Assembly: GCF_000407145.1 (NCBI RefSeq)
Contig: NZ_KE136473.1
Location: forward strand, 931,827 to 995,826
Length of the DNA stretch: 64,000 nt
DNA from: Enterococcus caccae ATCC BAA-1240
Lineage (GTDB): Bacteria; Bacillota; Bacilli; Lactobacillales; Enterococcaceae
Direction: 5' to 3'
Below are positions 1 to 64,000 of this stretch, one piece after another; position 1 is the first letter of the stretch; each line of letters begins with the position of its first letter. A model generated the notes under the pieces. It worked only from the letters and a program-made list of their open reading frames with translations. It was not told the DNA's origin and ran no database searches. The translations under genes and the position numbers were made by a program.

Positions 1-1
1 G

Positions 2-319
2 ATGGTTTCCTTTGGAATGTTTATTAAAATGTCGATCGTTTGGATGATCGTTCAAATGCTGAACGGCCATTTGATTTCCCCGCAAGTAATGGGGAAAAAA
101 CTTGTGGTTCATCCATTGACGATTGTGATCGTATTATTAGTGATGGGAGACTTATTAGGGATGTTTGGCCTAATTTTTGGAATTCCGATCTATGCGATTG
201 TAAAAGTTTTAGTCACGTATATCTTCCGTAAATTTAAACAACGTTATAATCAATTTTATGGTGATAGTGGTGAATATGAGGATACTGAATTTTCAAAAGA
301 AGAATATCTCGATGAGTAG
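2..319 (+). CDS. AI-2E family transporter, C-terminal part (truncated by window edge)
   Basis: Only the last 105 residues lie in the window; the 5' end is off the left edge. The visible part has hydrophobic stretches typical of the last membrane segments of the AI-2E/PerM permease family, with the family-like stretch NGHLISPQVMGKKLVVHPL between them, followed by a short acidic cytoplasmic tail. Members are polytopic inner-membrane proteins; some export autoinducer-2, others act in Na+/H+ antiport, so the substrate here is unknown. The gene ends at a strong intrinsic terminator and is separate from the stress operon that follows. Confidence 0.8.
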   Translation: MVSFGMFIKMSIVWMIVQMLNGHLISPQVMGKKLVVHPLTIVIVLLVMGDLLGMFGLIFGIPIYAIVKVLVTYIFRKFKQRYNQFYGDSGEYEDTEFSKEEYLDE

Positions 320-330
320 TTAAAATAATA

Positions 331-392
331 CAAGTGGGTGCATACGATTCAGCAAATAGTTGTTGAGATGGTATGCACCCACTTGTGTTATT
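331..392 (+). terminator. Intrinsic terminator after the AI-2E permease gene
   Basis: A perfect 15-bp inverted repeat (CAAGTGGGTGCATAC at 331-345 against GTATGCACCCACTTG at 371-385), loop of 25 nt, followed by a short T-rich run. Confidence 0.75.
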
Positions 393-416
393 TCTGTCTG
401 AAAAAAATCGTATCTT

Positions 417-445
417 TTGTAATACTTTTTTTTAGGCGTTACAAT
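417..445 (+). promoter_or_regulatory. Predicted sigma-A promoter of the amaP operon
   Basis: TTGTAA (417-422), 17-bp spacer, TACAAT (440-445), about 40 bp upstream of the amaP start and after the previous terminator. Position and spacing fit; no experimental support. Confidence 0.45.
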
Positions 446-487
446 TTAATCAACAGGAAAATAAAGAGTACATAAGGAGGGAAGTAT

Positions 488-1051
488 ATGAAACGATTAC
501 TTAAACTTATTTTGGCACTGATTATCGTTCTATTATTTAGTGGGACATTAGGTGTGCTCAGCCAATTGATTCCGATTCCTTGGTTGACGAACGAAGTGGA
601 TTGGCTTTTATACAGGTATCCTTTTGGGTTCTCACTTTTGGAATGGATTTTGCTCATTTTAGGTGGGGTATTGATTCTCAGTCTGATCATTGTTCTTTCT
701 GTTTCAGGACGAAGAAAACACTTAGTAGTGAAATCTGGGGGAAATCGAATTGATATCCCAAAAAGTACAGTAGAACAAATTGTACAGGAATCATATAGTA
801 AAATCGTTCACCCAGATAAAACAAAGATGACAGTTAAAATAAAAGGAAAAGAAAAAGTTGCTGTAAAAGTAAGGGTAGACGTTAGAAATAAAGAGCGCTT
901 TCGTCCACTTGCAGATGAAATCAAAGAACAATTACAAGAATCCTTGTCTACAGCACTCGAATCGATAGACTGTCGTGTAGCTGTCCAATTAAGGGAAAAA
1001 GAACTTACAGAATCGTCAGCATTCGGTAAAAAACAATCACGAGTGATTTAG
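488..1051 (+). CDS. amaP: Alkaline shock response membrane anchor protein AmaP
   Basis: A 187-residue membrane protein with two hydrophobic segments near the N-terminus (about residues 6-26 and 50-73) and a charged cytoplasmic domain of about 110 residues. This layout, and its place before a DUF2273 gene and an Asp23 gene, is that of AmaP, which in Staphylococcus aureus tethers Asp23 to the membrane. The ATG is preceded by a good ribosome site (aaggaggg, 474-482). It is first in a three-gene operon with spacings of 12 and 27 bp. The membrane-anchor role is inferred from the family; the sequence shows the topology and the neighbourhood. Confidence 0.88.
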   Translation: MKRLLKLILALIIVLLFSGTLGVLSQLIPIPWLTNEVDWLLYRYPFGFSLLEWILLILGGVLILSLIIVLSVSGRRKHLVVKSGGNRIDIPKSTVEQIVQESYSKIVHPDKTKMTVKIKGKEKVAVKVRVDVRNKERFRPLADEIKEQLQESLSTALESIDCRVAVQLREKELTESSAFGKKQSRVI

Positions 1052-1063
1052 GAGGGGGAAGCT

Positions 1064-1297
1064 ATGGATCAAGAGAAAAAAGACTATTGGATGAAAGAGC
1101 TAAAACCTTATCGTTTCCGTATTATTTGGACAACGTTGTTTTTTCTACTCGCATTATTGTTACTGTGGATCGGTTTTGGTAAAACACTTGTCTTGCTGAT
1201 TTTTGCTACAGTAGGATATATGATCGGAAAAATGCGAGACGAAGATTTGGATATTTATTCCTTAATAGATTCAGTCAGGTCTATGATCGGAATTTAA
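1064..1297 (+). CDS. DUF2273 family small membrane protein
   Basis: A 77-residue protein with two closely spaced membrane helices (about residues 17-36 and 38-58) and short charged ends. DUF2273 proteins sit almost invariably between amaP and an Asp23/Gls24 gene in Firmicutes, as here. Their biochemical role is not established; they probably join AmaP in holding Asp23-type proteins at the membrane. The start is preceded by ggagggggaagct (1051-1063). Confidence 0.85.
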   Translation: MDQEKKDYWMKELKPYRFRIIWTTLFFLLALLLLWIGFGKTLVLLIFATVGYMIGKMRDEDLDIYSLIDSVRSMIGI

Positions 1298-1324
1298 ACA
1301 TTATTTTACAAGGAGTGAAGGCAA

Positions 1325-1747
1325 ATGACAGAAGCAGTACAAAATAATTTAGGTGCTTTAAAAGCAAAGCTAACGTTTGATGATGTAGTCATCAAAAAGA
1401 TTGTAGGTGTTGTGATATCTGATATTGATGGGATCTTAGGGTTAAGCGGTAATCTTTTTACCGATCTAGCTGATCGTTTTAGAGACAACGAAGATATTAC
1501 AAAAGGAATTGCTGTTGAAGTTGGTACAAAACAAGTCGCAGTCGATGTATCCGTGATTTGTAAATATGATGTAGCTATCTCTGAAGTATTTGATCGAACT
1601 GTAGAAAAGGTGAAAGAAGCAATCCACTATATGACCGGACTAGAACTTGTGGAGTTTAACATGAATGTGGATGATGTAATGACAAAAGAACAATATTTAG
1701 AAAAATACCGTGGCAAAGATAGTGAGGACAACAAGGATAATAACTAA
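1325..1747 (+). CDS. Asp23/Gls24 family envelope stress response protein
   Basis: A 140-residue soluble protein covering the whole Asp23 domain. The typical features are the N-terminal LTFDDVVIKKIVGVVISDI segment, the central GVAVEVG-like strand (GIAVEVGTKQVAVDVSVIC) and the C-terminal VEFNMNVDDVM segment. In enterococci the family includes Gls24 and GlsB, induced by starvation, bile and general stress. This copy is the last gene of amaP-DUF2273-asp23. I cannot decide from sequence whether it is the Gls24 orthologue or a paralogue, so no symbol is given. The acidic tail (DSEDNKDNN) is usual for the family. Confidence 0.9.
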   Translation: MTEAVQNNLGALKAKLTFDDVVIKKIVGVVISDIDGILGLSGNLFTDLADRFRDNEDITKGIAVEVGTKQVAVDVSVICKYDVAISEVFDRTVEKVKEAIHYMTGLELVEFNMNVDDVMTKEQYLEKYRGKDSEDNKDNN

Positions 1748-1788
1748 TTATTTTTTAGAACGACAATTCATTCTATTTAAACAACATT

Positions 1789-1840
1789 AAAATCAACGGA
1801 AGACCAATGTTACTTCTCTGGTCTCCCGTTGATTTTTTTA
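1789..1840. terminator. Bidirectional terminator between asp23 and ogt
   Basis: Inverted repeat AAATCAACGG-AGACC / GGTCTC-CCGTTGATTT with T runs on both strands. It lies between convergent genes and overlaps the ogt stop codon. Confidence 0.8.
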
Positions 1841-2296
1841 AATTGAAACGTTTTCTACATGAAGTAGAAATTTTTTTATAGCAAGTCCTGCTTGTTCTGT
1901 GCTTCCAGAGTAACCTGTTAATTTACCATTTTTACCAATAACTCTATGGCATGGAACGATGATTGGAATTGGATTTTTACTATTTGCCTGTCCAATTGCT
2001 CGAACAGCTTTAGGAGAATCAATAGCTTGAGCGATCTCTAGATAGCTGCGAGTCTCACCATAAGGAATCTGGTCAAGGGCCTTCCAAACGTTTCGTTGAA
2101 ATTCAGTACCGCTATGAACAGATAATGGGACTGTAAAACAAATGCGTTTACCGGCAAAATATTCAGTCAGTTCTTGAGCTGCTTGTTCTGTATATTGGTT
2201 TGTTTGGTGCTGTGCTAGCTCAGAAAAAGAGACGGTAGTAAGTCCTTTGTCATCAGCATCTAACCAGATCGAGCCAAAAGGGACATTAAGTTTCAT
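1838..2296 (-). CDS. ogt: Methylated-DNA-[protein]-cysteine S-methyltransferase
   Basis: A 152-residue suicide repair enzyme that takes the methyl group from O6-methylguanine onto its own cysteine. The active-site motif PCHRVIG is present with the acceptor cysteine at residue 116. The helix-turn-helix DNA-binding region before it (PYGETRSYLEIAQAI) and the arginine finger region (KAVRAIGQANSKNP) are intact. The length fits the Ogt type without an Ada N-terminal domain. It is transcribed divergently from the nucleotidase gene and ends in a shared terminator with asp23. Confidence 0.93.
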   Translation of the reverse strand: MKLNVPFGSIWLDADDKGLTTVSFSELAQHQTNQYTEQAAQELTEYFAGKRICFTVPLSVHSGTEFQRNVWKALDQIPYGETRSYLEIAQAIDSPKAVRAIGQANSKNPIPIIVPCHRVIGKNGKLTGYSGSTEQAGLAIKKFLLHVENVSI

Positions 2297-2390
2297 TTTT
2301 TTCTCCTTTATGATGTAGTTACTTTATTATACTTCATCTGGATGGAAGTATGGTACTATAATTTTATATACAGAAATCGGGGGCGATAAA

Positions 2391-3770
2391 ATGGAAGAAA
2401 TCGTCATCTTTCACACGAATGATTTACATTCACATTTAGAGAATTGGCCAAAAATTAGAAGATACTTGATCAGTCAAAAAACAAAATATAAAATGGCAGG
2501 GAAAACAGTTTTGACATTGGATTTAGGCGATTTTGTCGATCGGTGGCACCCCTTGACAGAAGCAAATGATGGTCAAGCAAATGTGGAACTGATGAATCAA
2601 GTAGGGTACGATGCTGCTACGATTGGTAATAATGAAGGCGTGGGGAATTCTAAAGAGCAGTTGAATCATTTGTACGATCACCGGAATTTTGATCTGTTAA
2701 TAGGGAACTTGTTTGATTTAAAAACAGGTCAAGCACCTGACTGGGCATGTCCTTATAAAATTATAGAAACCAATAGCCATACCAAAATTGGTTTGATTGC
2801 CTTAACCGCTCCATTTCCTTTGACCTATCGTCCTAATGGTTGGGATATTCGTTCTACCAAAGAAAGTTTGCCCACATTAATCAGAGAAGTTCAGTCAAAA
2901 TGTGATGTGTTGGTTTTAATGAGTCATTTGGGGATTGATGAAGATATTAAAATTGCAAATGACTTTCCAGAAATCAATGTTTTATTAGGCTCTCATACCC
3001 ATCATTTGTTTAAACAAGGAGAAAAAATTAATGGCACCCAGCTTTCAGCAGCGGGAAAATTTGGTTACTATGTTGGAGAGGTTCATTTAACAATCGATCA
3101 AGGCAAGATTATTCATAGCGAAGCGAAAGCGATTGCGACAGCTGAGCTACCTGATTTATTAGAAGATCAAAATGAAAGTGATCAATACTTGGCATTAGGG
3201 CATCAACTATTGAAAGCAAAGAAAATCGCTGAGATCCCAACGCCATTGTTGGTTGACTTAAATGCTGAACATCCATTGATCGTAACGACACTAGCTGCGT
3301 TAAAAGAAAAAGGAGAAACCGAAGTTGCGATAATAAATAATGGCTTATTTTTATCTGATATACCCAAAGGAATCGTTGATGCAGATCAACTGCATCAAAC
3401 ATTGCCACATCCGATGCATTTAATTCGTGTCACGCTAATGGGGGTGGATTTAATTCGCATGGTCAAAGAAATGGAAAAAAATCGTCACTATTTACGAAAG
3501 TTTCCAATTACAGGTATGGGCTTTCGGGGCAAAGTTTTTGGAGAGCTTTACTATGATGGGTTAACGTATGATAAGCAAAAGCAACAAGTATTGTGGAAAA
3601 ATCGTCAGATTGAGCCAATGGGCAAGTACTCATTTACTACCGTTGATCATTTTATGTTTATACCATTTTTCCCAACGATCGAATTGGCTGGTGAAGTCAA
3701 CTTTATTTTTCCCGAATTCCTCCGAACTGTTTTAGGTCGCTACTTGAATGTACACTACCCAATCCAATAA
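2391..3770 (+). CDS. Bifunctional metallophosphatase/5'-nucleotidase (YunD-like)
   Basis: A 459-residue protein with an N-terminal calcineurin-like metallophosphoesterase domain and a C-terminal 5'-nucleotidase domain. Metal-binding motifs are visible in order: HTNDLHSH (residues 8-15), LDLGDFVD, GNNEGVG (the GNHE block, here with Asn), MSHLGIDED and GSHTHH. There is no signal peptide or LPXTG motif, so it should be cytoplasmic, as for Bacillus subtilis YunD. A TATAAT sits at 2357-2362 upstream. It is followed after 34 bp by yutD and a HAD phosphatase, an arrangement common in Bacilli. Substrate not determinable. Confidence 0.85.
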   Translation: MEEIVIFHTNDLHSHLENWPKIRRYLISQKTKYKMAGKTVLTLDLGDFVDRWHPLTEANDGQANVELMNQVGYDAATIGNNEGVGNSKEQLNHLYDHRNFDLLIGNLFDLKTGQAPDWACPYKIIETNSHTKIGLIALTAPFPLTYRPNGWDIRSTKESLPTLIREVQSKCDVLVLMSHLGIDEDIKIANDFPEINVLLGSHTHHLFKQGEKINGTQLSAAGKFGYYVGEVHLTIDQGKIIHSEAKAIATAELPDLLEDQNESDQYLALGHQLLKAKKIAEIPTPLLVDLNAEHPLIVTTLAALKEKGETEVAIINNGLFLSDIPKGIVDADQLHQTLPHPMHLIRVTLMGVDLIRMVKEMEKNRHYLRKFPITGMGFRGKVFGELYYDGLTYDKQKQQVLWKNRQIEPMGKYSFTTVDHFMFIPFFPTIELAGEVNFIFPEFLRTVLGRYLNVHYPIQ

Positions 3771-3804
3771 AAACAAGGTATAATAAACTTTAGGCGGTGA
3801 AGAA

Positions 3805-4464
3805 ATGACAGAAAAAGTAAAAAAACCATATAAATCAGCGAAACCAGCTAAACATAAAGAAGAATCGACAGCGACGTTAACTGAAGAAATCACAGCTGTC
3901 CTTGAAGAAATAAAAGAAGAACCTGTTAAAGAAAAGAAAAAAGGGGAAATCGTCACTCTTGTAGACGAGGTCCATGTGACGATCGGTGAAAGGCAATATC
4001 TTTTGGTGAAGAATCATCGTGAAGCGTTTGATGGTGAACGATTAGGCGAACGTTTTAGTGATGTTCTTTCCAGATACGATTATATTGTCGGAGATTGGGG
4101 CTATGATCAGCTTCGTTTAAAAGGTTTTTTTAAGGAATCCAATCGAAAAGCAGCACCGGAGCAAAGAATCGACACACTGGAAGATTATTTATATGAGTAT
4201 TGTAATTTCGGGTGTGCTTATTTCGTAATCGAACGAGTTGGCGGAAAACGTGAAAAACAACAAATGCGCCGCAAAAAACCAAATAAAAAACCAGTGCATC
4301 AAAACCAAGCTCATACAGATGAAAAACGTGTTCCAATGAACAACAAAACAAAACCGGTGATTAAAAACCGTAAAGAAAATGAACCCCAAAAAGCAGTTGT
4401 TGGAAAATCTAAGAATAATACTGCTAAAGGGCGCTCGTTTACTATTCGTCAACGTGAGGAGTAA
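3805..4464 (+). CDS. yutD: YutD family protein (DUF1027) with long basic tails
   Basis: A 219-residue protein whose middle (about residues 50-145) matches the YutD/DUF1027 domain, including the stretches REAFDGERLGERFSDVLSRY, VGDWGYDQLRLKGF and YLYEYCNFGCAYFVIERV. The function of the family is unknown. Bacillus YutD is about 100 residues; here a Lys/Glu-rich extension of about 50 residues comes before the domain and a strongly basic one of about 70 residues after it, both low-complexity and probably disordered. It lies 6 bp before the HAD phosphatase gene, so the two are cotranscribed. Confidence 0.85.
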   Translation: MTEKVKKPYKSAKPAKHKEESTATLTEEITAVLEEIKEEPVKEKKKGEIVTLVDEVHVTIGERQYLLVKNHREAFDGERLGERFSDVLSRYDYIVGDWGYDQLRLKGFFKESNRKAAPEQRIDTLEDYLYEYCNFGCAYFVIERVGGKREKQQMRRKKPNKKPVHQNQAHTDEKRVPMNNKTKPVIKNRKENEPQKAVVGKSKNNTAKGRSFTIRQREE

Positions 4465-4470
4465 TCATTT

Positions 4471-5241
4471 GTGGAAAAACATTATCAAGGATATTTAATT
4501 GATTTAGATGGTACGATTTATTTAGGGAAAGAAGTGATCCCAGCAGGTAAACGATTTATTGAGCGTTTGCAGGAACTGGAACTGCCTTTTCTTTTCGTGA
4601 CCAATAATACGACTAAAACACCCGAGGCAGTTGCTGACCGATTAGCAAAAGAATTTGATATTCATGTTGGAGCAAATACTGTTTATACTGCCAGTCTTGC
4701 AACCATCGATTATATGAAAGAGCAAGACAAAGGCAACCGCGTTTATGTGATTGGTGAATCTGGACTTGTAGACTTGATTTTATCTGCTGGTTTTGTTTGG
4801 GATGAAGAAGCACCGGATTATGTGGTAGTCGGGCTGGACACAGCTATCAATTATGAAAAATTCGCAACGGCAGCTTTATGTATCAGAAATGGAGCCACTT
4901 TTATTGGGACAAATCCTGATAAAAGTATTCCAACAGAACGTGGATTATTACCAGGAGCGGGCTCATTTATTTCTTTAGTTCAAACAGCTACACAAACTGA
5001 TCCAATCATGATCGGAAAACCAAATGCGATTATTATGAACGAAGCATTGAAGGTGATGCAGCTAGAAAAACCACATGTACTGATGGTTGGTGATAACTAT
5101 GAAACAGATATTCAGTCTGGACTTCAAAACGGTATTGATAGTTTATTAGTTTTATCTGGTTTTACCACAAAAGCTGCAGTTTCTACTTTACCTGAACAGC
5201 CGACGTATGTTGTAGACTCTTTAGATGAATGGATTTTTTGA
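4471..5241 (+). CDS. TIGR01457 family HAD-type hydrolase (YutF/NagD-like)
   Basis: A 256-residue phosphatase of the NagD subgroup of the haloacid dehalogenase superfamily. Motif I is IDLDGT with the nucleophile Asp11 and acid/base Asp13, motif II is FVTNNTTK, the lysine lies in IGKPNA, and motif III is MVGDNYETDI. The start is GTG, 6 bp after the yutD stop, with a gtgaggag ribosome site inside the yutD end. Probable substrates are small phosphorylated metabolites; the exact one is unknown. Confidence 0.9.
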   Translation: MEKHYQGYLIDLDGTIYLGKEVIPAGKRFIERLQELELPFLFVTNNTTKTPEAVADRLAKEFDIHVGANTVYTASLATIDYMKEQDKGNRVYVIGESGLVDLILSAGFVWDEEAPDYVVVGLDTAINYEKFATAALCIRNGATFIGTNPDKSIPTERGLLPGAGSFISLVQTATQTDPIMIGKPNAIIMNEALKVMQLEKPHVLMVGDNYETDIQSGLQNGIDSLLVLSGFTTKAAVSTLPEQPTYVVDSLDEWIF

Positions 5242-5890
5242 TATGAAGGGTAAAGAGAAAAGCTGGATTTGGCGTGAGCGAGCAGGAATCGTTTGCCTGA
5301 TCTTAACGATCATCTCTTTGAGTATTACTCTGACCATTAATTTTCGACTATTATATACAATCGACATTGATGTGCTGAATATTTTGGATTATGTTTCAAT
5401 GGATAAAACCACATTGTTAAAAAACTATGGGGAATTGATGTCGTATTTAAATAACCCATTGAATCATACATTACAATTGCCTGATTTTCCCGTATCCAAA
5501 AGTGGAGCCTTTCATTTTTATGAAGTCAAAAGACTCTTTTTACTATGCTATGGAGTATTGATTTTAACGATCATCCCAAGTGGTATTTTTATTTGGCGTT
5601 TGATGAGAAACAAAAGAGTCTGGCGTTTGATTCGCCCATTTCAGTGGGGGATGATCATTCCAGTAATTTTTGGAGCAGTGATGGCTATTGGGTTTGACCA
5701 GTTCTTTGTGGCTTTTCACGGTGTGTTTTTCAATAATGATGATTGGATGTTTGATCCGATGACAGATCCAATCATTAATGTATTACCGGAAGAATTTTTT
5801 ATGCACTGTTTTATTTTGTTTTTTGTTTTACTAGAATTATTTTTCTTTATTGGAATCATTTTTGGAAAACGAGAACTTAAAAAAATGTAA
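5225..5890 (+). CDS. TIGR01906 family membrane protein
   Basis: A 221-residue protein with four or five membrane segments (about residues 19-42, 95-118, 133-153, 190-212) and an extracytoplasmic loop with the family-like stretch LMSYLNNPLNHTLQLPDFP. The family has no known function; it commonly sits directly after the TIGR01457 phosphatase in Lactobacillales. The first ATG overlaps the end of that gene by 17 bp; a second ATG at 5243 lies just after the stop and is an equally possible start. Confidence 0.8.
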   Translation: MNGFFDMKGKEKSWIWRERAGIVCLILTIISLSITLTINFRLLYTIDIDVLNILDYVSMDKTTLLKNYGELMSYLNNPLNHTLQLPDFPVSKSGAFHFYEVKRLFLLCYGVLILTIIPSGIFIWRLMRNKRVWRLIRPFQWGMIIPVIFGAVMAIGFDQFFVAFHGVFFNNDDWMFDPMTDPIINVLPEEFFMHCFILFFVLLELFFFIGIIFGKRELKKM

Positions 5891-5899
5891 TGAAAGATC

Positions 5900-5946
5900 A
5901 AGTTACTGGAAGCAGACTATAGAAGCTGTTTCTAGTGACTTTTTTT
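5900..5946 (+). terminator. Intrinsic terminator after the TIGR01906 gene
   Basis: Imperfect stem AGTTACTGGAAGCAG / GCTGTTTCTAGTGACT followed by TTTTTT. It ends the yunD-like to TIGR01906 transcription unit. Confidence 0.75.
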
Positions 5947-6055
5947 GATATATGTATCTGTATAACTTTTTTATTTCTAATCTAGTTATAAAAACTAGAT
6001 TGAATGTTTATCGAAAAAATGTTAAAATGTTTTAGTAAATAGAAGGAGGGGTCTT

Positions 6056-6625
6056 GTGAATGATATAAAATCCTCTTTACAAGCTTGGGGAGAAGAGCTT
6101 GTGGATGTCCACCTACCAAGATGGCATGAATTACCTGAATTAGAATTATATATGGACCAAGTAATTACACTTGTTGAACGATACTTATCCCCAGTTATTT
6201 TAAAAGAAAAACACACACTGTTGACTTCATCGATGGTGAATAATTATGTGAAATTAGGGCTAATCCCTGCGCCTAATAAAAAACGCTATAATCAAAAGCA
6301 CTTGGCTTTTTTGATTGCAATTACCCTATTAAAGCAAGTACTAACAATTCCCGAAATCAAGCAGGGGATTCTTTACCAAGGGGCAGCAGTTGGGATTCGT
6401 GAAGCGTATAATTTATTTTGCGATGAGCAAGAGCAAGCTATAGCCGTTGTGGTGGCTCAAGCTTTGGGGAATGAACCAGTAGCGGCATTTGCTCAACCAA
6501 TACCAGTAGACTATCTGATTGTAAAAGGAGCAACATTATCTTTTGCAACAAAACTATTTACTGAAAAAGTCATTGAATTAGCACAAAAAAACTTAGAAGA
6601 AGATGGGGAACAAACGAATGAATAA
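6056..6625 (+). CDS. DUF1836 domain-containing protein
   Basis: A 189-residue cytoplasmic protein matching DUF1836, with the stretch LTSSMVNNYVKLGLIPAP followed by KKRYNQKHLAFLIAITLLK. This segment resembles the wing-helix part of MerR-type DNA-binding domains, so a regulatory role is plausible but untested. The start is GTG, preceded by a strong ribosome site (gaaggagggg, 6042-6051). The gene overlaps the start of the downstream degV-family gene by 8 bp. Confidence 0.8.
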   Translation: MNDIKSSLQAWGEELVDVHLPRWHELPELELYMDQVITLVERYLSPVILKEKHTLLTSSMVNNYVKLGLIPAPNKKRYNQKHLAFLIAITLLKQVLTIPEIKQGILYQGAAVGIREAYNLFCDEQEQAIAVVVAQALGNEPVAAFAQPIPVDYLIVKGATLSFATKLFTEKVIELAQKNLEEDGEQTNE

Positions 6626-7475
6626 AGAAAAAATTGCTCTATTAGTAGATTCAGGAACCGATGTGCCGCAAGAATTAGTGGAACAATATGGAATGTACAT
6701 GATTCCATTGCAAATTATTTATAAAGATCGTATCTATACAGATAAAGTAGATATCACGCCAGAAGAAGTGTATGAGCGTTTACCCATTGAAATTCCTAGC
6801 ACGTCATTACCAGACGGCGAAACAATCACGAAAATTTTTGAAAAGATCAAAGCAGACGGGTATGAAAAGGTCTTAGCGGTTACGATTTCTAGTGGTTTAA
6901 GTGGAACATTTAATGTAGTTCGTTTGATTGCAGAAGAGTTTGAGGGGCTAGAGACATTTGTATTAGACACAAAAAATATCGGAATCGGTAGTGGTCTACA
7001 AGCAATTGAAGCAGCTAAGCTGATTGAAACAGATCATTCGTGGGATGAAATTAAAAAGAAACTAACAAATGATGTAAAAAATGCCAAAGTCTTCTTCAAT
7101 GTTGCAACGTTGGAATACTTACAAAAAGGTGGCCGGATTGGATTGGTTGCTTCAATTTTAGGAAATGCTTTGAAACTGAACCCAATCATTTCATGTAATG
7201 GTGACGGTGTATACCATACTGTGGCAAAGGCACGTGGTAGAAAGAAAAGTTTAGAGAAGACCTTTGAATTAGTAAAGGCATTTATTGGGGAGCATCAAAA
7301 ATTTGTATTAGCAGTAGCTCAGGGACAAGCTGTAGAAGAAGCAGAAGCCTTTTATAAAAAACTGAAAGAACACTTTCCACAAGCGGAAAAAATCTATTTT
7401 GGAACGATCAGCCCAGCCCTAGTCGTCCATACAGGACCTGGTCTTTTAGGAATCGGTATTCAGCTTTTGGACTAA
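6618..7475 (+). CDS. DegV family fatty-acid-binding protein
   Basis: About 285 residues with the DegV fold: N-terminal IALLVDSGTDVP, the lipid-pocket motif SSGLSGTFN, and the later stretch LQKGGRIG. In Firmicutes DegV/FakB proteins bind a fatty acid and hand it to the FakA kinase for incorporation into phospholipid. The start chosen is the ATG at 6618, with tggggaa 8 bp upstream and an ATGAATAA overlap with the DUF1836 stop. An ATG at 6603 would add five residues but lacks a ribosome site. Confidence 0.88.
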   Translation: MNKEKIALLVDSGTDVPQELVEQYGMYMIPLQIIYKDRIYTDKVDITPEEVYERLPIEIPSTSLPDGETITKIFEKIKADGYEKVLAVTISSGLSGTFNVVRLIAEEFEGLETFVLDTKNIGIGSGLQAIEAAKLIETDHSWDEIKKKLTNDVKNAKVFFNVATLEYLQKGGRIGLVASILGNALKLNPIISCNGDGVYHTVAKARGRKKSLEKTFELVKAFIGEHQKFVLAVAQGQAVEEAEAFYKKLKEHFPQAEKIYFGTISPALVVHTGPGLLGIGIQLLD

Positions 7476-7483
7476 TGGATTCG

Positions 7484-7531
7484 TACCAACAAACAGGCAT
7501 TTATTAGATGCTTTTTGTTGGTATTTTTTTT
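7484..7531 (+). terminator. Intrinsic terminator after degV
   Basis: Stem ACCAACAAACAGGCAT / ATGCTTTTTGTTGGT followed by a run of eight T. Confidence 0.8.
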
Positions 7532-7669
7532 ATTTTCCTCTTATCATTATGTTTATCAACCAAATTGAGATATTCTCATTGAATTTTCTCTCAATTTTAG
7601 TTGAAACTATCACGAAAATTTTCATGAATGTGATAATCTTTTAAAAATAAAAGGAAAGGAGGAAACGTG

Positions 7670-8335
7670 ATGAAAAAAGCAATTGCAGAATGTCTTGGAA
7701 CATTCATCTTAGTTTTCTTTGGTACAGCAACCGCAGTGTTAGGTGGCGGGATGGAAGGAATCGGTACAACAGGAATCGCTTTGGCTTTTGGTTTGACGAT
7801 TATTGCAGCTGCATACAGCATTGGGACGATTTCTGGAGCGCATTTGAATCCAGCAGTATCATTGGGGATGTGGGTCAATAAACGAATTTCAACGATGGAT
7901 TTGATTTATTATATCGTTGGACAAATCATTGGTGGTTTGATCGCTTCTGTTGCATTATTGTCAATCTTAAATGCTTCAGGCAAAGAGACAACCAACCTAG
8001 GCCAAAATGCTTTTGGTGATTTAAGTGCTTTCGGTGCTTTAACGGTAGAAATTATTTTAACCTTTATTTTTGTTCTCGTTATCATGACGGTTACAAGCGC
8101 TAAAAAGGGCAATGCGAAACTTGCAGGAGTTGTGATTGGTTTGACGTTAACAATGATTCACCTTGTTGGTATTCCACTAACTGGTACATCAGTTAACCCA
8201 GCCAGAAGTTTAGCACCAGCGATTTTTGTTGGTGGTGAAGCACTATCTCAAGTTTGGGTATTTATCGTTGCGCCACTGATCGGTGGGGTACTTGCTGCTT
8301 TAGTTGGCAAATACTTGCTTGATACTGAAGAATAA
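7670..8335 (+). CDS. aqpZ: Aquaporin of the MIP family (AqpZ-type)
   Basis: A 221-residue channel with six membrane helices and both half-helix signature motifs, HLNPAVSLG and SVNPARSLAPAIF. The selectivity-filter positions look like those of a water channel rather than a glycerol channel: a His in MIHLVG and a Thr-Ser-Val before NPAR with the Arg retained. This suggests AqpZ-type water transport, although dual specificity cannot be excluded. The start chosen is the ATG at 7670, 7 bp after aaaggagg; a GTG directly before it is too close to that site. It is monocistronic, between two terminators. Confidence 0.85.
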   Translation: MKKAIAECLGTFILVFFGTATAVLGGGMEGIGTTGIALAFGLTIIAAAYSIGTISGAHLNPAVSLGMWVNKRISTMDLIYYIVGQIIGGLIASVALLSILNASGKETTNLGQNAFGDLSAFGALTVEIILTFIFVLVIMTVTSAKKGNAKLAGVVIGLTLTMIHLVGIPLTGTSVNPARSLAPAIFVGGEALSQVWVFIVAPLIGGVLAALVGKYLLDTEE

Positions 8336-8345
8336 AAAAGTATTA

Positions 8346-8388
8346 AAAAATCGTCTGTTGGATTGAATCTAGCAGGCGATTTTTTTGT
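8346..8388. terminator. Terminator between aquaporin and SDR genes
   Basis: Stem AAAAATCGTCTGTTGGA / TCTAGCAGGCGATTTTT, with A and T tails on the two sides, so it can serve both convergent genes. Confidence 0.75.
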
Positions 8389-8416
8389 GATGTTATATAT
8401 TTTTAATCCCATCGTG

Positions 8417-9160
8417 TCAATGATCAAAAATCGGTCCAGATAGAGTAAATTGAAACGTATTCCGGTCAACGTGGCCAACGACTTCTTGACTTTGATAAAG
8501 TTCAATGAGAAACTGTGCCATTTCTTTTGCAGTATGGAAAGTCGTAAAACCTTTCGTGTAATCATAGTCTTTAGAATCATTAGCAATTTGAGCAAATTCA
8601 GTTTCAGTAGCAGCTGGTGCTAAGACTTTTGCTTTCAACTGGGCACCTTTTGCTTTTAATTCCAACGCAAGACCTTCTGTAAAGGCACTAACATAAAATT
8701 TTGTAGCGCAATAGGTTACCGCATTAGGAACATTCTTATATCCGCCAGCAGAGGATAGATTGATCAATTGTGCATGTTCTACCTTTTCGTAATCTGTCAC
8801 ATAAAGTATAGAAAGCAGTGTCAATGCTTCGATATTCAAATGTAGCATTTGCGTTACTTTATTTAAGTCCTGATCAGTAACTGAATGGTAATAACCAAAG
8901 CCAGCATTGTTGATCCAAGTCTCGATATCATATTTTTTTAGCGTCTCATATAACGCCAGAACAGCTTTTTCTTGAGATAAATCGGCAATTGTAACGACAA
9001 TGTCTAAAGTAGGAAACTCAGATAATATTTCTTGTTTAAGTTGTTCAAGCCGAAACTCTCTTCGAGCAATTAAAATCAAATTTTTTCCTAACTTACTAAA
9101 TGCTTTTGCTGCTTCCAAGCCAATACCAGAACTTGCTCCTGTGATTACTGTATACTTCAT
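8417..9160 (-). CDS. SDR family NAD(P)-dependent oxidoreductase
   Basis: A 247-residue classical short-chain dehydrogenase. The nucleotide-binding motif TGASSGIG is at residues 6-13, followed by NNAGFG, the catalytic Ser in LSSAGG and the YCATK pair of the active site. The start chosen is the ATG at 9160, preceded by taggaggaaat; a longer reading frame to 9196 has no ribosome site. The substrate is unknown. It is divergent from a MerR-type regulator gene, and its promoter carries a 19-bp spacer with a dyad, so it is probably the regulator's target. Confidence 0.88.
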   Translation of the reverse strand: MKYTVITGASSGIGLEAAKAFSKLGKNLILIARREFRLEQLKQEILSEFPTLDIVVTIADLSQEKAVLALYETLKKYDIETWINNAGFGYYHSVTDQDLNKVTQMLHLNIEALTLLSILYVTDYEKVEHAQLINLSSAGGYKNVPNAVTYCATKFYVSAFTEGLALELKAKGAQLKAKVLAPAATETEFAQIANDSKDYDYTKGFTTFHTAKEMAQFLIELYQSQEVVGHVDRNTFQFTLSGPIFDH

Positions 9161-9200
9161 CCTATTTCCTCCTAAGGGGTCATTTTGGTGGTACAATCAA

Positions 9201-9231
9201 AGTATAGAGATTAGAGTACGCTCTATAGCAA
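9201..9231 (-). promoter_or_regulatory. MerR-type promoter of the SDR gene with internal operator dyad
   Basis: On the minus strand TTGCTA and TATACT are separated by exactly 19 bp. The spacer holds most of a perfect dyad (TAGAG-CGTA-CTCTA, 9212-9225). MerR-family regulators characteristically activate promoters with 19-20 bp spacers from an operator placed between -35 and -10. The gene for such a regulator starts 28 bp away on the other strand. Confidence 0.65.
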
Positions 9232-9258
9232 GCACAAATAAAAAAAGAGGTGAAAAAG

Positions 9259-9624
9259 GTGTATACAATCAGAGAATTTTCAAAAAAAATAGGTATTAGT
9301 GAATACACATTAAGGTTTTATGAAAAAGAAGGCTTGATCGAACCTTGTCGAGATGATCACAATTATCGGGTATATGGAGAGGAAGAGCTTGAGTGGGCAA
9401 TTTTTGTAATTAAATTAAAGAATACAGGGATATCATTGAAAGAAATCAAACAATATGCCGATTTAAGAAAAATAGGGGATTCAACCATTACAGCGCGAAA
9501 AAATTTACTATTAAAGCATCGAATAAAAATTTTAAGTGAATACGAAAAGGTTAAAAACCACCTTGAATTGTTAGATGATAAACTTGCGCTATATGACAAA
9601 CTGGAAAAAGAATATAAAAAATAA
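9259..9624 (+). CDS. MerR family transcriptional regulator
   Basis: A 121-residue regulator with the MerR winged helix at the N-terminus (YTIREFSKKIGISEYTLRFY, then EKEGLIEP) and a C-terminal dimerisation coiled coil (about residues 80-118). It lacks the Cys-rich metal site of MerR/CueR types and resembles the AdhR/NmlR-like or general aldehyde-responsive regulators that often control a neighbouring oxidoreductase. The start chosen is a GTG at 9259, 8 bp after aagagg; an in-frame GTG at 9250 overlaps that site. Likely autoregulated from the shared intergenic region. Confidence 0.85.
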   Translation: MYTIREFSKKIGISEYTLRFYEKEGLIEPCRDDHNYRVYGEEELEWAIFVIKLKNTGISLKEIKQYADLRKIGDSTITARKNLLLKHRIKILSEYEKVKNHLELLDDKLALYDKLEKEYKK

Positions 9625-9674
9625 GCCTCAATGAGTCCTTCACAAATAAGTGGAAGGATCATTGAGGCTTTTCG
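9623..9674. terminator. Bidirectional terminator between the MerR and LD-carboxypeptidase genes
   Basis: Long stem AAGCCTCAATGA-TCCTTC / GAAGGATCATTGAGGCTT with one bulge, flanked by A and T runs, between convergent genes. Confidence 0.8.
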
Positions 9675-9675
9675 T

Positions 9676-10635
9676 TTAAAAAAAGGTGATTTTTTTCTGA
9701 GTAGTATCAACTGTAGCTTGATCACCAATCGGAATCGTGAAAATAGGTTGGGTATGTCCAAAGTTCATATCATAGATCACAGGTATTTCTCGTAACAAAG
9801 GATATTTTGCTAAAATAGCCAAAAGTCGCTCTTCGGTCATTTCGGTCTTTTTAGGAAATCGACCAATCAGTAATGCTTGTGGATGTTTAACCACTTGAAG
9901 TAAAGCGGCTAAACCACGAGCAAAATCATGATAATCATCTTCTTCGGCATTTTCAACAAATAAAATCGATCCTTCAAGATCAGGTAAGAATCGTGTTCCA
10001 AAAAGCAACTGGAAAGTACCTAAATTTCCACCATAGCAAATACCAGTGACAGGGGTTGAATGACTATAAATTTTCCATTCATTCGTGTGCAATGTCCGTT
10101 TTGCTTCAGGTAAGTACCATTCATCTTGACTCCATGATTTAGAAGCTGTTACTTCAAAGGGATCTTCAGTTGCAGTGGCTTGCAAAAAGGCTAAGGTCTG
10201 ATAAGGCTGCAATTCCTCCATTTGAAAACTGGAAAAATGAGGACCAACATAAGTCAATAACTTAGTCTTTGTAGTAATCGCATTGCATAAGGCGGTGATG
10301 TCGCTAAACCCGCAAAAAACTTTTGGGTGGCGTTTGATTAATTCAAAGTCCAAATAAGGCAATAATTCATTGCTGTTGAATCCGCCGATGGCTGTTAAAA
10401 TTCCTTTGACACTGTCATCAGAAAAAGCTTCATGAAGGTCTTTTACTCGGCTCATGATCGAAGAAGAGCCAAGGGCATCGTGTTCATTTGTATGTTCTGA
10501 AAAAGTAACTTTGAAGCCTAGTTCTATTAATTTTTGCTCTGCCGCTTGAACACCCAATTCAGTGAGACGTGAAAAACTGCTAGATGGGGCAATGACTCGA
10601 ATCTCATCGCCAGCTTGTAATCGCGGTGGTTTCAT
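9676..10635 (-). CDS. S66 family peptidase (LD-carboxypeptidase/MccF-like)
   Basis: A 319-residue member of serine peptidase family S66. Recognisable segments are the N-terminal GDEIRVIAPSSSFSR, the GGFNSNELLPYLD block, the nucleophile serine in FCGFSDITAL, the glutamate region FVENAEEDDY and the histidine in MNFGHTQPI. Family members trim the terminal D-alanine from muropeptide tetrapeptides (LdcA) or cleave microcin C-like nucleotide peptides (MccF). Sequence alone does not separate the two; the long form with ENAEEDDY is closer to MccF-like proteins of Firmicutes. No signal peptide, so cytoplasmic. Confidence 0.82.
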   Translation of the reverse strand: MKPPRLQAGDEIRVIAPSSSFSRLTELGVQAAEQKLIELGFKVTFSEHTNEHDALGSSSIMSRVKDLHEAFSDDSVKGILTAIGGFNSNELLPYLDFELIKRHPKVFCGFSDITALCNAITTKTKLLTYVGPHFSSFQMEELQPYQTLAFLQATATEDPFEVTASKSWSQDEWYLPEAKRTLHTNEWKIYSHSTPVTGICYGGNLGTFQLLFGTRFLPDLEGSILFVENAEEDDYHDFARGLAALLQVVKHPQALLIGRFPKKTEMTEERLLAILAKYPLLREIPVIYDMNFGHTQPIFTIPIGDQATVDTTQKKITFF

Positions 10636-10822
10636 TTTTATCGCTTCCTTTAAAAAAACTTATTCTTAATTATAGTCAGAAACCTGACGTTTTTGCAAGA
10701 TATAGATAAGAAAGCGTAAGGTCTCTTTATGTCAGAGATGAAACAGTGGACAAAATAAGGTATAATAGTGGAGAATATGATTAATGAATCAAAAGATGAA
10801 AGAAAAAAGAGGTGCCTCTTAT

Positions 10823-11527
10823 ATGAAAAAAATATTAGTTGTAGATGATGAAAAACCGATTTCAGATATTGTGAAATACAATCTTACTAAAGAAGGATAC
10901 GAAGTGTTTACCGCGTATGATGGCGAAGAAGCAGTTGAGAAAGTTAAAGAAGTTGAACCTGATTTAATTATTCTTGATTTAATGTTACCAAAAATGGATG
11001 GCTTGGAAGTTGCTAGAGAAGTTCGCAAAACCTATGATATGCCGATTATTATGGTAACTGCTAAAGATTCAGAAATCGATAAAGTTCTAGGACTAGAATT
11101 AGGTGCAGATGACTACGTAACAAAACCATTTTCAAATCGTGAATTGGTAGCACGTGTCAAAGCGAATTTGCGTCGTGGTGCAACTAGTGCCAAGGAAGCA
11201 GAAACAACGACTCAATCAGAGTTGCCGATTGGAGACTTAACGATCCATCCGGATGCCTATATGGTTTCAAAACGAGGAAGTAAAATTGAGCTGACACACC
11301 GTGAGTTTGAGTTGCTTTATTATTTAGCAAAACATATTGGTCAAGTGATGACTCGAGAACATTTATTGCAAACGGTTTGGGGATATGATTATTTTGGAGA
11401 TGTTCGTACCGTTGATGTGACAGTCCGCCGTTTGAGAGAGAAGATTGAAGACAGTCCAAGCCACCCAACCTATTTAGTAACACGTCGCGGGGTTGGTTAC
11501 TATCTTCGAAATCCTGAACAGGAGTAG
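10823..11527 (+). CDS. walR: Essential response regulator WalR (YycF)
   Basis: A 234-residue OmpR/PhoB-type regulator. The receiver domain begins [15 protein letters not shown], has the phosphorylated Asp52 in LDLMLP and ends in the KPF motif. The C-terminal winged helix includes [10 protein letters not shown] and the final [16 protein letters not shown], highly characteristic of WalR. It controls peptidoglycan hydrolase and wall homeostasis genes. The start is the ATG at 10823 after aagagg; an upstream in-frame ATG at 10784 would add 13 residues not found in the family. A TATAAT lies at 10761-10766. First gene of walRKHIJ. Confidence 0.97.
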
Positions 11528-11533
11528 TGACGT

Positions 11534-13363
11534 ATGAAGAAAAAAGTTCACTTTTTTCAATCGGTAAACTTTAAGATTGCGTTATCGTTTATTTTGTTAT
11601 TGTTGATTGCAATTCAAATTATCGGAGGTTATTTTATTCGAGAATTAGAATCAACAACGATTCGAGATTACAAGAAGAATGTTGACTCTCAAGTAAACCA
11701 ATTAGCAAGTACCTTAAGCACAAAACTAGGTGAAAAAGATCGAGATCGAACTGAGATCGATGCGAATTTAAAAAAAATATTGAGTGACTTTTCCGCCTCG
11801 GATACGATTGAAGCTCGTGTTGTGGATGACAAAGGAATAGTGAGAGCAACTAGTGATTTAAATCAACAAGGGATCATCGGCAAAAAAAATGATTATCGTG
11901 ACTTAAATGATTTCAGTGCGAAGAAATATTCAGCAGTAGATAAAGATAAGCGAGTTTATATCAATGTTCAGCCTATCCAATCCCCGACTGGCGACACAGT
12001 CATCGGGGTTCTTTATGTTAAAAGTAATACCGAAGGAAAATACAAAGAAATCACTGATACAGCCCGCATCTTTTTTACAGCCTCAGTTATAGCTGGTGCG
12101 ATTTCGATTATTGTCACATTATTGATTGCGCGATCGATTACCCAACCGATTGGCGAAATGCGGGAACAAGCTCTACGAATTGCCAAAGGCGATTATACTG
12201 GTAAAGTCAAAGTCTATGGAAAAGATGAACTAGGACAATTGGCTGAAACATTCAATCAACTTTCTGAGCGTATTGAAGAAGCCCAAGAAACGATGGAAGC
12301 AGAACGTAATCGTTTAGACAGTGTCCTTGCTCATATGACAGATGGAGTCATTGCGACCGATAGACGAGGAAAAGTCATTACAATCAATGAAATGGCACTT
12401 TCCTTATTGAATGTAAAAGATGAAGATGTAATTGGTTCCTCCTTATTAGAACTGTTAGACATCGAAACAGATTATACGTTGAGAAAATTATTGGAAGAAC
12501 CAGAAGAAATTTTGATTGATCGCTCACTTTCTTCAATGGAAGAAGATCAAATGATCATTCGTGTTGATTTTGCGATGATTCGCAGAGAATCAGGTTTTAT
12601 TACAGGGTTAGTTTGTGTCCTTCATGACGTAACAGAACAAGAGAAAAATGAACGTGAACGTCGAGAGTTTGTTTCCAACGTTTCTCATGAACTACGGACG
12701 CCGTTAACTAGTATGCGTAGTTATATTGAAGCGTTAAGTGAGGGCGCTTGGGAAAATCCAGAAATAGCACCTAACTTTTTAAAAGTGACACTGGAAGAAA
12801 CGGATCGAATGATCAGAATGATCAATGATTTACTGAATTTATCACGGATGGATTCAGGTAATGGAGAATTACAATTGGAATACGTAAATTTCAATGAATT
12901 GATCAATTTTGTATTGGACCGTTTTGATATGATGGTTGAAGCAAACGACAAAAATTATACCATTCACCGTGAATTTACGAAGCGCGATTTATGGGTAGAA
13001 TTAGATACAGACAAAGTGATCCAAGTTTTGGATAATATTTTAAACAACGCAATTAAATATTCTCCTGATGGTGGAGCAATTACTTGCCGTTTACTTGAAA
13101 CCCATAACAATGTAATTTTTAGTGTCACCGATCAAGGTTTAGGTATACCTAAAAAAGACGTCAATAAAGTATTTGAACGCTTTTATCGAGTGGATAAAGC
13201 TCGTGCACGCGAACAAGGTGGAACAGGGCTAGGACTTGCTATTTCAAGAGAAGTCGTTAAAGCGCACAATGGAGCCATTTGGGTGGAAAGTCAGGAAGGT
13301 CAAGGATCTACCTTTTATATATCCTTACCTTATGAACCTTATGAGGAGGATTGGTGGGAATGA
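11534..13363 (+). CDS. walK: Sensor histidine kinase WalK (YycG)
   Basis: A 609-residue membrane kinase. Layout: first membrane helix about 13-34, extracellular sensor domain to about 178, second helix about 179-200, HAMP 200-252, cytoplasmic PAS about 258-370, HisKA with His385 in VSHELRTP, and an HATPase domain (NILNNAIKYSPDGG, then DQGLGIPK and GGTGLGLAI). This is the WalK type with an extracellular domain, unlike the streptococcal VicK that lacks it. It starts 6 bp after walR and overlaps walH by 4 bp. Confidence 0.97.
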   Translation: MKKKVHFFQSVNFKIALSFILLLLIAIQIIGGYFIRELESTTIRDYKKNVDSQVNQLASTLSTKLGEKDRDRTEIDANLKKILSDFSASDTIEARVVDDKGIVRATSDLNQQGIIGKKNDYRDLNDFSAKKYSAVDKDKRVYINVQPIQSPTGDTVIGVLYVKSNTEGKYKEITDTARIFFTASVIAGAISIIVTLLIARSITQPIGEMREQALRIAKGDYTGKVKVYGKDELGQLAETFNQLSERIEEAQETMEAERNRLDSVLAHMTDGVIATDRRGKVITINEMALSLLNVKDEDVIGSSLLELLDIETDYTLRKLLEEPEEILIDRSLSSMEEDQMIIRVDFAMIRRESGFITGLVCVLHDVTEQEKNERERREFVSNVSHELRTPLTSMRSYIEALSEGAWENPEIAPNFLKVTLEETDRMIRMINDLLNLSRMDSGNGELQLEYVNFNELINFVLDRFDMMVEANDKNYTIHREFTKRDLWVELDTDKVIQVLDNILNNAIKYSPDGGAITCRLLETHNNVIFSVTDQGLGIPKKDVNKVFERFYRVDKARAREQGGTGLGLAISREVVKAHNGAIWVESQEGQGSTFYISLPYEPYEEDWWE

Positions 13364-14667
13364 AAATAGTAGAAAAAATTGTGCGGATTGGCCTAATATT
13401 TTTGGTATTGCTCAGTTTATATTTTTCATTCACGATTTGGGTCAGCTCTTCCAAAAAAGGACTACCAGCCAAAATTGATCCACAACTTGCAACGACAGTG
13501 ATCAATGAAAGGGTTGATACAGACGTATTTTTACCATTACGTTTGGTTCGTATGCAAGATGGAAAATCAGAAATGAACAATAGTGAAAATTTAATCACAA
13601 ACGTTCAAAATGAAATCAAGCATAGCTCATTTGGAAGCCTAACTCAAATTGTTAGTGGAAATTCAGAGCAATTTGAAAGTTATTTATCAATGGATCAAGG
13701 GTTTGAGTTACTTTACGAAGGAACTTTCTCATTAAATGAATATGTTTCTGTTTATGATTTGAATTTAAAACTAATAGAAGTGAGCGCTGATGAAATTTTC
13801 TTCACATGTGTCCAAGTTGATTTGATTCAAAATAGAATTCGTTTTCTAGATTTTAATCGTAAGAATATTTATGAAGCACCAATTACGATCGATAGTGAAA
13901 AAGTTCAAAACCTTATGAACAAAGTTGGCGTAAGATATAACCAAATTTCTGAACAGCAAGCAGTTGCAGGTAAACATTATTATCTGTCAGAAGAGCTGAA
14001 AATGAAAAAATATAGTTATATTTTGGCATCCCAGCCTGTAACTAAGTTCAGAAATGCTTTCTTCTCTAACGCTGAAGATATCCAAACGAATGAAGATAGT
14101 CAAGACTTGTCTTATACAAGCGGTAATGAACGCTTGACAGTGGATGAAAAACTTGGAACGATCTATTTTAATGGCGATTTGGAAGCCCGGACTGCAAAGG
14201 ATAATATTTATTCTGATAGCTTTAAGTATATAAAAAAATTAGGAACAAACATGGGGAATATTCGTTATTTTGACCGGACTAATTCAGAGATTAATTATCG
14301 AACTTTTGTAGAAGGTTTTCCAGTGTTTAGTGAAAATGACAAAGGACAAGTTCGCATTAGGATTGGGAATGATCAAGCAGAAAAATCAAACGTAGTGATT
14401 GAAACGAGCGTAGATACGATTCAAGTACCGATTCCTTCTGAAGAAGAAGTCGATTTAAAAGGAACCGAGAGCTTATTGGAAGAATTGACGATTAATGGTG
14501 CTGATCCCGCGAAAATCAATTCGATGGTGATAGGATATACTTGGCATAAAATCGAAGAAGTAACTCAAGTGGTCGATCTAACTCCGGAATGGTATATTCG
14601 CTATGAGGACAAATGGTATCCAGAACAAGAACTATTGGAATATCTAGCGAAGTTGGAGGTGGGATAG
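13360..14667 (+). CDS. walH: WalRK regulator WalH (YycH)
   Basis: A 435-residue protein with one N-terminal membrane anchor (about residues 8-27) and a large extracytoplasmic part, as for YycH. With WalI it binds WalK in the membrane and tunes its activity. The start is the ATG at 13360, overlapping the walK stop (ATGA) and 10 bp after gaggagg; the upstream in-frame TTG/GTG codons are too near that site. Identified mainly by position and topology, plus the C-terminal EWYIRYEDKWYP segment. Confidence 0.93.
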   Translation: MKIVEKIVRIGLIFLVLLSLYFSFTIWVSSSKKGLPAKIDPQLATTVINERVDTDVFLPLRLVRMQDGKSEMNNSENLITNVQNEIKHSSFGSLTQIVSGNSEQFESYLSMDQGFELLYEGTFSLNEYVSVYDLNLKLIEVSADEIFFTCVQVDLIQNRIRFLDFNRKNIYEAPITIDSEKVQNLMNKVGVRYNQISEQQAVAGKHYYLSEELKMKKYSYILASQPVTKFRNAFFSNAEDIQTNEDSQDLSYTSGNERLTVDEKLGTIYFNGDLEARTAKDNIYSDSFKYIKKLGTNMGNIRYFDRTNSEINYRTFVEGFPVFSENDKGQVRIRIGNDQAEKSNVVIETSVDTIQVPIPSEEEVDLKGTESLLEELTINGADPAKINSMVIGYTWHKIEEVTQVVDLTPEWYIRYEDKWYPEQELLEYLAKLEVG

Positions 14668-15548
14668 TGGACTTCAAACGAATCGAATGGATTTTTTTCC
14701 TCGTATTTTTAGGGTTGAACATGTTCCTTTTTGGCATTTATCAAGAGGGCTTGAAAGAAGAAAATAATGTCTCCTTCTCTGATCAGACAGACAGTATTGA
14801 AAAGCGACTTGCTAAAGATGGCATTACTTACAAAGGCACACTTTCAGGTGAAAAAAAAGAAGGCTATTATTTAAGTGGAGAACAAACTAATTTTTATGAT
14901 GCTATTCAAAAAGAAAGAGAAACAAGAGATCGTAATTTTTTTAAAACGGGTATCGAACTGATCGATAACTCAATAACTGTTTATCCTCAGATGAATTATG
15001 CACAGACTAGTTATTTTATTGATGAAAAAAATGTAGAAAAATCCCTAGAAGCCTTCTTGAATGATAAAAATAGTGTGCTGTTTGGTGGGCAATACCGTTA
15101 TTTATCAGATTTTTCTAGTTTGAATGGAGAATTTCCTGAAATCATTGTGTCTCAAAGGTATAAGAATATTCCATTCAAAGATGACACTGCTCAAATCTCA
15201 TTAAAATTAGAAAACTCAGATGAATCAACAAGTATTCACAAGATTTATAAGTATACTCAAACTCATATTCAGGGAATTGAAGAGCTAAGAGATAAAACTG
15301 ATTTATCATCTGAGCGTGACGCAATTGAAACATTGTATATCAATAATAAAATTCCGAGCAATGCAAAGATCACATTTATGAAATTAGCTTATACAAGAAT
15401 TTATAAAATTCGTGAAAAAAATGTCTATGTGCCCGTTTGGTTTATCGGGATCAAGTCGAGTGGTAGTAATTTGCAGATCGAACAAGTAAATGCCATGAGT
15501 AATACGATCATCACAAATAATATTGTACCAAAGGTGGAAAACCAGTAG
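14667..15548 (+). CDS. walI: WalRK regulator WalI (YycI)
   Basis: A 293-residue protein with a short cytoplasmic start (MDFKRIEWIFFLVFLGLN), one membrane helix (about residues 7-24) and an extracytoplasmic YycI domain. It works with WalH on WalK. The GTG start overlaps the last base of the walH stop (taGTG) and follows gttggaggt. Translational coupling within the operon is likely. The C-terminal IKSSGSNLQIEQVNAMS region is typical. Confidence 0.92.
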   Translation: MDFKRIEWIFFLVFLGLNMFLFGIYQEGLKEENNVSFSDQTDSIEKRLAKDGITYKGTLSGEKKEGYYLSGEQTNFYDAIQKERETRDRNFFKTGIELIDNSITVYPQMNYAQTSYFIDEKNVEKSLEAFLNDKNSVLFGGQYRYLSDFSSLNGEFPEIIVSQRYKNIPFKDDTAQISLKLENSDESTSIHKIYKYTQTHIQGIEELRDKTDLSSERDAIETLYINNKIPSNAKITFMKLAYTRIYKIREKNVYVPVWFIGIKSSGSNLQIEQVNAMSNTIITNNIVPKVENQ

Positions 15549-15600
15549 GGATGGTTGTATAATAGGTAGCTGTAGACTACTGAAGGGAAGCGAAGAGAAA

Positions 15601-16407
15601 ATGAGTCAAGAAAAAGCGTTTAACATTAGCATTCTTGCCAGCGGCAGTACCGGTAATTCCCTTTTTATTGAAACAGAGAATAAGAAGCTACTTATAGATG
15701 CAGGGCTAAGCGGGAAGAAAATCACTTCATTATTGGCAGAAGTTGATCGCAAACCAGAAGATTTAGATGCTATTTTAGTGACACACGAGCATCGAGATCA
15801 TATTCATGGAGTTGGTGTACTGGCTAGAAAATATAAATTAGATGTTTATGCAAATGAAAAAACATGGGCGGCAATGGACCCGTTGATTGGAAATGTCGCG
15901 CTTGAACAAAAACATATCTTTGATATGGGGAAGGTCTTGACCTTTGGTGACATGGATATTGAGAGTTTTGGTGTGTCTCATGATGCAGCTGCACCACAGT
16001 TTTATCGATTCTATAAAGACAATCGTTCATTTGTGATGTTGACGGACACAGGTTATTGTAGCGATCATATTCGTGGGACGATCAAAGATGCAGATGCTTA
16101 TCTTATTGAAAGCAACCATGAGTTGGAAATCTTGCGGATGGGTCCTTATCCATGGAGTTTAAAACAACGAATTCTAGGGGATAAAGGCCATTTATCTAAT
16201 GACGACGGAGCCTTAACAATGGCTGATGTGATTGGAGATCATACGAAACGTATTTACTTAGGTCATTTAAGTAAAGAAAATAATACCAAGGAACATGCTC
16301 GAATGGCGATGGAGTCGATTTTAACTGAAAAAGGTTTAGGTGTAAATTTTGATTTTAATGTCTATGATACAGATCCTGAATCGGCGTCAGAACTATTTGC
16401 GATTTGA
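15601..16407 (+). CDS. walJ: MBL-fold metallohydrolase WalJ (YycJ)
   Basis: A 268-residue metallo-beta-lactamase-fold protein. The metal-binding motif THEHRDH is at residues 61-67 (His62, His64, Asp66, His67), with later ligands in LTDTGY and YLGHLSKENN. WalJ proteins are nucleases linked to DNA repair and to coordination of cell division with replication; the biochemical role is not fully settled. The start is the ATG at 15601, 52 bp after walI. Downstream lies an interspersed repeat with a terminator. Confidence 0.92.
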   Translation: MSQEKAFNISILASGSTGNSLFIETENKKLLIDAGLSGKKITSLLAEVDRKPEDLDAILVTHEHRDHIHGVGVLARKYKLDVYANEKTWAAMDPLIGNVALEQKHIFDMGKVLTFGDMDIESFGVSHDAAAPQFYRFYKDNRSFVMLTDTGYCSDHIRGTIKDADAYLIESNHELEILRMGPYPWSLKQRILGDKGHLSNDDGALTMADVIGDHTKRIYLGHLSKENNTKEHARMAMESILTEKGLGVNFDFNVYDTDPESASELFAI

Positions 16408-16418
16408 TAATGTAAGAG

Positions 16419-16639
16419 AGGATGGAACAGAAGTGTTTAATCTCGAGAACCAAGTAGGTACTGTGCAACAATGTTTACCTGCGACGAGCCTTTAGCGAGA
16501 AAGCATCAACTTGTTCCTCGTTGTATTTTAAAGCAATTTCAGCTTATTTCCGAAGGGATTGCTTCTGATCCCGCCGTTTATCCAGATTCCAAGTGAGTGG
16601 GATATGACTCGAAGAGTTATGTCCTACTCACTTTTTTTG
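16419..16639 (+). repeat. Interspersed intergenic repeat, copy A
   Basis: A stretch directly downstream of walJ that recurs in shortened form at 25989-26105 and, reversed, at 28193-28506. Shared blocks in order: (g)gacagaagtg-like start, caagtaggtactgtgcaaca, gcgacgagcctttagcgaga, agcaatttcagcttatttcc, gggattgcttctgatcccgcc, and a terminal hairpin ending in T8. It has no open reading frame and no transposase. Orientation is sense to walJ, so it may form the 3' end of the wal mRNA or be a separate short RNA. Confidence 0.8.
16593..16639 (+). terminator. Terminator hairpin closing repeat copy A
   Basis: An 18-bp stem (16593-16610 with 16614-16631), 3-nt loop GAA, three G.U pairs, then CTTTTTTT. 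It pairs fully only as RNA of this strand and ends the wal operon. Confidence 0.8.
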
Positions 16640-16795
16640 TTATCCAATCAATATATTATAGATGTTTTAATATATTCTAACGGAACTTGTTTTTTTATAA
16701 TAGGTGCAGTATAGTTAATTATATTTTGGAATGGTAAAAAAACATCCGGAAAATATAGGATTACCGGTGTTATTTTTAGTAGTAGGAGGAATTAG
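16640..16795 (+). promoter_or_regulatory. Promoter and possible attenuator ahead of the permease pair
   Basis: A TATAAT at 16696-16701 is a likely -10 box without a clear -35. In the presumed leader, AACA-t-CCGG (16741-16749) pairs with CCGGTGTT (16764-16771), extended by A and T runs, and is followed by TTATTTTTAG, giving a terminator-like hairpin 24 bp before the start codon. Whether it acts as an attenuator or as a repressor site is not known. Confidence 0.35.
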
Positions 16796-17701
16796 ATGTT
16801 TCAGTTTTTACCTCATTCAGTTTTGCAAATGGGTACAATTTTTCTATCGATCGTGATTGAAGCTTTGCCGTTTGTTATGCTAGGTTGTGTGATATCAGGC
16901 GCTTTACATGTGTTCTTAACACCAGAAAGAGTCAAAAAATTATTGCCTAAAAATAAATTTTTATCGATCGTAGTAGGAAGCTTACTAGGATTCTTTTTCC
17001 CTTCTTGTGAATGCGGCATCGTACCGATTGTTCATCAGTTTGTAAAAAAAGATGTGCCTACTTACACGGCGTTTGCATTTATGATAACTGCACCAATCAT
17101 TAATCCAATCGTTCTTTTTTCAACATATATTGCGTTTGGCAATGCTATGAAATTTGTTATCTGGCGTGTTGTTGGCAGTATGTTGGTTGCATTGGTTGTT
17201 GGGATTTGGTTGGCGTATATCAACAATGAGCCTATTTTGAAACAAGCAGGACTTGATACGGCGTGTACGATAACTGAAGAAGAGCATCATCATGAAAAAG
17301 AGGGATTCTGGCATAAGTGTTGGTCTGTTCTGACACATGGTATCGATGAATTTTTTGATACAGGGCGTTACTTGATAATTGGTTCTCTTTTAGCAGCGGC
17401 GATGCAAACCTATTTACCAACAGGAGCGATTTTACAGCTAGGACACACGAAGCTTTTAGCGATTCTGGTGATGCTTGTGTTGGCAGCGACTTTGTCGTTA
17501 TGTTCCGAAGCGGATGCATTTATTGGTTCATCTTTATTGAGTTTATTCGGAAATGGACCAGTTGTTGGTTTCTTGGTTTTTGGACCGATGGTAGATATTA
17601 AAAATCTGCTCATGATGAAACGCTACTTTAAAACATCGTTCATGTTAAAATTTGTGGGTATCGTAACCGTGGTTGTCAGTCTTTATGCGCTAGCGATCTA
17701 A
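16796..17701 (+). CDS. Permease of the UPF0718 family (YcgR-like)
   Basis: A 301-residue membrane protein with about eight helices and the family motif FFPSCECGIVPI, a Cys-rich block in a membrane segment, plus a second conserved segment LSLCSEADAFIGSS. A cytoplasmic His-rich loop (EEEHHHEKEG) splits the two halves. Bacillus YcgR and E. coli YraQ belong here; substrates are unproven, though Cys and His residues and homology to arsenic/metal permeases suggest a metal or metalloid. It precedes its usual partner with 14 bp spacing. Ribosome site aggaggaatt. Confidence 0.85.
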   Translation: MFQFLPHSVLQMGTIFLSIVIEALPFVMLGCVISGALHVFLTPERVKKLLPKNKFLSIVVGSLLGFFFPSCECGIVPIVHQFVKKDVPTYTAFAFMITAPIINPIVLFSTYIAFGNAMKFVIWRVVGSMLVALVVGIWLAYINNEPILKQAGLDTACTITEEEHHHEKEGFWHKCWSVLTHGIDEFFDTGRYLIIGSLLAAAMQTYLPTGAILQLGHTKLLAILVMLVLAATLSLCSEADAFIGSSLLSLFGNGPVVGFLVFGPMVDIKNLLMMKRYFKTSFMLKFVGIVTVVVSLYALAI

Positions 17702-17715
17702 GGAGGATAGAGTAG

Positions 17716-18558
17716 ATGATTCGATTTTTAATTTTAGTTGGCTACACGACTTTAATGATGTATTTACAGGTGTCAGGTAGATTAAACCAATATATAAATG
17801 TTCATTACCGTTATTTAGCCATTTTATCGATGGTGCTTTCTTTTGTTCTGGCAATCGTTCAGCTGATTTTGTGGAATAAGGAAGAGGATAAAAAAACGCA
17901 TGTTCAGCATCACCATCATGAACATGATCATGGGTTAAACAAACCTTATCAACGCGGAATTGCCTATCTTTTATTAGTGTTGCCTTTAGTTGTAGGGTTC
18001 TTATTTCCAACGGTTAGTTTGGATACTTCGATTGTTGAGGCTAAAGGATTTAATTTTCCATTAAGTAAGGAATCTGTGGGGGATCCAGATGTTGAGACGC
18101 AATATCTAAAACCGGATACTAGTATTTACTTTGATAAGACAGAGTATGATAAACAAATGAAGCAGGCTTTAACAAGATATATCAAAGATGACCATGTAGC
18201 CGTAACAGAAGAAAACTACTTGGAAGTGATCGAACTGATTTATAATTATCCAAGTGAGTTTATTGGTAAAACGATTTCTTATAAAGGTTTTGCTTTTAAC
18301 TCTGCAAAGGAAGAGCAAACCGAAGTGTTTGTATTCCGTTTTGGGATTATTCATTGTGTAGCGGATTCGGGTGTATTTGGATTATTGACTCGTATGCCTA
18401 AGGGTCAAACGTTTAAGAACAATGATTGGGTAGAATTGACGGGAACGATTCATTCTGGTTATTATGCCCCCTTTAAACGAGAAATTCCACTAGTGGATGT
18501 TACGAAAGTGAAGCATGTTGAGGAACCGAAAAATCAATATGTTTATCGTTCGTTTTAA
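17716..18558 (+). CDS. TIGR03943 family putative permease subunit (YcgQ-like, DUF1980)
   Basis: A 280-residue protein with N-terminal membrane helices (about residues 4-20, 34-55, 79-97), a cytoplasmic His-rich loop (HHHHEHDHG) between the second and third, and a soluble C-terminal domain of about 170 residues (from about 115), with stretches PSEFIGKTISYKGFAFN and FRFGIIHCVADSGVFGL. It pairs with the UPF0718 permease in Firmicutes. Two His-rich loops in the two partner proteins point to metal handling, but this is inference. Confidence 0.85.
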   Translation: MIRFLILVGYTTLMMYLQVSGRLNQYINVHYRYLAILSMVLSFVLAIVQLILWNKEEDKKTHVQHHHHEHDHGLNKPYQRGIAYLLLVLPLVVGFLFPTVSLDTSIVEAKGFNFPLSKESVGDPDVETQYLKPDTSIYFDKTEYDKQMKQALTRYIKDDHVAVTEENYLEVIELIYNYPSEFIGKTISYKGFAFNSAKEEQTEVFVFRFGIIHCVADSGVFGLLTRMPKGQTFKNNDWVELTGTIHSGYYAPFKREIPLVDVTKVKHVEEPKNQYVYRSF

Positions 18559-18559
18559 A

Positions 18560-18619
18560 AGAGATAATAACAAATACCCATGAAGGCGATTGCCCTCATG
18601 GGTATTTGTTATTATCTCT
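18560..18619. terminator. 24-bp perfect inverted repeat, probable bidirectional terminator
   Basis: Arms 18560-18583 and 18596-18619 are exact reverse complements over 24 bp with a 12-nt loop. They lie between the convergent ycgQ-like and GNAT genes. A T-rich stretch (18623-18632) follows a few bases later on the plus strand. Confidence 0.7.
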
Positions 18620-18625
18620 GATTGT

Positions 18626-19057
18626 TTATTTTTTCCAATCAAGCTGATACTCTAGCTCGCCTGTACTTTCGTCCGTGTGTTCGTTTGTAAGTTGAAACCC
18701 ATTATTTTGATAAAAATCATAGGCTTTTTGATTTTTAGCATAGACTGAAAGACGCAACGTATCTTGACTATATTTTGCTTCAGCCAACAATTGTCGGCCA
18801 ATCCCTTTATTGCGGTAATCACTCAAGACAAATATACCCGCAATATAAGTATCCTTCATCCCCAAAAAGCCAACGATTTTATTCTTTTCATAATAAACAT
18901 AAAGCTCAGCTTGAGGCAACTGTTCTTTTACAAGAGCAAGATTATCTTGCCAATACGCTTTAGCAATAAAAGAATGTGCGTCGTAATTAGCAGATAGCCA
19001 AATCAGTAATAGTTCTTCTAATTCCGTACTTGTTAAAGTATCTATTTTTTTGATCAT
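18626..19057 (-). CDS. GNAT family N-acetyltransferase
   Basis: A 143-residue acetyltransferase. The acetyl-CoA-binding motif is visible as DYRNKGIGRQLL (R/Q-x-x-G-x-G/A pattern), with the preceding strand YIAGIFVLS and the C-terminal AKNQKAYDFYQNNGF typical of the fold. The substrate cannot be predicted. Ribosome site aaaggataaagga. It follows the ThrE-type genes on the same strand after 87 bp. Confidence 0.85.
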   Translation of the reverse strand: MIKKIDTLTSTELEELLLIWLSANYDAHSFIAKAYWQDNLALVKEQLPQAELYVYYEKNKIVGFLGMKDTYIAGIFVLSDYRNKGIGRQLLAEAKYSQDTLRLSVYAKNQKAYDFYQNNGFQLTNEHTDESTGELEYQLDWKK

Positions 19058-19144
19058 TTCCTTTATCCTTTCTTATTTCGGATGTGAAAGAAGACCGATC
19101 GCACTCATTAACTCACCTCTCTATATGTTCTTTAAAAAATTACT

Positions 19145-19621
19145 TTAGTTTTCTTCTTTTTTTCTAATCAAACTCACTACATCTCGTTTTTCCCTAAAGT
19201 TGCGGATATTATGATTCAAAACTTCTGATAAAACCAAGCCTAAAGCAATTGCGCCTGCAATCATAATCGCTTGTACCATAGAAGCAATCGCTGTTTCGTA
19301 GTTACCAATTACTAAATTTCGAACAGCTTGATAAGCTAGCCCGCCAGGAACTAAAGGAACCATTCCAGGAATATTAAAAATAGTAACAGGTAATTTTAAC
19401 TTACGTGAACAAACGAAGCTAACGGCTGCAACACTTAGAGCTCCTAATAAAGAACCTAAAGCTGCATTAGCACCTAATTGGATCGCAAACCAATAAAACA
19501 TCCAGCCAGATGCACCAGATATACCACAAGCGATTAGTGAGCGTCTAGGTACATTTGTAATAATAGCATAGGCTGCTGCTGCTAAAAAACTAAAAGAAAA
19601 TTGGGTCAGTATACTAGCCAT
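19145..19621 (-). CDS. Threonine/serine exporter family protein, C-terminal membrane half (DUF3815)
   Basis: A 158-residue membrane protein with about four or five helices and the family stretch IFNIPGMVPLVPGGLAYQ. In many Firmicutes the ThrE exporter is split into two genes: this half and a longer half with the predicted hydrolase-like N-terminus. Export of threonine and serine is known for Corynebacterium ThrE; the activity here is inferred. It follows its partner by 52 bp. Confidence 0.85.
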   Translation of the reverse strand: MASILTQFSFSFLAAAAYAIITNVPRRSLIACGISGASGWMFYWFAIQLGANAALGSLLGALSVAAVSFVCSRKLKLPVTIFNIPGMVPLVPGGLAYQAVRNLVIGNYETAIASMVQAIMIAGAIALGLVLSEVLNHNIRNFREKRDVVSLIRKKEEN

Positions 19622-19673
19622 TTGATCACCTCCAAATTTTTAAAATGAACTGCTCTACTTTACGAAGAGAATT

Positions 19674-20426
19674 TTAATAGAATAACTGAAAAACAAATGC
19701 AATAGCAAAACCAATCATAGAGGCTGTCATCATCGCTTCGGTTCCTCTAGAAACACCCGATAGATAGTGACCAGCTAATAAGTCCCGTAAAGCATTTGTC
19801 ATTTGAACACCAGGAACCAAAGGCATAACACAGCCGATAATAATCATATCTTGATTAGCTCCTAATCCGATTTGACTACTGAGAATTGCGGCACAACCGA
19901 TAAAAAATGCAGCTAGAAATTCTGAAAGGAACTTGATTCTTAGCACTTTTAAACTAGCGTAATAAAGAATATATCCTATTCCCCCGATCAAACAAGTCAA
20001 AAGTAAATCAGCCCAAACACCGCCAAATAAAATCATGATCGTTCCACTCACTACAGCTGCGCTGATAAACCTCAGCCATAAAGGAAAAAACTTCCGTTCT
20101 TGTTCTAACGCTTTTAAGTGTTCTAAAAGTTCCTCAAGGGTCAAAAAACCTGTTACGTATTCTCTAGAAAGTTGATTGATTCTGGAGACTTTTTCTAAAT
20201 TGATCGAACGATTTAAAATTTGTACCATTCGGATAGTTGAAGTGCCGTCTAATCCTACGAAAAGCCCAGTTTGTGTAACATAGCTGACGAGTCGATAATC
20301 ACCTGATGCCAAAGCAATTCGACTCATTGTATCTTCAACACGATACATTTCTGCGTCACTTTCCAGCATAATTTTACCTGCAAGTAAGCAAGTTTCTAAG
20401 ACTTTTTCGATATCTATCTTTGTCAT
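19674..20426 (-). CDS. Threonine/serine exporter family protein, N-terminal half (DUF1212)
   Basis: A 250-residue protein with a soluble N-terminal part of about 115 residues (LLAGKIMLESDAEMYRVEDT, typical of DUF1212) followed by about five membrane helices containing GCVMPLVPGVQMTNALRD, which mirrors the PLVPG motif in the partner. The two genes together equal one full-length ThrE. First gene of the pair; the 228 bp upstream to the divergent DUF554 gene holds both promoters. Confidence 0.87.
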   Translation of the reverse strand: MTKIDIEKVLETCLLAGKIMLESDAEMYRVEDTMSRIALASGDYRLVSYVTQTGLFVGLDGTSTIRMVQILNRSINLEKVSRINQLSREYVTGFLTLEELLEHLKALEQERKFFPLWLRFISAAVVSGTIMILFGGVWADLLLTCLIGGIGYILYYASLKVLRIKFLSEFLAAFFIGCAAILSSQIGLGANQDMIIIGCVMPLVPGVQMTNALRDLLAGHYLSGVSRGTEAMMTASMIGFAIAFVFQLFY

Positions 20427-20654
20427 TTAGTTTCCTCGCTTTTTCGTTCTATTATATATCTATGATTAGTATAGTTGATTATGGTTAGAAAAAATAGCAT
20501 GGAATAGTAAAAATACTTTTTTCGATAAATCATGTTGCACAAATAGTTGAGTGTTTATTAATTGTAAGAATATTTAGAAAATAAATTATCACTTTATCTT
20601 AACTTATCGTATAATAGAAAAAGTATCGAAATATTAGATGATGGGGATGAACAA

Positions 20655-21353
20655 ATGATTTTAATTGGTTCTTTGATCAATGGGGTGGCAATTGTATGTG
20701 GTAGCTTGTTAGGAGCTGTTTTACGAAACATTTCAGAGCAAATGAAAGATACTGTGACAAAAGGAATTGGTCTGGGTGTGTTGGTATTAGGCATTCAAAT
20801 GGCTTTCAAAACAGACTCATTTATCGTGATCTTGATCAGTTTATGTTTGGGTGCCATGGTAGGAGAAGCTTTTGGGATCGAAAATAGCATGAATGAATTT
20901 GGATTGAAACTAGAAAAACGTTATGCAAAACCAGGTAGTAATTTTGCTGAAGGTTTTGTGACAGCTTCATTGATCTTTTTAATTGGTTCGATGGGAATCA
21001 TCGGTGCGATCGAAAGTGGTGTTGCAAACAATCATCAAACACTGTTTACAAAAGCCGTGATGGATGGATTTATGTCAATTATGCTGACGGCTACATTAGG
21101 GATAGGCGTTCTTTTTTCAGCAGTGCCCGTGTTTCTTTATCAAGGAATTATTGCATTGTTTGCTAGTGTGTTGATGCACTATATTCCTAAAGAATTGTTG
21201 GATTCATTAATGGAAGAGATCAGCGCGATCGGCGGATTGATGATTTTAGGGATTGGTTTAAATATTATGGGGATGACGAAAATCAGAGTTTCTAACTATC
21301 TGCCGGGAATTTTAATTTTAATTGGAATTATTACGGTACAGTTTTATGTATAG
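20655..21353 (+). CDS. DUF554 family membrane protein
   Basis: A 232-residue polytopic membrane protein beginning MILIGSLINGVAIVCGSLLG, as in Bacillus YdfK and E. coli YqgA. Family stretches GLGVLVLGIQMA, LCLGAMVGEAFGIE and GGLMILGIGLNIM are present. The function is unknown. A TATAAT at about 20611-20616 lies 40 bp upstream. Single-gene unit closed by the terminator at 21381. Confidence 0.85.
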   Translation: MILIGSLINGVAIVCGSLLGAVLRNISEQMKDTVTKGIGLGVLVLGIQMAFKTDSFIVILISLCLGAMVGEAFGIENSMNEFGLKLEKRYAKPGSNFAEGFVTASLIFLIGSMGIIGAIESGVANNHQTLFTKAVMDGFMSIMLTATLGIGVLFSAVPVFLYQGIIALFASVLMHYIPKELLDSLMEEISAIGGLMILGIGLNIMGMTKIRVSNYLPGILILIGIITVQFYV

Positions 21354-21380
21354 AGAAGAGAAAAAATTCTAAGAATCAAA

Positions 21381-21418
21381 CAAAAATGATGACAGCTAGA
21401 TGTCATCATTTTTGTGTT
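21381..21418 (+). terminator. Intrinsic terminator after the DUF554 gene
   Basis: Perfect 14-bp stem CAAAAATGATGACA / TGTCATCATTTTTG with a 6-nt loop; the T run is within the stem's 3' arm. Confidence 0.75.
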
Positions 21419-21452
21419 ATGCTCATTTTAGAAAGCCCAAGGAGTGATAAAA

Positions 21453-21842
21453 ATGACAATTCAATTAACCGAAAAAACAATCAAAGGCAAGAAAATCCGC
21501 ACAAATAATCAGTGTTTAGATGACATTATTTTTTTGTGGAGCAAAGTTCCAGCAATGCAGTTGATAGGAGAGTTTTATGCTGTTTATTCAAACTATGACA
21601 GCAATTTTAAAGGTGATTATGACTTATTAGTTGGAAATGAACAGGCAGAATTCCCAGATACTTCAGTTCTTCAAACAGGAGAATATGTGGAAATTCCGGT
21701 AGAGGTTGCCAGTCCAGAAGGAGTGGGAGCTACTTGGCAGAAGATATGGGAAGATACAGCATTAGAACAAAGGCGGACTTATCAAAGTGATGCTGAACAC
21801 TACAAAGAGGATGGAACGATAGTAATTTATCTTTCTGTATAA
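21453..21842 (+). CDS. GyrI-like/AraC effector-binding domain protein
   Basis: A 129-residue protein consisting of a stand-alone GyrI-like small-molecule-binding domain. Visible features are the strand IKGKKIRTNNQ, IGEFYAVYSNYDSNFKGDYDLLVG in the middle, and the C-terminal EDGTIVIYLSV. Such proteins bind hydrophobic or cationic ligands; a few hydrolyse cyclopropanoid compounds. No DNA-binding domain is present. The start is the ATG at 21453, 9 bp after aaggag; a GTG at 21444 overlaps that site. Confidence 0.75.
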   Translation: MTIQLTEKTIKGKKIRTNNQCLDDIIFLWSKVPAMQLIGEFYAVYSNYDSNFKGDYDLLVGNEQAEFPDTSVLQTGEYVEIPVEVASPEGVGATWQKIWEDTALEQRRTYQSDAEHYKEDGTIVIYLSV

Positions 21843-21847
21843 ATTAT

Positions 21848-21887
21848 AAAATCAGGATAGCGCATTGGGCGTTGTTCCTGATTTTTT
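21848..21887 (+). terminator. Intrinsic terminator after the GyrI-like gene
   Basis: Stem AAAATCAGGA / TCCTGATTTT followed by further T, with an inner GCGC/GCGT-like part. Confidence 0.75.
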
Positions 21888-21897
21888 AAGTTTTAAA

Positions 21898-21937
21898 TAT
21901 GCATAAATATTTATTATATTTGTATAAATTAATAAAA
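21898..21937 (+). promoter_or_regulatory. Two ArgR-like boxes upstream of argC
   Basis: Two adjacent AT-rich sites, TATGCATAAATATTTATTAT and TTGTATAAATTAATAA, resemble the ARG box (TNTGNATWWWWATNCANA). They lie just upstream of the -35 element of the argC promoter, where ArgR-type repressors bind. The match is partial in the second site. Confidence 0.45.
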
Positions 21938-21942
21938 AACCG

Positions 21943-21971
21943 TTGACTTATAAGGGTGGAAATCATATAAT
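21943..21971 (+). promoter_or_regulatory. Promoter of the argCBDF operon
   Basis: TTGACT (21943-21948), 17-bp spacer, TATAAT (21966-21971): near-consensus sigma-A promoter, 52 bp before the argC start. Confidence 0.8.
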
Positions 21972-22023
21972 ATGAAAAACAACACTCGTTAAAAACAAAA
22001 TAAATAGAAAAGAAGTGAAGTGT

Positions 22024-23055
22024 ATGAAAGTCTCAATTGTTGGTGTGACAGGTTATAGTGGATTAGAGCTATTACGATATCTTAGACAACATCCATATGT
22101 TGAAATTGTTTCAATTCATAGTCATTCGATGAATAAAAAATCATTTGAGTCGAGTTATCCGCATTTGAAGCAACTCATTTCACTCCCTTTAGAAGAAATG
22201 GATCCAGAAAAAATTATGCAACAAAGTGATTTAGTCTTTTTAGCAACGCCGTCAGGAATTTCTAAAGAATTAGCGTTACCGTTTATTCAGGCAAATTTTC
22301 CAGTGATCGATTTATCGGGGGATTTTCGTTTAAAAGAAATAGGTGCATATGAAGCGTGGTACGGATCAGCTGCGGCACCAATTGAGATAATCCAAAAATT
22401 TGATTATGGCTTAGCAGAATATCGTGAAAAGCCTCAATCGAACTGGATCGCTAATCCAGGTTGCTATGCTACAGCGGCAGAATTATCATTAGCTCCATTG
22501 TTAGTAGAGCGTAAACTGGAGTTAGATTCTATTGTGATGGATGCAAAATCAGGGATATCAGGTGCTGGTAAAGGACTCTCACGAATGACTCATTATTCCG
22601 AAAGCCATGATAATATGGCGTTATACAAAATGAATAGTCATCAACATATTCCAGAAATTATCCAGCAGTTAAAGAAATGGGAACCAACGCTTAACGCAAT
22701 TCAGTTTTCAACATCGTTGATTCCAGTGACAAGAGGTATTTTTTTAACAGCTTATGCCAAGCTAAAAGAAGCGATGACTGACGAGGAATTAGTTCAATTA
22801 TATGACAATCATTTTAAACATAATCCTTTTATCCGAATCCAAGAAGTTGGACATTATCCAGTAATTAAACAAGTTATTGGCTCAAATTTTTGTGATATTG
22901 GTCTGGCATACAATCCACAAATGAATATGATTACGATCGTAACCGTTATTGATAATTTAGGAAAAGGGGCTGCTGGGCAAGCTATTCAAAATTTGAATAT
23001 TTTTGCTAGTTTTGATGAACGATGTGGATTAGAACTTTTACCAATTTATCCATAA
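22024..23055 (+). CDS. argC: N-acetyl-gamma-glutamyl-phosphate reductase
   Basis: A 343-residue enzyme of arginine biosynthesis that reduces N-acetylglutamyl phosphate with NADPH to the semialdehyde. The dinucleotide-binding motif is GVTGYSG (residues 7-13) and the catalytic cysteine is Cys147 in ANPGCYATA. The typical LSGDFRL and GISGAGKG segments are present. The ATG at 22024 is chosen; an in-frame GTG at 22015 would add three residues. First gene of argCBDF. Confidence 0.95.
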   Translation: MKVSIVGVTGYSGLELLRYLRQHPYVEIVSIHSHSMNKKSFESSYPHLKQLISLPLEEMDPEKIMQQSDLVFLATPSGISKELALPFIQANFPVIDLSGDFRLKEIGAYEAWYGSAAAPIEIIQKFDYGLAEYREKPQSNWIANPGCYATAAELSLAPLLVERKLELDSIVMDAKSGISGAGKGLSRMTHYSESHDNMALYKMNSHQHIPEIIQQLKKWEPTLNAIQFSTSLIPVTRGIFLTAYAKLKEAMTDEELVQLYDNHFKHNPFIRIQEVGHYPVIKQVIGSNFCDIGLAYNPQMNMITIVTVIDNLGKGAAGQAIQNLNIFASFDERCGLELLPIYP

Positions 23056-23109
23056 TAACTATCTAGTAACTAAAAAATGAAGAATTGAAGAGCAGAGGGA
23101 GCGACAATC

Positions 23110-23862
23110 ATGAAGAAGGTTATTGTTATAAAAATGGGTGGAGTAGCCAGTGATAATTTAACAAAATCATTTTTTGAACAAGTCCAACATTGGCAAAAAG
23201 AAGGAAAAAAAGTCGTGATCGTACATGGGGGTGGGCATTATATTTCTGAAATGATGCAACGGCTGAATGTCCCTGTAATGATTCATGACGGGTTACGGGT
23301 CACAACGGAAGAAACACTAAAAATCTCTCAAATGGTTCTCATTGGTCAAGTTCAGCCGATGATCACAACGTATTTTCAACAAGAAGGTTTCTCAGTTGTT
23401 GGATTAAATGCATCATGTGGTCAACTTATTACGGGAACGTTTCTTGATAAATCTACATTAGGAGCAGTAGGAGAGGTCAAAGAAGTAGACACTGAATTAT
23501 TGGAGCATTTACTTGAGGCAAAACATATTCCGATCATTGCACCATTGGGATTAACAGAAACAGGAGAGTGGTTAAATATTAATGCAGACCACGTAGCGTG
23601 TAAAGTAGCAGAAGAATTACAAGCTGAAAAATTGTATTTATTGACAGATGTTCCTGGCGTGAAGAAAGAGAATCAGTGGTTGAAAGAAATTACGACGAAT
23701 GATGTTTCTAAGTTAAAAACAGCAAAAATCATCAAAGGCGGTATGTTACCTAAACTAGAAAGTGCTGTAGCAGCCATCAAAGGTGGAGTAAAAGAAGTAC
23801 ATATCACAAACAAACTACAACATGCTGGCACACTGATCAAGTCCAAGGAGGTATATGCATGA
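23110..23862 (+). CDS. argB: N-acetylglutamate kinase
   Basis: A 250-residue amino-acid kinase that phosphorylates N-acetylglutamate. The N-terminal KMGG, the VIVHGGG substrate loop, the INADHVACKVAEEL segment and KGGMLPKLESA near the end are all typical. It ends in an ATGA overlap with argD, so the two are translationally coupled. The short form without the N-terminal helix of arginine-inhibited hexameric enzymes suggests the arginine-insensitive dimeric type, an inference. Confidence 0.94.
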   Translation: MKKVIVIKMGGVASDNLTKSFFEQVQHWQKEGKKVVIVHGGGHYISEMMQRLNVPVMIHDGLRVTTEETLKISQMVLIGQVQPMITTYFQQEGFSVVGLNASCGQLITGTFLDKSTLGAVGEVKEVDTELLEHLLEAKHIPIIAPLGLTETGEWLNINADHVACKVAEELQAEKLYLLTDVPGVKKENQWLKEITTNDVSKLKTAKIIKGGMLPKLESAVAAIKGGVKEVHITNKLQHAGTLIKSKEVYA

Positions 23863-25046
23863 GTTATTTATTTCCAAATTATCAAAGAAAAGAACTGGAA
23901 TTGATCGAGGGTTCTCATTGTACACTGACTGATCATACCGGAAAACAATACCTAGATTTTACCAGTGGTATTGGCGTCATGAATTTAGGTTACAATGATC
24001 CTGAATTGAATCAAGTACTGTTGGATCAAGCTAGTCTTTTATGGCATACCCCTAATTTATATGAAAACGGTCTACAAGAGAAAACAGCTGAGAAATTAGC
24101 AAATAACAAAGAGTATGTCAGCTTTTTTTGTAATAGTGGAGCAGAGGCCAATGAAGCAGCAATCAAATTAGCACGTAAGGCAACAGGGAAGAGCAAAATT
24201 ATTACCTTTACAAATTCGTTTCATGGTCGAACATATGGGGCGATGAGCGCTACGGGTCAAGAAAGTATTCACGTTGGATTTGAGCCGTTAGTACCAGAGT
24301 TTGTTTACGTACCTTTTAATGAAATCGACCCTTTAAAAGCGGCGATCGACCAACAGACAGCAGCTGTGATGCTGGAATTGGTTCAGGGGGAAGGGGGGAT
24401 TTTGCCTGCAGAGGAATCATGGGTTCAAGCTGTACAAGCACTTTGTGATGCGTTTAATGTGTTGTTGATCGTGGACGAAATTCAAACTGGCATCGGTCGA
24501 ACAGGCACTCTTTATGCGTATGAACAGTATCAGATTGAACCTGATATTTTTACCTTGGCAAAAGGGTTAGGAAATGGAATTCCCGTTGGTGCGATGCTTG
24601 GTAAGGCTAGCCTAGCAGAATTTTTTGGACCTGGCACTCACGGTTCTACTTTTGGAGGAAACAAACTGGCGATGAGTGTAGCATGTAAAGTTGTAGAGCG
24701 AATTAATAAGCCAGCTTTTTTACACGAAGTGCAAGCTAGAGCCCAGCAGTTATTTAGCGGCTTACTCAAAATGACAGAAAAAAATCAACTGGTCAAAACT
24801 GTTCGTGGTAAAGGTCTAATGATCGGTATTGAGTTAGCAGATCAACAAACATTAATCTATGTTTTAGATCAGTTAGAGGCAAATGGACTGCTCGCATTAA
24901 AAGCAGGTCAAACGGTTTTACGATTGTTACCGCCATTAACAATTACAGAAAAGGAAATGAGTCATGGTCTAAATATTATTGAAAAAGTGTTAAATGAGTT
25001 AGTTTCACAGGACAGCTTTTTTGAAAAAGGAGAAGGAGTAAAATGA
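23859..25046 (+). CDS. argD: Acetylornithine aminotransferase
   Basis: A 395-residue class III PLP-dependent transaminase that makes N-acetylornithine from the semialdehyde and glutamate. Landmarks are NSGAEANEAAIKLAR, SFHGRTYGAMS, the VDEIQTGIGRTG block and the PLP lysine at Lys235 in TLAKGLGNG. It overlaps argB and argF by 4 bp each. Its role as ArgD rather than another ornithine transaminase follows from the operon. Confidence 0.94.
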   Translation: MSYLFPNYQRKELELIEGSHCTLTDHTGKQYLDFTSGIGVMNLGYNDPELNQVLLDQASLLWHTPNLYENGLQEKTAEKLANNKEYVSFFCNSGAEANEAAIKLARKATGKSKIITFTNSFHGRTYGAMSATGQESIHVGFEPLVPEFVYVPFNEIDPLKAAIDQQTAAVMLELVQGEGGILPAEESWVQAVQALCDAFNVLLIVDEIQTGIGRTGTLYAYEQYQIEPDIFTLAKGLGNGIPVGAMLGKASLAEFFGPGTHGSTFGGNKLAMSVACKVVERINKPAFLHEVQARAQQLFSGLLKMTEKNQLVKTVRGKGLMIGIELADQQTLIYVLDQLEANGLLALKAGQTVLRLLPPLTITEKEMSHGLNIIEKVLNELVSQDSFFEKGEGVK

Positions 25047-25975
25047 ATTCTATGTATGGTAGAAATATTTTAAACTTAACAGAGTTAAGCAAAGAAGAGA
25101 TTTTATCGATCATCAAACTAGCGATAGAGATAAAAGCTAAACCTGAAGCTTACCGAGGTATTTTAGCTGGGAAAATAATAGCCATGATTTTTGAAAAAAA
25201 TAGTACCCGGACACGTGTATCGTTTGAAGCAGGCATTATTCAACTTGGTGGGCAAGCAATCATTTTAGATTCTAAAAATACACAAATGGGACGTGGAGAA
25301 CCAATTAAGGATACTGCTAACGTCATGTCTAGTTACGTAGATGCAATTATGATTCGTACTTTTTCAGATCAAATGGTTACAGAATTAGCTGAGGCGTCAT
25401 CAATTCCAGTGATCAATGGATTAACTGATGATCATCATCCTTGTCAGATTCTCGCAGATTTCCAAACGATTTATGAGCAAAAAGGGCAGTTGGAAGGAAT
25501 TAAATTAGCTTATATCGGTGATGGTAATAATATGGCTCATTCATTTTTGATAGGTGGAAGTTTGGTTGGAATGGACATAACGATCGCAACGCCTAAAGGG
25601 TATGAACCAAAAGCAGAAATTGTTACACTTGCAAAAGAAAATGCTAAAGTAAGTGGTAGTAAAATTGAAATCTTAACAGATCCAGAACAGGCAGCAAAAA
25701 ATGCTGATGTTCTAGTAACGGATGTTTGGGCGAGTATGGGGGATGAATCAGAACAAAAAGAACGAGCAGAAATCTTCAAATCATTCCAAGTTAATAATCG
25801 ATTAACTGCTCAAGCCAAAAAAGACTATCTATTTTTACATTGCCTTCCCGCTCACAGAGGGGAAGAGGTGACCACAGATATTATCGATGGGATCCATTCA
25901 GCAATTTACCAAGAAGCAGCTAATCGACTTCATGCGCAAAAAGCCTTAATGGTCAAAGTGATGGCTAAGCTTTAA
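25043..25975 (+). CDS. argF: Ornithine carbamoyltransferase (anabolic)
   Basis: A 310-residue enzyme that makes citrulline from ornithine and carbamoyl phosphate. The carbamoyl-phosphate motif STRTR is at residues 54-58; HHPCQ and HCLPAHRGEE carry the other active-site residues. The operon setting marks it as the biosynthetic enzyme and not the arginine-deiminase ArcB, which normally lies beside arcA and arcC. Last gene of the operon; repeat copy B with a terminator follows within 15 bp. Confidence 0.94.
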   Translation: MNSMYGRNILNLTELSKEEILSIIKLAIEIKAKPEAYRGILAGKIIAMIFEKNSTRTRVSFEAGIIQLGGQAIILDSKNTQMGRGEPIKDTANVMSSYVDAIMIRTFSDQMVTELAEASSIPVINGLTDDHHPCQILADFQTIYEQKGQLEGIKLAYIGDGNNMAHSFLIGGSLVGMDITIATPKGYEPKAEIVTLAKENAKVSGSKIEILTDPEQAAKNADVLVTDVWASMGDESEQKERAEIFKSFQVNNRLTAQAKKDYLFLHCLPAHRGEEVTTDIIDGIHSAIYQEAANRLHAQKALMVKVMAKL

Positions 25976-25988
25976 AAAGTGAAGAAGA

Positions 25989-26105
25989 TTGTGACAGAAG
26001 TGTCTAATCCCGAGAAATAGGAAGGGATTGCTTCTGCTCGCACCGTTTATCTGGATTCCACCTGAGTGGGATATGACTCGAAGAGTTATGTCCTACTTTT
26101 TTATT
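25989..26105 (+). repeat. Interspersed intergenic repeat, copy B (internally deleted)
   Basis: Begins gtgacagaagtgtctaatcc, then goes directly to ggaagggattgcttctgc, so the middle block present in copies A and C (caagtaggt to cagcttatttcc) is missing. The rest, including the terminal hairpin, matches copy A closely. It lies directly downstream of argF in sense orientation, and its end abuts the 3' end of the decayed methyltransferase gene on the other strand. Confidence 0.8.
26064..26105 (+). terminator. Terminator hairpin closing repeat copy B
   Basis: A 15-bp stem with three G.U pairs (26065-26079 with 26083-26097), loop GAA, then T7. It ends the arg operon. Confidence 0.8.
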
Positions 26106-26710
26106 TTATACAGAGTCCATTGATTCGTCGTACGATGATCAGCTAGTGAAAAGCCGAGTGTTGATAAATATCTTTAGAAATTCGCAGTATCTTTAAATTG
26201 GGGTAAAAAATAGTTGCGTTTCGCTGTCTCACAGGCAAAAATAATAAGACCATTCGGCTTAAGTACGCAATAAATTTTATTTAAGGCTTGGTCTAGATCA
26301 TCCCAGTAAAAATGTGTTTGAAAAGCTGTCACTAAATCAAACGTGTCCGAAGCGAAAAACAAATGATGAATATCCATTGTTTCAAAATAAATTTTATTAT
26401 CTGGGTATTTTTTTGTTTGCTTGTGAAATCGCCGCTTTAGGAAAATCAATACCTGTGACAGATGAGGAAGTGATTTGTTGTAAAAGGTAAGCGCTTGAAG
26501 CCTCATTCCCAACGCCAATGTCCAAAATAACAGAATGCATATTTAATGAAACGTTGCTCATCGCCCACTTGACTAAAGGTAGATAAGTAACATTCCACAA
26601 AGACATCATCAAGATACCAATAAAACCCGTTGGCTTTTTGATTGTCTTAATAGTAGCCGAAATAAACAAATCAATAACATTACAATTAGTATAATTCCCA
26701 AAATCAACAT
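26093..26710 (-). pseudogene. Decayed class I SAM-dependent methyltransferase
   Basis: A broken methyltransferase gene. The likely original start is the ATG at 26710 behind aaaggag, encoding a hydrophobic leader (MLILGIILIVMLLICLF). The frame then shifts before KKPTGFIGILMM. A second shift at an A7 run near 26405 separates ANKK-IPR(stop) from ANKK-YPDNKIYFETMD. A TAA at 26174-26176 interrupts a frame that continues RYLSTLGFSLADHRTTNQWT to the TAG at 26093. The SAM motif reads DIGVGNEAS instead of DIGCGNG, a further sign of decay. Family recognition comes from ILDIG, the VTGID acidic turn and IYCVLKPNGLI. Confidence 0.8.
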
Positions 26711-26966
26711 AAAAAACTCCTTTATTTTATCTTTAACCTTTTAAAATGAGTATACAATAAAAAAACAGAGCTCAGGAAAAAATAGCGGTCCGCTTTTTTC
26801 ATAATTACGTATAAAACTAAATTATTCCCTTAATAACCAGTCGATTCTGTTAAAATTAAAGGAAATCTTTAATATATGGAAGAAATTGTTAAGTTTTGTT
26901 TGTAGTTTTGGCTTGTTTTTAGTAGAATGAAACTGTATGAATAGAATATAAGTGAGGTGTAGATAA
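26711..26966. other. Intergenic region upstream of ireB
   Basis: 256 bp, very AT-rich. A possible promoter TTGTAG-17 bp-TAGAAT ends about 45 bp before the ireB start. No RNA gene or other structured element was recognised. Confidence 0.3.
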
Positions 26967-27236
26967 ATGGGTTTTACAGATGAAACTGTACGTTTTGATT
27001 TTGATGACAGTCGTAAGAAGGAAGTAAGTGAGACTCTGGCTACTGTATACAAGGCTTTAGAGGAAAAAGGATATAATCCGATTAATCAGATTGTGGGCTA
27101 TTTGCTTTCTGGAGACCCGGCCTACATTCCTCGTTATCAAGACGCTCGAAATTTGATTCGTCGTCACGAACGAGATGAAATCATGGAAGAGCTAGTTAAA
27201 TATTACTTATCTGATCACGGAATCACTATTCGATGA
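26967..27236 (+). CDS. ireB: IreB family regulatory phosphoprotein
   Basis: An 89-residue protein beginning [20 protein letters not shown], the IreB (UPF0297) signature. In Enterococcus faecalis IreB is phosphorylated by the PASTA kinase IreK on N-terminal threonines, dephosphorylated by IreP, and lowers cephalosporin resistance. The N-terminal threonines at positions 4 and 7 are present here. It overlaps ruvX by 4 bp (ATGA), the usual gene order ireB-ruvX-DUF1292 in Bacilli. A soluble, dimeric, cytoplasmic protein by homology. Confidence 0.95.
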
Positions 27237-27661
27237 GAGTAATGGGACTTGATGTCGGGTCGAAAACTGTGGGAATCGCTGTCAGTGATCCATTTGGTTG
27301 GACGGCACAAGGTGTTGAGATCATTAGGATCAATGAAGAACAAGAAGAATTCGGCTTTGAGCGCTTAGCAGAATTAGTTAAGGAATATGAAGTAACTCGC
27401 TTTGTTGTGGGATTACCAAAGAACATGAATAATTCGATTGGTCCAAGAGCAGAAGCATCAATGGCTTATGGCGAGAAAATTGAAGATATGTTTCAAATCC
27501 CTGTTACCTATCAAGATGAACGTTTGACTACAGTTCAGGCGGAACGGATGTTAGTGGAGCAGGCAAACACTTCCAGAGCAAAAAGAAAAAAAGTAATCGA
27601 TAAAGTAGCTGCTGTCATGATTTTACAAAATTATCTAGATGGCGCTGGTAATAAAATTTAA
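27233..27661 (+). CDS. ruvX: Holliday junction resolvase RuvX (YqgF)
   Basis: A 142-residue RNase H-fold protein. The first catalytic aspartate lies in [16 protein letters not shown], then [20 protein letters not shown] and the final [14 protein letters not shown] with the last acidic residue. YqgF has been linked both to Holliday-junction resolution and to 16S rRNA 5' processing; which applies here is not visible. Translationally coupled with ireB. Confidence 0.94.
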
Positions 27662-27706
27662 ATGACTTGTTTAGAAAACAAGTGCAGATAAAAGGAGAGC
27701 ATAACA

Positions 27707-28015
27707 ATGGCAGAAGAGCATAACCATGATCATGATCACGAAGGACATGAACACATCACTTTAGTTGATGAGCAAGGAAACGAAACATTATACGAAATTT
27801 TATTAACTGTTGACGGACAAGAAGAATTCGGCAAAAACTACGTGCTTCTGTATCCAGCTGGCGTTCCAGAAGAAGAAGATGTTGAATTACAAGCCTACGC
27901 TTACATCGAAAACAACGAAGGAACAGAAGGCGAATTACAACAAATTGAAACAGACGCTGAATGGGACATGATTGAAGAAGTGTTCAATACATTCATGGCA
28001 GAAGAAGAAGAATAG
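27707..28015 (+). CDS. DUF1292 family protein (YrzB-like)
   Basis: A 102-residue, strongly acidic protein with the DUF1292 core ([18 protein letters not shown] and YVLLYPAG). The N-terminus carries a His/Asp-rich stretch ([14 protein letters not shown]), common in this family and able to bind metal ions in principle. Function unknown. Third gene of ireB-ruvX-DUF1292, 45 bp after ruvX, with ribosome site aaaggagagc. Confidence 0.9.
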
Positions 28016-28027
28016 AGTTAAAAGAGT

Positions 28028-28065
28028 AGCTGAACCCTTGATACATAAGGATTCAGCTTTTTCTT
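28028..28065 (+). terminator. Intrinsic terminator after the DUF1292 gene
   Basis: Stem AGCTGAAcCCTT / AAGGaTTCAGCT followed by TTTTCTTTT. Confidence 0.8.
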
Positions 28066-28192
28066 TTGTTTTGGTGAATGGTGTTTTGAATAGGTTTGTT
28101 TTAATAGTTTAAGTGCTTTACTATTTTTTTAGATTCTTATGCTAGCTGGCTAATAGTTATACTTTCGGGGTTATGAATTCTTTAATTAAATA

Positions 28193-28506
28193 AAGAGAGT
28201 AGGACATAACTCTTTGAATCACGTCGGACTCTCTTGGAATCCTAATAAACGGTGGGAGCAGAAGCAATCTTATCGGAAATAAGCTGAAATTGCTGTAAAA
28301 CACAACGAGGAACGAGTTGATGCTTTCTCGCTAAAGGCTCGTCGCAGATAAACATTGTTGCACAGCACCTACTTGATCACAAAAATTTGAAGAGCACCAA
28401 GTAGGTACCAATCAGCATCAGTTCGGTTCAATACCGAATTCATACTAGCCAATTAGCTGGGTAATTTACGTACAACTTTTAGGTCGCATCTCATTCTGTC
28501 CCAATC
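28193..28506 (-). repeat. Interspersed intergenic repeat, copy C (longest)
   Basis: Read on the minus strand it runs from gattgggacagaatgaga to the hairpin and T-rich end at 28193. It shares with copy A the blocks caagtaggtgctgtgcaaca, gcgacgagcctttagcgaga, agcaatttcagcttatttcc and agagttatgtcctactc. It holds about 110 bp that copy A lacks, including a 9-bp palindrome ACCTACTTG...CAAGTAGGT. The terminal stem (28195-28212 with 28216-28233) has two mismatches. It lies downstream of the small membrane-protein gene, in sense orientation. Confidence 0.78.
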
Positions 28507-28529
28507 TATTATAAGATAGCTGTATGAAT

Positions 28530-28715
28530 TTATTCTATTCCAGTGGCTTTTGAAAAACATACAATAGACACTATAAATGTCAGTAGCGCTGTTAAGATAT
28601 CTATAATATTTTTTGATAGAGTGTTTTCCAATGAAAATATGGAATATATATCCCAAATAGCTAATATTAGTAGAATAACGGATAAAATTAGATAGAACGG
28701 TGATTTAATTTTCAT
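28530..28715 (-). CDS. Small two-helix membrane protein, possible immunity protein
   Basis: A 61-residue protein with two membrane helices (about residues 7-24 and 37-56) joined by a short polar loop. I do not recognise the family. It lies 23 bp downstream of a gene for a secreted, bacteriocin-like protein on the same strand, and the size and topology match many bacteriocin immunity proteins. That role is inference from context only. Repeat copy C follows it. Confidence 0.5.
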   Translation of the reverse strand: MKIKSPFYLILSVILLILAIWDIYSIFSLENTLSKNIIDILTALLTFIVSIVCFSKATGIE

Positions 28716-28738
28716 ACAAATAAACGTCCTTTCATGAA

Positions 28739-29242
28739 TTAGATAAACAACATAATGGTTTTAGTGACAAAGTTAGCAACCCCAGTTGGCATTCCAACTT
28801 TTTTACATGCGTTAAAAATAGCGTTTTCCAAAGTTCCAGTGTAGTGTTCAATTAAATTTAAAAACCCATTTATGCCTACGTAACCACTAATAGTATTTCT
28901 AACTCCTGCAGGCAATTTATTCCAAACTTTTCTAATAGCTTTAACTGCCCATGTAAATTTCCCGCGTTGCATATCTAACTGTTCTACACCGTTAATAAAG
29001 GCTTTTCCATTTTCCAAATAGATTCCAGGTGATTCATAATTGTTAAAGGCTTCAATTTCTTTACTAGTAAAGCCATTTTCTTCTAAAATAGACCCATTAA
29101 TTTGAAAATCAGGATCAAATTGTTCATCGTTTCGTTGTTCTGAATTAGTAATAGAATCGGCAAATACGATAGCAGTTGGAGAAACGGCAGAGGCAAGTAG
29201 CCCTAATGCACAAAATAAGATAATATTTTTTTTAAGAGTCAT
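28739..29242 (-). CDS. Secreted hypothetical protein with bacteriocin-like C-terminus
   Basis: A 167-residue protein with a clear Sec signal peptide (about residues 4-28, cleavage near VFA-DS), an acidic propeptide-like region to about residue 90, and a basic, amphipathic/hydrophobic C-terminus of about 75 residues (FTWAVKAIRKVWNKLPAGVR, then ENAIFNACKKVGMPTGVANF, ending FVTKTIMLFI). The single Cys, paired Lys and hydrophobic tail look like a membrane-active peptide released from a precursor. I do not recognise a named family and cannot show activity. It has its own promoter at 29290-29318 and a small membrane protein gene downstream. Confidence 0.55.
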   Translation of the reverse strand: MTLKKNIILFCALGLLASAVSPTAIVFADSITNSEQRNDEQFDPDFQINGSILEENGFTSKEIEAFNNYESPGIYLENGKAFINGVEQLDMQRGKFTWAVKAIRKVWNKLPAGVRNTISGYVGINGFLNLIEHYTGTLENAIFNACKKVGMPTGVANFVTKTIMLFI

Positions 29243-29289
29243 TATAACACCTGTCCTTCATTTTTTCTCATCGCGATTGAGATAAACAT

Positions 29290-29318
29290 ATAATACGATA
29301 TAGTCATAAGGTTGTAAA
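29290..29318 (-). promoter_or_regulatory. Promoter of the secreted bacteriocin-like gene
   Basis: On the minus strand TTTACA, 17-bp spacer, TATTAT, 47 bp before the start codon. Confidence 0.5.
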
Positions 29319-29576
29319 TATTTATTTAATCAAAATCACTTTTATCTTTCTTTTTAATTTAATATATATTTCATTTTAGGTTGTAAGTAAGATACGTTGT
29401 TATCCCGAAAAAGATAGATTTAGACTCTTACAATAAAAATGCAGTTATATTAAAATAATGTTTTTAAGAGGAGAAAATGAAAAAATTATTTATATTGAAT
29501 TTGAACTCTAAAAAGCAATCTATCTATAAGTTAAGAGCTGAATCTCAAAACAGAGATTCAGCTCTTTCCCTATAAC
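29319..29576. other. Intergenic region with a possible 32-codon reading frame and terminator
   Basis: Very AT-rich. An ATG at 29477 behind ttaagaggag opens a 32-codon frame to 29575 (MKKLFILNLNSKKQSIYKLR at its start), but its second half is the hairpin AGAGCTGAATCTC / GAGATTCAGCTCT (29532-29563). It is more likely a remnant or chance frame than a gene. The hairpin can end transcripts from both sides. Confidence 0.35.
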
Positions 29577-30755
29577 TTATCCACTAATCTCAGTTTTCTC
29601 ATTCTGATAATACATAGAAAGTACTAAACCAACCCCAATAAAATTAGCCAAATAAGCTGTACCACCCTGACTAATAAAAGGCAGAGGAATTCCAGTTAAA
29701 GGAAGTAAACCAATATTAGACCCGATATTTTCGAGAATATGGAACAAGAAATACATAATTACGCCAGTCGTAATATACGCATAAAATTCACGCTTAGCGT
29801 GTAATGTACATATCAACATTTGATAAATCAAATAAAAGAATAACAGAATTAAAGCACACGATCCGACAAACCCGAAAGCCTCACCGATTACTGTAAAAAC
29901 CATATCAGACTCTCGGACGGGGACATAGATTTGTAAATTTGTTAGTCCTTTTCCTATCATTTCGCCTGAACCGATAGCCGTTAAACCATGAGCCTGCTGA
30001 AACGAAATTGAATCAGCGTATTCAAAAGGATTGAGCCAAGCGTGGATTCTATTAAATTGATAGGGTTTAAAATGGAGAGAAGAAAGAATTTTTTGCCCAC
30101 GCTCAGTCAATACCAATAAAATGCCGCTGACACCAAGCAGTCCTGTAATACTAAACCCAATAGTTAAAATTTTCCAAGAACAACCAGAAACAAGAATTAT
30201 ACCAAGCAAAATCGAGATAAAAACTAAACTCGTACCAAAATCTTTTTGATAGAACATCAAAAAGAAAACAGGCAAGCTAACGGTAAATAATTCCCCCAAC
30301 AAACGAAGATCTTCTTTTAATGTAGAGGGACCTTCTGATCGTTGTTTTCTTGTAACAATATAGGCTAACATCAAAATATAGCCGAGTTTCATGAGTTCTG
30401 AGGGCTGAAACGTAATTGGACCTAATCGAAGCCAACGTTTTGTTCCTGTAGCAGCTGCCATGACAGGATCATGAAATTTGATAAGCAATGCCATTAAAAA
30501 AAGGGAGAGGCTATAAAGAATAGGAGTTGATTTCCATAAATATTTTATCGGAATGAACATCGTGACAAACATTGTTCCAAGCCCTAATAACGTCCATAAA
30601 AACTGTTTTTTTAATAACGGTCTCACCGAGTCAATAGCCGGATCGGCATGGAACGCTCCGTATTGTGCAACGAAACCAACCAGTATCAAAAGAAAGACAG
30701 GTAAGAGGAGGGCGTAATTCACCGAGTCACTTTTTTTTGCTAACGCATTTCTCAT
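29577..30755 (-). CDS. SEDS family peptidoglycan polymerase, RodA-type
   Basis: A 392-residue polytopic protein of the FtsW/RodA/SpoVE family with about ten helices. Family landmarks are GTKRWLRLGPITFQPSELMK, the conserved aspartate in VRESDMVFTVIGEAFG, and the final LTGIPLPFISQGGT. SEDS proteins polymerise glycan strands together with a class B penicillin-binding protein. The PRESD-like block and TGIPLPF are closer to RodA than FtsW. It overlaps the upstream paralogue by 4 bp. Enterococci carry other SEDS genes, so this pair need not be the housekeeping set. Confidence 0.87.
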   Translation of the reverse strand: MRNALAKKSDSVNYALLLPVFLLILVGFVAQYGAFHADPAIDSVRPLLKKQFLWTLLGLGTMFVTMFIPIKYLWKSTPILYSLSLFLMALLIKFHDPVMAAATGTKRWLRLGPITFQPSELMKLGYILMLAYIVTRKQRSEGPSTLKEDLRLLGELFTVSLPVFFLMFYQKDFGTSLVFISILLGIILVSGCSWKILTIGFSITGLLGVSGILLVLTERGQKILSSLHFKPYQFNRIHAWLNPFEYADSISFQQAHGLTAIGSGEMIGKGLTNLQIYVPVRESDMVFTVIGEAFGFVGSCALILLFFYLIYQMLICTLHAKREFYAYITTGVIMYFLFHILENIGSNIGLLPLTGIPLPFISQGGTAYLANFIGVGLVLSMYYQNEKTEISG

Positions 30756-31933
30756 ACAAGCCCTCCTTGTTTCTTAAAGGTTTCCCTCTGCTCGGTCCCC
30801 CGTGCGTTCAAGGCAATGCCAAGTGTAATGCTTAGAATTAGCAAACTAGAGCCGCCATAGCTGATAAAAGGAAATGTTAGCCCGGTCATCGGGATATAGC
30901 CTAACAAACTACCGACATTTACAGCAACCTGAAGGAATAACAACATCCCGCAACCGATATAAAGATAAGAGTAATAAAGGTGTTTTGATTTAATGGCTAA
31001 TAAAAATAACCGGGCAACAATAAAGAAGACAGCAAATAAAATACCTAAAGCAACAATCAAGCCTAGTTCTTCGATGCAAATCGCGAAAATAAAATCCGTA
31101 TCAGCGGCTGGAAGAAAGCCTTTTTTCTGAATACTGTTACCTAAACCCAATCCAAAAAATCCGCCATTATGCATTGCGTAGTATGCATTTGAAGTTTGAA
31201 ATCCTTTGCCTGTCGGATCAATGAATGGATTTTGCATTACTTCAAAACGTGTGACTAAATAGCCAAATTTTTGAGGCATCCAGTCAGTTGGAATTGATAA
31301 TAAAAGAACTGTCCCCAGTCGTTTTAGTACAACGAATCCAACTAAAGCTATTGATGTAAATAAAGGAGACAAACCACTGAACAAAAACATAACTGAAACC
31401 AAGATGAAAATCATTGAAGCGCCAGCGATATTTGGCTGTAAAGCAACAAAGAACATAAAGAACATCGAAACCAACAATGAGCGCTTATGATTCTTTAGGG
31501 TAAAAGGAACTAGTGTATCATTTTTTGCTAAGTTTAACGCCAAGTAAAGGACAAGAACTAAAGGAACTAACTCGGATGGTTGGAAAAGCAGCACACCCAA
31601 ATTGATCCAGCGTTTTGCACCACCAACACTTGTTCCGATAAAAGGCAATGCAACAATAGATAGAAATGTAAATGTTAATAGGCAATACATCATCTTAGAA
31701 TTACGAAGCACACTTAAATTAATTCGATAGGCAACACTCATACAAACTAAGCTGAAAAGAAAATACATGGTTTGCTTGATGGCTTTACTAGCAGTTCCCA
31801 AGTCACTATCTAACAATTGATAGGAACTTGAACTGTAGACCATTAGTATGCCAATGATACATAAAATCAAATAAGGGATTAAGATATAAAAGTCGATATA
31901 ATGCAGCTTGGATAATCTTTTTGGCCAGCTCAT
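30752..31933 (-). CDS. SEDS family peptidoglycan polymerase, FtsW-type
   Basis: A 393-residue polytopic protein. Landmarks are GGAKRWINLGVLLFQPSEL, the conserved aspartate in LPAADTDFIFAICIEELG, and TGLTFPFISYGGSSLL, all FtsW-like. It starts within the last 4 bp of the upstream hypothetical gene and ends within the first 4 bp of the RodA-type gene, a tightly coupled operon. No gene for a partner penicillin-binding protein is adjacent, which is unusual for SEDS genes. The operon is preceded by an M-box riboswitch. Confidence 0.87.
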   Translation of the reverse strand: MSWPKRLSKLHYIDFYILIPYLILCIIGILMVYSSSSYQLLDSDLGTASKAIKQTMYFLFSLVCMSVAYRINLSVLRNSKMMYCLLTFTFLSIVALPFIGTSVGGAKRWINLGVLLFQPSELVPLVLVLYLALNLAKNDTLVPFTLKNHKRSLLVSMFFMFFVALQPNIAGASMIFILVSVMFLFSGLSPLFTSIALVGFVVLKRLGTVLLLSIPTDWMPQKFGYLVTRFEVMQNPFIDPTGKGFQTSNAYYAMHNGGFFGLGLGNSIQKKGFLPAADTDFIFAICIEELGLIVALGILFAVFFIVARLFLLAIKSKHLYYSYLYIGCGMLLFLQVAVNVGSLLGYIPMTGLTFPFISYGGSSLLILSITLGIALNARGTEQRETFKKQGGLV

Positions 31934-32346
31934 TGTTTTGCTCCATTGTCCAAAAAGTCATGAATGATTTTTTCAGTTTGTTTTTGATCAATTTTAAAGG
32001 TGCTGTTAACGTTAGTGCAATCGTTAAAAGTCCAGATCCCTTTTACTGGTACTGATAACGATTTTCCTGTGAAAAATTTTTGTGTTAAAGTCACAAGAAA
32101 ATCACTAAGAATAGTAGTATTTAAGTGCTCGTCGTTTGCATCGACTTCGTGCTTGTTGACACTGATCGGTGTTAGCGTAATTTTATTATAATTATTCTGT
32201 TGATTACCAAAATAATTATTGTTGACTGGAGATAGAGCTATTTTTTTTCCATTAAGAAAGCGGACTGTACTATAACTCCTGATACTGGCAAAAAGCAAGT
32301 TGGTACAGCGAATCACGCAGATTAAGAATTTCATTCCTGTTTTCAT
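31930..32346 (-). CDS. Hypothetical protein in the SEDS operon
   Basis: A 138-residue protein that I do not recognise. The N-terminus (MKTGMKFLICVIRCTNLLFA) is weakly hydrophobic and might be a signal anchor; the rest is polar, Asn-rich (NNNYFGNQQNNYNK) with a C-terminal part KGIWTFNDCTNVNSTFKIDQ. The 4-bp overlap with the FtsW-type gene and the ATG placed 2 bp after an upstream stop argue that it is, or recently was, translated. The odd N-terminus could mean that the frame has shifted near its start. Confidence 0.5.
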   Translation of the reverse strand: MKTGMKFLICVIRCTNLLFASIRSYSTVRFLNGKKIALSPVNNNYFGNQQNNYNKITLTPISVNKHEVDANDEHLNTTILSDFLVTLTQKFFTGKSLSVPVKGIWTFNDCTNVNSTFKIDQKQTEKIIHDFLDNGAKQ

Positions 32347-32348
32347 TT

Positions 32349-32528
32349 TTATTCCTCGCTAATCATTTTTAATTGATCATCAAATAAAGTTCGGCTATAG
32401 GAATTGTTTCAGATGGGAATAAAGAGTTCTTTTTGCTAAGAGTAATGAGTGACAGGCAGTTCTAGTCCGCTTTCTTCAAACTGTAAATATAAATAGTCAC
32501 CTCCAAAAATCAATTGTTCTGCCAACAT
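32349..32528 (-). pseudogene. Short decayed reading frame between M-box and SEDS operon
   Basis: From an ATG at 32528, just past the riboswitch terminator, one frame reads MLAEQLIFGGDYLYLQFEES, then ends at a TAG, continues QKELFIPI to a TGA, and continues RTLFDDQLKMISEE to a TAA that lies 2 bp before the next gene's ATG. The in-frame continuation to a correctly placed stop suggests a gene of about 60 codons with two nonsense mutations. Family unknown. Confidence 0.4.
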
Positions 32529-32539
32529 TATTTCTCAAA

Positions 32540-32573
32540 ACAAAAAACCTTCGCATAAATAACTCAGCGAAGG
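32540..32573 (-). terminator. Terminator of the M-box riboswitch ahead of the SEDS operon
   Basis: Minus-strand stem CCTTCGC / GCGAAGG (32567-32573 with 32548-32554) followed by TTTTTT. The loop holds TGAGTT, which can pair with AACTCA in the aptamer's 3' part, giving the alternative antiterminator. Confidence 0.75.
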
Positions 32574-32768
32574 GGGATTGATTTCAGCACAAATAGAGCT
32601 TCTTCATCATTCTCATCGTTGAGTTTTAGCACTATGAAACGTAAAAAGCTGGCGCTTTTAGCTACTTTGTGAAAAGCCTTAATTCGACAATTCCTGTCCT
32701 ACCCATTCCTGTCTTTCGACATTTTTGAGCAGTAGCCTGTGTTTCCATAGGAGCCTCACCTAACAAGT
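32574..32768 (-). ncRNA. M-box (ykoK) magnesium riboswitch upstream of the SEDS operon
   Basis: Minus-strand sequence gttaggtgaggctcctat, acacaggctactgctcaaaa, atgtcgaaagacaggaatgg, gtaggacaggaattgtcgaa and ataGTGCTAAAACTCAACGATg follow the M-box consensus block by block. It is about 80% identical to the second copy before mgtA at 49823. In Bacillus the M-box ends transcription when Mg2+ is plentiful. The genes downstream on this strand are a decayed frame, a hypothetical protein and two SEDS polymerases. Confidence 0.88.
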
Positions 32769-32784
32769 TATTCAGATCGCCCTA

Positions 32785-32813
32785 AATATAATGAATATCT
32801 CCTTTAAAGTCAA
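32785..32813 (-). promoter_or_regulatory. Promoter of the M-box/SEDS transcript
   Basis: On the minus strand TTGACT (32813-32808), 17-bp spacer, TATATT (32790-32785), about 20 bp before the aptamer: a near-consensus promoter. Confidence 0.75.
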
Positions 32814-33430
32814 CTAGCTAAGTATTAATTTTTTTATAATTAAACGTTGTGCAATAAAAGAACGATTGTTGTTATATTATTTGCAAAATGGAAGCCTGTC
32901 ACAGATTCGTTTGTTTCTAATTATCTGAAAAACGCATACTTTTTCTAAGTTTTAAGTTAAAGAAGCAACGGTCATGTTCTTTACTCTTTCTTAAACTTAT
33001 ATGGCAAAGTCTGTGCTGACATAAATGATAATCAACTGGAATCTAAGATGATTCAAAGTAATATATCAACTAACGCTGAAAGTCTTGAAACGAGTAAGAC
33101 AATAAAAAAATTGCAGATACATTGATTGTTGTTTCTCCTAAGAAGAAACATCTCGCGATTATCCAAGTAACTGCTTAGAGGTGGGGAAATGCTTGGATGA
33201 TCTAGAGTAGATTATTGAACAGTTGTGAGACGCAAAACATTGTATGCTGCTTTGTTTTTGGACAAACAAATTATTAAACAAAAAAAAGATTGCGTGCTAT
33301 AATCATAAGAGTGATACAGGTTTTTAAACTGTATTATAAAAATGTGTTTTAATATATTAGGACATGATTTTTTTTTTTTATATTAAGGTTTGATTTGTAA
33401 TGAAACATGATTTTAAAAGGAGTGTAACAC
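32814..33430. other. Long intergenic region before alsS
   Basis: 617 bp with no intact gene. Around 33010-33170 two short plus-strand stretches read like protein remnants (INDNQLESKMIQSNISTNAE; LIVVSPKKKHLAIIQVTA before a TAG), but no family is recognised. At 33295-33303 TGCTATAAT is a good extended -10 for alsS, 128 bp upstream of its start. An inverted repeat ATACAG-9-CTGTAT (33314-33334) lies just downstream and could be an operator. Confidence 0.35.
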
Positions 33431-35095
33431 ATGGCGGAAAAAAGCAGAAATGGCGCTGAAGTGATTGTAGAAAGTTTGAAAAATCATGAAGTTGAATATG
33501 TTTTTGGAATACCAGGAGCGAAGATCGATGGTCTGTTTAATGCATTAGTTGATGATGGTCCAGAATTGATCGTAACACGTCATGAACAAAATGCAGCGTT
33601 TATGGCAGCAGCTGTTGGACGTTTGACTGGAAAGCCTGGTGTAGTCGTTGCGACGAGTGGTCCAGGCGCTAGTAACCTTGCGACAGGATTGGTCACAGCA
33701 ACAGCAGAAGGTGATCCTGTACTGGCTATTGGCGGCCAGGTGAAACGTCGTGATTTATTAAAATTAACACATCAAAGCATGAACAATGCCGCTTTGTTTG
33801 AGCCAATTACCAAATACAGTGCAGAAATTCAAGACCCAGAGACTATTTCTGAAGTTTTAGCAAATGCTTATAGACTAGCGAAATCTTCTAAAAAAGGAGC
33901 TAGTTTCATCAGTATTCCTCAAGATGTGGTAGACGGACTGGTTGAATCAGCTAGTATTAAACCATTAAGTGATCCTAAAATTGGTTCTGCTTCGACTGAA
34001 GATATCGCGTACCTTTCACAAATGATTCAAGCAGCCGAGTTACCAGTTTTATTAGTCGGCATGAGAGCATCTACTGAAAAAGAAGCAAAAGCAATTCGTA
34101 AAATTGTTGAGAAAACTAAAATTCCAGTGGTTGAAACGTTTCAAGCAGCTGGAGTGATTTCAAGAGAATTGGAAGCTCATTTTTTTGGACGGATCGGGTT
34201 GTTTCGTAATCAGCCGGGAGATATGTTATTAAAGCGCAGTGATTTAGTCATTGCTGTCGGTTATGATCCGATTGAGTATGAGGCAAGAAATTGGAATGCC
34301 GAAGGGGATGCTCAAATCATTGTGATTGATGATACGCCAGCAGAAATCGATCAGTATTTTCAACCTCAACGAGAATTGATTGGCGATATTGCGGAGACAT
34401 TGAACGTTCTTTTGCCAAGTATTGAGGCCAAAACCTTATCAAAAAAAGCGATAGAGTATTTGAATGTATTACAGGAAAAATTAGTCAAACGGGATGATGT
34501 AAAAGAGCAAGTAGAAAATGGGTTGATTCATCCTTTAGAAGTTATTGATACTTTGCAAACTATTGTAACAGATGAAATGACTGTTACAGTTGATGTAGGG
34601 AGTCACTATATCTGGATGGCGCGCCATTTTAGAAGTTATGAACCTAGACATTTGCTTTTTAGTAATGGGATGCAAACGCTGGGTGTGGCGCTTCCTTGGG
34701 CAATTTCTGCAGCGTTGGTTCGGCCAAATACACAAATTATCTCTGTATCAGGGGATGGTGGATTCTTGTTTTCTGCCCAAGATCTTGAAACAGCGGTCCG
34801 TAAAAAACTGAATATCATTCATTTGATTTGGAATGATGGACGCTATAATATGGTTGAATTTCAAGAACAACTAAAATACCATCGGATTTCTGGCGTTGAT
34901 TTTGGACCAGTTGATTTTGTGAAATATGCTGAAGCCTTTGGAGCAAAAGGATTGCGAGCAAATAACGTTGATGAATTAAGAACAGCCATTTTAACTGGAA
35001 TCGAAACCGAAGGACCTGTTGTGATCGATATTCCAATTGATTATCAAGACAACGAAAAACTGGGTGAAACAATTTTACCAGATCAGTTTTATTAG
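33431..35095 (+). CDS. alsS: Acetolactate synthase, catabolic
   Basis: A 554-residue thiamine-diphosphate enzyme that joins two pyruvates into 2-acetolactate. Features are the catalytic glutamate in [12 protein letters not shown], the TPP-binding [14 protein letters not shown]...ND block and the absence of an ilvN-like small-subunit gene. Being followed 13 bp later by acetolactate decarboxylase marks it as the fermentative AlsS of the acetoin route, which consumes surplus pyruvate and counters acidification. Ribosome site aaaaggagtg. Confidence 0.95.
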
Positions 35096-35108
35096 AAGGG
35101 TGATAAGA

Positions 35109-35822
35109 ATGACAAAAGAAGCAGTTTTATACCAACATGGAACGCTAGGTGCGCTGATGGCTGGTTTAATGGATGGGACTGAAACAATCGCTACTATTTT
35201 GGAAAAAGGTGATTTTGGAATTGGTACTTTAGCTGGTTTGGATGGAGAATTGATTATTTTAGATGGGAAGGCTTACCAAGGAAGAGAAGATGGTGCACTG
35301 ATTGCAATCAGTGCAAAACAAAAAACGCCTTATGCTGCGGTAACAACTTTTAAACCAGTAATCAAGTTTCAAGTGGAGCATACTGTAAATAATTTGCAAA
35401 TCAACACGTTGATTCGTGAACAATTGAAGAGTGAGAATCTTTTTCACGCAATTAAAATTCACGGGAAGTTCAAAGAAGTGCATATTCGAGCGATGCCAAA
35501 GCAAGAAAAACCGTATAAGCGATTAGTTGAAGTATCCAAAGAACAACCTGAGTTTGTCAAAGAAAATGTTATGGGGACAATAGTTGGTTTTTTTACCCCA
35601 GAATTGTTTCAAGGGGTTGCAGCGGCAGATTTTCATTTACATTTTATTGACGATGAGCAGACGTTTGGCGGGCATTTGATGGATTTTGAATTGGAAACAG
35701 GAAAGGTTGAAATTGAACCGATGGATTCTTTATTACAACATTTTCCTAAAAACGATGAAACGTTTATTCATACAGCGATTGATTATGCTGATTTGGATAA
35801 AGAAATTCAAGAGGCAGAATAG
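35109..35822 (+). CDS. budA: Alpha-acetolactate decarboxylase
   Basis: A 237-residue enzyme (AlsD/BudA) that turns 2-acetolactate into acetoin. Visible features are the N-terminal YQHGTLGALMAGLMDG, the KIHGKFKEVHIRAMPKQ segment and the zinc-ligand region DFHLHFIDDEQTFGGHLMDF. The start is the ATG at 35109 behind agaagggtg; an upstream in-frame ATG lies inside alsS and adds residues not seen in the family. Second gene of alsS-budA. Confidence 0.95.
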   Translation: MTKEAVLYQHGTLGALMAGLMDGTETIATILEKGDFGIGTLAGLDGELIILDGKAYQGREDGALIAISAKQKTPYAAVTTFKPVIKFQVEHTVNNLQINTLIREQLKSENLFHAIKIHGKFKEVHIRAMPKQEKPYKRLVEVSKEQPEFVKENVMGTIVGFFTPELFQGVAAADFHLHFIDDEQTFGGHLMDFELETGKVEIEPMDSLLQHFPKNDETFIHTAIDYADLDKEIQEAE

Positions 35823-35829
35823 AAAGAGG

Positions 35830-35868
35830 GCTGGACAAAACGGATAGACAGTTTTGTCCAGCTTTTTA
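35830..35868 (+). terminator. Intrinsic terminator after budA
   Basis: Perfect 12-bp stem GCTGGACAAAAC / GTTTTGTCCAGC with a 9-nt loop, followed by TTTTT. Confidence 0.85.
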
Positions 35869-35924
35869 AATACGAATAAACGGCAAGGGAAAATCAGCTA
35901 CTACGTTACACTTTGATTCTATTG

Positions 35925-35964
35925 TTGTACATCACGAAAAACGACGTAATTCATTGATGTACAA
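35925..35964. repeat. Inverted repeat between budA and rnhC
   Basis: TTGTACATCA (35925-35934) and TGATGTACAA (35955-35964) form a perfect 10-bp inverted repeat with a 20-nt centre. No T run follows; role unknown. It lies between convergent genes. Confidence 0.4.
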
Positions 35965-36063
35965 TACAAGGGTCTTTCAAACACCTTACGCCCTTTATTT
36001 TCAAGTGCTAAAGCACTAAGCGTTGAAGGATTCAGAGATAAGCGTTTTTGTCTCGACTTCGTT

Positions 36064-36987
36064 CTATTTAGTAGCGATTTTTTTCGCTTTTTCAGTATTT
36101 GCAAAATGGAGTTTGACATATTTACTAAGTAAGGACATACCACCTTTGGCTAAGACTGCTGCTGCTACTTTATCAGAAGTGGCTCCAGCACCGGAAGGAA
36201 CTTTCATACCCAATTCTTTAGACTCTTTCTCTAATTCTTCCAAAAATGCTGCTCGGCTAATAATTGAAGCGGCAGCAACTGCCACATGATACTGCTCACC
36301 TTTCGTAATAAAGGTGAGTTTTTCGCGGACTTGATTTTGTTCACTCCGCACATATTTTTTATAATTTGTTTCTGGTGTAAATTGATCGATCAAGATTGCT
36401 TCAGGTTTGGTTGGTGCTATTTCGTTTAAAAGTAGATAGATTGCTTGGTTATGCAAGGCGACTTTCATGTGAACGGCATTGTATTTAGGTTGAATTCGGT
36501 TGTATTTTTCTGGTTCCACAATCAATAATTTATATGGGATCAACTCTTTGATGACAGATGAAAGTTGAACGATTTGAGGATCAGTTAATTCTTTCGAATC
36601 TCTTACGCCGAGTGCTTTTAATTTTGCCACCATCGTTTTGTCAACATAAGCAGCACATACTGTGACAGGTCCAAAGTAACTTCCGTTACCAACTTCATCA
36701 CTTCCTAAAACGGAAAGTTGACTGAAATTTGCTGGAAGTACACTGGAGTTTTTTGAAGACGAAATTGCATTGCTATTTTGAATAGGTCCCCATTTAGCAG
36801 CAATCTTTTCAGCGTCTGGCCCTTGAAAGACGATTTTTCCAGAGGTATACGCTGTAATCGTTGTGTTACCGACCTTTGCAACAAAGTCAGAATATGGAAC
36901 GTTTCTATTTAAACGATTCTTTTCGTAGTATGATTTCATTTTTTTCATTGTATCTTTTGTTACTTTGATTACCTGAGTTTGAGACAT
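36064..36987 (-). CDS. rnhC: Ribonuclease HIII
   Basis: A 307-residue type 2 RNase H that cleaves RNA in RNA-DNA hybrids. The N-terminal TBP-like substrate-binding domain (about residues 1-90, with KIVFQGPDAEKIAAKWG) marks it as RNase HIII and not HII. The catalytic domain has LGSDEVGNGSYFGPV with the first Asp-Glu pair, VRDSKELTD and the later AAASIISRAAFLEELE. Single gene with a ribosome site aaaggagcacc. Confidence 0.95.
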   Translation of the reverse strand: MSQTQVIKVTKDTMKKMKSYYEKNRLNRNVPYSDFVAKVGNTTITAYTSGKIVFQGPDAEKIAAKWGPIQNSNAISSSKNSSVLPANFSQLSVLGSDEVGNGSYFGPVTVCAAYVDKTMVAKLKALGVRDSKELTDPQIVQLSSVIKELIPYKLLIVEPEKYNRIQPKYNAVHMKVALHNQAIYLLLNEIAPTKPEAILIDQFTPETNYKKYVRSEQNQVREKLTFITKGEQYHVAVAAASIISRAAFLEELEKESKELGMKVPSGAGATSDKVAAAVLAKGGMSLLSKYVKLHFANTEKAKKIATK

Positions 36988-37108
36988 AGTGGTGCTCCTT
37001 TCAAATCTTCTTATCTATAGTAAAACAAAAAAATAAAAAAGTGAAGTATGATTCTTTAGTACTAACTTAAAAATCAATTGAGAACAATCGCATTCTAATA
37101 ACGTAGAT

Positions 37109-37137
37109 TTGAGTTTTCAGACAATCTATGGTAGAAT
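37109..37137 (+). promoter_or_regulatory. Promoter of the rimP-nusA-infB operon
   Basis: TTGAGT (37109-37114), 17-bp spacer, TAGAAT (37132-37137). Confidence 0.6.
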
Positions 37138-37162
37138 ATATTATAAGTAATGATACTAGTTT

Positions 37163-37191
37163 GAGTGAGCGGATTTCTGCTCACTCTTTTT
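37163..37191 (+). terminator. Attenuator-like terminator in the rimP leader
   Basis: Stem GAGTGAGC / GCTCACTC with an 8-nt loop, then TTTTT, about 20 nt after the predicted transcription start and 127 nt before rimP. Confidence 0.65.
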
Positions 37192-37317
37192 AATGGAGTA
37201 ACCCAGGAAGAAAACATAAGGAAATGTTGATTTGTCTTGTGTTTTTAAGACCTAGCTGCATGAATCAGGTTTAAAAAAATCTAGTACGTTACATAAATCT
37301 CGAAGGAGGCGAAAATT

Positions 37318-37791
37318 TTGAGTAGTGTTGTGGAAACTGTTACCGAGTTAGTCACGCCGATCTTAGAAAAACAAAATTTTGAACTTGTAGAAGTAGAGTT
37401 TGTCAAGGAAGGAAGAGACTGGTTTCTCCGTGTCTTTATCGATAAAGAAGGCGGTATTGATATTCTAGACTGCGCACTTGTCAGTGAGCAGCTAGATGAA
37501 AAGCTTGATGCTATAGATCCTGACCCAATTCCCCAAGCATACTTTCTGGAAGTGTCCTCTCCGGGAGCTGAACGTCCGTTGAAAAAAGAAAGCGACTATG
37601 AAAAAGCAGTTGGAGAATACATTCATGTTTCACTTTATCAAACGATCGATGGTGAAAAGCAATTTGAAGGTATCTTAAAAACAGTTGATAAAGATCAGTT
37701 GACCCTGACAGTCAAAATCAAAACAAGAGTCAAAGAGTATACATTTGAACGAAAAAACATTGCAAAAGCTCGTTTAGCAATTCAGTTTTAA
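37318..37791 (+). CDS. rimP: Ribosome maturation factor RimP
   Basis: A 157-residue protein needed for maturation of the 30S subunit. Family segments are [38 protein letters not shown] and [18 protein letters not shown]. The start is TTG, 8 bp after gaaggagg; there is no better upstream start. First gene of rimP-nusA-rnpM-ylxQ-infB-rbfA, the conserved order in Bacilli. Confidence 0.95.
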
Positions 37792-37918
37792 GTAAGTATG
37801 AAAACATAAAGCGAAACGTTATCGTTTTTGCTTATCACGAGATGCAAGTATCAGCCAGTAAAAGGTTGATCAGCTCCGTTCACCTTTCATTTAGATAGTA
37901 GGAGGAAATGATAAAAAA

Positions 37919-39088
37919 ATGAGCAAAGAAATGTTAAATGCACTAGATGCATTAGAAGCTGAAAAAGGTATTTCTAAAGAGATCGTGATTGATGCGTTGG
38001 AAGCAGCGTTAGTTTCCGCATATAAAAGACATTATGGGCAAGCCCAAAACGTTGAAGTAGAATTTGACAGTAAAAAAGGCAACATCCATGTGTATGCTGT
38101 TAAAGAAGTAACAGAAGAAGTCTTTGATTCGCAACTTGAAGTATCATTAAAAGAAGCGATGGAAGTAAATAAAGCTTACGAGATGGGCGACAAGATCCGT
38201 TTTGAAGTGACGCCAAAAGATTTTGGCCGCATTGCAGCGCAAACAGCGAAACAAGTTATTTTACAACGTGTGCGTGAAGCTGAAAGAAATATTATCTACA
38301 ATGAATTTAGTGAGTATGAAAATGATATCATGCAAGGGATTGTTGAAAGACAAGACCGTCGTTATATTTATGTAAACTTGGGTAAGATAGAAGCTGTTTT
38401 GTCTAAGCAAGACCAAATGCCAAATGAATTCTATCAACCACATGATCGTATCAAAGTGTACGTTTCAAGAGTTGAAAATACATCAAAAGGACCACAAGTT
38501 TTTGTTAGTCGTAGTCATCCAGATTTGTTGAAGCGATTATTTGAACAAGAAATCCCAGAAGTGTATGATGGAATTGTAGAAATCGTTAGTATCGCTCGCG
38601 AAGCAGGCGATCGTTCGAAAGTTTCAGTTCGCTCGACTGATCCAAATATTGATCCTGTTGGAACATGTGTAGGTCCAAAAGGACAACGTGTTCAAGCAAT
38701 CGTTAACGAATTAAAAGGTGAAAATATGGACATCGTTGAATGGAGCGAAGACCCAGCGGTATTCATCAGCAATGCATTGAATCCAGCACAGGTTGTAGAC
38801 GTTATTTTTGATCCAAATAACAATAAAGCTTGTACTGTAGTTGTTCCAGATTATCAGTTATCACTTGCCATCGGTAAAAGAGGTCAAAATGCTCGTTTAG
38901 CAGCTAAATTGACTGGCTTTAAAATCGATATCAAACCTGAATCTGAAATGGAAGACTATTATGCACAACTTGCAGAAACTCCTGATGAAGAAACACATGA
39001 TGAGGCAATCGTAGCATCCGATATGACTGCTGATGATTATGAGAACGTTGAGTTTGAAAAAACAGCAGAAGACGAAGAACAAGTTTAA
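37919..39088 (+). CDS. nusA: Transcription termination/antitermination factor NusA
   Basis: A 389-residue RNA polymerase-binding factor. Layout: N-terminal RNAP-binding domain (about 1-125), S1 domain (about 135-200, EYENDIMQGIVERQDRRYIY), then KH1 and KH2 (VGTCVGPKGQRVQAIVNEL; LAIGKRGQNARLAAKLTG). The acidic tail of about 45 residues takes the place of the C-terminal repeats found in proteobacterial NusA, as usual in Firmicutes. The 127 bp before it carry its ribosome site taggaggaaatg. Confidence 0.96.
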   Translation: MSKEMLNALDALEAEKGISKEIVIDALEAALVSAYKRHYGQAQNVEVEFDSKKGNIHVYAVKEVTEEVFDSQLEVSLKEAMEVNKAYEMGDKIRFEVTPKDFGRIAAQTAKQVILQRVREAERNIIYNEFSEYENDIMQGIVERQDRRYIYVNLGKIEAVLSKQDQMPNEFYQPHDRIKVYVSRVENTSKGPQVFVSRSHPDLLKRLFEQEIPEVYDGIVEIVSIAREAGDRSKVSVRSTDPNIDPVGTCVGPKGQRVQAIVNELKGENMDIVEWSEDPAVFISNALNPAQVVDVIFDPNNNKACTVVVPDYQLSLAIGKRGQNARLAAKLTGFKIDIKPESEMEDYYAQLAETPDEETHDEAIVASDMTADDYENVEFEKTAEDEEQV

Positions 39089-39106
39089 CCATTTGGAGGG
39101 AATCAA

Positions 39107-39403
39107 ATGAAAAAAAGAAAAATCCCAATGCGTAAATCTGTTGTTTCAGGTGAAATGAAACCCAAAAAAGAATTAGTTCGAATTACACGCTCTAAAGAAG
39201 GCGAAGTTGCGATCGATCCTACAGGTAAAATGCCAGGTCGAGGAGCTTATGTTTCACTTGAACCTAAAGAAGTTCAAGAAGCGTGGGATAAACACATTTT
39301 AGACCGTGTGTTGGAAACAACATTGACAGATACGTTTTACCAAGAATTATTAGACTATGTTGAACATCAAAAAGCACGTAATGAGTTGTTTGGCAATGGA
39401 TAA
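39107..39403 (+). CDS. rnpM: RNase P modulator RnpM (YlxR)
   Basis: A 98-residue basic protein of the DUF448 family, with the motifs KRKIPMRKSVVSGEMKPKKE and GKMPGRGAYVS. The Bacillus homologue YlxR was shown to bind RNase P RNA and modulate its activity, hence RnpM. It lies 18 bp after nusA and overlaps the start of ylxQ. Confidence 0.93.
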   Translation: MKKRKIPMRKSVVSGEMKPKKELVRITRSKEGEVAIDPTGKMPGRGAYVSLEPKEVQEAWDKHILDRVLETTLTDTFYQELLDYVEHQKARNELFGNG

Positions 39404-39698
39404 AGAAAAAATATTAAGTCTATTAGGTTTGGCTATGAGAGCTGGAAAACTAGTAACCGGTGAAGAATTGACAATCGGAGATATTCGTAGTAACAAAGCG
39501 AAATTCGTTTTTGTTGCCTCGGATGCTAGTGAGAATACAAGAAAAAAAATTAAGGACAAATGTTCTTATTACAATGTTCCTTGTAATGAAACTTTTTTTC
39601 AAGCAGAGTTAAGCCATGCGATTGGCAAAACCCGTATGGTGATCGGCATTAACGATCAAGGCTTTGCGAAGAAATTCAAGGAACTAATCAAAGGTTAG
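39396..39698 (+). CDS. ylxQ: L7Ae-family ribosomal protein YlxQ
   Basis: A 100-residue protein of the L7Ae/L30e/S12e/Gadd45 RNA-binding family (MDKEKILSLLGLAMRAGKLV, then FVFVASDASENTRKKI). Such proteins bind kink-turns in RNA. The ATG at 39396 inside the last codons of rnpM matches the family start; an upstream frame to 39357 is rejected for lack of homology. Position between rnpM and infB is standard. Confidence 0.92.
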   Translation: MDKEKILSLLGLAMRAGKLVTGEELTIGDIRSNKAKFVFVASDASENTRKKIKDKCSYYNVPCNETFFQAELSHAIGKTRMVIGINDQGFAKKFKELIKG

Positions 39699-39710
39699 GA
39701 AGGTGATTGC

Positions 39711-42278
39711 ATGGGGAAAAAAAGAATTTATGAACTAGCAAAAGAAATGAATCAATCAAGTAAAGATGTTGTCGAAAAAGCACATGCTTTAGGTATGGAT
39801 GTGAAAAATCACATGGGCGCGATTTCTGCTGAGGACGAATCGAAACTTCGTAACTCATTTGGAGGGAACAAGCCTGCAAATACACAACAAAAACCCGCTG
39901 CGAAACCACAAACACAAAGTGGTCAAGGGCAACCAAAACCAGCAAATCCAAAACCAGCTAACCAAAATGGAAATAGACCAAACCAAAATCAAAATAGCGG
40001 ACAGCAAAATCGTCCGCAACAAAATAATCAAAACCGTCCTACACAACAAGGACAACAAAATAATCAAAATCGTAACAACCAAAATCGTAACATGCAAGGA
40101 AGCAGCCAAAATATGACTCAAAACCGTTCAAACCAAGGACAACAAAATCGTCCGCAGCAAAACAACCAAAATCAAAACCGTCCAGCACAACAAGGACAAC
40201 AAAATAATCAAAATCGTAACAATAATCAAAATCGTCCGGCACAAAGCAATACGCAAAACGCAAACCAAAACCGTCCAGCGACACAAACAGGACAGCAAAA
40301 TCGTCCGCAACAAGGACAAAATAGCAACAACACTCAAGGAAATCAAAATCGTAATAATACAAACTCTGGAAACAGAAACAACAGTTTCGGAGGCGGCGGT
40401 CAAAATCGTAACCGTAATGGTTATAACAATCAAAACCGCAACAGATTCAACAAAAAAGGTAAAAAAGGCAAGTACCAAGAATCAACAAAACCAGCAGTGC
40501 CAGCTCGTAAGTTCCGTGAATTACCAGATGTATTAGAATATACAGAGGGAATGAACGTGGCAGATATTGCGAAGAAGATTCACCGCGAACCAGCTGAAAT
40601 CATCAAAAAACTATTTATGATGGGCGTTATGGTCAATCAAAACCAATCACTAGATAAAGAGACGATTGAATTACTAGCTGTAGATTATGGTATGGAGCCA
40701 CAAGAAAAAGTTCAAGTAGATGTCGCTGATATCGATAAATTCTTCGAACCAGAAGCATTAGTTGAAGAAAATCTTGTAACTCGCCCACCCGTTGTGACAA
40801 TTATGGGACACGTTGACCATGGTAAAACAACGCTTCTAGATACATTACGTAATTCACGCGTAACTTCAGGTGAAGCAGGTGGTATTACGCAACATATCGG
40901 TGCCTACCAAATTGATATCGATGGCAAGCCAATTACTTTCTTGGATACACCAGGACATGCTGCGTTTACAAGTATGCGTGCTCGTGGAGCAGGTATCACA
41001 GATATTACGATCTTAGTTGTCGCAGCTGATGACGGTGTAATGCCACAAACAGTAGAAGCGATTAACCATGCTAAAGCAGCAGAAGTGCCAATTATCGTTG
41101 CAGTTAACAAAGTAGATAAACCAGGTGCTAACCCTGATCACGTAAAACAAGAATTAAGTGAACATGGCTTAATTCCTGAAGAATGGGGTGGAGATACAAT
41201 CTTCGTAAATATTTCAGCGAAATTCAACCAAAACATTGAAGAATTATTAGAAAACATTCTTTTAATTGCTGAAGTAGAAGACTTGAAAGCAGATCCAACA
41301 CAACGTGCGATCGGTACAGTGATCGAAGCCCGTTTAGATAAAGGAAAAGGTCCTGTTGCTACATTACTTGTTCAACAAGGTTCATTACGAGTTGGAGATC
41401 CGATCGTTGTCGGAAATACATTTGGACGTGTCCGTGTTATGACCAATGACCTTGGCCGTCGTGACAAAGCAGTAGGTCCAGCAACACCAGTTGAAATCAC
41501 TGGTTTGAATGATGTGCCCCAAGCAGGCGATCGTTTTGTAGTCTTTGAAGATGAAAAAACAGCTCGTCAAGCAGGTGAAGAACGTGGCAAACGTGCCGTT
41601 CTAGAACAACGTTCATCAAACAATCGTGTAACATTAGACAACTTATTTGAAAGTCTAAAAGAAGGCGAATTGAAAGATGTTAACGTGATTATCAAAGCTG
41701 ATGTACAAGGCACAGCAGAAGCGTTAGCGGCAAGCTTACAAAAAATCGAAGTTGCTGGCGTTCGTGTGAAAATCGTTCACTCGGCAGTTGGAGCTATCAA
41801 TGAAAGTGATGTAACACTTGCTGCAGCAAGTAATGCGATCATTATTGGTTTTAACGTTCGTCCGACACCTCAAGCGAAACAACAAGCCGAGCAAGAAGAA
41901 GTGGATATTCGTTTACACCGTATCATCTATAAAGCAATTGAAGAAATCGAAACAGCGATGAAAGGGATGCTAGATCCTGAATTTGAAGAGAAAATTACAG
42001 GTCAAATGACGGTTCGTGAACTTTATAAAGTATCTAAAGTTGGAACAATCGCTGGTTGTTACGTAACCGAAGGCTCTATCCGCCGTGATAGTGGTGTACG
42101 TGTGATTCGTGATGGTATCGTGATCTTTGAAGGCAAACTAGCTAGCTTGAAACGTTTCAAAGACGATGCTAAAGAAGTAAAACTTGGCTTTGAATGTGGT
42201 GCTATGGTTGAAAACTTCAACGATCTTAAAGTAGATGATGTTATCGAAGGCTTTGTTATGGAAGAAATCAAACAATAA
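39711..42278 (+). CDS. infB: Translation initiation factor IF-2
   Basis: An 855-residue GTPase that brings initiator tRNA to the ribosome. An N-terminal IF2N domain (residues 1-50) is followed by a long low-complexity region (about 55-247) made of Asn, Gln, Arg and Pro repeats such as [13 protein letters not shown]. Then come the second IF2N region (from about 265) and the GTPase domain with G1 GHVDHGKT at 366-373, DTPGHAAF and NKVDKP. Domains II-IV complete the length. The GTPase core is ordinary; the linker is unusually rich in Asn/Gln. Confidence 0.97.
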
Positions 42279-42311
42279 TAACAAATAAAAATAGAGAGAA
42301 GGAGAAACAGT

Positions 42312-42659
42312 ATGGCAAATTATCGTGACCGCCGAGTAGGCCAAGAGATTATGCGTGAAATCAATGATATATTGAGAAAACGTGTTAGAGACCCACGTGT
42401 GCAAGATATTACGATTACGGATGTTCGCGTAACAGGTGATCTACAGCAAGCAACGATTTATTACAGTTTGTTATCTGATCTAGCTTCTGATCACCAAAAA
42501 GCGCAACAAGGATTGGATAAAGCCAAAGGATTGATCCGTAAAGAATTAGGTCAACGTTTAACATTGTATAAAACACCTGAACTGATTTTTGTAAAAGATG
42601 AATCCGTGCAATATGGTAATCATATTGATGAATTGATTCGTAAATTGAATCAAGAATAG
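42312..42659 (+). CDS. rbfA: Ribosome-binding factor A
   Basis: A 115-residue KH-fold protein that helps the final maturation of the 16S rRNA 5' end and cold adaptation. Family segments are [34 protein letters not shown] and [17 protein letters not shown]. Last gene of the operon, 33 bp after infB and ended by a strong terminator. Confidence 0.95.
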
Positions 42660-42660
42660 A

Positions 42661-42706
42661 AAAAAGAAAGTATCTTCTTATTAAAAAGAAGATACTTTCT
42701 TTTTTA
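42661..42706 (+). terminator. Intrinsic terminator after rbfA
   Basis: Perfect stem AAAAGAAAGTATCTTCTT / AAGAAGATACTTTCTTTT with a 6-nt loop, then T. It ends the rimP-rbfA operon. Confidence 0.85.
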
Positions 42707-42772
42707 TTTAGATCATATTGTTGTTTTATATACTTTATGTATACTATATTTAATAATGAAAGGAGGAATTAG

Positions 42773-43600
42773 ATGATGAAAAAGAGTCGCAAATGGTTGA
42801 TAGGTGTTGGGATGTTATCTTTGTTTGGCTTGGGTATTTTAGTTGGTAAATATGGAGAAGCGGATGAGAAAAAAGTTTATATACCATCTGCAGGAATTCG
42901 TGAACAAGTAATTAAAGAGATCAGTCATAGCGAAGAAAATAATAATGTAGAGAATGAATTGCCGACATCAACGCACTTGGCGCAAATAAAAGAAGATCAT
43001 ATCATTTTTTCAAATCAATATGAAGAATCCACTTCCCTAGAGGGACTTCAAGAAATTAAAGATGTTAAAGGGATATCGTTATTGATGTTTAATAACATTA
43101 TAGATTATCGACCTCTTGGTGGGATGGAAAATTTACAATATATTCAGTTATATTATTTTCCTGATACTGAAGACCCAGTTAGTAAAAAAGCTGTAGATGT
43201 TTCATTTGTGAAAAATCTTAAGAAATTAAGAATTTTTGATGGGGGCGTATTACCTGTTTTAGATTTAACCCCCTTTCAATGAATTGAACAATGTTGAACA
43301 ACTAAATATGAGTGGAGAAGTTGATGGAATGACTCCAATTGCTGTTTCGAAAAAAATAGAAGTGCAATTGTTGGAAATCCCGTAACGTATTCAAAACAAT
43401 TCAATAATGCTGTTTTAAATGTTAAAGCTTATAATGTCGAAGGTGCAGAAATGCCCGTTACTGTTTCAGGTAATAACTTTTTTGTAAGTGATATTGAATC
43501 GGAAACCAACAAGTTTACTTTTGAAATTAATAAGGTGGATTCTAAAAACGAGTATATTAATCATTTTATTCGCTATACTGCTCCATTAAACTGGTACTAA
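42773..43600 (+). pseudogene. Broken leucine-rich-repeat (internalin-like) protein gene
   Basis: The first 169 codons encode a membrane anchor or signal segment (about residues 8-26) followed by leucine-rich-repeat-like stretches (LEGLQEIKDVKGISLLMFNN; LGGMENLQYIQLYYF; VKNLKKLRIFDGG). The frame then breaks at a C5/T3 run near 43275 (DLTPF). It continues one base out of phase as ELNNVEQLNMSGEVDGMTPI, breaks again in an A7 run near 43348, and resumes GNPVTYSKQFNNAVLNVKAY to a TAA at 43598-43600. Restoring both shifts gives one protein of about 275 residues with an LRR part and a C-terminal Ig-like part. Role, when intact, probably surface adhesion; unproven. Confidence 0.75.
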
Positions 43601-43893
43601 GTTGATACAATATACCATCATGTAGATCGCTTTAAAGAACTGCCACGTAAAAGCTTATTAACTGGACTTTTATAAAAAGTCGATTTTGGATAATGATTCT
43701 GTTGTTAGACCCAAAAGTTAGACTTTTTTTATTATGCTAAAATAATTCAGTTATTTTGTAATGTACTTATTCTTTTGTAACCATATTGAAAGAAACTGTA
43801 ATACTTTTATCAATCAAATCAATGAGATATATGCTATTATATTGTAGTATAGGACTGAATCGAGAAACTGTTGATAAAAATGGAGGGTTAATA
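43601..43893 (+). promoter_or_regulatory. Intergenic region before the CAP-domain gene
   Basis: 293 bp, AT-rich, no gene. A small hairpin GACTTTTataaAAAAGTC lies at about 43665-43682. Three TGTAAY hexamers occur at 43757, 43776 and 43797, about two helical turns apart, upstream of the gene; the meaning is uncertain. Confidence 0.3.
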
Positions 43894-45150
43894 GTGAAGA
43901 AAAAGAATTTATCATTACTAATCGTTGGCTTAGTCACAATTGGAGCGACTGTGGCACCAATTAGTTCTTTCGCCGAAACAACTGATAAAAAAATAGAACA
44001 ACAAGATAAAGAAATTTCGGCATTGAAAGAGAAACAAAAGGGAGTAACGGCACAAATTAGCTCATTAGAAGAAGAAATTTCTTCGATTTTTGATGAAGGA
44101 GTTTCGCTTAATAAACAAAAAACAGAATTAACCAAAGAATCTGAACAACTAAAAAAAGACATTGCTGCACTAGATGTGCGAATCAATAAACGAACAGAAG
44201 CAATTCAAAAACAAGGAAGAAATGTTCAAGTAAATGGACAAGGGACTCAAATTCTGGATATGCTTTTAAATTCAGAATCGATTTCAGATGCAGTCGGACG
44301 AGTTCAAGCTATTTCTTCAATTTTAACGGCGAATAATGATTTAGTGAAACAACAAAAAGAAGACAAAAAACTTGTTGAAACGAAAAAAACGAACATCCAA
44401 ACTAATTTAGCATCTATAGAAGAAGCGACTGCTCAACTTGAACAAGAAAAAGAAAATCTAGTTGCCAAACAAGCAGAGTTGAATGTGTTAAAAGCGGAAG
44501 TTGATTCTAAAACATCAGGTGCTGAAAGTTCAAAAAATGCATTGTTGAAACAACAACAAGAAGCATTAAAAGCACAACTTGAAACGGAAGCGAAAAAGAA
44601 AGAAGCCAAAAAAGTTGAAACTGTTAAATCTGATGCTTCAAAAGTAGCAGAAAAAACAACAGCTGAGAGTGAAACGGCTAATAGTGCAACTACAGCACCA
44701 TCTAATAGTGGTGAGACCAACGAATCAATTGATACTCCTAGCGGTGGGAACAATGCTGGTAATCAAGAAACTACTGGTCCATCAGAAAAACCTGTTGATC
44801 CAGTCACACCACCTGTTACGTCTGGTGATGCAACATTCCAAGCTCTAAATTCTTTACGGGCGGCTCATGGATTGAATCCTGTGAGTTGGGATGCAGGACT
44901 TGCTGCTGCAGCTAGCAGCCGCGCGTCAATCATGCAGGATTTGCAAGTACCATCAGATCATTGGAACAGAGGAGACGAAGTGATTGCGTTTATGTTTGCA
45001 CCAGGTAACTCTGTCATCATGGCATGGTATAATGAAACAAACATGACATCGCCATCTGGAACTGGTCATCGCGATTGGGAATTAAATCCTGGTATGACAC
45101 GTGTTGGATTTGGATACGCAGGTGACGTAATTGTGGGTCACTCTGCCTAA
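43894..45150 (+). CDS. Secreted coiled-coil protein with C-terminal CAP domain (SalB-like)
   Basis: A 418-residue secreted protein. Layout: signal peptide (about 1-29, ending SSFA-ET), PcsB/SagA-type coiled coil (about 32-215), Ser/Thr/Pro-rich linker, and a CAP (SCP/PR1) domain from about 305 to the end (FQALNSLRAAHGLNPVSWDA, SDHWNRGDE, GTGHRDWELNP). This matches enterococcal SalB-type stress proteins needed for envelope integrity; SagA/SalA instead end in NlpC/P60. The start is GTG at 43894 behind tggaggg; longer upstream frames lack a signal peptide in the right place. Confidence 0.85.
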   Translation: MKKKNLSLLIVGLVTIGATVAPISSFAETTDKKIEQQDKEISALKEKQKGVTAQISSLEEEISSIFDEGVSLNKQKTELTKESEQLKKDIAALDVRINKRTEAIQKQGRNVQVNGQGTQILDMLLNSESISDAVGRVQAISSILTANNDLVKQQKEDKKLVETKKTNIQTNLASIEEATAQLEQEKENLVAKQAELNVLKAEVDSKTSGAESSKNALLKQQQEALKAQLETEAKKKEAKKVETVKSDASKVAEKTTAESETANSATTAPSNSGETNESIDTPSGGNNAGNQETTGPSEKPVDPVTPPVTSGDATFQALNSLRAAHGLNPVSWDAGLAAAASSRASIMQDLQVPSDHWNRGDEVIAFMFAPGNSVIMAWYNETNMTSPSGTGHRDWELNPGMTRVGFGYAGDVIVGHSA

Positions 45151-45191
45151 AAAAGCTCTATTAAAAGAAATTCATTTTGAATTAATAAAAG

Positions 45192-45238
45192 GAACATGAA
45201 GCAAAACGTCATAATTTGTTTTGCTTCATGTTTTTTTG
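45192..45238 (+). terminator. Intrinsic terminator after the CAP-domain gene
   Basis: Stem ACATGAAGCAAAAC / GTTTTGCTTCATGT followed by TTTTTT. Confidence 0.85.
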
Positions 45239-45336
45239 CCTTTGCTCAAGACAATTCATTTTAAATGTCAGTTTTGTCGATTCTGTCAGTCGCTGTTAAA
45301 TCCCGTTTTTTAAAAATGAATTTTAGCTAGCTTCTA

Positions 45337-45345
45337 TGCTATAAT
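45337..45345 (+). promoter_or_regulatory. Extended -10 promoter of truB-ribF
   Basis: TGCTATAAT, an extended -10 element, 31 bp before the truB start; no good -35 element is seen. Confidence 0.5.
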
Positions 45346-45376
45346 ATATAAGTTAATAATCTAATGGAGGAAAACA

Positions 45377-46297
45377 ATGGACGGTATTTTACCTTTATGG
45401 AAAGAAGCAGGCATGACGAGTCATGACTGTGTTTTTAAACTAAGGAAAATTTTACATACGAAAAAAGTTGGTCATGGTGGGACACTTGATCCAGATGTAT
45501 CTGGTGTATTACCCATTTGCATCGGTAAAGGAACTAAAGTAATTGAATATATGGTGGATTCTGGCAAGACTTATGAGGGGGAGATCACCCTTGGTTTTTC
45601 TACAACAACAGAAGATGCCAGTGGGGAAATGGTTGAACAAGTTACTCTTGCTACCCCGTATTCAAAAGACGAAATCGACGCTGCGATGCAAACGATGCAG
45701 GGCGAAATCACTCAAATTCCGCCAATGTTTTCAGCAGTCAAAGTCAATGGCAAACGTCTTTATGAATATGCTAGAAATGGCGAGGCAGTCGAACGCCCGG
45801 TCAGAAAAGCAATGATTTATTCTTTTGAACGAACAAGTGAACCAGAATTTGACAAAGCAAAAGGAACGCAAAGCTGGCGCTTTAAAGTGGTGTGTGGTAA
45901 AGGGACGTATGTCCGGACGTTATCTGTAGATACAGGGCTTGTTTTAGGTGTTCCAGCACACATGTCTGATTTAACTCGCACTGCAAGTGGTGGTTTGACA
46001 GCAGAACAATGTCTGACGTTAGCACAAGTTGCGGAGATAATGGAACAAGATAGGATCGCTGAAACGTTATTACCGATTGAAACAGCGATTGAACATTTCC
46101 CGCGAATCAATATATCTACTGAATTATATCAAAAAGTTAAAAATGGTGTTCGTTTGACTCCAACGGAATTATCTCTAAAAGAAATGCCGAAAGATTTAGT
46201 CGCGCTATTTTATCAAGACCAAGTTGTGAGTTTATATATGGCACATCCAACAAAGCAGAATGTATTAAAACCTAGCAAGGTATTAAGAAATAATTAA
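45377..46297 (+). CDS. truB: tRNA pseudouridine(55) synthase TruB
   Basis: A 306-residue enzyme that makes pseudouridine 55 in the T loop of tRNAs. The catalytic aspartate is Asp38 in GGTLDPDVSGVLP. Other family segments are KVGHGG, QIPPMFSAVKVNGKRLYEYAR and CGKGTYVRTLSVD. Variation of the usual TLDPLA to TLDPDV does not touch the catalytic residue. It is followed 17 bp later by ribF, a conserved pair. Confidence 0.95.
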   Translation: MDGILPLWKEAGMTSHDCVFKLRKILHTKKVGHGGTLDPDVSGVLPICIGKGTKVIEYMVDSGKTYEGEITLGFSTTTEDASGEMVEQVTLATPYSKDEIDAAMQTMQGEITQIPPMFSAVKVNGKRLYEYARNGEAVERPVRKAMIYSFERTSEPEFDKAKGTQSWRFKVVCGKGTYVRTLSVDTGLVLGVPAHMSDLTRTASGGLTAEQCLTLAQVAEIMEQDRIAETLLPIETAIEHFPRINISTELYQKVKNGVRLTPTELSLKEMPKDLVALFYQDQVVSLYMAHPTKQNVLKPSKVLRNN

Positions 46298-46314
46298 TAG
46301 AAAGAAGTTTTATC

Positions 46315-47250
46315 ATGCAAATCATTCCAATCCGACATCCATATACCACAGATCAAATCCCACCAGATGAAGTTGTTATGGTATTAGGCTTTTTTGATGG
46401 TGTTCATCGTGGACACCAAAAAGTAATCGAAACAGGTAAAAAAATTGCACAAAAAAAGGGCTTAAAATTAGCCGTAATGACGTTCAATCAACATCCATCT
46501 ATCGTTTTTCAAAAAGTTTTACCTGAAAACATGAAGTACTTGAATAGTTTAGAACAAAAGGAACGATTGATGGAAGGCCAAGGGGTAGATATTTTATATG
46601 TGATTGAATTTACGTCTGCTTTTGCCCATTTAGCGCCACAAGAATTTGTGGATCAATATATTGTTGGTCTTCATGCAAAAGTTGCCGTTTCGGGCTTTGA
46701 TTATACCTATGGACCTAAAGACATCGCAGATGTTGCTCATTTACCGGTGTATGCCAAAGATCGTTTTGAGGTTGCTACTGTAAGCAAAGAAGAATTAGGT
46801 GGTACAAAAATCAGTTCAACACGGATTCGTGAGTTGATGGAACATGGTAGAATGGAAGATGTTACTGAATTATTAGGCTATGTCTATGAAACAGATGGTA
46901 CAGTCGTTCATGGGGATGCCAGAGGTCGTTTGTTAGGATTTCCAACTGCCAATATCAAAGTGAAAAGCACTGTGCGTTTACCTAGAATCGGTGTCTATGC
47001 GGTGAAAATTAAAGTCGGTGACACTTGGCATATTGGTATGGGGTCAATCGGTCATAATGATACGTTTGGTGACGGTCGTGATCTTACAGTAGAAGTATAT
47101 ATTTTAGATTTTCATCAAGATATTTATGGTGAGCAAGTTACTGTTCGCTGGAATCATTATTTACGTGATCAAGTTAAATTTGATGGAGCTGAGAGTTTGA
47201 TTGTACAACTTAAACAAGATGAACGAGATACAGTTGACTACTTTTTGTAA
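46315..47250 (+). CDS. ribF: Bifunctional riboflavin kinase/FAD synthetase
   Basis: A 311-residue enzyme making FMN and FAD. The N-terminal adenylyltransferase has GFFDGVHRGHQKV and SGFDYTYG, and a KISSTRIRELM segment. The C-terminal riboflavin kinase domain has GRLLGFPTANI and later VEVYILDF. Both domains are complete. Operon with truB; a terminator follows. Confidence 0.95.
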   Translation: MQIIPIRHPYTTDQIPPDEVVMVLGFFDGVHRGHQKVIETGKKIAQKKGLKLAVMTFNQHPSIVFQKVLPENMKYLNSLEQKERLMEGQGVDILYVIEFTSAFAHLAPQEFVDQYIVGLHAKVAVSGFDYTYGPKDIADVAHLPVYAKDRFEVATVSKEELGGTKISSTRIRELMEHGRMEDVTELLGYVYETDGTVVHGDARGRLLGFPTANIKVKSTVRLPRIGVYAVKIKVGDTWHIGMGSIGHNDTFGDGRDLTVEVYILDFHQDIYGEQVTVRWNHYLRDQVKFDGAESLIVQLKQDERDTVDYFL

Positions 47251-47292
47251 AAAATTTTCAGACGTTTCTTTTCGGGCTAAGTGTTAAAAATA

Positions 47293-47341
47293 AGCTAAAT
47301 AAACAGCGAAACGTTTGAAAGCTGCTTATTTAGCTTTTTTA
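47293..47341 (+). terminator. Intrinsic terminator after ribF
   Basis: Stem AGCTAAATAA..GC / GC..TTATTTAGCT followed by TTTTTT. Confidence 0.75.
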
Positions 47342-47423
47342 GTTAAAAGAGTAATAACACTATATCCTTTTAAGGATGGTTCACCTTGACTACTCTGACA
47401 GAATTGTTCCCAAGTAATAAAAA

Positions 47424-48317
47424 TTAGTGAAATGAGGGATTAGTAAATAAGGATATTGTTTGTTTTAATTGCGTGCTCATATACTTATTTTTAAGGTAAT
47501 AAATGGACATCGTCCTCATCGGAAGGCTTTTGTGATTGATTGCAGTAATATTTAAAGCATCTAAGTGGCCTTCTAAGTATTGTGGAACAATGGAGAAGGA
47601 ATTCGAATTGCTGACCATATAAAGGATTAATTCAGTTGTATCAACTTGAATGTCATGTTGTTGAGACCGTGTAGGAAAGTTCTCCTGCATCCAATCGTAA
47701 ATTATTTTTGTTTCAAGAAATCGTTGATTAAAAAAAACAAAAGGATAATCGTCAAATAAATCTAACGTAATAGTTGCATGTTCTAAAAGTGGATGGTCAC
47801 GTCGAACGATCAATTGATACTCATTTGAATAAATGTCGAGTTTATGAATGGTTGATGGACTATTGCTTATAGATGGACCAATCCCGATATCAGATTCTAA
47901 TGTAGTGAGTGAATTGAAAATATTATCTGAAATAATTGTGTTTACTTTTAGTTGTTTGTACTCGTGAAATAGGGTAGACAGGGTATCATTTAATTTAAAT
48001 TCTAGATCATTTAAAAAAAGTGAGACATTGATTGTAGTTGAAATAGAGCCCTCTGTGGATGAAAGGTCGTTTATCTCCTCCTGAATATAAAACATTTCTT
48101 GTTTGATCCGCCAACAATGGGTTTCTAAAATTTTACCAGCAGGAGTGAGCTGGCAGGTGGAACCATTTCTTAAAAAGAGAGCCGTTCCAAATTCATCTTC
48201 AAGGTTCTTTATTTGTTTACTCAGTGCAGCTTGTGAAATTCCAAGTGAATTACTTGCTCTGGTAAATTGTTTTTGTTCGCAGAGTGCTAAAAAATAATTT
48301 AAATGTAATAGTTCCAT
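47424..48317 (-). CDS. LysR family transcriptional regulator
   Basis: A 297-residue LysR-type regulator: N-terminal winged helix-turn-helix (LNYFLALCEQKQFTRASNSL, GISQAALSKQIKNLE) and a C-terminal periplasmic-binding-like effector domain from about residue 90. The effector is unknown. The start is the ATG at 48317 behind gaaaggagg; an upstream in-frame ATG is inside that site's spacer. It follows a second LysR gene on the same strand, and no obvious target gene is adjacent. Confidence 0.88.
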   Translation of the reverse strand: MELLHLNYFLALCEQKQFTRASNSLGISQAALSKQIKNLEDEFGTALFLRNGSTCQLTPAGKILETHCWRIKQEMFYIQEEINDLSSTEGSISTTINVSLFLNDLEFKLNDTLSTLFHEYKQLKVNTIISDNIFNSLTTLESDIGIGPSISNSPSTIHKLDIYSNEYQLIVRRDHPLLEHATITLDLFDDYPFVFFNQRFLETKIIYDWMQENFPTRSQQHDIQVDTTELILYMVSNSNSFSIVPQYLEGHLDALNITAINHKSLPMRTMSIYYLKNKYMSTQLKQTISLFTNPSFH

Positions 48318-48343
48318 TGTTTTTCCTCCTTTCAATAGAACGC

Positions 48344-49225
48344 TTAAAAGATAAATTGAAGTTGCGAAATTAAATATTCATGTGTTTTCGAAAGCTGACT
48401 ATTTGAAGAATAGCCAATGGAAATATTTCTAAAAGGTCCATCTATTATTTCAACAGAAGTAATATCTAAATAAGTAGGAAGTGAATCTGCTAATGAATAA
48501 GGGAGAAATGCTACACCAAAATCTTGATCAACTAAATTTAAGATAGAAATGGTTGATGGCAGTTCATAAATAAGATTGTTTTTAAGTTCTGGCTGATTCG
48601 ACTCGATCCATGAATCAATTATTTTTTTTTCATAGATTTGGTTTGAATAATTGATTAGAGGCAGAGTTTGCAAATGACTCGCTGATAATTCGCTCAAATC
48701 TGCCAGCTTATTTTTGATACTAGTGAAAACGACATAAGATTCAGAAAAAATCAATTCACTCGTAATAGTGGCATTTTCATCTGATAAAATACCAATTGCA
48801 ATATCGATTTCTTTGTTTTCAAGCATTCCTTCTAAATCATTGTAATACCCATAATCAAGTGAGACAGATGGATAAGATCGATGAAAACTCGTTAAGGATC
48901 GAGCAATCAAATAATCTGTATCGGCCAAATTAGTGCCAATTCTGATTGTTGCTGTTTCTCCAGTATGGACAAGTAAGTCGATTGCAGTGACTGCCTTATC
49001 CAATTCCTGAAAAATTGTCTCTCCTCGTTTTTTTAAAACCAAACCTTCAGGTGTTAAGGTGTTGTTTCCATAATCTCTTGTTATTAATTGAGCGTTTAGT
49101 TCCTGTTCTAATTCTCGAATATGAGTGCTTAAATAAGGCTGTGAAATATCCAACTCCTCAGAAGTTTTTGTAAAACTCTTGTTTTTACATAATGCTAAAA
49201 AATAGTCTAAGTGTTTTAGTTTCAT
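48344..49225 (-). CDS. LysR family transcriptional regulator
   Basis: A 293-residue LysR-type regulator with the helix-turn-helix LDYFLALCKNKSFTKTSEEL, DISQPYLSTHIRELE and a full effector domain. The N-terminal half is clearly related to the neighbouring regulator (LxYFLALC, ISQ.YLS/ALS), which suggests a tandem duplication followed by divergence. It starts at an ATG behind aaggagatgag, 26 bp upstream of the second gene, so the two are cotranscribed. Confidence 0.88.
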   Translation of the reverse strand: MKLKHLDYFLALCKNKSFTKTSEELDISQPYLSTHIRELEQELNAQLITRDYGNNTLTPEGLVLKKRGETIFQELDKAVTAIDLLVHTGETATIRIGTNLADTDYLIARSLTSFHRSYPSVSLDYGYYNDLEGMLENKEIDIAIGILSDENATITSELIFSESYVVFTSIKNKLADLSELSASHLQTLPLINYSNQIYEKKIIDSWIESNQPELKNNLIYELPSTISILNLVDQDFGVAFLPYSLADSLPTYLDITSVEIIDGPFRNISIGYSSNSQLSKTHEYLISQLQFIF

Positions 49226-49822
49226 TTTCTCATCTCCTTCACACTGTTAAAACCTAACCTTATATCAAGATAAAATAAGTTTTACTGAAATAGTACTTTT
49301 TTTGAAAAATTATATAAAAAATTAATAGTAGATCAAATGAAAAGGAAAAGGCTCCTTCAACTGGTGATAGCAAACCAATTGAAGGAGCCTTTATCAGCCT
49401 ATTATACACTGATAAGAAACGATGAACTTTTTTGCTTCTACACTGTAAACAAACAATTTACTTCTTTAGTATAAATGTGAAGGGAACGTTAAACCATACC
49501 ATTTTACTTATAGTGTCATTCTTTTTTTGATTCAAGGAGAAAATAAATACCACTTCGTGGGAATACGAAGTGGTATTTATCAGAGTTTACATTGTAAAAA
49601 AGGAGTATGGATATCTATATAAACGAAGTTGGGAAGTTCGTTTATATAACTATCATATAGATAAAAGGCAAAATAGACTATTCTATTTAAGTCATATCAC
49701 TATTCGTTTAACGACGGTTATCAAATAAAGAGTGCAGGAACATTCAAAAAAAGTTATAGCACTATCATTTTTTGGGACTATAAAATAATAATTTAAATCA
49801 TTAGAATGATAGTGTAATTCTT
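49226..49822. other. Hairpin-rich intergenic region between lysR and the mgtA riboswitch
   Basis: About 600 bp without a convincing gene. It contains three strong inverted repeats: AAAGGCTCCTTCAA...TTGAAGGAGCCTTT (49348-49392), AAATACCACTTCG / CGAAGTGGTATTT (49545-49578) and TATATAAACGAA / TTCGTTTATATA (49615-49648). A fourth, CACTATCATT / AATGATAGTG (49760-49769 with 49805-49814), brackets the probable promoter region of the riboswitch transcript. The first two look like terminators; small RNAs here are possible. Confidence 0.45.
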
Positions 49823-49993
49823 CTTGTTAGGTGAGGCTCCTATACAAACACAGGCTACTGCCCAAAAATGTCGAGAGACGCCAATGGGTAGAACAGGAAT
49901 TGTCGAACGAAGGCTTTTCTTAAGGTAGCTAAAAGCACATGCTTTTTACGTTGTATAGTGCCAAAACTCAACGATTACGAAGACTCACGGCAA
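49823..49993 (+). ncRNA. M-box (ykoK) magnesium riboswitch upstream of mgtA
   Basis: Contains the M-box blocks gttaggtgaggctcctat, acacaggctactgcccaaaa, atgtcgagagacgccaatgg, acaggaattgtcgaacgaag and tagtgccaaaactcaacgat. It lies 110 bp before the magnesium P-type ATPase gene, the textbook arrangement. In high Mg2+ the folded aptamer favours the terminator that follows. Confidence 0.95.
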
Positions 49994-50023
49994 AGCGGGC
50001 TGAGTTTTCAGTGCGCTCTTTTT
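49994..50023 (+). terminator. Terminator of the mgtA M-box riboswitch
   Basis: Stem AGCGGGCTGA / TCAGTGCGCT (one mismatch, one G.U), loop GTTT, then CTTTTTC. TGAGTTT in its 5' arm and loop can pair with AAACTCA at the end of the aptamer to form the antiterminator. Confidence 0.75.
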
Positions 50024-50044
50024 CGTGGAAAGGATGTGGTTAAC

Positions 50045-50134
50045 ATGCCAGAAGATAGTTCGATAAAGCAGAAATCAACAAACAGAAAAGAGGACAATTC
50101 AGATGCAAAAAGAAATAAAGAACATGATCCATGA
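50045..50134 (+). other. Possible leader ORF overlapping the mgtA start
   Basis: A 29-codon frame beginning MPEDSSIKQKSTNRKEDN starts behind aaaggatg and ends 32 bp inside mgtA in another frame. It could be a regulatory leader peptide, or the original N-terminus of MgtA put out of frame by an indel near 50130. A ribosome site (gagga) does precede the mgtA ATG at 50103. Confidence 0.3.
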
Positions 50135-52763
50135 AAAAGCCTATCAAAAATTAGCAAATCTATCGATTGATAATGTCTTAGAAAGCTTTTCCTCTTCCTG
50201 GGATGGATTGAAAGCCAGAGAAGTTCAACGTTCAAAGGAAAAATTTGGTGTCAATAAAATCACTGATGACAAAAAGAAATCGTTTATTTATACAGTGATA
50301 AAATCCTACGTTACACCATTTACAGTTGTATTAATGATCTTGGCAACGATTACGTTTTTTACTGAGTATCTTTACGCAGAGCCAAGTGAAAAGGATCTAG
50401 CTGGTGTTTTGATCATGCTTGTTATGGTTTTATTAAGTGGGACAATGACGTTAGTCCAATCAGTGAAGTCCAGTAATGCTGTCAGCAAACTGCAAAATAT
50501 GATCCAAATTACTGCAACAGTCACTAGAGAAAATAAAGAAATGGAAATTCCCGTAGATGAAGTTGTTTGTGGAGATTTAGTGAAACTTTCAGCTGGAGAT
50601 ATGATTCCAGCGGATTTGCGCTTGATTCAGGCCAAAGATTTATTTGTATCGCAATCAGCGATGACTGGTGAGAGCTTTCCTGTTGAGAAGAAAGTGAAGA
50701 ATGTTGTTTCTACAAATAACAATCAAACTGATTTTGAAAATCTATTATTCCTAGGGAGTAATGTGGTCAGTGGTAGCGGTGTTGGGGTAGCAGTTCGTGT
50801 TGGAGACAATACATTATTTGGGAAGATTGCCCAAGATATAGCAGATGATGAGAAAAAAACCAGTTTTGAATTAGGTGTAAATAAAACGACTTGGTTATTG
50901 ATTCGTTTTATGCTGGTGATTACACCAGCAGTCTTTTTAATTAACGGAATCACGAAAGGCAATTGGAGCGAAGCATTGATGTTTGCGATTGCGACAGCAG
51001 TGGGTCTTACACCAGAAATGTTACCCATGATCGTTACGACTAATTTAGTTAAAGGCTCTAGAGATATGGCAAAAGAGGGCACGATCATGAAAAACGTCAA
51101 CGCCATTCAAAACTTTGGTGCTATGGATATTCTATGTACGGATAAGACAGGCACGTTAACACAAGATAAAGTGATTTTAGAATATCATTACAATACCTCG
51201 TGTCAAGAAGATCGTGAAGTCTTACAATCGGCATTTTTAAATAGTTACTTTCAAACAGGTCTTCGTAATTTAATCGATAAAGCAATCATTGAAGCCACTT
51301 CAAAAGAACTGTCTATTGATGAAGAAGACTATTTTAAAATCGATGAAATTCCGTTTGACTTTAATCGCAGAAGAATGAGCGTGGTCGTTAAAAATAGAAG
51401 GTCTAATCAAAGCTTCTTGATCACTAAAGGAGCTGTTGACGAAATGCTACAAGCGTGTTCTCATATCAATCAGCATGGAGAAGTTATTCCAATTACCTCT
51501 AAAATAAAAAAACAAGTATTAAAAACAGTAAACGAATTAAATGAAGATGGTTTGCGCGTTTTGGCGATTGCGGATAGAGAAGTCAACAATCAATTAGGTG
51601 ACTATTCAGTTAAAGATGAAAAAGGACTGATCCTGCAAGGGTACCTAGCATTCTTAGACCCACCTAAAGAAACTGCATCAACAGCAATTAAAGCGTTGAA
51701 AAATAATGGCGTTTCTGTAAAAATATTAACAGGGGATAATGAGTTGGTCACCTGCTCAGTCTGTAAAGAAGTCGGTCTAGGATCTGAAAAAATAATCAAT
51801 GGTTCAGCTATTGCAAAACTTTCTGAGATCGAATTAAAACAAACGGTCAATGAGTACAATATCTTCGCAAAGGTAACGCCAGATCAAAAAACTAAAATTG
51901 TTAAGGCGCTGAAAAAAAGTGACCAGACAGTCGGCTTTATGGGAGACGGAATTAATGATGCTGGTGCGATGAAAGTGTCAGATGTTGGAATTTCTGTTGA
52001 TACAGCAGTAGACATTGCCAAAGAATCAGCCGATGTCATTTTATTGCAAAAAGACTTGATGGTTTTAGAAAAAGGAATTATATCTGGTCGCAGAGTATTT
52101 AGCAATACGATGAAATATATCAAAATGACAGCAAGCTCAAATTTTGGCAATGTATTTTCGGTTATCCCAGCTAGTATCTTTTTACCTTTTCTACCAGTAG
52201 CACCGATACAATCACTTTTTTTGAATCTGATTTATGATACATCGTGTATGTCTGTACCTTGGGATAATGTAGATGCCGAATATGTAGAAAAGCCTAGAAA
52301 ATGGGAAGCAAAATCGATTGGTTCATTCATGAAATGGTTTGGACCAACAAGTTCTGTTTTCGATATCGTAACATATTTATTTATGTACTTTATTATTTGC
52401 CCAGCGATTTTAGGTGGTAGTTTCTTCTCGTTGACCGCTGACAAGCAACTACTATTTATTGCTGTTTTCCATGCAGGTTGGTTTATCGAGTCATTATGGT
52501 CTCAAATGTTGGTACTTCATGTATTGAGAACCCCTAAAATACCATTTCTTCAAAGCAGAGCATCTGGGATCTTAACCTTGGTAACGTCAATTGGAATTTT
52601 AGTTGGAACGATTTTGCCCTTCACATCGCTTGGAGCAAGTATTGGTTTTGCGCCATTACCAGGAAACTATTTCTTTTATCTAATGCCAACGATTATTGCT
52701 TATTTAGTTTTAGTAACAATGATTAAAAAAATCTATATCAGAAAATACCAAGAGTTATTATAG
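50103..52763 (+). CDS. mgtA: Magnesium-translocating P-type ATPase
   Basis: An 886-residue P3B-type ATPase importing Mg2+. Landmarks are the actuator motif TGES (residues 188-191), the membrane GLTPEMLP (301-308), the phosphorylated Asp347 in CTDKTGTLTQ, the TGDNELVTCSVCKEVG hinge and GDGINDAGAMK. The C-terminal helices contain IQSLFLNLIYD, typical of MgtA/MgtB. The M-box upstream gives independent support for the substrate. Monocistronic, ended by a hairpin at 52800. Confidence 0.95.
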   Translation: MQKEIKNMIHEKAYQKLANLSIDNVLESFSSSWDGLKAREVQRSKEKFGVNKITDDKKKSFIYTVIKSYVTPFTVVLMILATITFFTEYLYAEPSEKDLAGVLIMLVMVLLSGTMTLVQSVKSSNAVSKLQNMIQITATVTRENKEMEIPVDEVVCGDLVKLSAGDMIPADLRLIQAKDLFVSQSAMTGESFPVEKKVKNVVSTNNNQTDFENLLFLGSNVVSGSGVGVAVRVGDNTLFGKIAQDIADDEKKTSFELGVNKTTWLLIRFMLVITPAVFLINGITKGNWSEALMFAIATAVGLTPEMLPMIVTTNLVKGSRDMAKEGTIMKNVNAIQNFGAMDILCTDKTGTLTQDKVILEYHYNTSCQEDREVLQSAFLNSYFQTGLRNLIDKAIIEATSKELSIDEEDYFKIDEIPFDFNRRRMSVVVKNRRSNQSFLITKGAVDEMLQACSHINQHGEVIPITSKIKKQVLKTVNELNEDGLRVLAIADREVNNQLGDYSVKDEKGLILQGYLAFLDPPKETASTAIKALKNNGVSVKILTGDNELVTCSVCKEVGLGSEKIINGSAIAKLSEIELKQTVNEYNIFAKVTPDQKTKIVKALKKSDQTVGFMGDGINDAGAMKVSDVGISVDTAVDIAKESADVILLQKDLMVLEKGIISGRRVFSNTMKYIKMTASSNFGNVFSVIPASIFLPFLPVAPIQSLFLNLIYDTSCMSVPWDNVDAEYVEKPRKWEAKSIGSFMKWFGPTSSVFDIVTYLFMYFIICPAILGGSFFSLTADKQLLFIAVFHAGWFIESLWSQMLVLHVLRTPKIPFLQSRASGILTLVTSIGILVGTILPFTSLGASIGFAPLPGNYFFYLMPTIIAYLVLVTMIKKIYIRKYQELL

Positions 52764-52799
52764 TTAAACTTTTGTTCAAAGCTGCATCATAAATGAGTG

Positions 52800-52842
52800 A
52801 TAGCACCTTGGTTTCCTAAAAGACCTAAGGTGCTATTTTGTA
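52800..52842 (+). terminator. Intrinsic terminator after mgtA
   Basis: Stem ATAGCACCTT / AAGGTGCTAT with a 17-nt loop, followed by TTTG. Confidence 0.7.
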
Positions 52843-52989
52843 TAGGTATTCATGAAGAGGGTAGAGTAAGGAAGAAAAACTTTATTGAACCAAATTAGAA
52901 CATTTTATGACGGTATATGGTAAGATAAGAGACGTCTTCTATATAAAGGTATGTCTATTTAGGAGTCTTTAAAATTGGAGGAATAAAAA

Positions 52990-54150
52990 TTGAAAAACGA
53001 TAATACTAAGATTTCAGCTTACATACATATCCCCTTTTGTGAACATATTTGTTTCTACTGCGACTTTAATAAAGTTTTTTTGGAAGGACAACCAGTCGAT
53101 GAATATATCCAAAGGCTTTTGCAAGAAATTCGTTTGACAAAGGAGCAATATCCTAGCAAGACAACTGAAACGATATACATAGGAGGCGGGACACCGACTT
53201 CATTATCAGCGAAACAATTAGATGTATTGCTAAAGGGCGTGCGGGAGTTATTACCAATCGATGTCGCAAATGAGTTTACAATAGAAGCAAATCCAGGTGA
53301 TTTAACGCAAGAAAAGTTGCGCGTGATGAAAGAGTATGGTGTGAATCGTTTGTCTATGGGTGTTCAGACATTCGACAATCAACTGTTGAAAAAAATTGGA
53401 CGCAAGCATACGGCAGAAGATGTGTATGAAACAATGAAATTTTTAGAAAAGGAAGATTTTTTAAATGTCAGTATTGATTTAATCTATGCATTACCAGGTC
53501 AGACCTTGGAAGGCTTTAGAGATACATTGCGACGTGCAATTGAACTTGATTTACCTCATTATTCACTGTATTCTTTGATTTTGGAAAATAAAACCATGTT
53601 TATGAATTGGGTTCGCCAAGGACGTTTGCAGTTGCCAGATCAAGATATTGAGGCGCAAATGTTTGAAGAAACGATTATTGCGATGGAAAATGCTGGCCGT
53701 CATCAATATGAGGTAAGTAATTTTGCTTTAAAAGGCCAAGAAAGTCAGCACAATTTAGTGTATTGGAACAATGATCACTATTATGGATTCGGTGCGGGAG
53801 CTAGTGGCTATTTAGGGCATACTCGGTATAAAAATCATGGTCCGATCCAGCATTATTTGAAGCCGCTTAAGGACAATCAACTACCAACAGTTGAAACTGA
53901 GATTCTGACATTGAATAATCAAATGGAAGAAGAATTATTCTTAGGGTTACGGAAAAAAATGGGCGTTTCAAAAACGCGATTCAAAGAAAAATTTGGTTTG
54001 TCTTTAAATCAAGTGTATCAAGAAACCATACCGGGCTTGATTCAAAAAGGTTTAGTTCTTGAAAATGAAGAGTATATCCAATTAACAGAACAAGGGCTTT
54101 TTGTAGGAAACGATGTTTTTGAAGCATTTTTAATTGATAAAGAAAAATGA
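52990..54150 (+). CDS. hemW: Radical SAM family heme chaperone HemW
   Basis: A 386-residue radical SAM protein. The iron-sulfur motif is CEHICFYCDF (C-x3-C-x2-C), followed by YIGGGTPT, the MGVQTFDNQLLKKIGR segment and a C-terminal HemW domain. HemW inserts haem into respiratory proteins and is often mis-annotated as coproporphyrinogen oxidase; the residues needed for that reaction are absent from this short form. The start is TTG, 8 bp after ttggagg. Located just before hrcA as in many Bacilli. Confidence 0.92.
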   Translation: MKNDNTKISAYIHIPFCEHICFYCDFNKVFLEGQPVDEYIQRLLQEIRLTKEQYPSKTTETIYIGGGTPTSLSAKQLDVLLKGVRELLPIDVANEFTIEANPGDLTQEKLRVMKEYGVNRLSMGVQTFDNQLLKKIGRKHTAEDVYETMKFLEKEDFLNVSIDLIYALPGQTLEGFRDTLRRAIELDLPHYSLYSLILENKTMFMNWVRQGRLQLPDQDIEAQMFEETIIAMENAGRHQYEVSNFALKGQESQHNLVYWNNDHYYGFGAGASGYLGHTRYKNHGPIQHYLKPLKDNQLPTVETEILTLNNQMEEELFLGLRKKMGVSKTRFKEKFGLSLNQVYQETIPGLIQKGLVLENEEYIQLTEQGLFVGNDVFEAFLIDKEK

Positions 54151-54161
54151 TTTAGTTTTGA

Positions 54162-54203
54162 AGCGAAACTAGCGATTTGATTGCGCTAGCTTCGTTTTTT
54201 TTG
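54162..54203 (+). terminator. Intrinsic terminator after hemW
   Basis: Stem GAAGCGAAACTAGCG / CGCTAGCTTCG with a loop, followed by T8. Confidence 0.7.
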
Positions 54204-54207
54204 CTTT

Positions 54208-54234
54208 TTAGCACTCTTAGATAAAGAGTGCTAA
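54208..54234 (+). promoter_or_regulatory. CIRCE operator 1 (HrcA binding site)
   Basis: TTAGCACTC-N9-GAGTGCTAA, an exact CIRCE, upstream of the hrcA promoter. Confidence 0.97.
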
Positions 54235-54251
54235 AAAAGTGTGTTTTTCTC

Positions 54252-54280
54252 TTGACAATTCAGGAAAATCTTGCTATATT
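54252..54280 (+). promoter_or_regulatory. Promoter of hrcA-grpE-dnaK-dnaJ
   Basis: TTGACA (54252-54257), 17-bp spacer, TATATT (54275-54280), placed between the two CIRCE elements. Confidence 0.9.
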
Positions 54281-54290
54281 AATAATTGTA

Positions 54291-54317
54291 TTAGCACTTG
54301 GATAACAAGAGTGCTAA
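54291..54317 (+). promoter_or_regulatory. CIRCE operator 2 (HrcA binding site)
   Basis: TTAGCACTT-N9-GAGTGCTAA, one mismatch from consensus, just downstream of the -10 and so in the 5' untranslated region. Confidence 0.95.
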
Positions 54318-54332
54318 TGAAGGGTGGTAACT

Positions 54333-55376
54333 ATGATAACTGAAAGACAAAAGAATATTTTGCGACTTATCATCCAAGAATATACAAATACAGGGAATCC
54401 TGTAGGCTCAAAGAAATTGATGGAAGACGGAATTAAGTCAAGTTCAGCAACAATTCGTAACGATATGAAAGCTTTAGAAGAACATGGATTATTGCTAAAG
54501 ACACATTCATCTTCCGGAAGAATCCCGTCAATGGATGGTTATCGCTACTACGTGGATCATTTATTGAGTCCTGCTGAAATCGAACGTGATGAGTTAGAAA
54601 CGATTCGCCATTCGTTTGGGAGAGAATTTCATGAAATCAATGATATCATCGAACAGTCAGCAGAAATTCTTTCTGATTTAACAAGCTACACAGCTTTTTC
54701 ATTAGGACCTGAAGTAAAGGAACGCCGATTGACTGGCTTTCGGATTGTCCCATTGAATGAACGACAAATCATTGCGATTATCGTAACCGACAAAGGAAAT
54801 GTGGAAAGTCAAGTATTCGCGATTCCAGCATCCGTTTCAAGTCAAGATTTAGAAAAGATGACCCAGATCATCAATGATAAATTGGTGGGGCAACCCCTGT
54901 TGACCGTTTATCATCGTTTGAGAACGGAAATTCCGATGATTTTACATCGTTATTTTCAAACACCAGATGGTATGATGAAATTGTTTGATGCTATGTTAGG
55001 GCATGCTTTTGAGGAAAAAGTTTTTGTGAGTGGTCGAATGAATCTATTCAATTTCGGTGTTGAAAAAGACCTTGATCAATTAAAGTCAGTTTATTCCTTT
55101 ATGCAAAATACCGATGCGATTACACACTTACTGACGACAGATGAGAATCGAGACACACAAATTGCGATTCGAATCGGTTCAGAGATCGGTAATGATTTAT
55201 TAGAGAATATGAGCATGATCACTGCTACTTACGAAGTGACAGGGCATGGCAAGGGCACAATTGCATTGCTAGGACCAACAAGTATGCCGTATTCGAAAAT
55301 GTTTGGTTTAGTAGATGTTTTTCGCGATGAACTAGCTTCAAAACTTGGTGCTTATTATCGTTTTCTTGACGAATAA
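54333..55376 (+). CDS. hrcA: Heat-inducible transcriptional repressor HrcA
   Basis: A 347-residue repressor of class I heat-shock genes. The N-terminal winged helix has TERQKNILRLIIQEYTNTGN, PVGSKKLMEDG and SSATIRNDMKALEEHGLL; the GAF-like middle and C-terminal domain follow. It binds the CIRCE elements just upstream and is helped by GroEL. The start is the ATG at 54333; an in-frame GTG nine bases upstream overlaps the ribosome site (aagggtgg). Confidence 0.96.
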   Translation: MITERQKNILRLIIQEYTNTGNPVGSKKLMEDGIKSSSATIRNDMKALEEHGLLLKTHSSSGRIPSMDGYRYYVDHLLSPAEIERDELETIRHSFGREFHEINDIIEQSAEILSDLTSYTAFSLGPEVKERRLTGFRIVPLNERQIIAIIVTDKGNVESQVFAIPASVSSQDLEKMTQIINDKLVGQPLLTVYHRLRTEIPMILHRYFQTPDGMMKLFDAMLGHAFEEKVFVSGRMNLFNFGVEKDLDQLKSVYSFMQNTDAITHLLTTDENRDTQIAIRIGSEIGNDLLENMSMITATYEVTGHGKGTIALLGPTSMPYSKMFGLVDVFRDELASKLGAYYRFLDE

Positions 55377-55439
55377 GTAGCAAAATGAAAAATATAGAAT
55401 TCTAATAATTCTACGGAAATGAGAAGGGAAGTTGCTAGA

Positions 55440-55982
55440 GTGAGTAATAAAGAAGAAACAACCGAAGAAATTCAAGAAGAACATATGGAAGCAATCGATG
55501 ATTCAGGTGTTTCTGAAGTCGAAGCTGAAATGACAGAACTAGAAAATACCCAAGCTGAATTATCTGAAATGGAAGATAAATTCTTAAGAGCTCGCGCTGA
55601 AATTGCTAATATGAGCAATCGTTTCAAAAATGAACGTGAACTGCTCGTTCGTTATCGTTCGCAAGATTTAGGTAAAAAATTATTGCCTTCGATTGATAAC
55701 TTAGAACGTGCGATGGCAATAGAAGTCGATGATGAACAAGGCGCAAGCTTGAAAAAAGGCATCTCGATGGTTCTTGAAAGTGTACAAGCTGCACTGAAAG
55801 AAGAAGGTATTGAAGAAATTCCAACAATGGGCGAAGTATTCGATCCTAATTTACATCAAGCAGTCCAAACGATTCCAGCAAGTGATGATACACCTGCAGA
55901 TACAATCGTAGAAGTCTTGCAAAAAGGCTATAAGTTACATGATCGTGTTTTACGAGCAAGCATGGTTGTTGTTGCACAGTAA
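55440..55982 (+). CDS. grpE: Nucleotide exchange factor GrpE
   Basis: A 180-residue cochaperone that releases ADP from DnaK. A long acidic N-terminal coiled coil (about 1-70) is followed by [30 protein letters not shown] and the C-terminal beta domain ([10 protein letters not shown]...[17 protein letters not shown]-like). The start chosen is GTG at 55440, 10 bp after aagggaag; an in-frame ATG at 55419 would make that site coding. Spaced 63 bp after hrcA. Confidence 0.94.
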
Positions 55983-56008
55983 CAACAAGGAATGTTTGCA
56001 TAATATAA

Positions 56009-57877
<1,869 letters not shown>

Positions 57878-57897
57878 TTATTGATCGTTAACAAGCT

Positions 57898-57931
57898 GGC
57901 AAAGACCAAAGTCATCGCTTTGGTCTTTGCC
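57898..57931 (+). terminator. Hairpin between dnaK and dnaJ
   Basis: Perfect stem GCAAAGACCAAAG / CTTTGGTCTTTGC, 6-nt loop, followed by a weak T-rich stretch. It may be a partial terminator or an mRNA-stabilising structure. Confidence 0.6.
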
Positions 57932-58084
57932 TATCTTTATTTGTAGAGAATATTAACAAGCAAATTAAGTGAAGCTATTTTGCTTTTGCGTGATTTGTGG
58001 TATGATTACAACGATGTTTTTATACAAATAAGTTGGCGTCGATCCTTTTTTGGAATAGATGGAATAATAGTTGGAGGGGAACTA

Positions 58085-59251
58085 ATGGCTACGAAAAGAG
58101 ATTATTATGAAGTACTAGGCCTTGCCAAAGGTGCTTCAGATGATGAAATAAAAAAAGCTTACCGTAAGCTTTCTAAGCAATATCACCCAGATATCAATAA
58201 AGAAGCAGATGCAGAAGATAAATTTAAAGAAGTTTCAGAAGCCTATGAAGTGTTAAGCGATCCTCAGAAAAAAGCGGCCTATGATCAATATGGTCATGCA
58301 GGTACTGATCCGAATTACGGCGGTGGTGCTGGTGGTTTCGGTGGCTTTGGCGGTGGCGGCTTCTCAAGCAGTGGTTTTGGTGGATTTGAAGATATTTTCG
58401 ATTCATTCTTTGGTGGCGGTTCTCGCAGTGTAGACCCGTCAGCACCAAGACAAGGAGCGGACTTACAATATACAGTCAACCTTAAGTTTGAAGAAGCTAT
58501 TTTTGGTGTAGAAAAAGAAATCAAATATAACCGTGAAGATAATTGTAGTACATGTGGTGGGAATGGTGCTAAACCAGGTACACATCCAGAAACTTGTCAT
58601 AAGTGCCATGGATCAGGTTCGATCAATGTTGAACGTCAAACACCACTTGGTCGTGTAATGAGCCGCCAAACATGTGATGTGTGTCATGGTACTGGTAAAG
58701 AAATCAAAGAACTTTGTCCAACATGTCACGGAACTGGACATGAGAAAAAAGCGCATAAAGTGAAAGTCAACGTTCCAGCTGGAGTAGAAGATGGCCAACA
58801 AATGCGTTTGGCAAATCAAGGGGAAGCTGGTAGTAATGGTGGACCTTATGGTGATCTTTACGTTGTATTCAGTGTAGAAGAAAGTAATATTTTTGATCGT
58901 GAAGGATCTGAAATTTACTATGAATTACCACTAAGCTTTGTTCAAGCAGCACTTGGTGATGAAGTCAAAGTACCAACAGTTCATGGAGATGTAAAATTAA
59001 AAATCCCAGCTGGTACACAGACTGAAACGAACTTCCGTTTACGCGGCAAAGGTGCCCCGCGCTTGCGAGGTGGTGCTAATGGTGACCAACATGTGAAGGT
59101 CAAAATCATTACGCCTAAAAACTTGAATGAAGAACAAAAAGAAGCATTACGCACATTTGCTAAAGCTGGCGGTCAAACCGTAAGTGAACAGCAAGAAGAA
59201 GGTTTCTTTGATAAAATGAAAGATGCTTTTGGCGGTAAGAAAAAGAAATAA
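58085..59251 (+). CDS. dnaJ: Molecular chaperone DnaJ (Hsp40)
   Basis: A 388-residue type I Hsp40. The J domain (residues 1-70) has the HPD motif in [10 protein letters not shown], followed by a Gly/Phe-rich linker and the zinc domain with four repeats: [24 protein letters not shown] and CPTCHGTG. The C-terminal substrate domain is complete. The start is the ATG at 58085 behind ttggagggga; an upstream frame lacks homology. End of the heat-shock operon. Confidence 0.98.
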
Positions 59252-59255
59252 CTAG

Positions 59256-59303
59256 AAAGCATCTCAGCATGTGCCATTTGAGGCATGTTGAGATGCTTTT
59301 TTT
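59256..59303. terminator. Bidirectional terminator between dnaJ and the WYL regulator gene
   Basis: Stem AAAGCATCTCAGCATG / CATGTTGAGATGCTTT with T runs, between convergent genes; it overlaps the end of the WYL gene. Confidence 0.8.
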
Positions 59304-60240
59304 ATGGTGTTTGATAGAGTGCTAATACATTTTCGATACGTCGTTTTAACTCAGCTCTGACATGAGGTGGGGCAAGACATTCACATTGATTCCCGAAGCC
59401 TAAAAATAAATTATAGCCAAACTCGTCTTCCATAAATGGAAACGCAACGATGAATTTCTCAGGATCGTCAGAAGGGAAAAGGGTTAATTGTCCAAATTTA
59501 TCGACCAATTGTTCTTTGATTTTAGGAGTTACTTTTAGCATAGTGGTTGTAAAGTCTTTCCCATAAAAAGGTTGTTTGCCTAAAGGAGCAGGATGAAATT
59601 CTCTAGGAGTAAAAGTTGCCGATAAGAGTTCTAAATTGGTCATTCTGGAAATTTTGAATATACGAAAATCAGTTTTTTCTGTACAGAAAGCTTGTAGATA
59701 CCAACTTATTTCTTTTAACACAAGTCGATATGGCTCAACGATTCTGACTGTTTTTCTTCCGTGATTATCTTCATAGTTGAAACGGAGTAAACGATCTTGA
59801 TCCATGCCAGACTTCGCAATTTCTAAAGATGGTTGCAAGGTATGATTACTTGTCCAAGGGGTTAAATCGATGGCTATTTGGTTCGTTTTAAACTTGATTT
59901 CATCCAGAGAAGCAATAGGAATTAGTGTTTTTACTTTCTCAAATGTTTGGTTTAGCTGAATTGGAGAAACATTGTTGGAAAAACCTTCTAAAGCAATTAA
60001 CAGTGAAGTGAGATCTGTTGATGTAAAAAAATGTTTGTCAATTTTATAATTGTCCATGATTTGGATACCCCCATTTACACCAGGAGAAGAGGTGACTGGA
60101 ATGCCTGCTTCACTAAGGGAATGAATATCTCTATAGATGGTTCGAACTGAAACTTCTAACCGTTCAGCTAGTTGAGAAGCACTAATTTGTTTCTTTTCTA
60201 ATAATATCATCGTGATAGCTAGGAGTCGTTCTGTTTTCAT
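59302..60240 (-). CDS. HTH and WYL domain transcriptional regulator (YafY family)
   Basis: A 312-residue regulator with an N-terminal winged helix (LAERLEVSVRTIYRDIHSLS, then GIPV), a central WYL domain (about 135-220, with VEPYRLVLKEISWYLQAFC) and a C-terminal WCX domain. WYL domains bind nucleic acid or nucleotide-like ligands. It is transcribed away from the ECF transporter operon; the shared 314-bp region makes that operon a plausible target, though this is not shown. Confidence 0.88.
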   Translation of the reverse strand: MKTERLLAITMILLEKKQISASQLAERLEVSVRTIYRDIHSLSEAGIPVTSSPGVNGGIQIMDNYKIDKHFFTSTDLTSLLIALEGFSNNVSPIQLNQTFEKVKTLIPIASLDEIKFKTNQIAIDLTPWTSNHTLQPSLEIAKSGMDQDRLLRFNYEDNHGRKTVRIVEPYRLVLKEISWYLQAFCTEKTDFRIFKISRMTNLELLSATFTPREFHPAPLGKQPFYGKDFTTTMLKVTPKIKEQLVDKFGQLTLFPSDDPEKFIVAFPFMEDEFGYNLFLGFGNQCECLAPPHVRAELKRRIENVLALYQTP

Positions 60241-60554
60241 GAGGCACCTTCTTTGCTTAAAATAGTGAGTCGGTTCCCCTATTATAACGAAAAATTAGGT
60301 TATTTTGTGTAGTTAAAGATAAATTTTTTTGAGTTGTGTTGCTTTATAAAGAAAGATACTCGACTATCCGAAAGATTGACTTTCGTAATCTTGATTTATA
60401 TAATGTTACTGTTGTTTAAGCTGATAAAATTGGTATTCAAGTGTTTTTGGAGATCGTTCCAAAAAGATTGTAGTATGCGTTGCGCAGAATGATCCAATGA
60501 TAGTAGAAGCTATTTTTGTTGCGTCAAAAAACTAGTTAAGGAAGGACGTCTACT
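60241..60554 (+). promoter_or_regulatory. Promoter and leader of the ECF transporter operon
   Basis: The region holds TTGACT-17 bp-TATAAT (60376-60404) followed by about 145 nt of leader with a hairpin TTTTTGGA / TCCAAAAA (60444-60465). I looked for B12 or other riboswitch signatures in the leader and saw none. No gene. Confidence 0.5.
60376..60404 (+). promoter_or_regulatory. Promoter of the ECF transporter operon
   Basis: TTGACT (60376-60381), 17-bp spacer, TATAAT (60399-60404): near-consensus. Confidence 0.75.
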
Positions 60555-61442
60555 ATGAATATGTCTTTTTTTAGGCAAAACCACCCGCTGGTCATTTCCT
60601 GTTATTATATAGTGGTTCTTTTGATGGTGATGAGTTCTACAAATCCAGTAATTATCGGTTCTTGTTTTTTGGGAAGTTTGTTGTTGCAGTTGTTTAATTT
60701 GAACGGAAAGTCGAAAAAATCAGTAGTTTATCCTTTACTATTTTGGGTGATTATTACGATAACGAATCCCTTATTTGTTCATCGAGGAGCAACAGTTTTA
60801 TTTTTTTTATTGAATAAACCGATTACCAAGGAAGCATTTATTTATGGTTTTTTTATGGGAATGATGATTGCTACAGTGATCTACTTGTTTCAAAATTTTC
60901 AAACATCGGTTAACTCGGAGCAGCTTTTTTATCTTTTTGGGAAACATTTACCTAAGTCTACCTTGATTTTAACCCTTGTTTTTCGATTTATGCCATTATT
61001 TCAGCGTTATTTTCAAGAGTTAAATCAAGTGCAAAAAACGGTTCAACGGACACAAAAACGTCGTTTTAAAGAACGCGCAGTCTATGGGCTTGATTTGTTT
61101 GGGAATTTGTTTTCTTGGTCACTAGAAAATGCCATGGATACTGCAGATTCAATGAAAGCGAGAGGCTATGGTGTTAAGACTAGGAGCAGTTGTCTAAGTT
61201 ATAGCTGGAGAAAAATGGATACATTGTGTTTGCTACTACTCATCTTTTCCGGTATTTTGTTCATTGTGGGAATGATACATAATCACTATCAATTCAATTA
61301 TTATCCATATTATGATAATAGCTATGTTTTAGTTAAACAAAATTGGCCCTATTATCTGCTGATATTCATTATAGTATGTATACCTTTAATAAAGCGATCC
61401 AGGGAGATGATTGTATGGAGTATCTTGAAATCGAGAATTTAA
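60555..61442 (+). CDS. ecfT: ECF transporter transmembrane component EcfT
   Basis: A 295-residue membrane protein with about five or six helices and the EcfT coupling region (FGNLFSWSLENAMDTADSMK, then ARGYG), whose ARG motif contacts the ATPases. Energy-coupling factor importers take up vitamins and metals in trace amounts. It precedes a fused double ATPase (27-bp overlap) and an S component, so this is a dedicated (group I-like) system and not the shared housekeeping module. Confidence 0.87.
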   Translation: MNMSFFRQNHPLVISCYYIVVLLMVMSSTNPVIIGSCFLGSLLLQLFNLNGKSKKSVVYPLLFWVIITITNPLFVHRGATVLFFLLNKPITKEAFIYGFFMGMMIATVIYLFQNFQTSVNSEQLFYLFGKHLPKSTLILTLVFRFMPLFQRYFQELNQVQKTVQRTQKRRFKERAVYGLDLFGNLFSWSLENAMDTADSMKARGYGVKTRSSCLSYSWRKMDTLCLLLLIFSGILFIVGMIHNHYQFNYYPYYDNSYVLVKQNWPYYLLIFIIVCIPLIKRSREMIVWSILKSRI

Positions 61443-63088
61443 CTTTTCAATATGCTGGAAATAACAGAACTGTTTTAAAAGAAGTCTCTCTATCTATCAA
61501 ACAAGGTGAGTTTATTTTGATTTGTGGGGCATCTGGAAGTGGGAAGTCAACGTTATTAAAGTTGCTAAAACCTCAATTGACGCCAGCAGGAAAACAAACG
61601 GGCACTGTTTTTTTAGATAATAAAAAGATAACAGACCTTCCAGAAATTTGTTCGGCTAGTAAAATTGGCTATGTCATGCAAAATCCTGATAATCAAATCG
61701 TGACAGATAGTGTTTGGCATGAATTAGCTTTTGGTTTAGAAAATATGGGAATCTCTTCCTCTGACATTAAGAGCCGAATAGCTGAAATGACTAATTTTCT
61801 TGGCATTCAAGAACTACTTGGGTGTAAAACGAGTGAATTATCTGGAGGACAAAAACAGTTGTTGAATTTGGCTTCTGTTTTAGTGATGAGGCCAGATATC
61901 TTGATTTTAGACGAACCGACAACGCAACTTGATCCAATTGCCTCGCAAAACTTTGTAGATATATTAGTACGCTTAAATAGAGAAATGGGTTTAACAATTT
62001 TATTAGTAGAACACAGTTTGGAATCAATTTTTACATTAGCTGATAGGGTGATTATTTTAGATCGCGGACAGCTTATTTTTGAAGATGAGCCAAGAGCTAT
62101 TTCGGCTGAATGTAAGAAAAATAGAAGCAATCTAAGTCGTTTTATGTTTAGTTTACCTAGTGCGGTACAAATCTTTCTTGAGAGTGGGATAAATGATGAG
62201 TGTCCAGTCACAGTAATCGAAGGTAAACGCTTTTTGGCTCGCCATTTTGCAGCTGATACAATTATACAGGCGCAAAAGAGATCATTTACCAAAAAGCAAA
62301 CAGCAAAAAGTATACAGTTGAAAAATTGTTGGTTTCGCTATGAAAAGAACAGCCGAGATATTTTAGCAGGTGTTGATTTTGAAGTCTACGAAGGAGAAAT
62401 CTTTACTTTAGTTGGAGGCAATGGTACAGGTAAAACAACATTATTGAAAATAATTGCTGGTATCTATGACTGTTACCGTGGAAAAATTTCGATTTTAAAT
62501 CAATCGATTAAAAAAAATAAAGAAACTATAAGCTTTTTGCCGCAAGAGCCGCAAATGTTGTTTATCAAAGATTCAGTTTTAGAAGATTATAAGCACTATT
62601 TAGACAGCAAAAAAATAAATGAAACAAAGCAAATGGAGCAGATACAAAAAGTAATTGCATTACTTGATTTAAATGAGAGTATGACTCAACATCCTCTTGA
62701 TTTAAGCGGTGGTGAGTGTCAACGAGCAGCACTAGGAAAATTACTGTTGACTGATTCGAAAATTTTATTACTAGATGAACCAACGAAAGGTATCGATAAT
62801 TATGGGAAAAAGCAGTTGATCAAAATAATAAAAGAATTATCCCGACAAGGCAAAACAATTTTGGTAGTAACGCATGATTTGGATTTTGCTGCAGAATTAT
62901 CTGACCGTTGCGGGTTATTTTTCCAAAATAAATTATTGACTACAGCTGAACCAAAAACTTTTTTTAGCCATCATACATTTTATACAACGGCAGCCAGTCG
63001 CATATCACGGGATATTTTTGATAACTTGGTTACGACTGAACAAGTTATTGAAGCCTGTCAACTTGCCAAAGGGGCTTATGATGAGTAG
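61415..63088 (+). CDS. ECF transporter ATPase with two fused ABC domains
   Basis: A 557-residue protein with two complete ABC ATPase domains in tandem. First domain: Walker A GASGSGKST, signature LSGGQKQ, Walker B ILILDEPTTQLD. Second domain: Walker A GGNGTGKTT, signature LSGGECQ, Walker B ILLLDEPTKGID. The fusion corresponds to EcfA and EcfA' of other systems. The start is the ATG at 61415 behind agggagatg, inside the ecfT end. It overlaps the next gene by 8-11 bp. Confidence 0.92.
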   Translation: MEYLEIENLTFQYAGNNRTVLKEVSLSIKQGEFILICGASGSGKSTLLKLLKPQLTPAGKQTGTVFLDNKKITDLPEICSASKIGYVMQNPDNQIVTDSVWHELAFGLENMGISSSDIKSRIAEMTNFLGIQELLGCKTSELSGGQKQLLNLASVLVMRPDILILDEPTTQLDPIASQNFVDILVRLNREMGLTILLVEHSLESIFTLADRVIILDRGQLIFEDEPRAISAECKKNRSNLSRFMFSLPSAVQIFLESGINDECPVTVIEGKRFLARHFAADTIIQAQKRSFTKKQTAKSIQLKNCWFRYEKNSRDILAGVDFEVYEGEIFTLVGGNGTGKTTLLKIIAGIYDCYRGKISILNQSIKKNKETISFLPQEPQMLFIKDSVLEDYKHYLDSKKINETKQMEQIQKVIALLDLNESMTQHPLDLSGGECQRAALGKLLLTDSKILLLDEPTKGIDNYGKKQLIKIIKELSRQGKTILVVTHDLDFAAELSDRCGLFFQNKLLTTAEPKTFFSHHTFYTTAASRISRDIFDNLVTTEQVIEACQLAKGAYDE

Positions 63089-63779
63089 GAGGGGTGCAGA
63101 TTGGGGCAATCGATTATGGATTAAATCGGTGATCATAATTCTTTTGTTTGTTGCAGGAGTCAGACTGTTTCAAGCTAGCCAATATCAGATAATCTCTATG
63201 CTATTAGTCATCGGAGCTTGTTTTCCGATTTATTATCGCTATGAAAGAAAACAAATCAATATAAAAGAATTAGTTTTGATTGCTGTATTGATCGCAATTG
63301 CTGTGTTAAGTAGATTCTTATTTTATATGATTCCAGCAATTACTCCGATGACAGCGATTATCATAATTTCAGGCATCTGCTTAGGAGCTGAGGTAGGTTT
63401 TTTAGTAGGCTCTTTGTCAGCCATTACATCAAATATATTATTTGGGCAAGGACCATGGACTCCGTTTCAAATGTTTTCTTGGGGAATGATTGGTCTTGTA
63501 GCAGGAGTACCTTGGCTGCAGAAAAGGTTGAAAAAAAGGTATTGGTTTTTAGCGCTTTATGGAATTTTAGCCGGTTTTTTCTTTTCCTTTTTCATGGACT
63601 TATGGACGGTGTTTTCGATAGACCGGTATTTTTCTTGGCAAAGATACTTAGCATTATTATTAAGTGCTATACCTTATACTATTTCTTATTGTTTTTCAAA
63701 TGCTTTTTTCTCTTGCTTCCTTTTTCGAACCATACAGAAAAAGCTTCAACGTATTTTAATCAAATATGATATAAAATAA
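63081..63779 (+). CDS. ECF transporter S component
   Basis: A 232-residue membrane protein with about six helices. Family-like segments are ELVLIAVLIAIAVLSRFLFY, GAEVGFLVGSLSAITSNILF and GQGPWTPFQMFSWGMIG, the small-residue helix and WTP/Q pattern typical of S components such as the cobalamin-type CbrT. The substrate cannot be read directly; the neighbouring DUF4430-type lipoprotein hints at a corrinoid. The start may be the ATG at 63078 or 63081, both inside the end of the ATPase gene and behind aaaggggc. Confidence 0.83.
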   Translation: MSRRGADWGNRLWIKSVIIILLFVAGVRLFQASQYQIISMLLVIGACFPIYYRYERKQINIKELVLIAVLIAIAVLSRFLFYMIPAITPMTAIIIISGICLGAEVGFLVGSLSAITSNILFGQGPWTPFQMFSWGMIGLVAGVPWLQKRLKKRYWFLALYGILAGFFFSFFMDLWTVFSIDRYFSWQRYLALLLSAIPYTISYCFSNAFFSCFLFRTIQKKLQRILIKYDIK

Positions 63780-63802
63780 TTAAAACAAAGGTGGAACTAA
63801 AA

Positions 63803-64000
63803 ATGAAAAAAATTATAAAAACAGTGATGATAATGACACTGATCTTCATACTCGGTGCCTGTGGTAAAACAACAGAGAAAAAAGACACAACCAAAGATTC
63901 ACTTAGTATTACGATCATCCTGAAAGAAGATAATAAAGAGTTTGATAAAAAAGAATTAAAAATCAAAAAAGACGAATCACTTCAAACTGTTATGGAAAAA
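63803..64000 (+). CDS. DUF4430-type lipoprotein, 5' part (truncated by window edge)
   Basis: The first 66 residues are visible. A lipoprotein signal peptide (MKKIIKTVMIMTLIFILGAC) ends in a lipobox with Cys20, followed by a charged linker and LSITIILKEDNKEFDKKELK, the start of a DUF4430 domain (related to the transcobalamin C-terminal domain). It is 23 bp after the S-component gene and probably a surface ligand-capture protein for that transporter. The 3' end lies outside the window. Confidence 0.75.
   Translation, partial: MKKIIKTVMIMTLIFILGACGKTTEKKDTTKDSLSITIILKEDNKEFDKKELKIKKDESLQTVMEK

Follow-up and report, generated by a model that had tools for sequence, protein, structure and literature searches.

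In the 64,000-nucleotide stretch of Enterococcus caccae DNA analysed here (the window), a spare wall-synthesis operon, LCP-FtsW2-RodA2, the LCP gene of which is dead in this genome, is probably controlled by an M-box riboswitch that acts on transcription as an OFF switch. What stands behind the M-box is a gutted LCP gene and genes for two SEDS polymerases, FtsW2 and RodA2 (Table 1), and the presence of the parts, their conservation and structure, and the recurrence of the arrangement are established by sequence. Mg2+ as the ligand, and a response of this particular switch to it, would follow from membership of the family, just as the OFF direction of control would follow from the M-box class. 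M-boxes are well-known RNA sensors of magnesium, met mostly on the genes of magnesium pumps; their additional place before spare wall-building enzymes suggests that many enterococci turn to a second set of such enzymes under magnesium shortage.

Table 1. Features of the M-box operon and of the mgtA comparison locus, in positions of the window.
Feature	Position	Strand	Basis
Sigma-A type promoter TTGACT-17-TATATT, start of M-box transcript	32785..32813	-	promoter scan, 10/12 matches
M-box (RF00380) aptamer	32604..32774	-	covariance-model match; secondary structure retained by 39 FtsW2-linked copies
Aptamer 3′ segment AACTCAACGA, proposed antiterminator half	32616..32625	-	sequence; invariant in 14/14 core loci
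Intrinsic terminator CCTTCGC...GCGAAGG + T6	32542..32573	-	sequence and folding
Terminator 5′ arm/loop, other proposed antiterminator half	32571-32561	-	
Shine-Dalgarno-like GGAGGTGA, no start codon at usual spacing	32497..32504	-	kept in most genus members
Conserved block ACTTTATTTGATGATCAATTAAAAATGATTAGCGAGGAA behind terminator, candidate second promoter/regulator site	32352..32390	-	leader alignment
LCP (LytR-CpsA-Psr) gene remnant, 138 aa	31930..32346	-	both ends retained (N-terminal segment, C-terminal tail), PF03816 core absent
ftsW2-type SEDS peptidoglycan polymerase, 393 aa	30752..31933	-	PF01098; catalytic Asp present
rodA2-type SEDS peptidoglycan polymerase, 392 aa	29577..30755	-	PF01098; catalytic Asp present
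Hairpin directly 3′ of rodA2, likely operon end	29533..29566	-	sequence
Second M-box of the window, before mgtA (comparison copy)	49816..49986	+	RF00380
MgtA, magnesium-translocating P-type ATPase (comparison locus)	50103..52763	+	TIGR01524 1077.7 bits, cut-off 610.75

An earlier sequence-only reading had placed an M-box aptamer on the minus strand, and the covariance model finds it on that strand at 146.9 bits (RF00380, cut-off 44, E 2.3e-33, full model 1-169); the mgtA-linked M-box of the window scores 162.2 bits. The core, on whose integrity that reading had made its proposal depend, is like that of relatives in the leader alignment, and in 14 core loci the mean majority is 0.92-1.00 over the aptamer against 0.47-0.69 over the spacer. 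Among 39 FtsW2-linked aptamers (32 distinct rows; MAFFT alignment, structure taken from the RF00380 match of the window, counted by script), 92.3% of pair cells are standard, compared with 33-44% in slid-partner controls. Two-sided changes occur in 14 of the 46 pairs, several of them resting on one or a few sequences.

The promoter that the same reading had put in front of the aptamer keeps TTGAC and TATA in 18/18 aligned leaders, though a promoter scan of the region is weak on its own since it returns 8 promoter-like sites where 6.4 are expected. Its intrinsic terminator is also there, as a hairpin at 32573-32548 followed by T6 (-10.3 kcal/mol); it is missing from a terminator scan with a loop limit of 8. 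In the genus, a script finds the terminator in 17 of 18 leaders of the FtsW2 class and a separate look found the 18th; outside the genus a hairpin and T-run, of differing sequence, stand behind the M-box in all 22 FtsW2 leaders (a count with no shuffle control). The expression platform of the window is only moderately stable (folded region z = -0.88, 35/200 shuffles as good). As had been proposed, the terminator arm TTCGCTGAGTT can pair with AACTCAACGA of the aptamer; the pairing is worth -10.4 kcal/mol, equalled by 4/50 shuffled arms, and is clearly above shuffles (≤2/50 as good) in 3 of the 20 leaders scored, which include three PAP2 leaders sorted in. Against shuffles this antiterminator pairing is weak. 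With sufficient Mg2+ the folded aptamer would retain its 3′ strand, the terminator would form and transcription would stop; at low Mg2+ that strand would be free to pair with the 5′ arm and loop of the terminator, and polymerase would read into the operon.

The FtsW-type and RodA-type genes and their 4-bp overlaps proved real: PF01098 (E 2.1e-76 and 1.4e-74) spans nearly the whole of both proteins, and the position of the catalytic aspartate, D284 in FtsW of E. faecalis, is Asp in 64/64 aligned SEDS proteins. Both stay below the NCBIfam cut-offs, at 271.6/337.5 bits for FtsW (TIGR02614) and 267.5/336.7 bits for RodA (TIGR02210), and the pair is akin to, but not, the housekeeping FtsW/RodA equivalogs, as judged from these scores. 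FtsW2 groups with the FtsW2 proteins of other enterococci, separate from housekeeping FtsW (support 96/90 and 97/97 in two trees, the former built without a 61-residue fragment), while the two RodA2 groups and RodA form one fork without resolved order. A specialisation of the FtsW2 and RodA2 enzymes for low Mg2+ is unsupported, because the positions that set FtsW apart from FtsW2 and RodA from RodA2 show no clear gain of acidic residues or metal sites. In E. faecalis, FtsW2 and RodA2 have polymerase activity; the published account treats what induces them naturally as an open question and lists metal availability or altered pH among the conditions under which they might be important (PMC12724132). 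The SEDS assay contained 20 mM MgCl2.

What had been called a hypothetical gene in front of them is an LCP gene without its catalytic core: the window protein has no PF03816 or TIGR00350 match, and an intact relative matches PF03816 at 5.1e-44. LCP comes first in 14 of the 17 FtsW2 operons of the genus, the remnant counted; in G007, G011 and G017 there is none and the M-box adjoins ftsW2, and in G014 M-box and LCP are present with no extra SEDS. Since the operon starts with LCP in most genus relatives, wall-polymer attachment would come under the same switch. LCP enzymes are Mg2+-dependent (PMC7831098).

A search of 147 related genomes gave 42 FtsW2-type loci, 39 of them with an intact M-box directly upstream, these being related loci and not independent events. 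The sequence-only reading had proposed looking for the same arrangement in other enterococci; it is present there, and across the family most of the FtsW2 loci examined conserve an M-box before the SEDS operon. With 6 M-boxes, a given gene start would by chance fall on the correct strand and ≤500 nt behind one of them with a probability of ~4e-4. The three loci with no M-box are those of G023 (E. faecalis-like), G068 and Melissococcus plutonius, the last of which has kept operon and promoter, lost the aptamer and retained the M-box before a P-type ATPase gene; no SEDS genes were found in it besides the operon pair. Four genomes (G101, G107, G114, G121) each have one FtsW-like gene that branches beside, not within, the M-box clade, and among the matches listed none of the extra FtsW-like genes of these genomes is within 30 kb of an M-box on its contig; in G109 two FtsW-like genes fall outside the clade, and neither is near the one of its two M-boxes that is among the matches listed. 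Of 95 M-boxes in the genus, 49 precede LCP, PAP2 or SEDS genes and 44 precede Mg2+-ATPase/MgtC genes.

The operon would then be part of a wider M-box regulon in which LCP and PAP2-LCP proteins and SEDS polymerases stand beside Mg2+ pumps, and the spare enzymes may replace or support housekeeping FtsW, RodA and LCP during Mg2+ shortage. A bolder version, less likely than not, is that enterococci have an M-box-run envelope regulon for Mg2+ starvation through which a dedicated second set of enzymes adapted to low Mg2+, peptidoglycan polymerases as well as polymer ligases, is brought in, and that in M. plutonius the low-Mg2+ set displaced the housekeeping SEDS, after which the useless switch would have decayed and that of the P-type ATPase stayed. 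Zinc-starved bacteria similarly swap in zinc-free paralogues.

Between terminator and first gene, a decayed frame had been supposed at about 32350-32500. It is rejected, as indels between relatives break the frames and none is conserved; a translated leader or decayed gene ahead of LCP was dropped on the same alignment, read by eye. The Shine-Dalgarno-like sequence in this stretch might conceivably protect the messenger, by analogy with non-coding Shine-Dalgarno sequences. Further on, in the 14 core loci, 20-base windows of the block 32390-32352 reach a mean majority of 0.87-0.96 (spacer 0.47-0.69). The block contains TTTATT, and TAAAAT of most core relatives is TAAAAA in the window; with ≤3 mismatches allowed it has a single match in the genome. 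Inside it lies a palindrome, TTGATGATCAA, conceivably a LysR motif. Past the terminator there are three weak promoter-like matches (9/12), at 32513-32486, 32291-32264 and 32088-32061; the scan that gave them returned about as many sites overall as chance would.

The block may be a second, riboswitch-independent promoter, and as such could carry all SEDS transcription. It is possible, though we would not expect it, that wall stress acts on the operon through a CroR-type or other regulated promoter there, with the M-box only trimming basal transcription. Such dual input would fit the conservation of the block in the core loci and its single occurrence, the CroR regulation of E. faecalis ftsW2/rodA2, and the E. 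faecalis-like G023, which carries the genes without M-box; TTTATT is reported in all six promoters shown to bind CroR, and TAAAAT as the croR -10 hexamer (PMC9426447). However, AT-rich DNA would contain a 6-mer such as TTTATT by chance, no good -35 is seen by eye at standard spacing, the block is unrecognisable in G004, G012 and G016, and the gap from terminator to first gene is only about 23-158 bases in 20/22 loci outside the genus (the values of G073 and G081, an artefact of gene choice, being left out). That the switch is retained for the LCP gene, for attachment of anionic wall polymers, with the SEDS genes riding along, is already disfavoured and seems quite improbable: LCP does come first in most operons of the genus, and other LCP genes of the same genomes are also behind M-boxes, yet the switch is kept where LCP is dead (the window) or missing (the three genomes named above), and outside the genus SEDS comes first in 19/20 annotated M-box-FtsW2 loci.

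Loss of function in this genome, the window aptamer being a decaying copy, is most improbable. The copy is 15 bits under that of mgtA, has three non-standard pairs (aptamer positions 7-165, 8-164 and 81-105) and precedes a decayed LCP gene; however, its core columns agree with close relatives, the 81-105 mismatch is G-A in 27/32 distinct rows, and the SEDS frames are open. A stronger contender, to which we give somewhat less than an even chance, leaves the switch as it is and changes its purpose: the regulon would remodel the wall so that it retains or gives up Mg2+, with more polymer attachment or a thicker wall, in place of replacing Mg2+-starved enzymes. That the same genomes have M-boxes before LCP, PAP2-LCP and SEDS genes as well as before Mg2+ pumps suits it, as does the rescue by high Mg2+ of Bacillus subtilis wall-elongation mutants, including rodA, for reasons described as not fully understood (PMC10336097). 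Nothing speaks directly against it; the two purposes are indistinguishable by sequence.

No report linking an M-box to SEDS or other wall-building genes was found in searches of an open-access library, and the account of E. faecalis FtsW2/RodA2 (PMC12724132) names no riboswitch. Finding the related operon behind a Mg2+ riboswitch in most of the relatives examined offers a concrete, testable answer to when FtsW2 and RodA2 of E. faecalis matter. With 49/95 M-boxes of the genus, the known reach of the class is widened from uptake to wall assembly. Magnesium is known to affect wall synthesis in Gram-positive bacteria in a way not yet explained, and the switch makes this connection accessible to genetics.

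The M-box of B. subtilis ykoK (mgtE) has the same aptamer family, an intrinsic terminator, a proposed antiterminator and the expected OFF logic (PMC12810186); it controls a Mg2+ channel, whereas M-boxes of the window type stand before SEDS polymerases and LCP proteins. Those of Mycobacterium tuberculosis (pe20, Rv1535) also precede genes other than classical transporters (PMC12810186), but their platform is translational/Rho, and the PE/PPE genes behind them are proposed to act in Mg2+ uptake, in place of an intrinsic terminator and wall enzymes. Closest in gene content is E. faecalis ftsW2-rodA2 (OG1RF_11070/11071), likewise a tandem of extra FtsW-like and RodA-like SEDS genes, whose known control is by CroS/R. 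In the tree the corresponding pair of G023 joins the extra FtsW2 clade and one of the RodA2 groups. It has no M-box directly upstream; two LysR-like genes separate it from an M-box-mgtA locus ~2 kb away. Listeria monocytogenes ftsW2-rodA3 is a further extra SEDS pair, of low basal expression and induced by wall-targeting agents (PMC12724132), under CesR/K control.

An M-box OFF riboswitch controlling a spare wall-synthesis operon is the best explanation of this minus-strand locus, and a likely one. The locus opens with promoter, M-box and terminator, behind which come a short reading frame and a pair of SEDS genes. The M-box of the sequence-only reading is matched over its full length by RF00380 (146.9 bits, cut-off 44) and is one of six in the 3.55-Mb genome, two of which lie in the window. 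Both SEDS proteins match PF01098, and neither reaches the cut-off set by NCBIfam for housekeeping FtsW or RodA. The short frame (138 aa), formerly listed as a hypothetical gene, is evidently a dead LCP gene. By sequence search its two ends match separately in proteins of ~309 residues that relatives encode between the M-box and the SEDS pair, and the intact G019 counterpart belongs to the LCP family (PF03816, 5.1e-44), with MsrR and TagT as its nearest solved sequences. The window frame has no Pfam or NCBIfam match and lacks the catalytic core; it remains an open frame, sharing 4 bases with the start of ftsW2. The ‘decayed frame’ that had been described upstream of it is not conserved among relatives. 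Beyond rodA2 lies a gene for a secreted-looking protein of 167 aa without a Pfam family, adjoined by a 61-aa frame and, among 60 loci compared, common to E. sp. DIV0212c (G013) only.

Positions of the features discussed (window coordinates unless a genome or locus is named)
Feature	Position	Strand
Promoter to end of SEDS genes	32813 to 29577	-
M-box of the operon (RF00380)	32774..32604	-
Region folded against shuffles	32640-32535	
Spacer	32524-32445	
Shine-Dalgarno-like GGAGGTGA	32504-32497	-
Conserved block 3′ of terminator	32390-32352	
Secreted-looking protein	28739-29242	-
Two LysR-type genes	47424-49225	-
M-box of mgtA	49816-49986	+
29-codon frame MPEDSSIKQKSTNRKEDNSDAKRNKEHDP	50045-50134	+
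mgtA	50103..52763	+
Two additional M-box-linked LCP genes (G000)	L098 1112-2026; L096 1047-2654	
Frame with D-D-E-Q-Y-L motif	G000:C1:673698	
M-boxes outside all classes	G006:C14:89722; G021:C6:62713	
Melissococcus plutonius operon	G033:C1:1150600-1154450 (in L118)	

An FtsW2-type gene occurs in 42 of the 147 genomes sampled (own, genus, family and order), a count made by search at E <= 1e-60 with follow-up in ten genomes, so that weaker FtsW2 genes may be missed; 27 of the 42 were placed in trees and 15 assigned by similarity and operon context. The M-box is directly upstream of the operon in 39 of these 42 loci (17/17 in the genus; 2/2, 6/6, 7/7 and 6/7 in four further genera of the same family; and G135, from a different family), so the arrangement noticed in the window does recur in other enterococci. 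The operons without it are those of G068, G023 and G033. Relatives named in the sample are E. ureasiticus (G002), E. moraviensis (G020), E. ureilyticus (G009), E. plantarum (G015), E. termitis (G010), E. crotali (G007) and G013. The switch is kept without LCP in E. crotali, G011 and G017, and without extra SEDS genes in G014; it occurs with either partner alone. Outside the family, G101, G107, G109, G114 and G121 have two FtsW-like genes each, all outside the M-box clade, and none adjoins an M-box among those listed (the list lacks one of the M-boxes of G109).

FtsW2 forms a clade separate from housekeeping FtsW, with support of 96/90 in a tree of 64 SEDS proteins and 97/97 in one with more genomes, though several rows, G023, G135 and G033, have long branches. 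RodA2 splits into two groups beside RodA, the fork among them being without resolution in the 64-protein tree, and the catalytic Asp is present in 64/64 proteins aligned. G101, G107, G114 and G121 each contribute one FtsW-like gene, without an M-box, that falls just outside the FtsW2 clade (87/80). The simplest reading is that the switch was gained once at the base of the clade and lost three times; transfer between families is possible.

The M-box of FtsW2 loci appears clearly to be under selection. The 39 linked aptamers, which give 32 distinct rows, show standard pairs in 1359/1472 cells (92.3%), compared with 33-44% when partners are slid as a control, and two-sided changes are found in 14/46 pairs, some resting on a single sequence. 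In the 14 core loci, 20-base windows of the aptamer average 0.92-1.00 majority; mean majority is ~0.95 over the terminator and 0.47-0.69 in the spacer. A hairpin and T-run follow the M-box in 22/22 FtsW2 leaders outside the genus, counted without a shuffle control; sequences vary by genus, and the G135 hairpin is weak (-4.5 kcal/mol). Within the genus a script finds them in 17/18 leaders of the SEDS class (its table reads 20/21, with three PAP2 leaders placed in this class). The one missed, of E. moraviensis, has a hairpin on second look, and that picked in G016 is doubtful. The script's counts for the remaining M-box classes of the genus are LCP 13/17, PAP2-LCP 11/11, mgtC 13/14, others 2/3, and 2/7 and 22/22 for two mgtA classes. 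The window region is no more stable when folded than its shuffles (z -0.88), and its terminator is omitted by the motif scan, the loop being longer than the limit of 8 bases. The terminator-aptamer pairing put forward in the sequence-only reading is present as complementarity but weak against shuffles, 4/50 of which equal it in the window. At most 2/50 shuffles are as good in just 3/20 scored leaders (three PAP2 leaders included); the pairing is stronger in mgtA class b of the genus (21/22). Just 3′ of the terminator most genus members retain the Shine-Dalgarno-like GGAGGTGA, and the aligned genus leaders show no start codon at the usual distance from it.

Transcription could also begin 3′ of the terminator. 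A promoter scan gives three weak promoter-like matches there, which count against riboswitch control; its total is near chance (8 sites vs 6.4 expected). A block in this region, conserved in the core loci and occurring once in the genome, contains TTTATT, with TAAAAT in most core relatives. According to passages of PMC9426447, six CroR-bound promoters share the former, and the latter is the croR -10 hexamer. The block may be a CroR-type second input, the six-base matches being weak evidence and a lead. E. faecalis ftsW2/rodA2 are described in parts of PMC12724132 as under CroR control and active in vitro, with no natural trigger known; a word search of the paper's available text finds no riboswitch, magnesium, Mg2+ or M-box. 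G023 probably comes from E. faecalis or a close relative: counted from a TTG start, the catalytic Asp of its FtsW is residue 284, as in the E. faecalis paper, and 31 kb separate the FtsW and RodA genes (OG1RF gene numbers are 32 apart). Its ftsW2-rodA2, with no M-box directly upstream, is ~2 kb from an M-box-mgtA locus, and the two genes between are related (46% and 41% identity) to the LysR-type pair (PF00126, PF03466) upstream of M-box-mgtA in the window.

G033 is Melissococcus plutonius (second contig 100% identical to NZ_AP018525.1 over 5000 bases). A PF01098 search gives just two SEDS genes, one product grouping with the FtsW2 clade and the other with one RodA2 group; the LCP, ftsW2 and rodA2 frames are all open. 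The M-box of the leader is decayed: the promoter and ATAGAACTTGTTA of the M-box start are retained, with no Rfam match at E <= 0.01 upstream of the operon. Aligned to five intact leaders, the upstream region beats 100/100 shuffles with G019 and G014; the remaining three leaders are matched as well by 2/100, 20/100 and 1/100 shuffles. The genome's single M-box, elsewhere, is intact and upstream of a P-type ATPase gene. This fits, and does not prove, a switch that lost its use once the spare SEDS set was the only set.

M-boxes of the genus probably run a wider envelope regulon. Of 95 listed in 22 genus genomes, classed by the first downstream frame of at least 120 aa, 49 precede envelope genes (LCP 32, window remnant included; PAP2-LCP fusion 11; PAP2 or split PAP2/LCP 3; SEDS 3), compared with 44 before Mg2+-transport-type genes (P-type ATPase 29, MgtC 14, and one acetyltransferase ahead of an ATPase, counted here) and 2 before others. 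Class names come from representatives (LCP, PAP2, MgtC; two P-type ATPases above the TIGR01524 cut-off, magnesium-translocating). The two M-boxes outside all classes have first frames of 470 aa and 237 aa. The Enterococcus caccae genome has two further LCP genes with their own M-boxes upstream, one a PAP2 phosphatase fusion with a diaminopimelate dehydrogenase gene after it. In G000, G007, G013 and G018, small frames bearing a D-D-E-Q-Y-L motif separate the M-box from the mgtC or P-ATPase gene. In the mgtA leader of the window, MPEDSSIKQKSTNRKEDNSDAKRNKEHDP overlaps the mgtA start; such frames, with ATG or GTG starts, SEDSS or P(E/D)DSS near the start and HDP at the end, are found in 7/7 leaders of its class. 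Their acidic/proline-rich starts resemble Mg2+-sensing leader peptides such as MgtL, and if the MPEDSSIKQKSTNRKEDNSDAKRNKEHDP frame acts likewise it would be a second Mg2+ sensor downstream of the M-box.

Among the open-access matches listed (subscription papers and preprints were outside the scope) none links an M-box to SEDS or LCP genes, and an earlier mention of the link is possible. As to purpose, the operon could supply substitute enzymes when Mg2+ is low or serve to remodel the wall; either fits, and group-specific residues in the SEDS alignment hint at neither. LCP enzymes depend on Mg2+, according to parts of PMC7831098, and a SEDS activity assay contained 20 mM MgCl2. The ykoK M-box is, in passages of PMC12810186, a transcriptional OFF switch, so by analogy low Mg2+ should open the switch of the spare operon and turn LCP, ftsW2 and rodA2 on.
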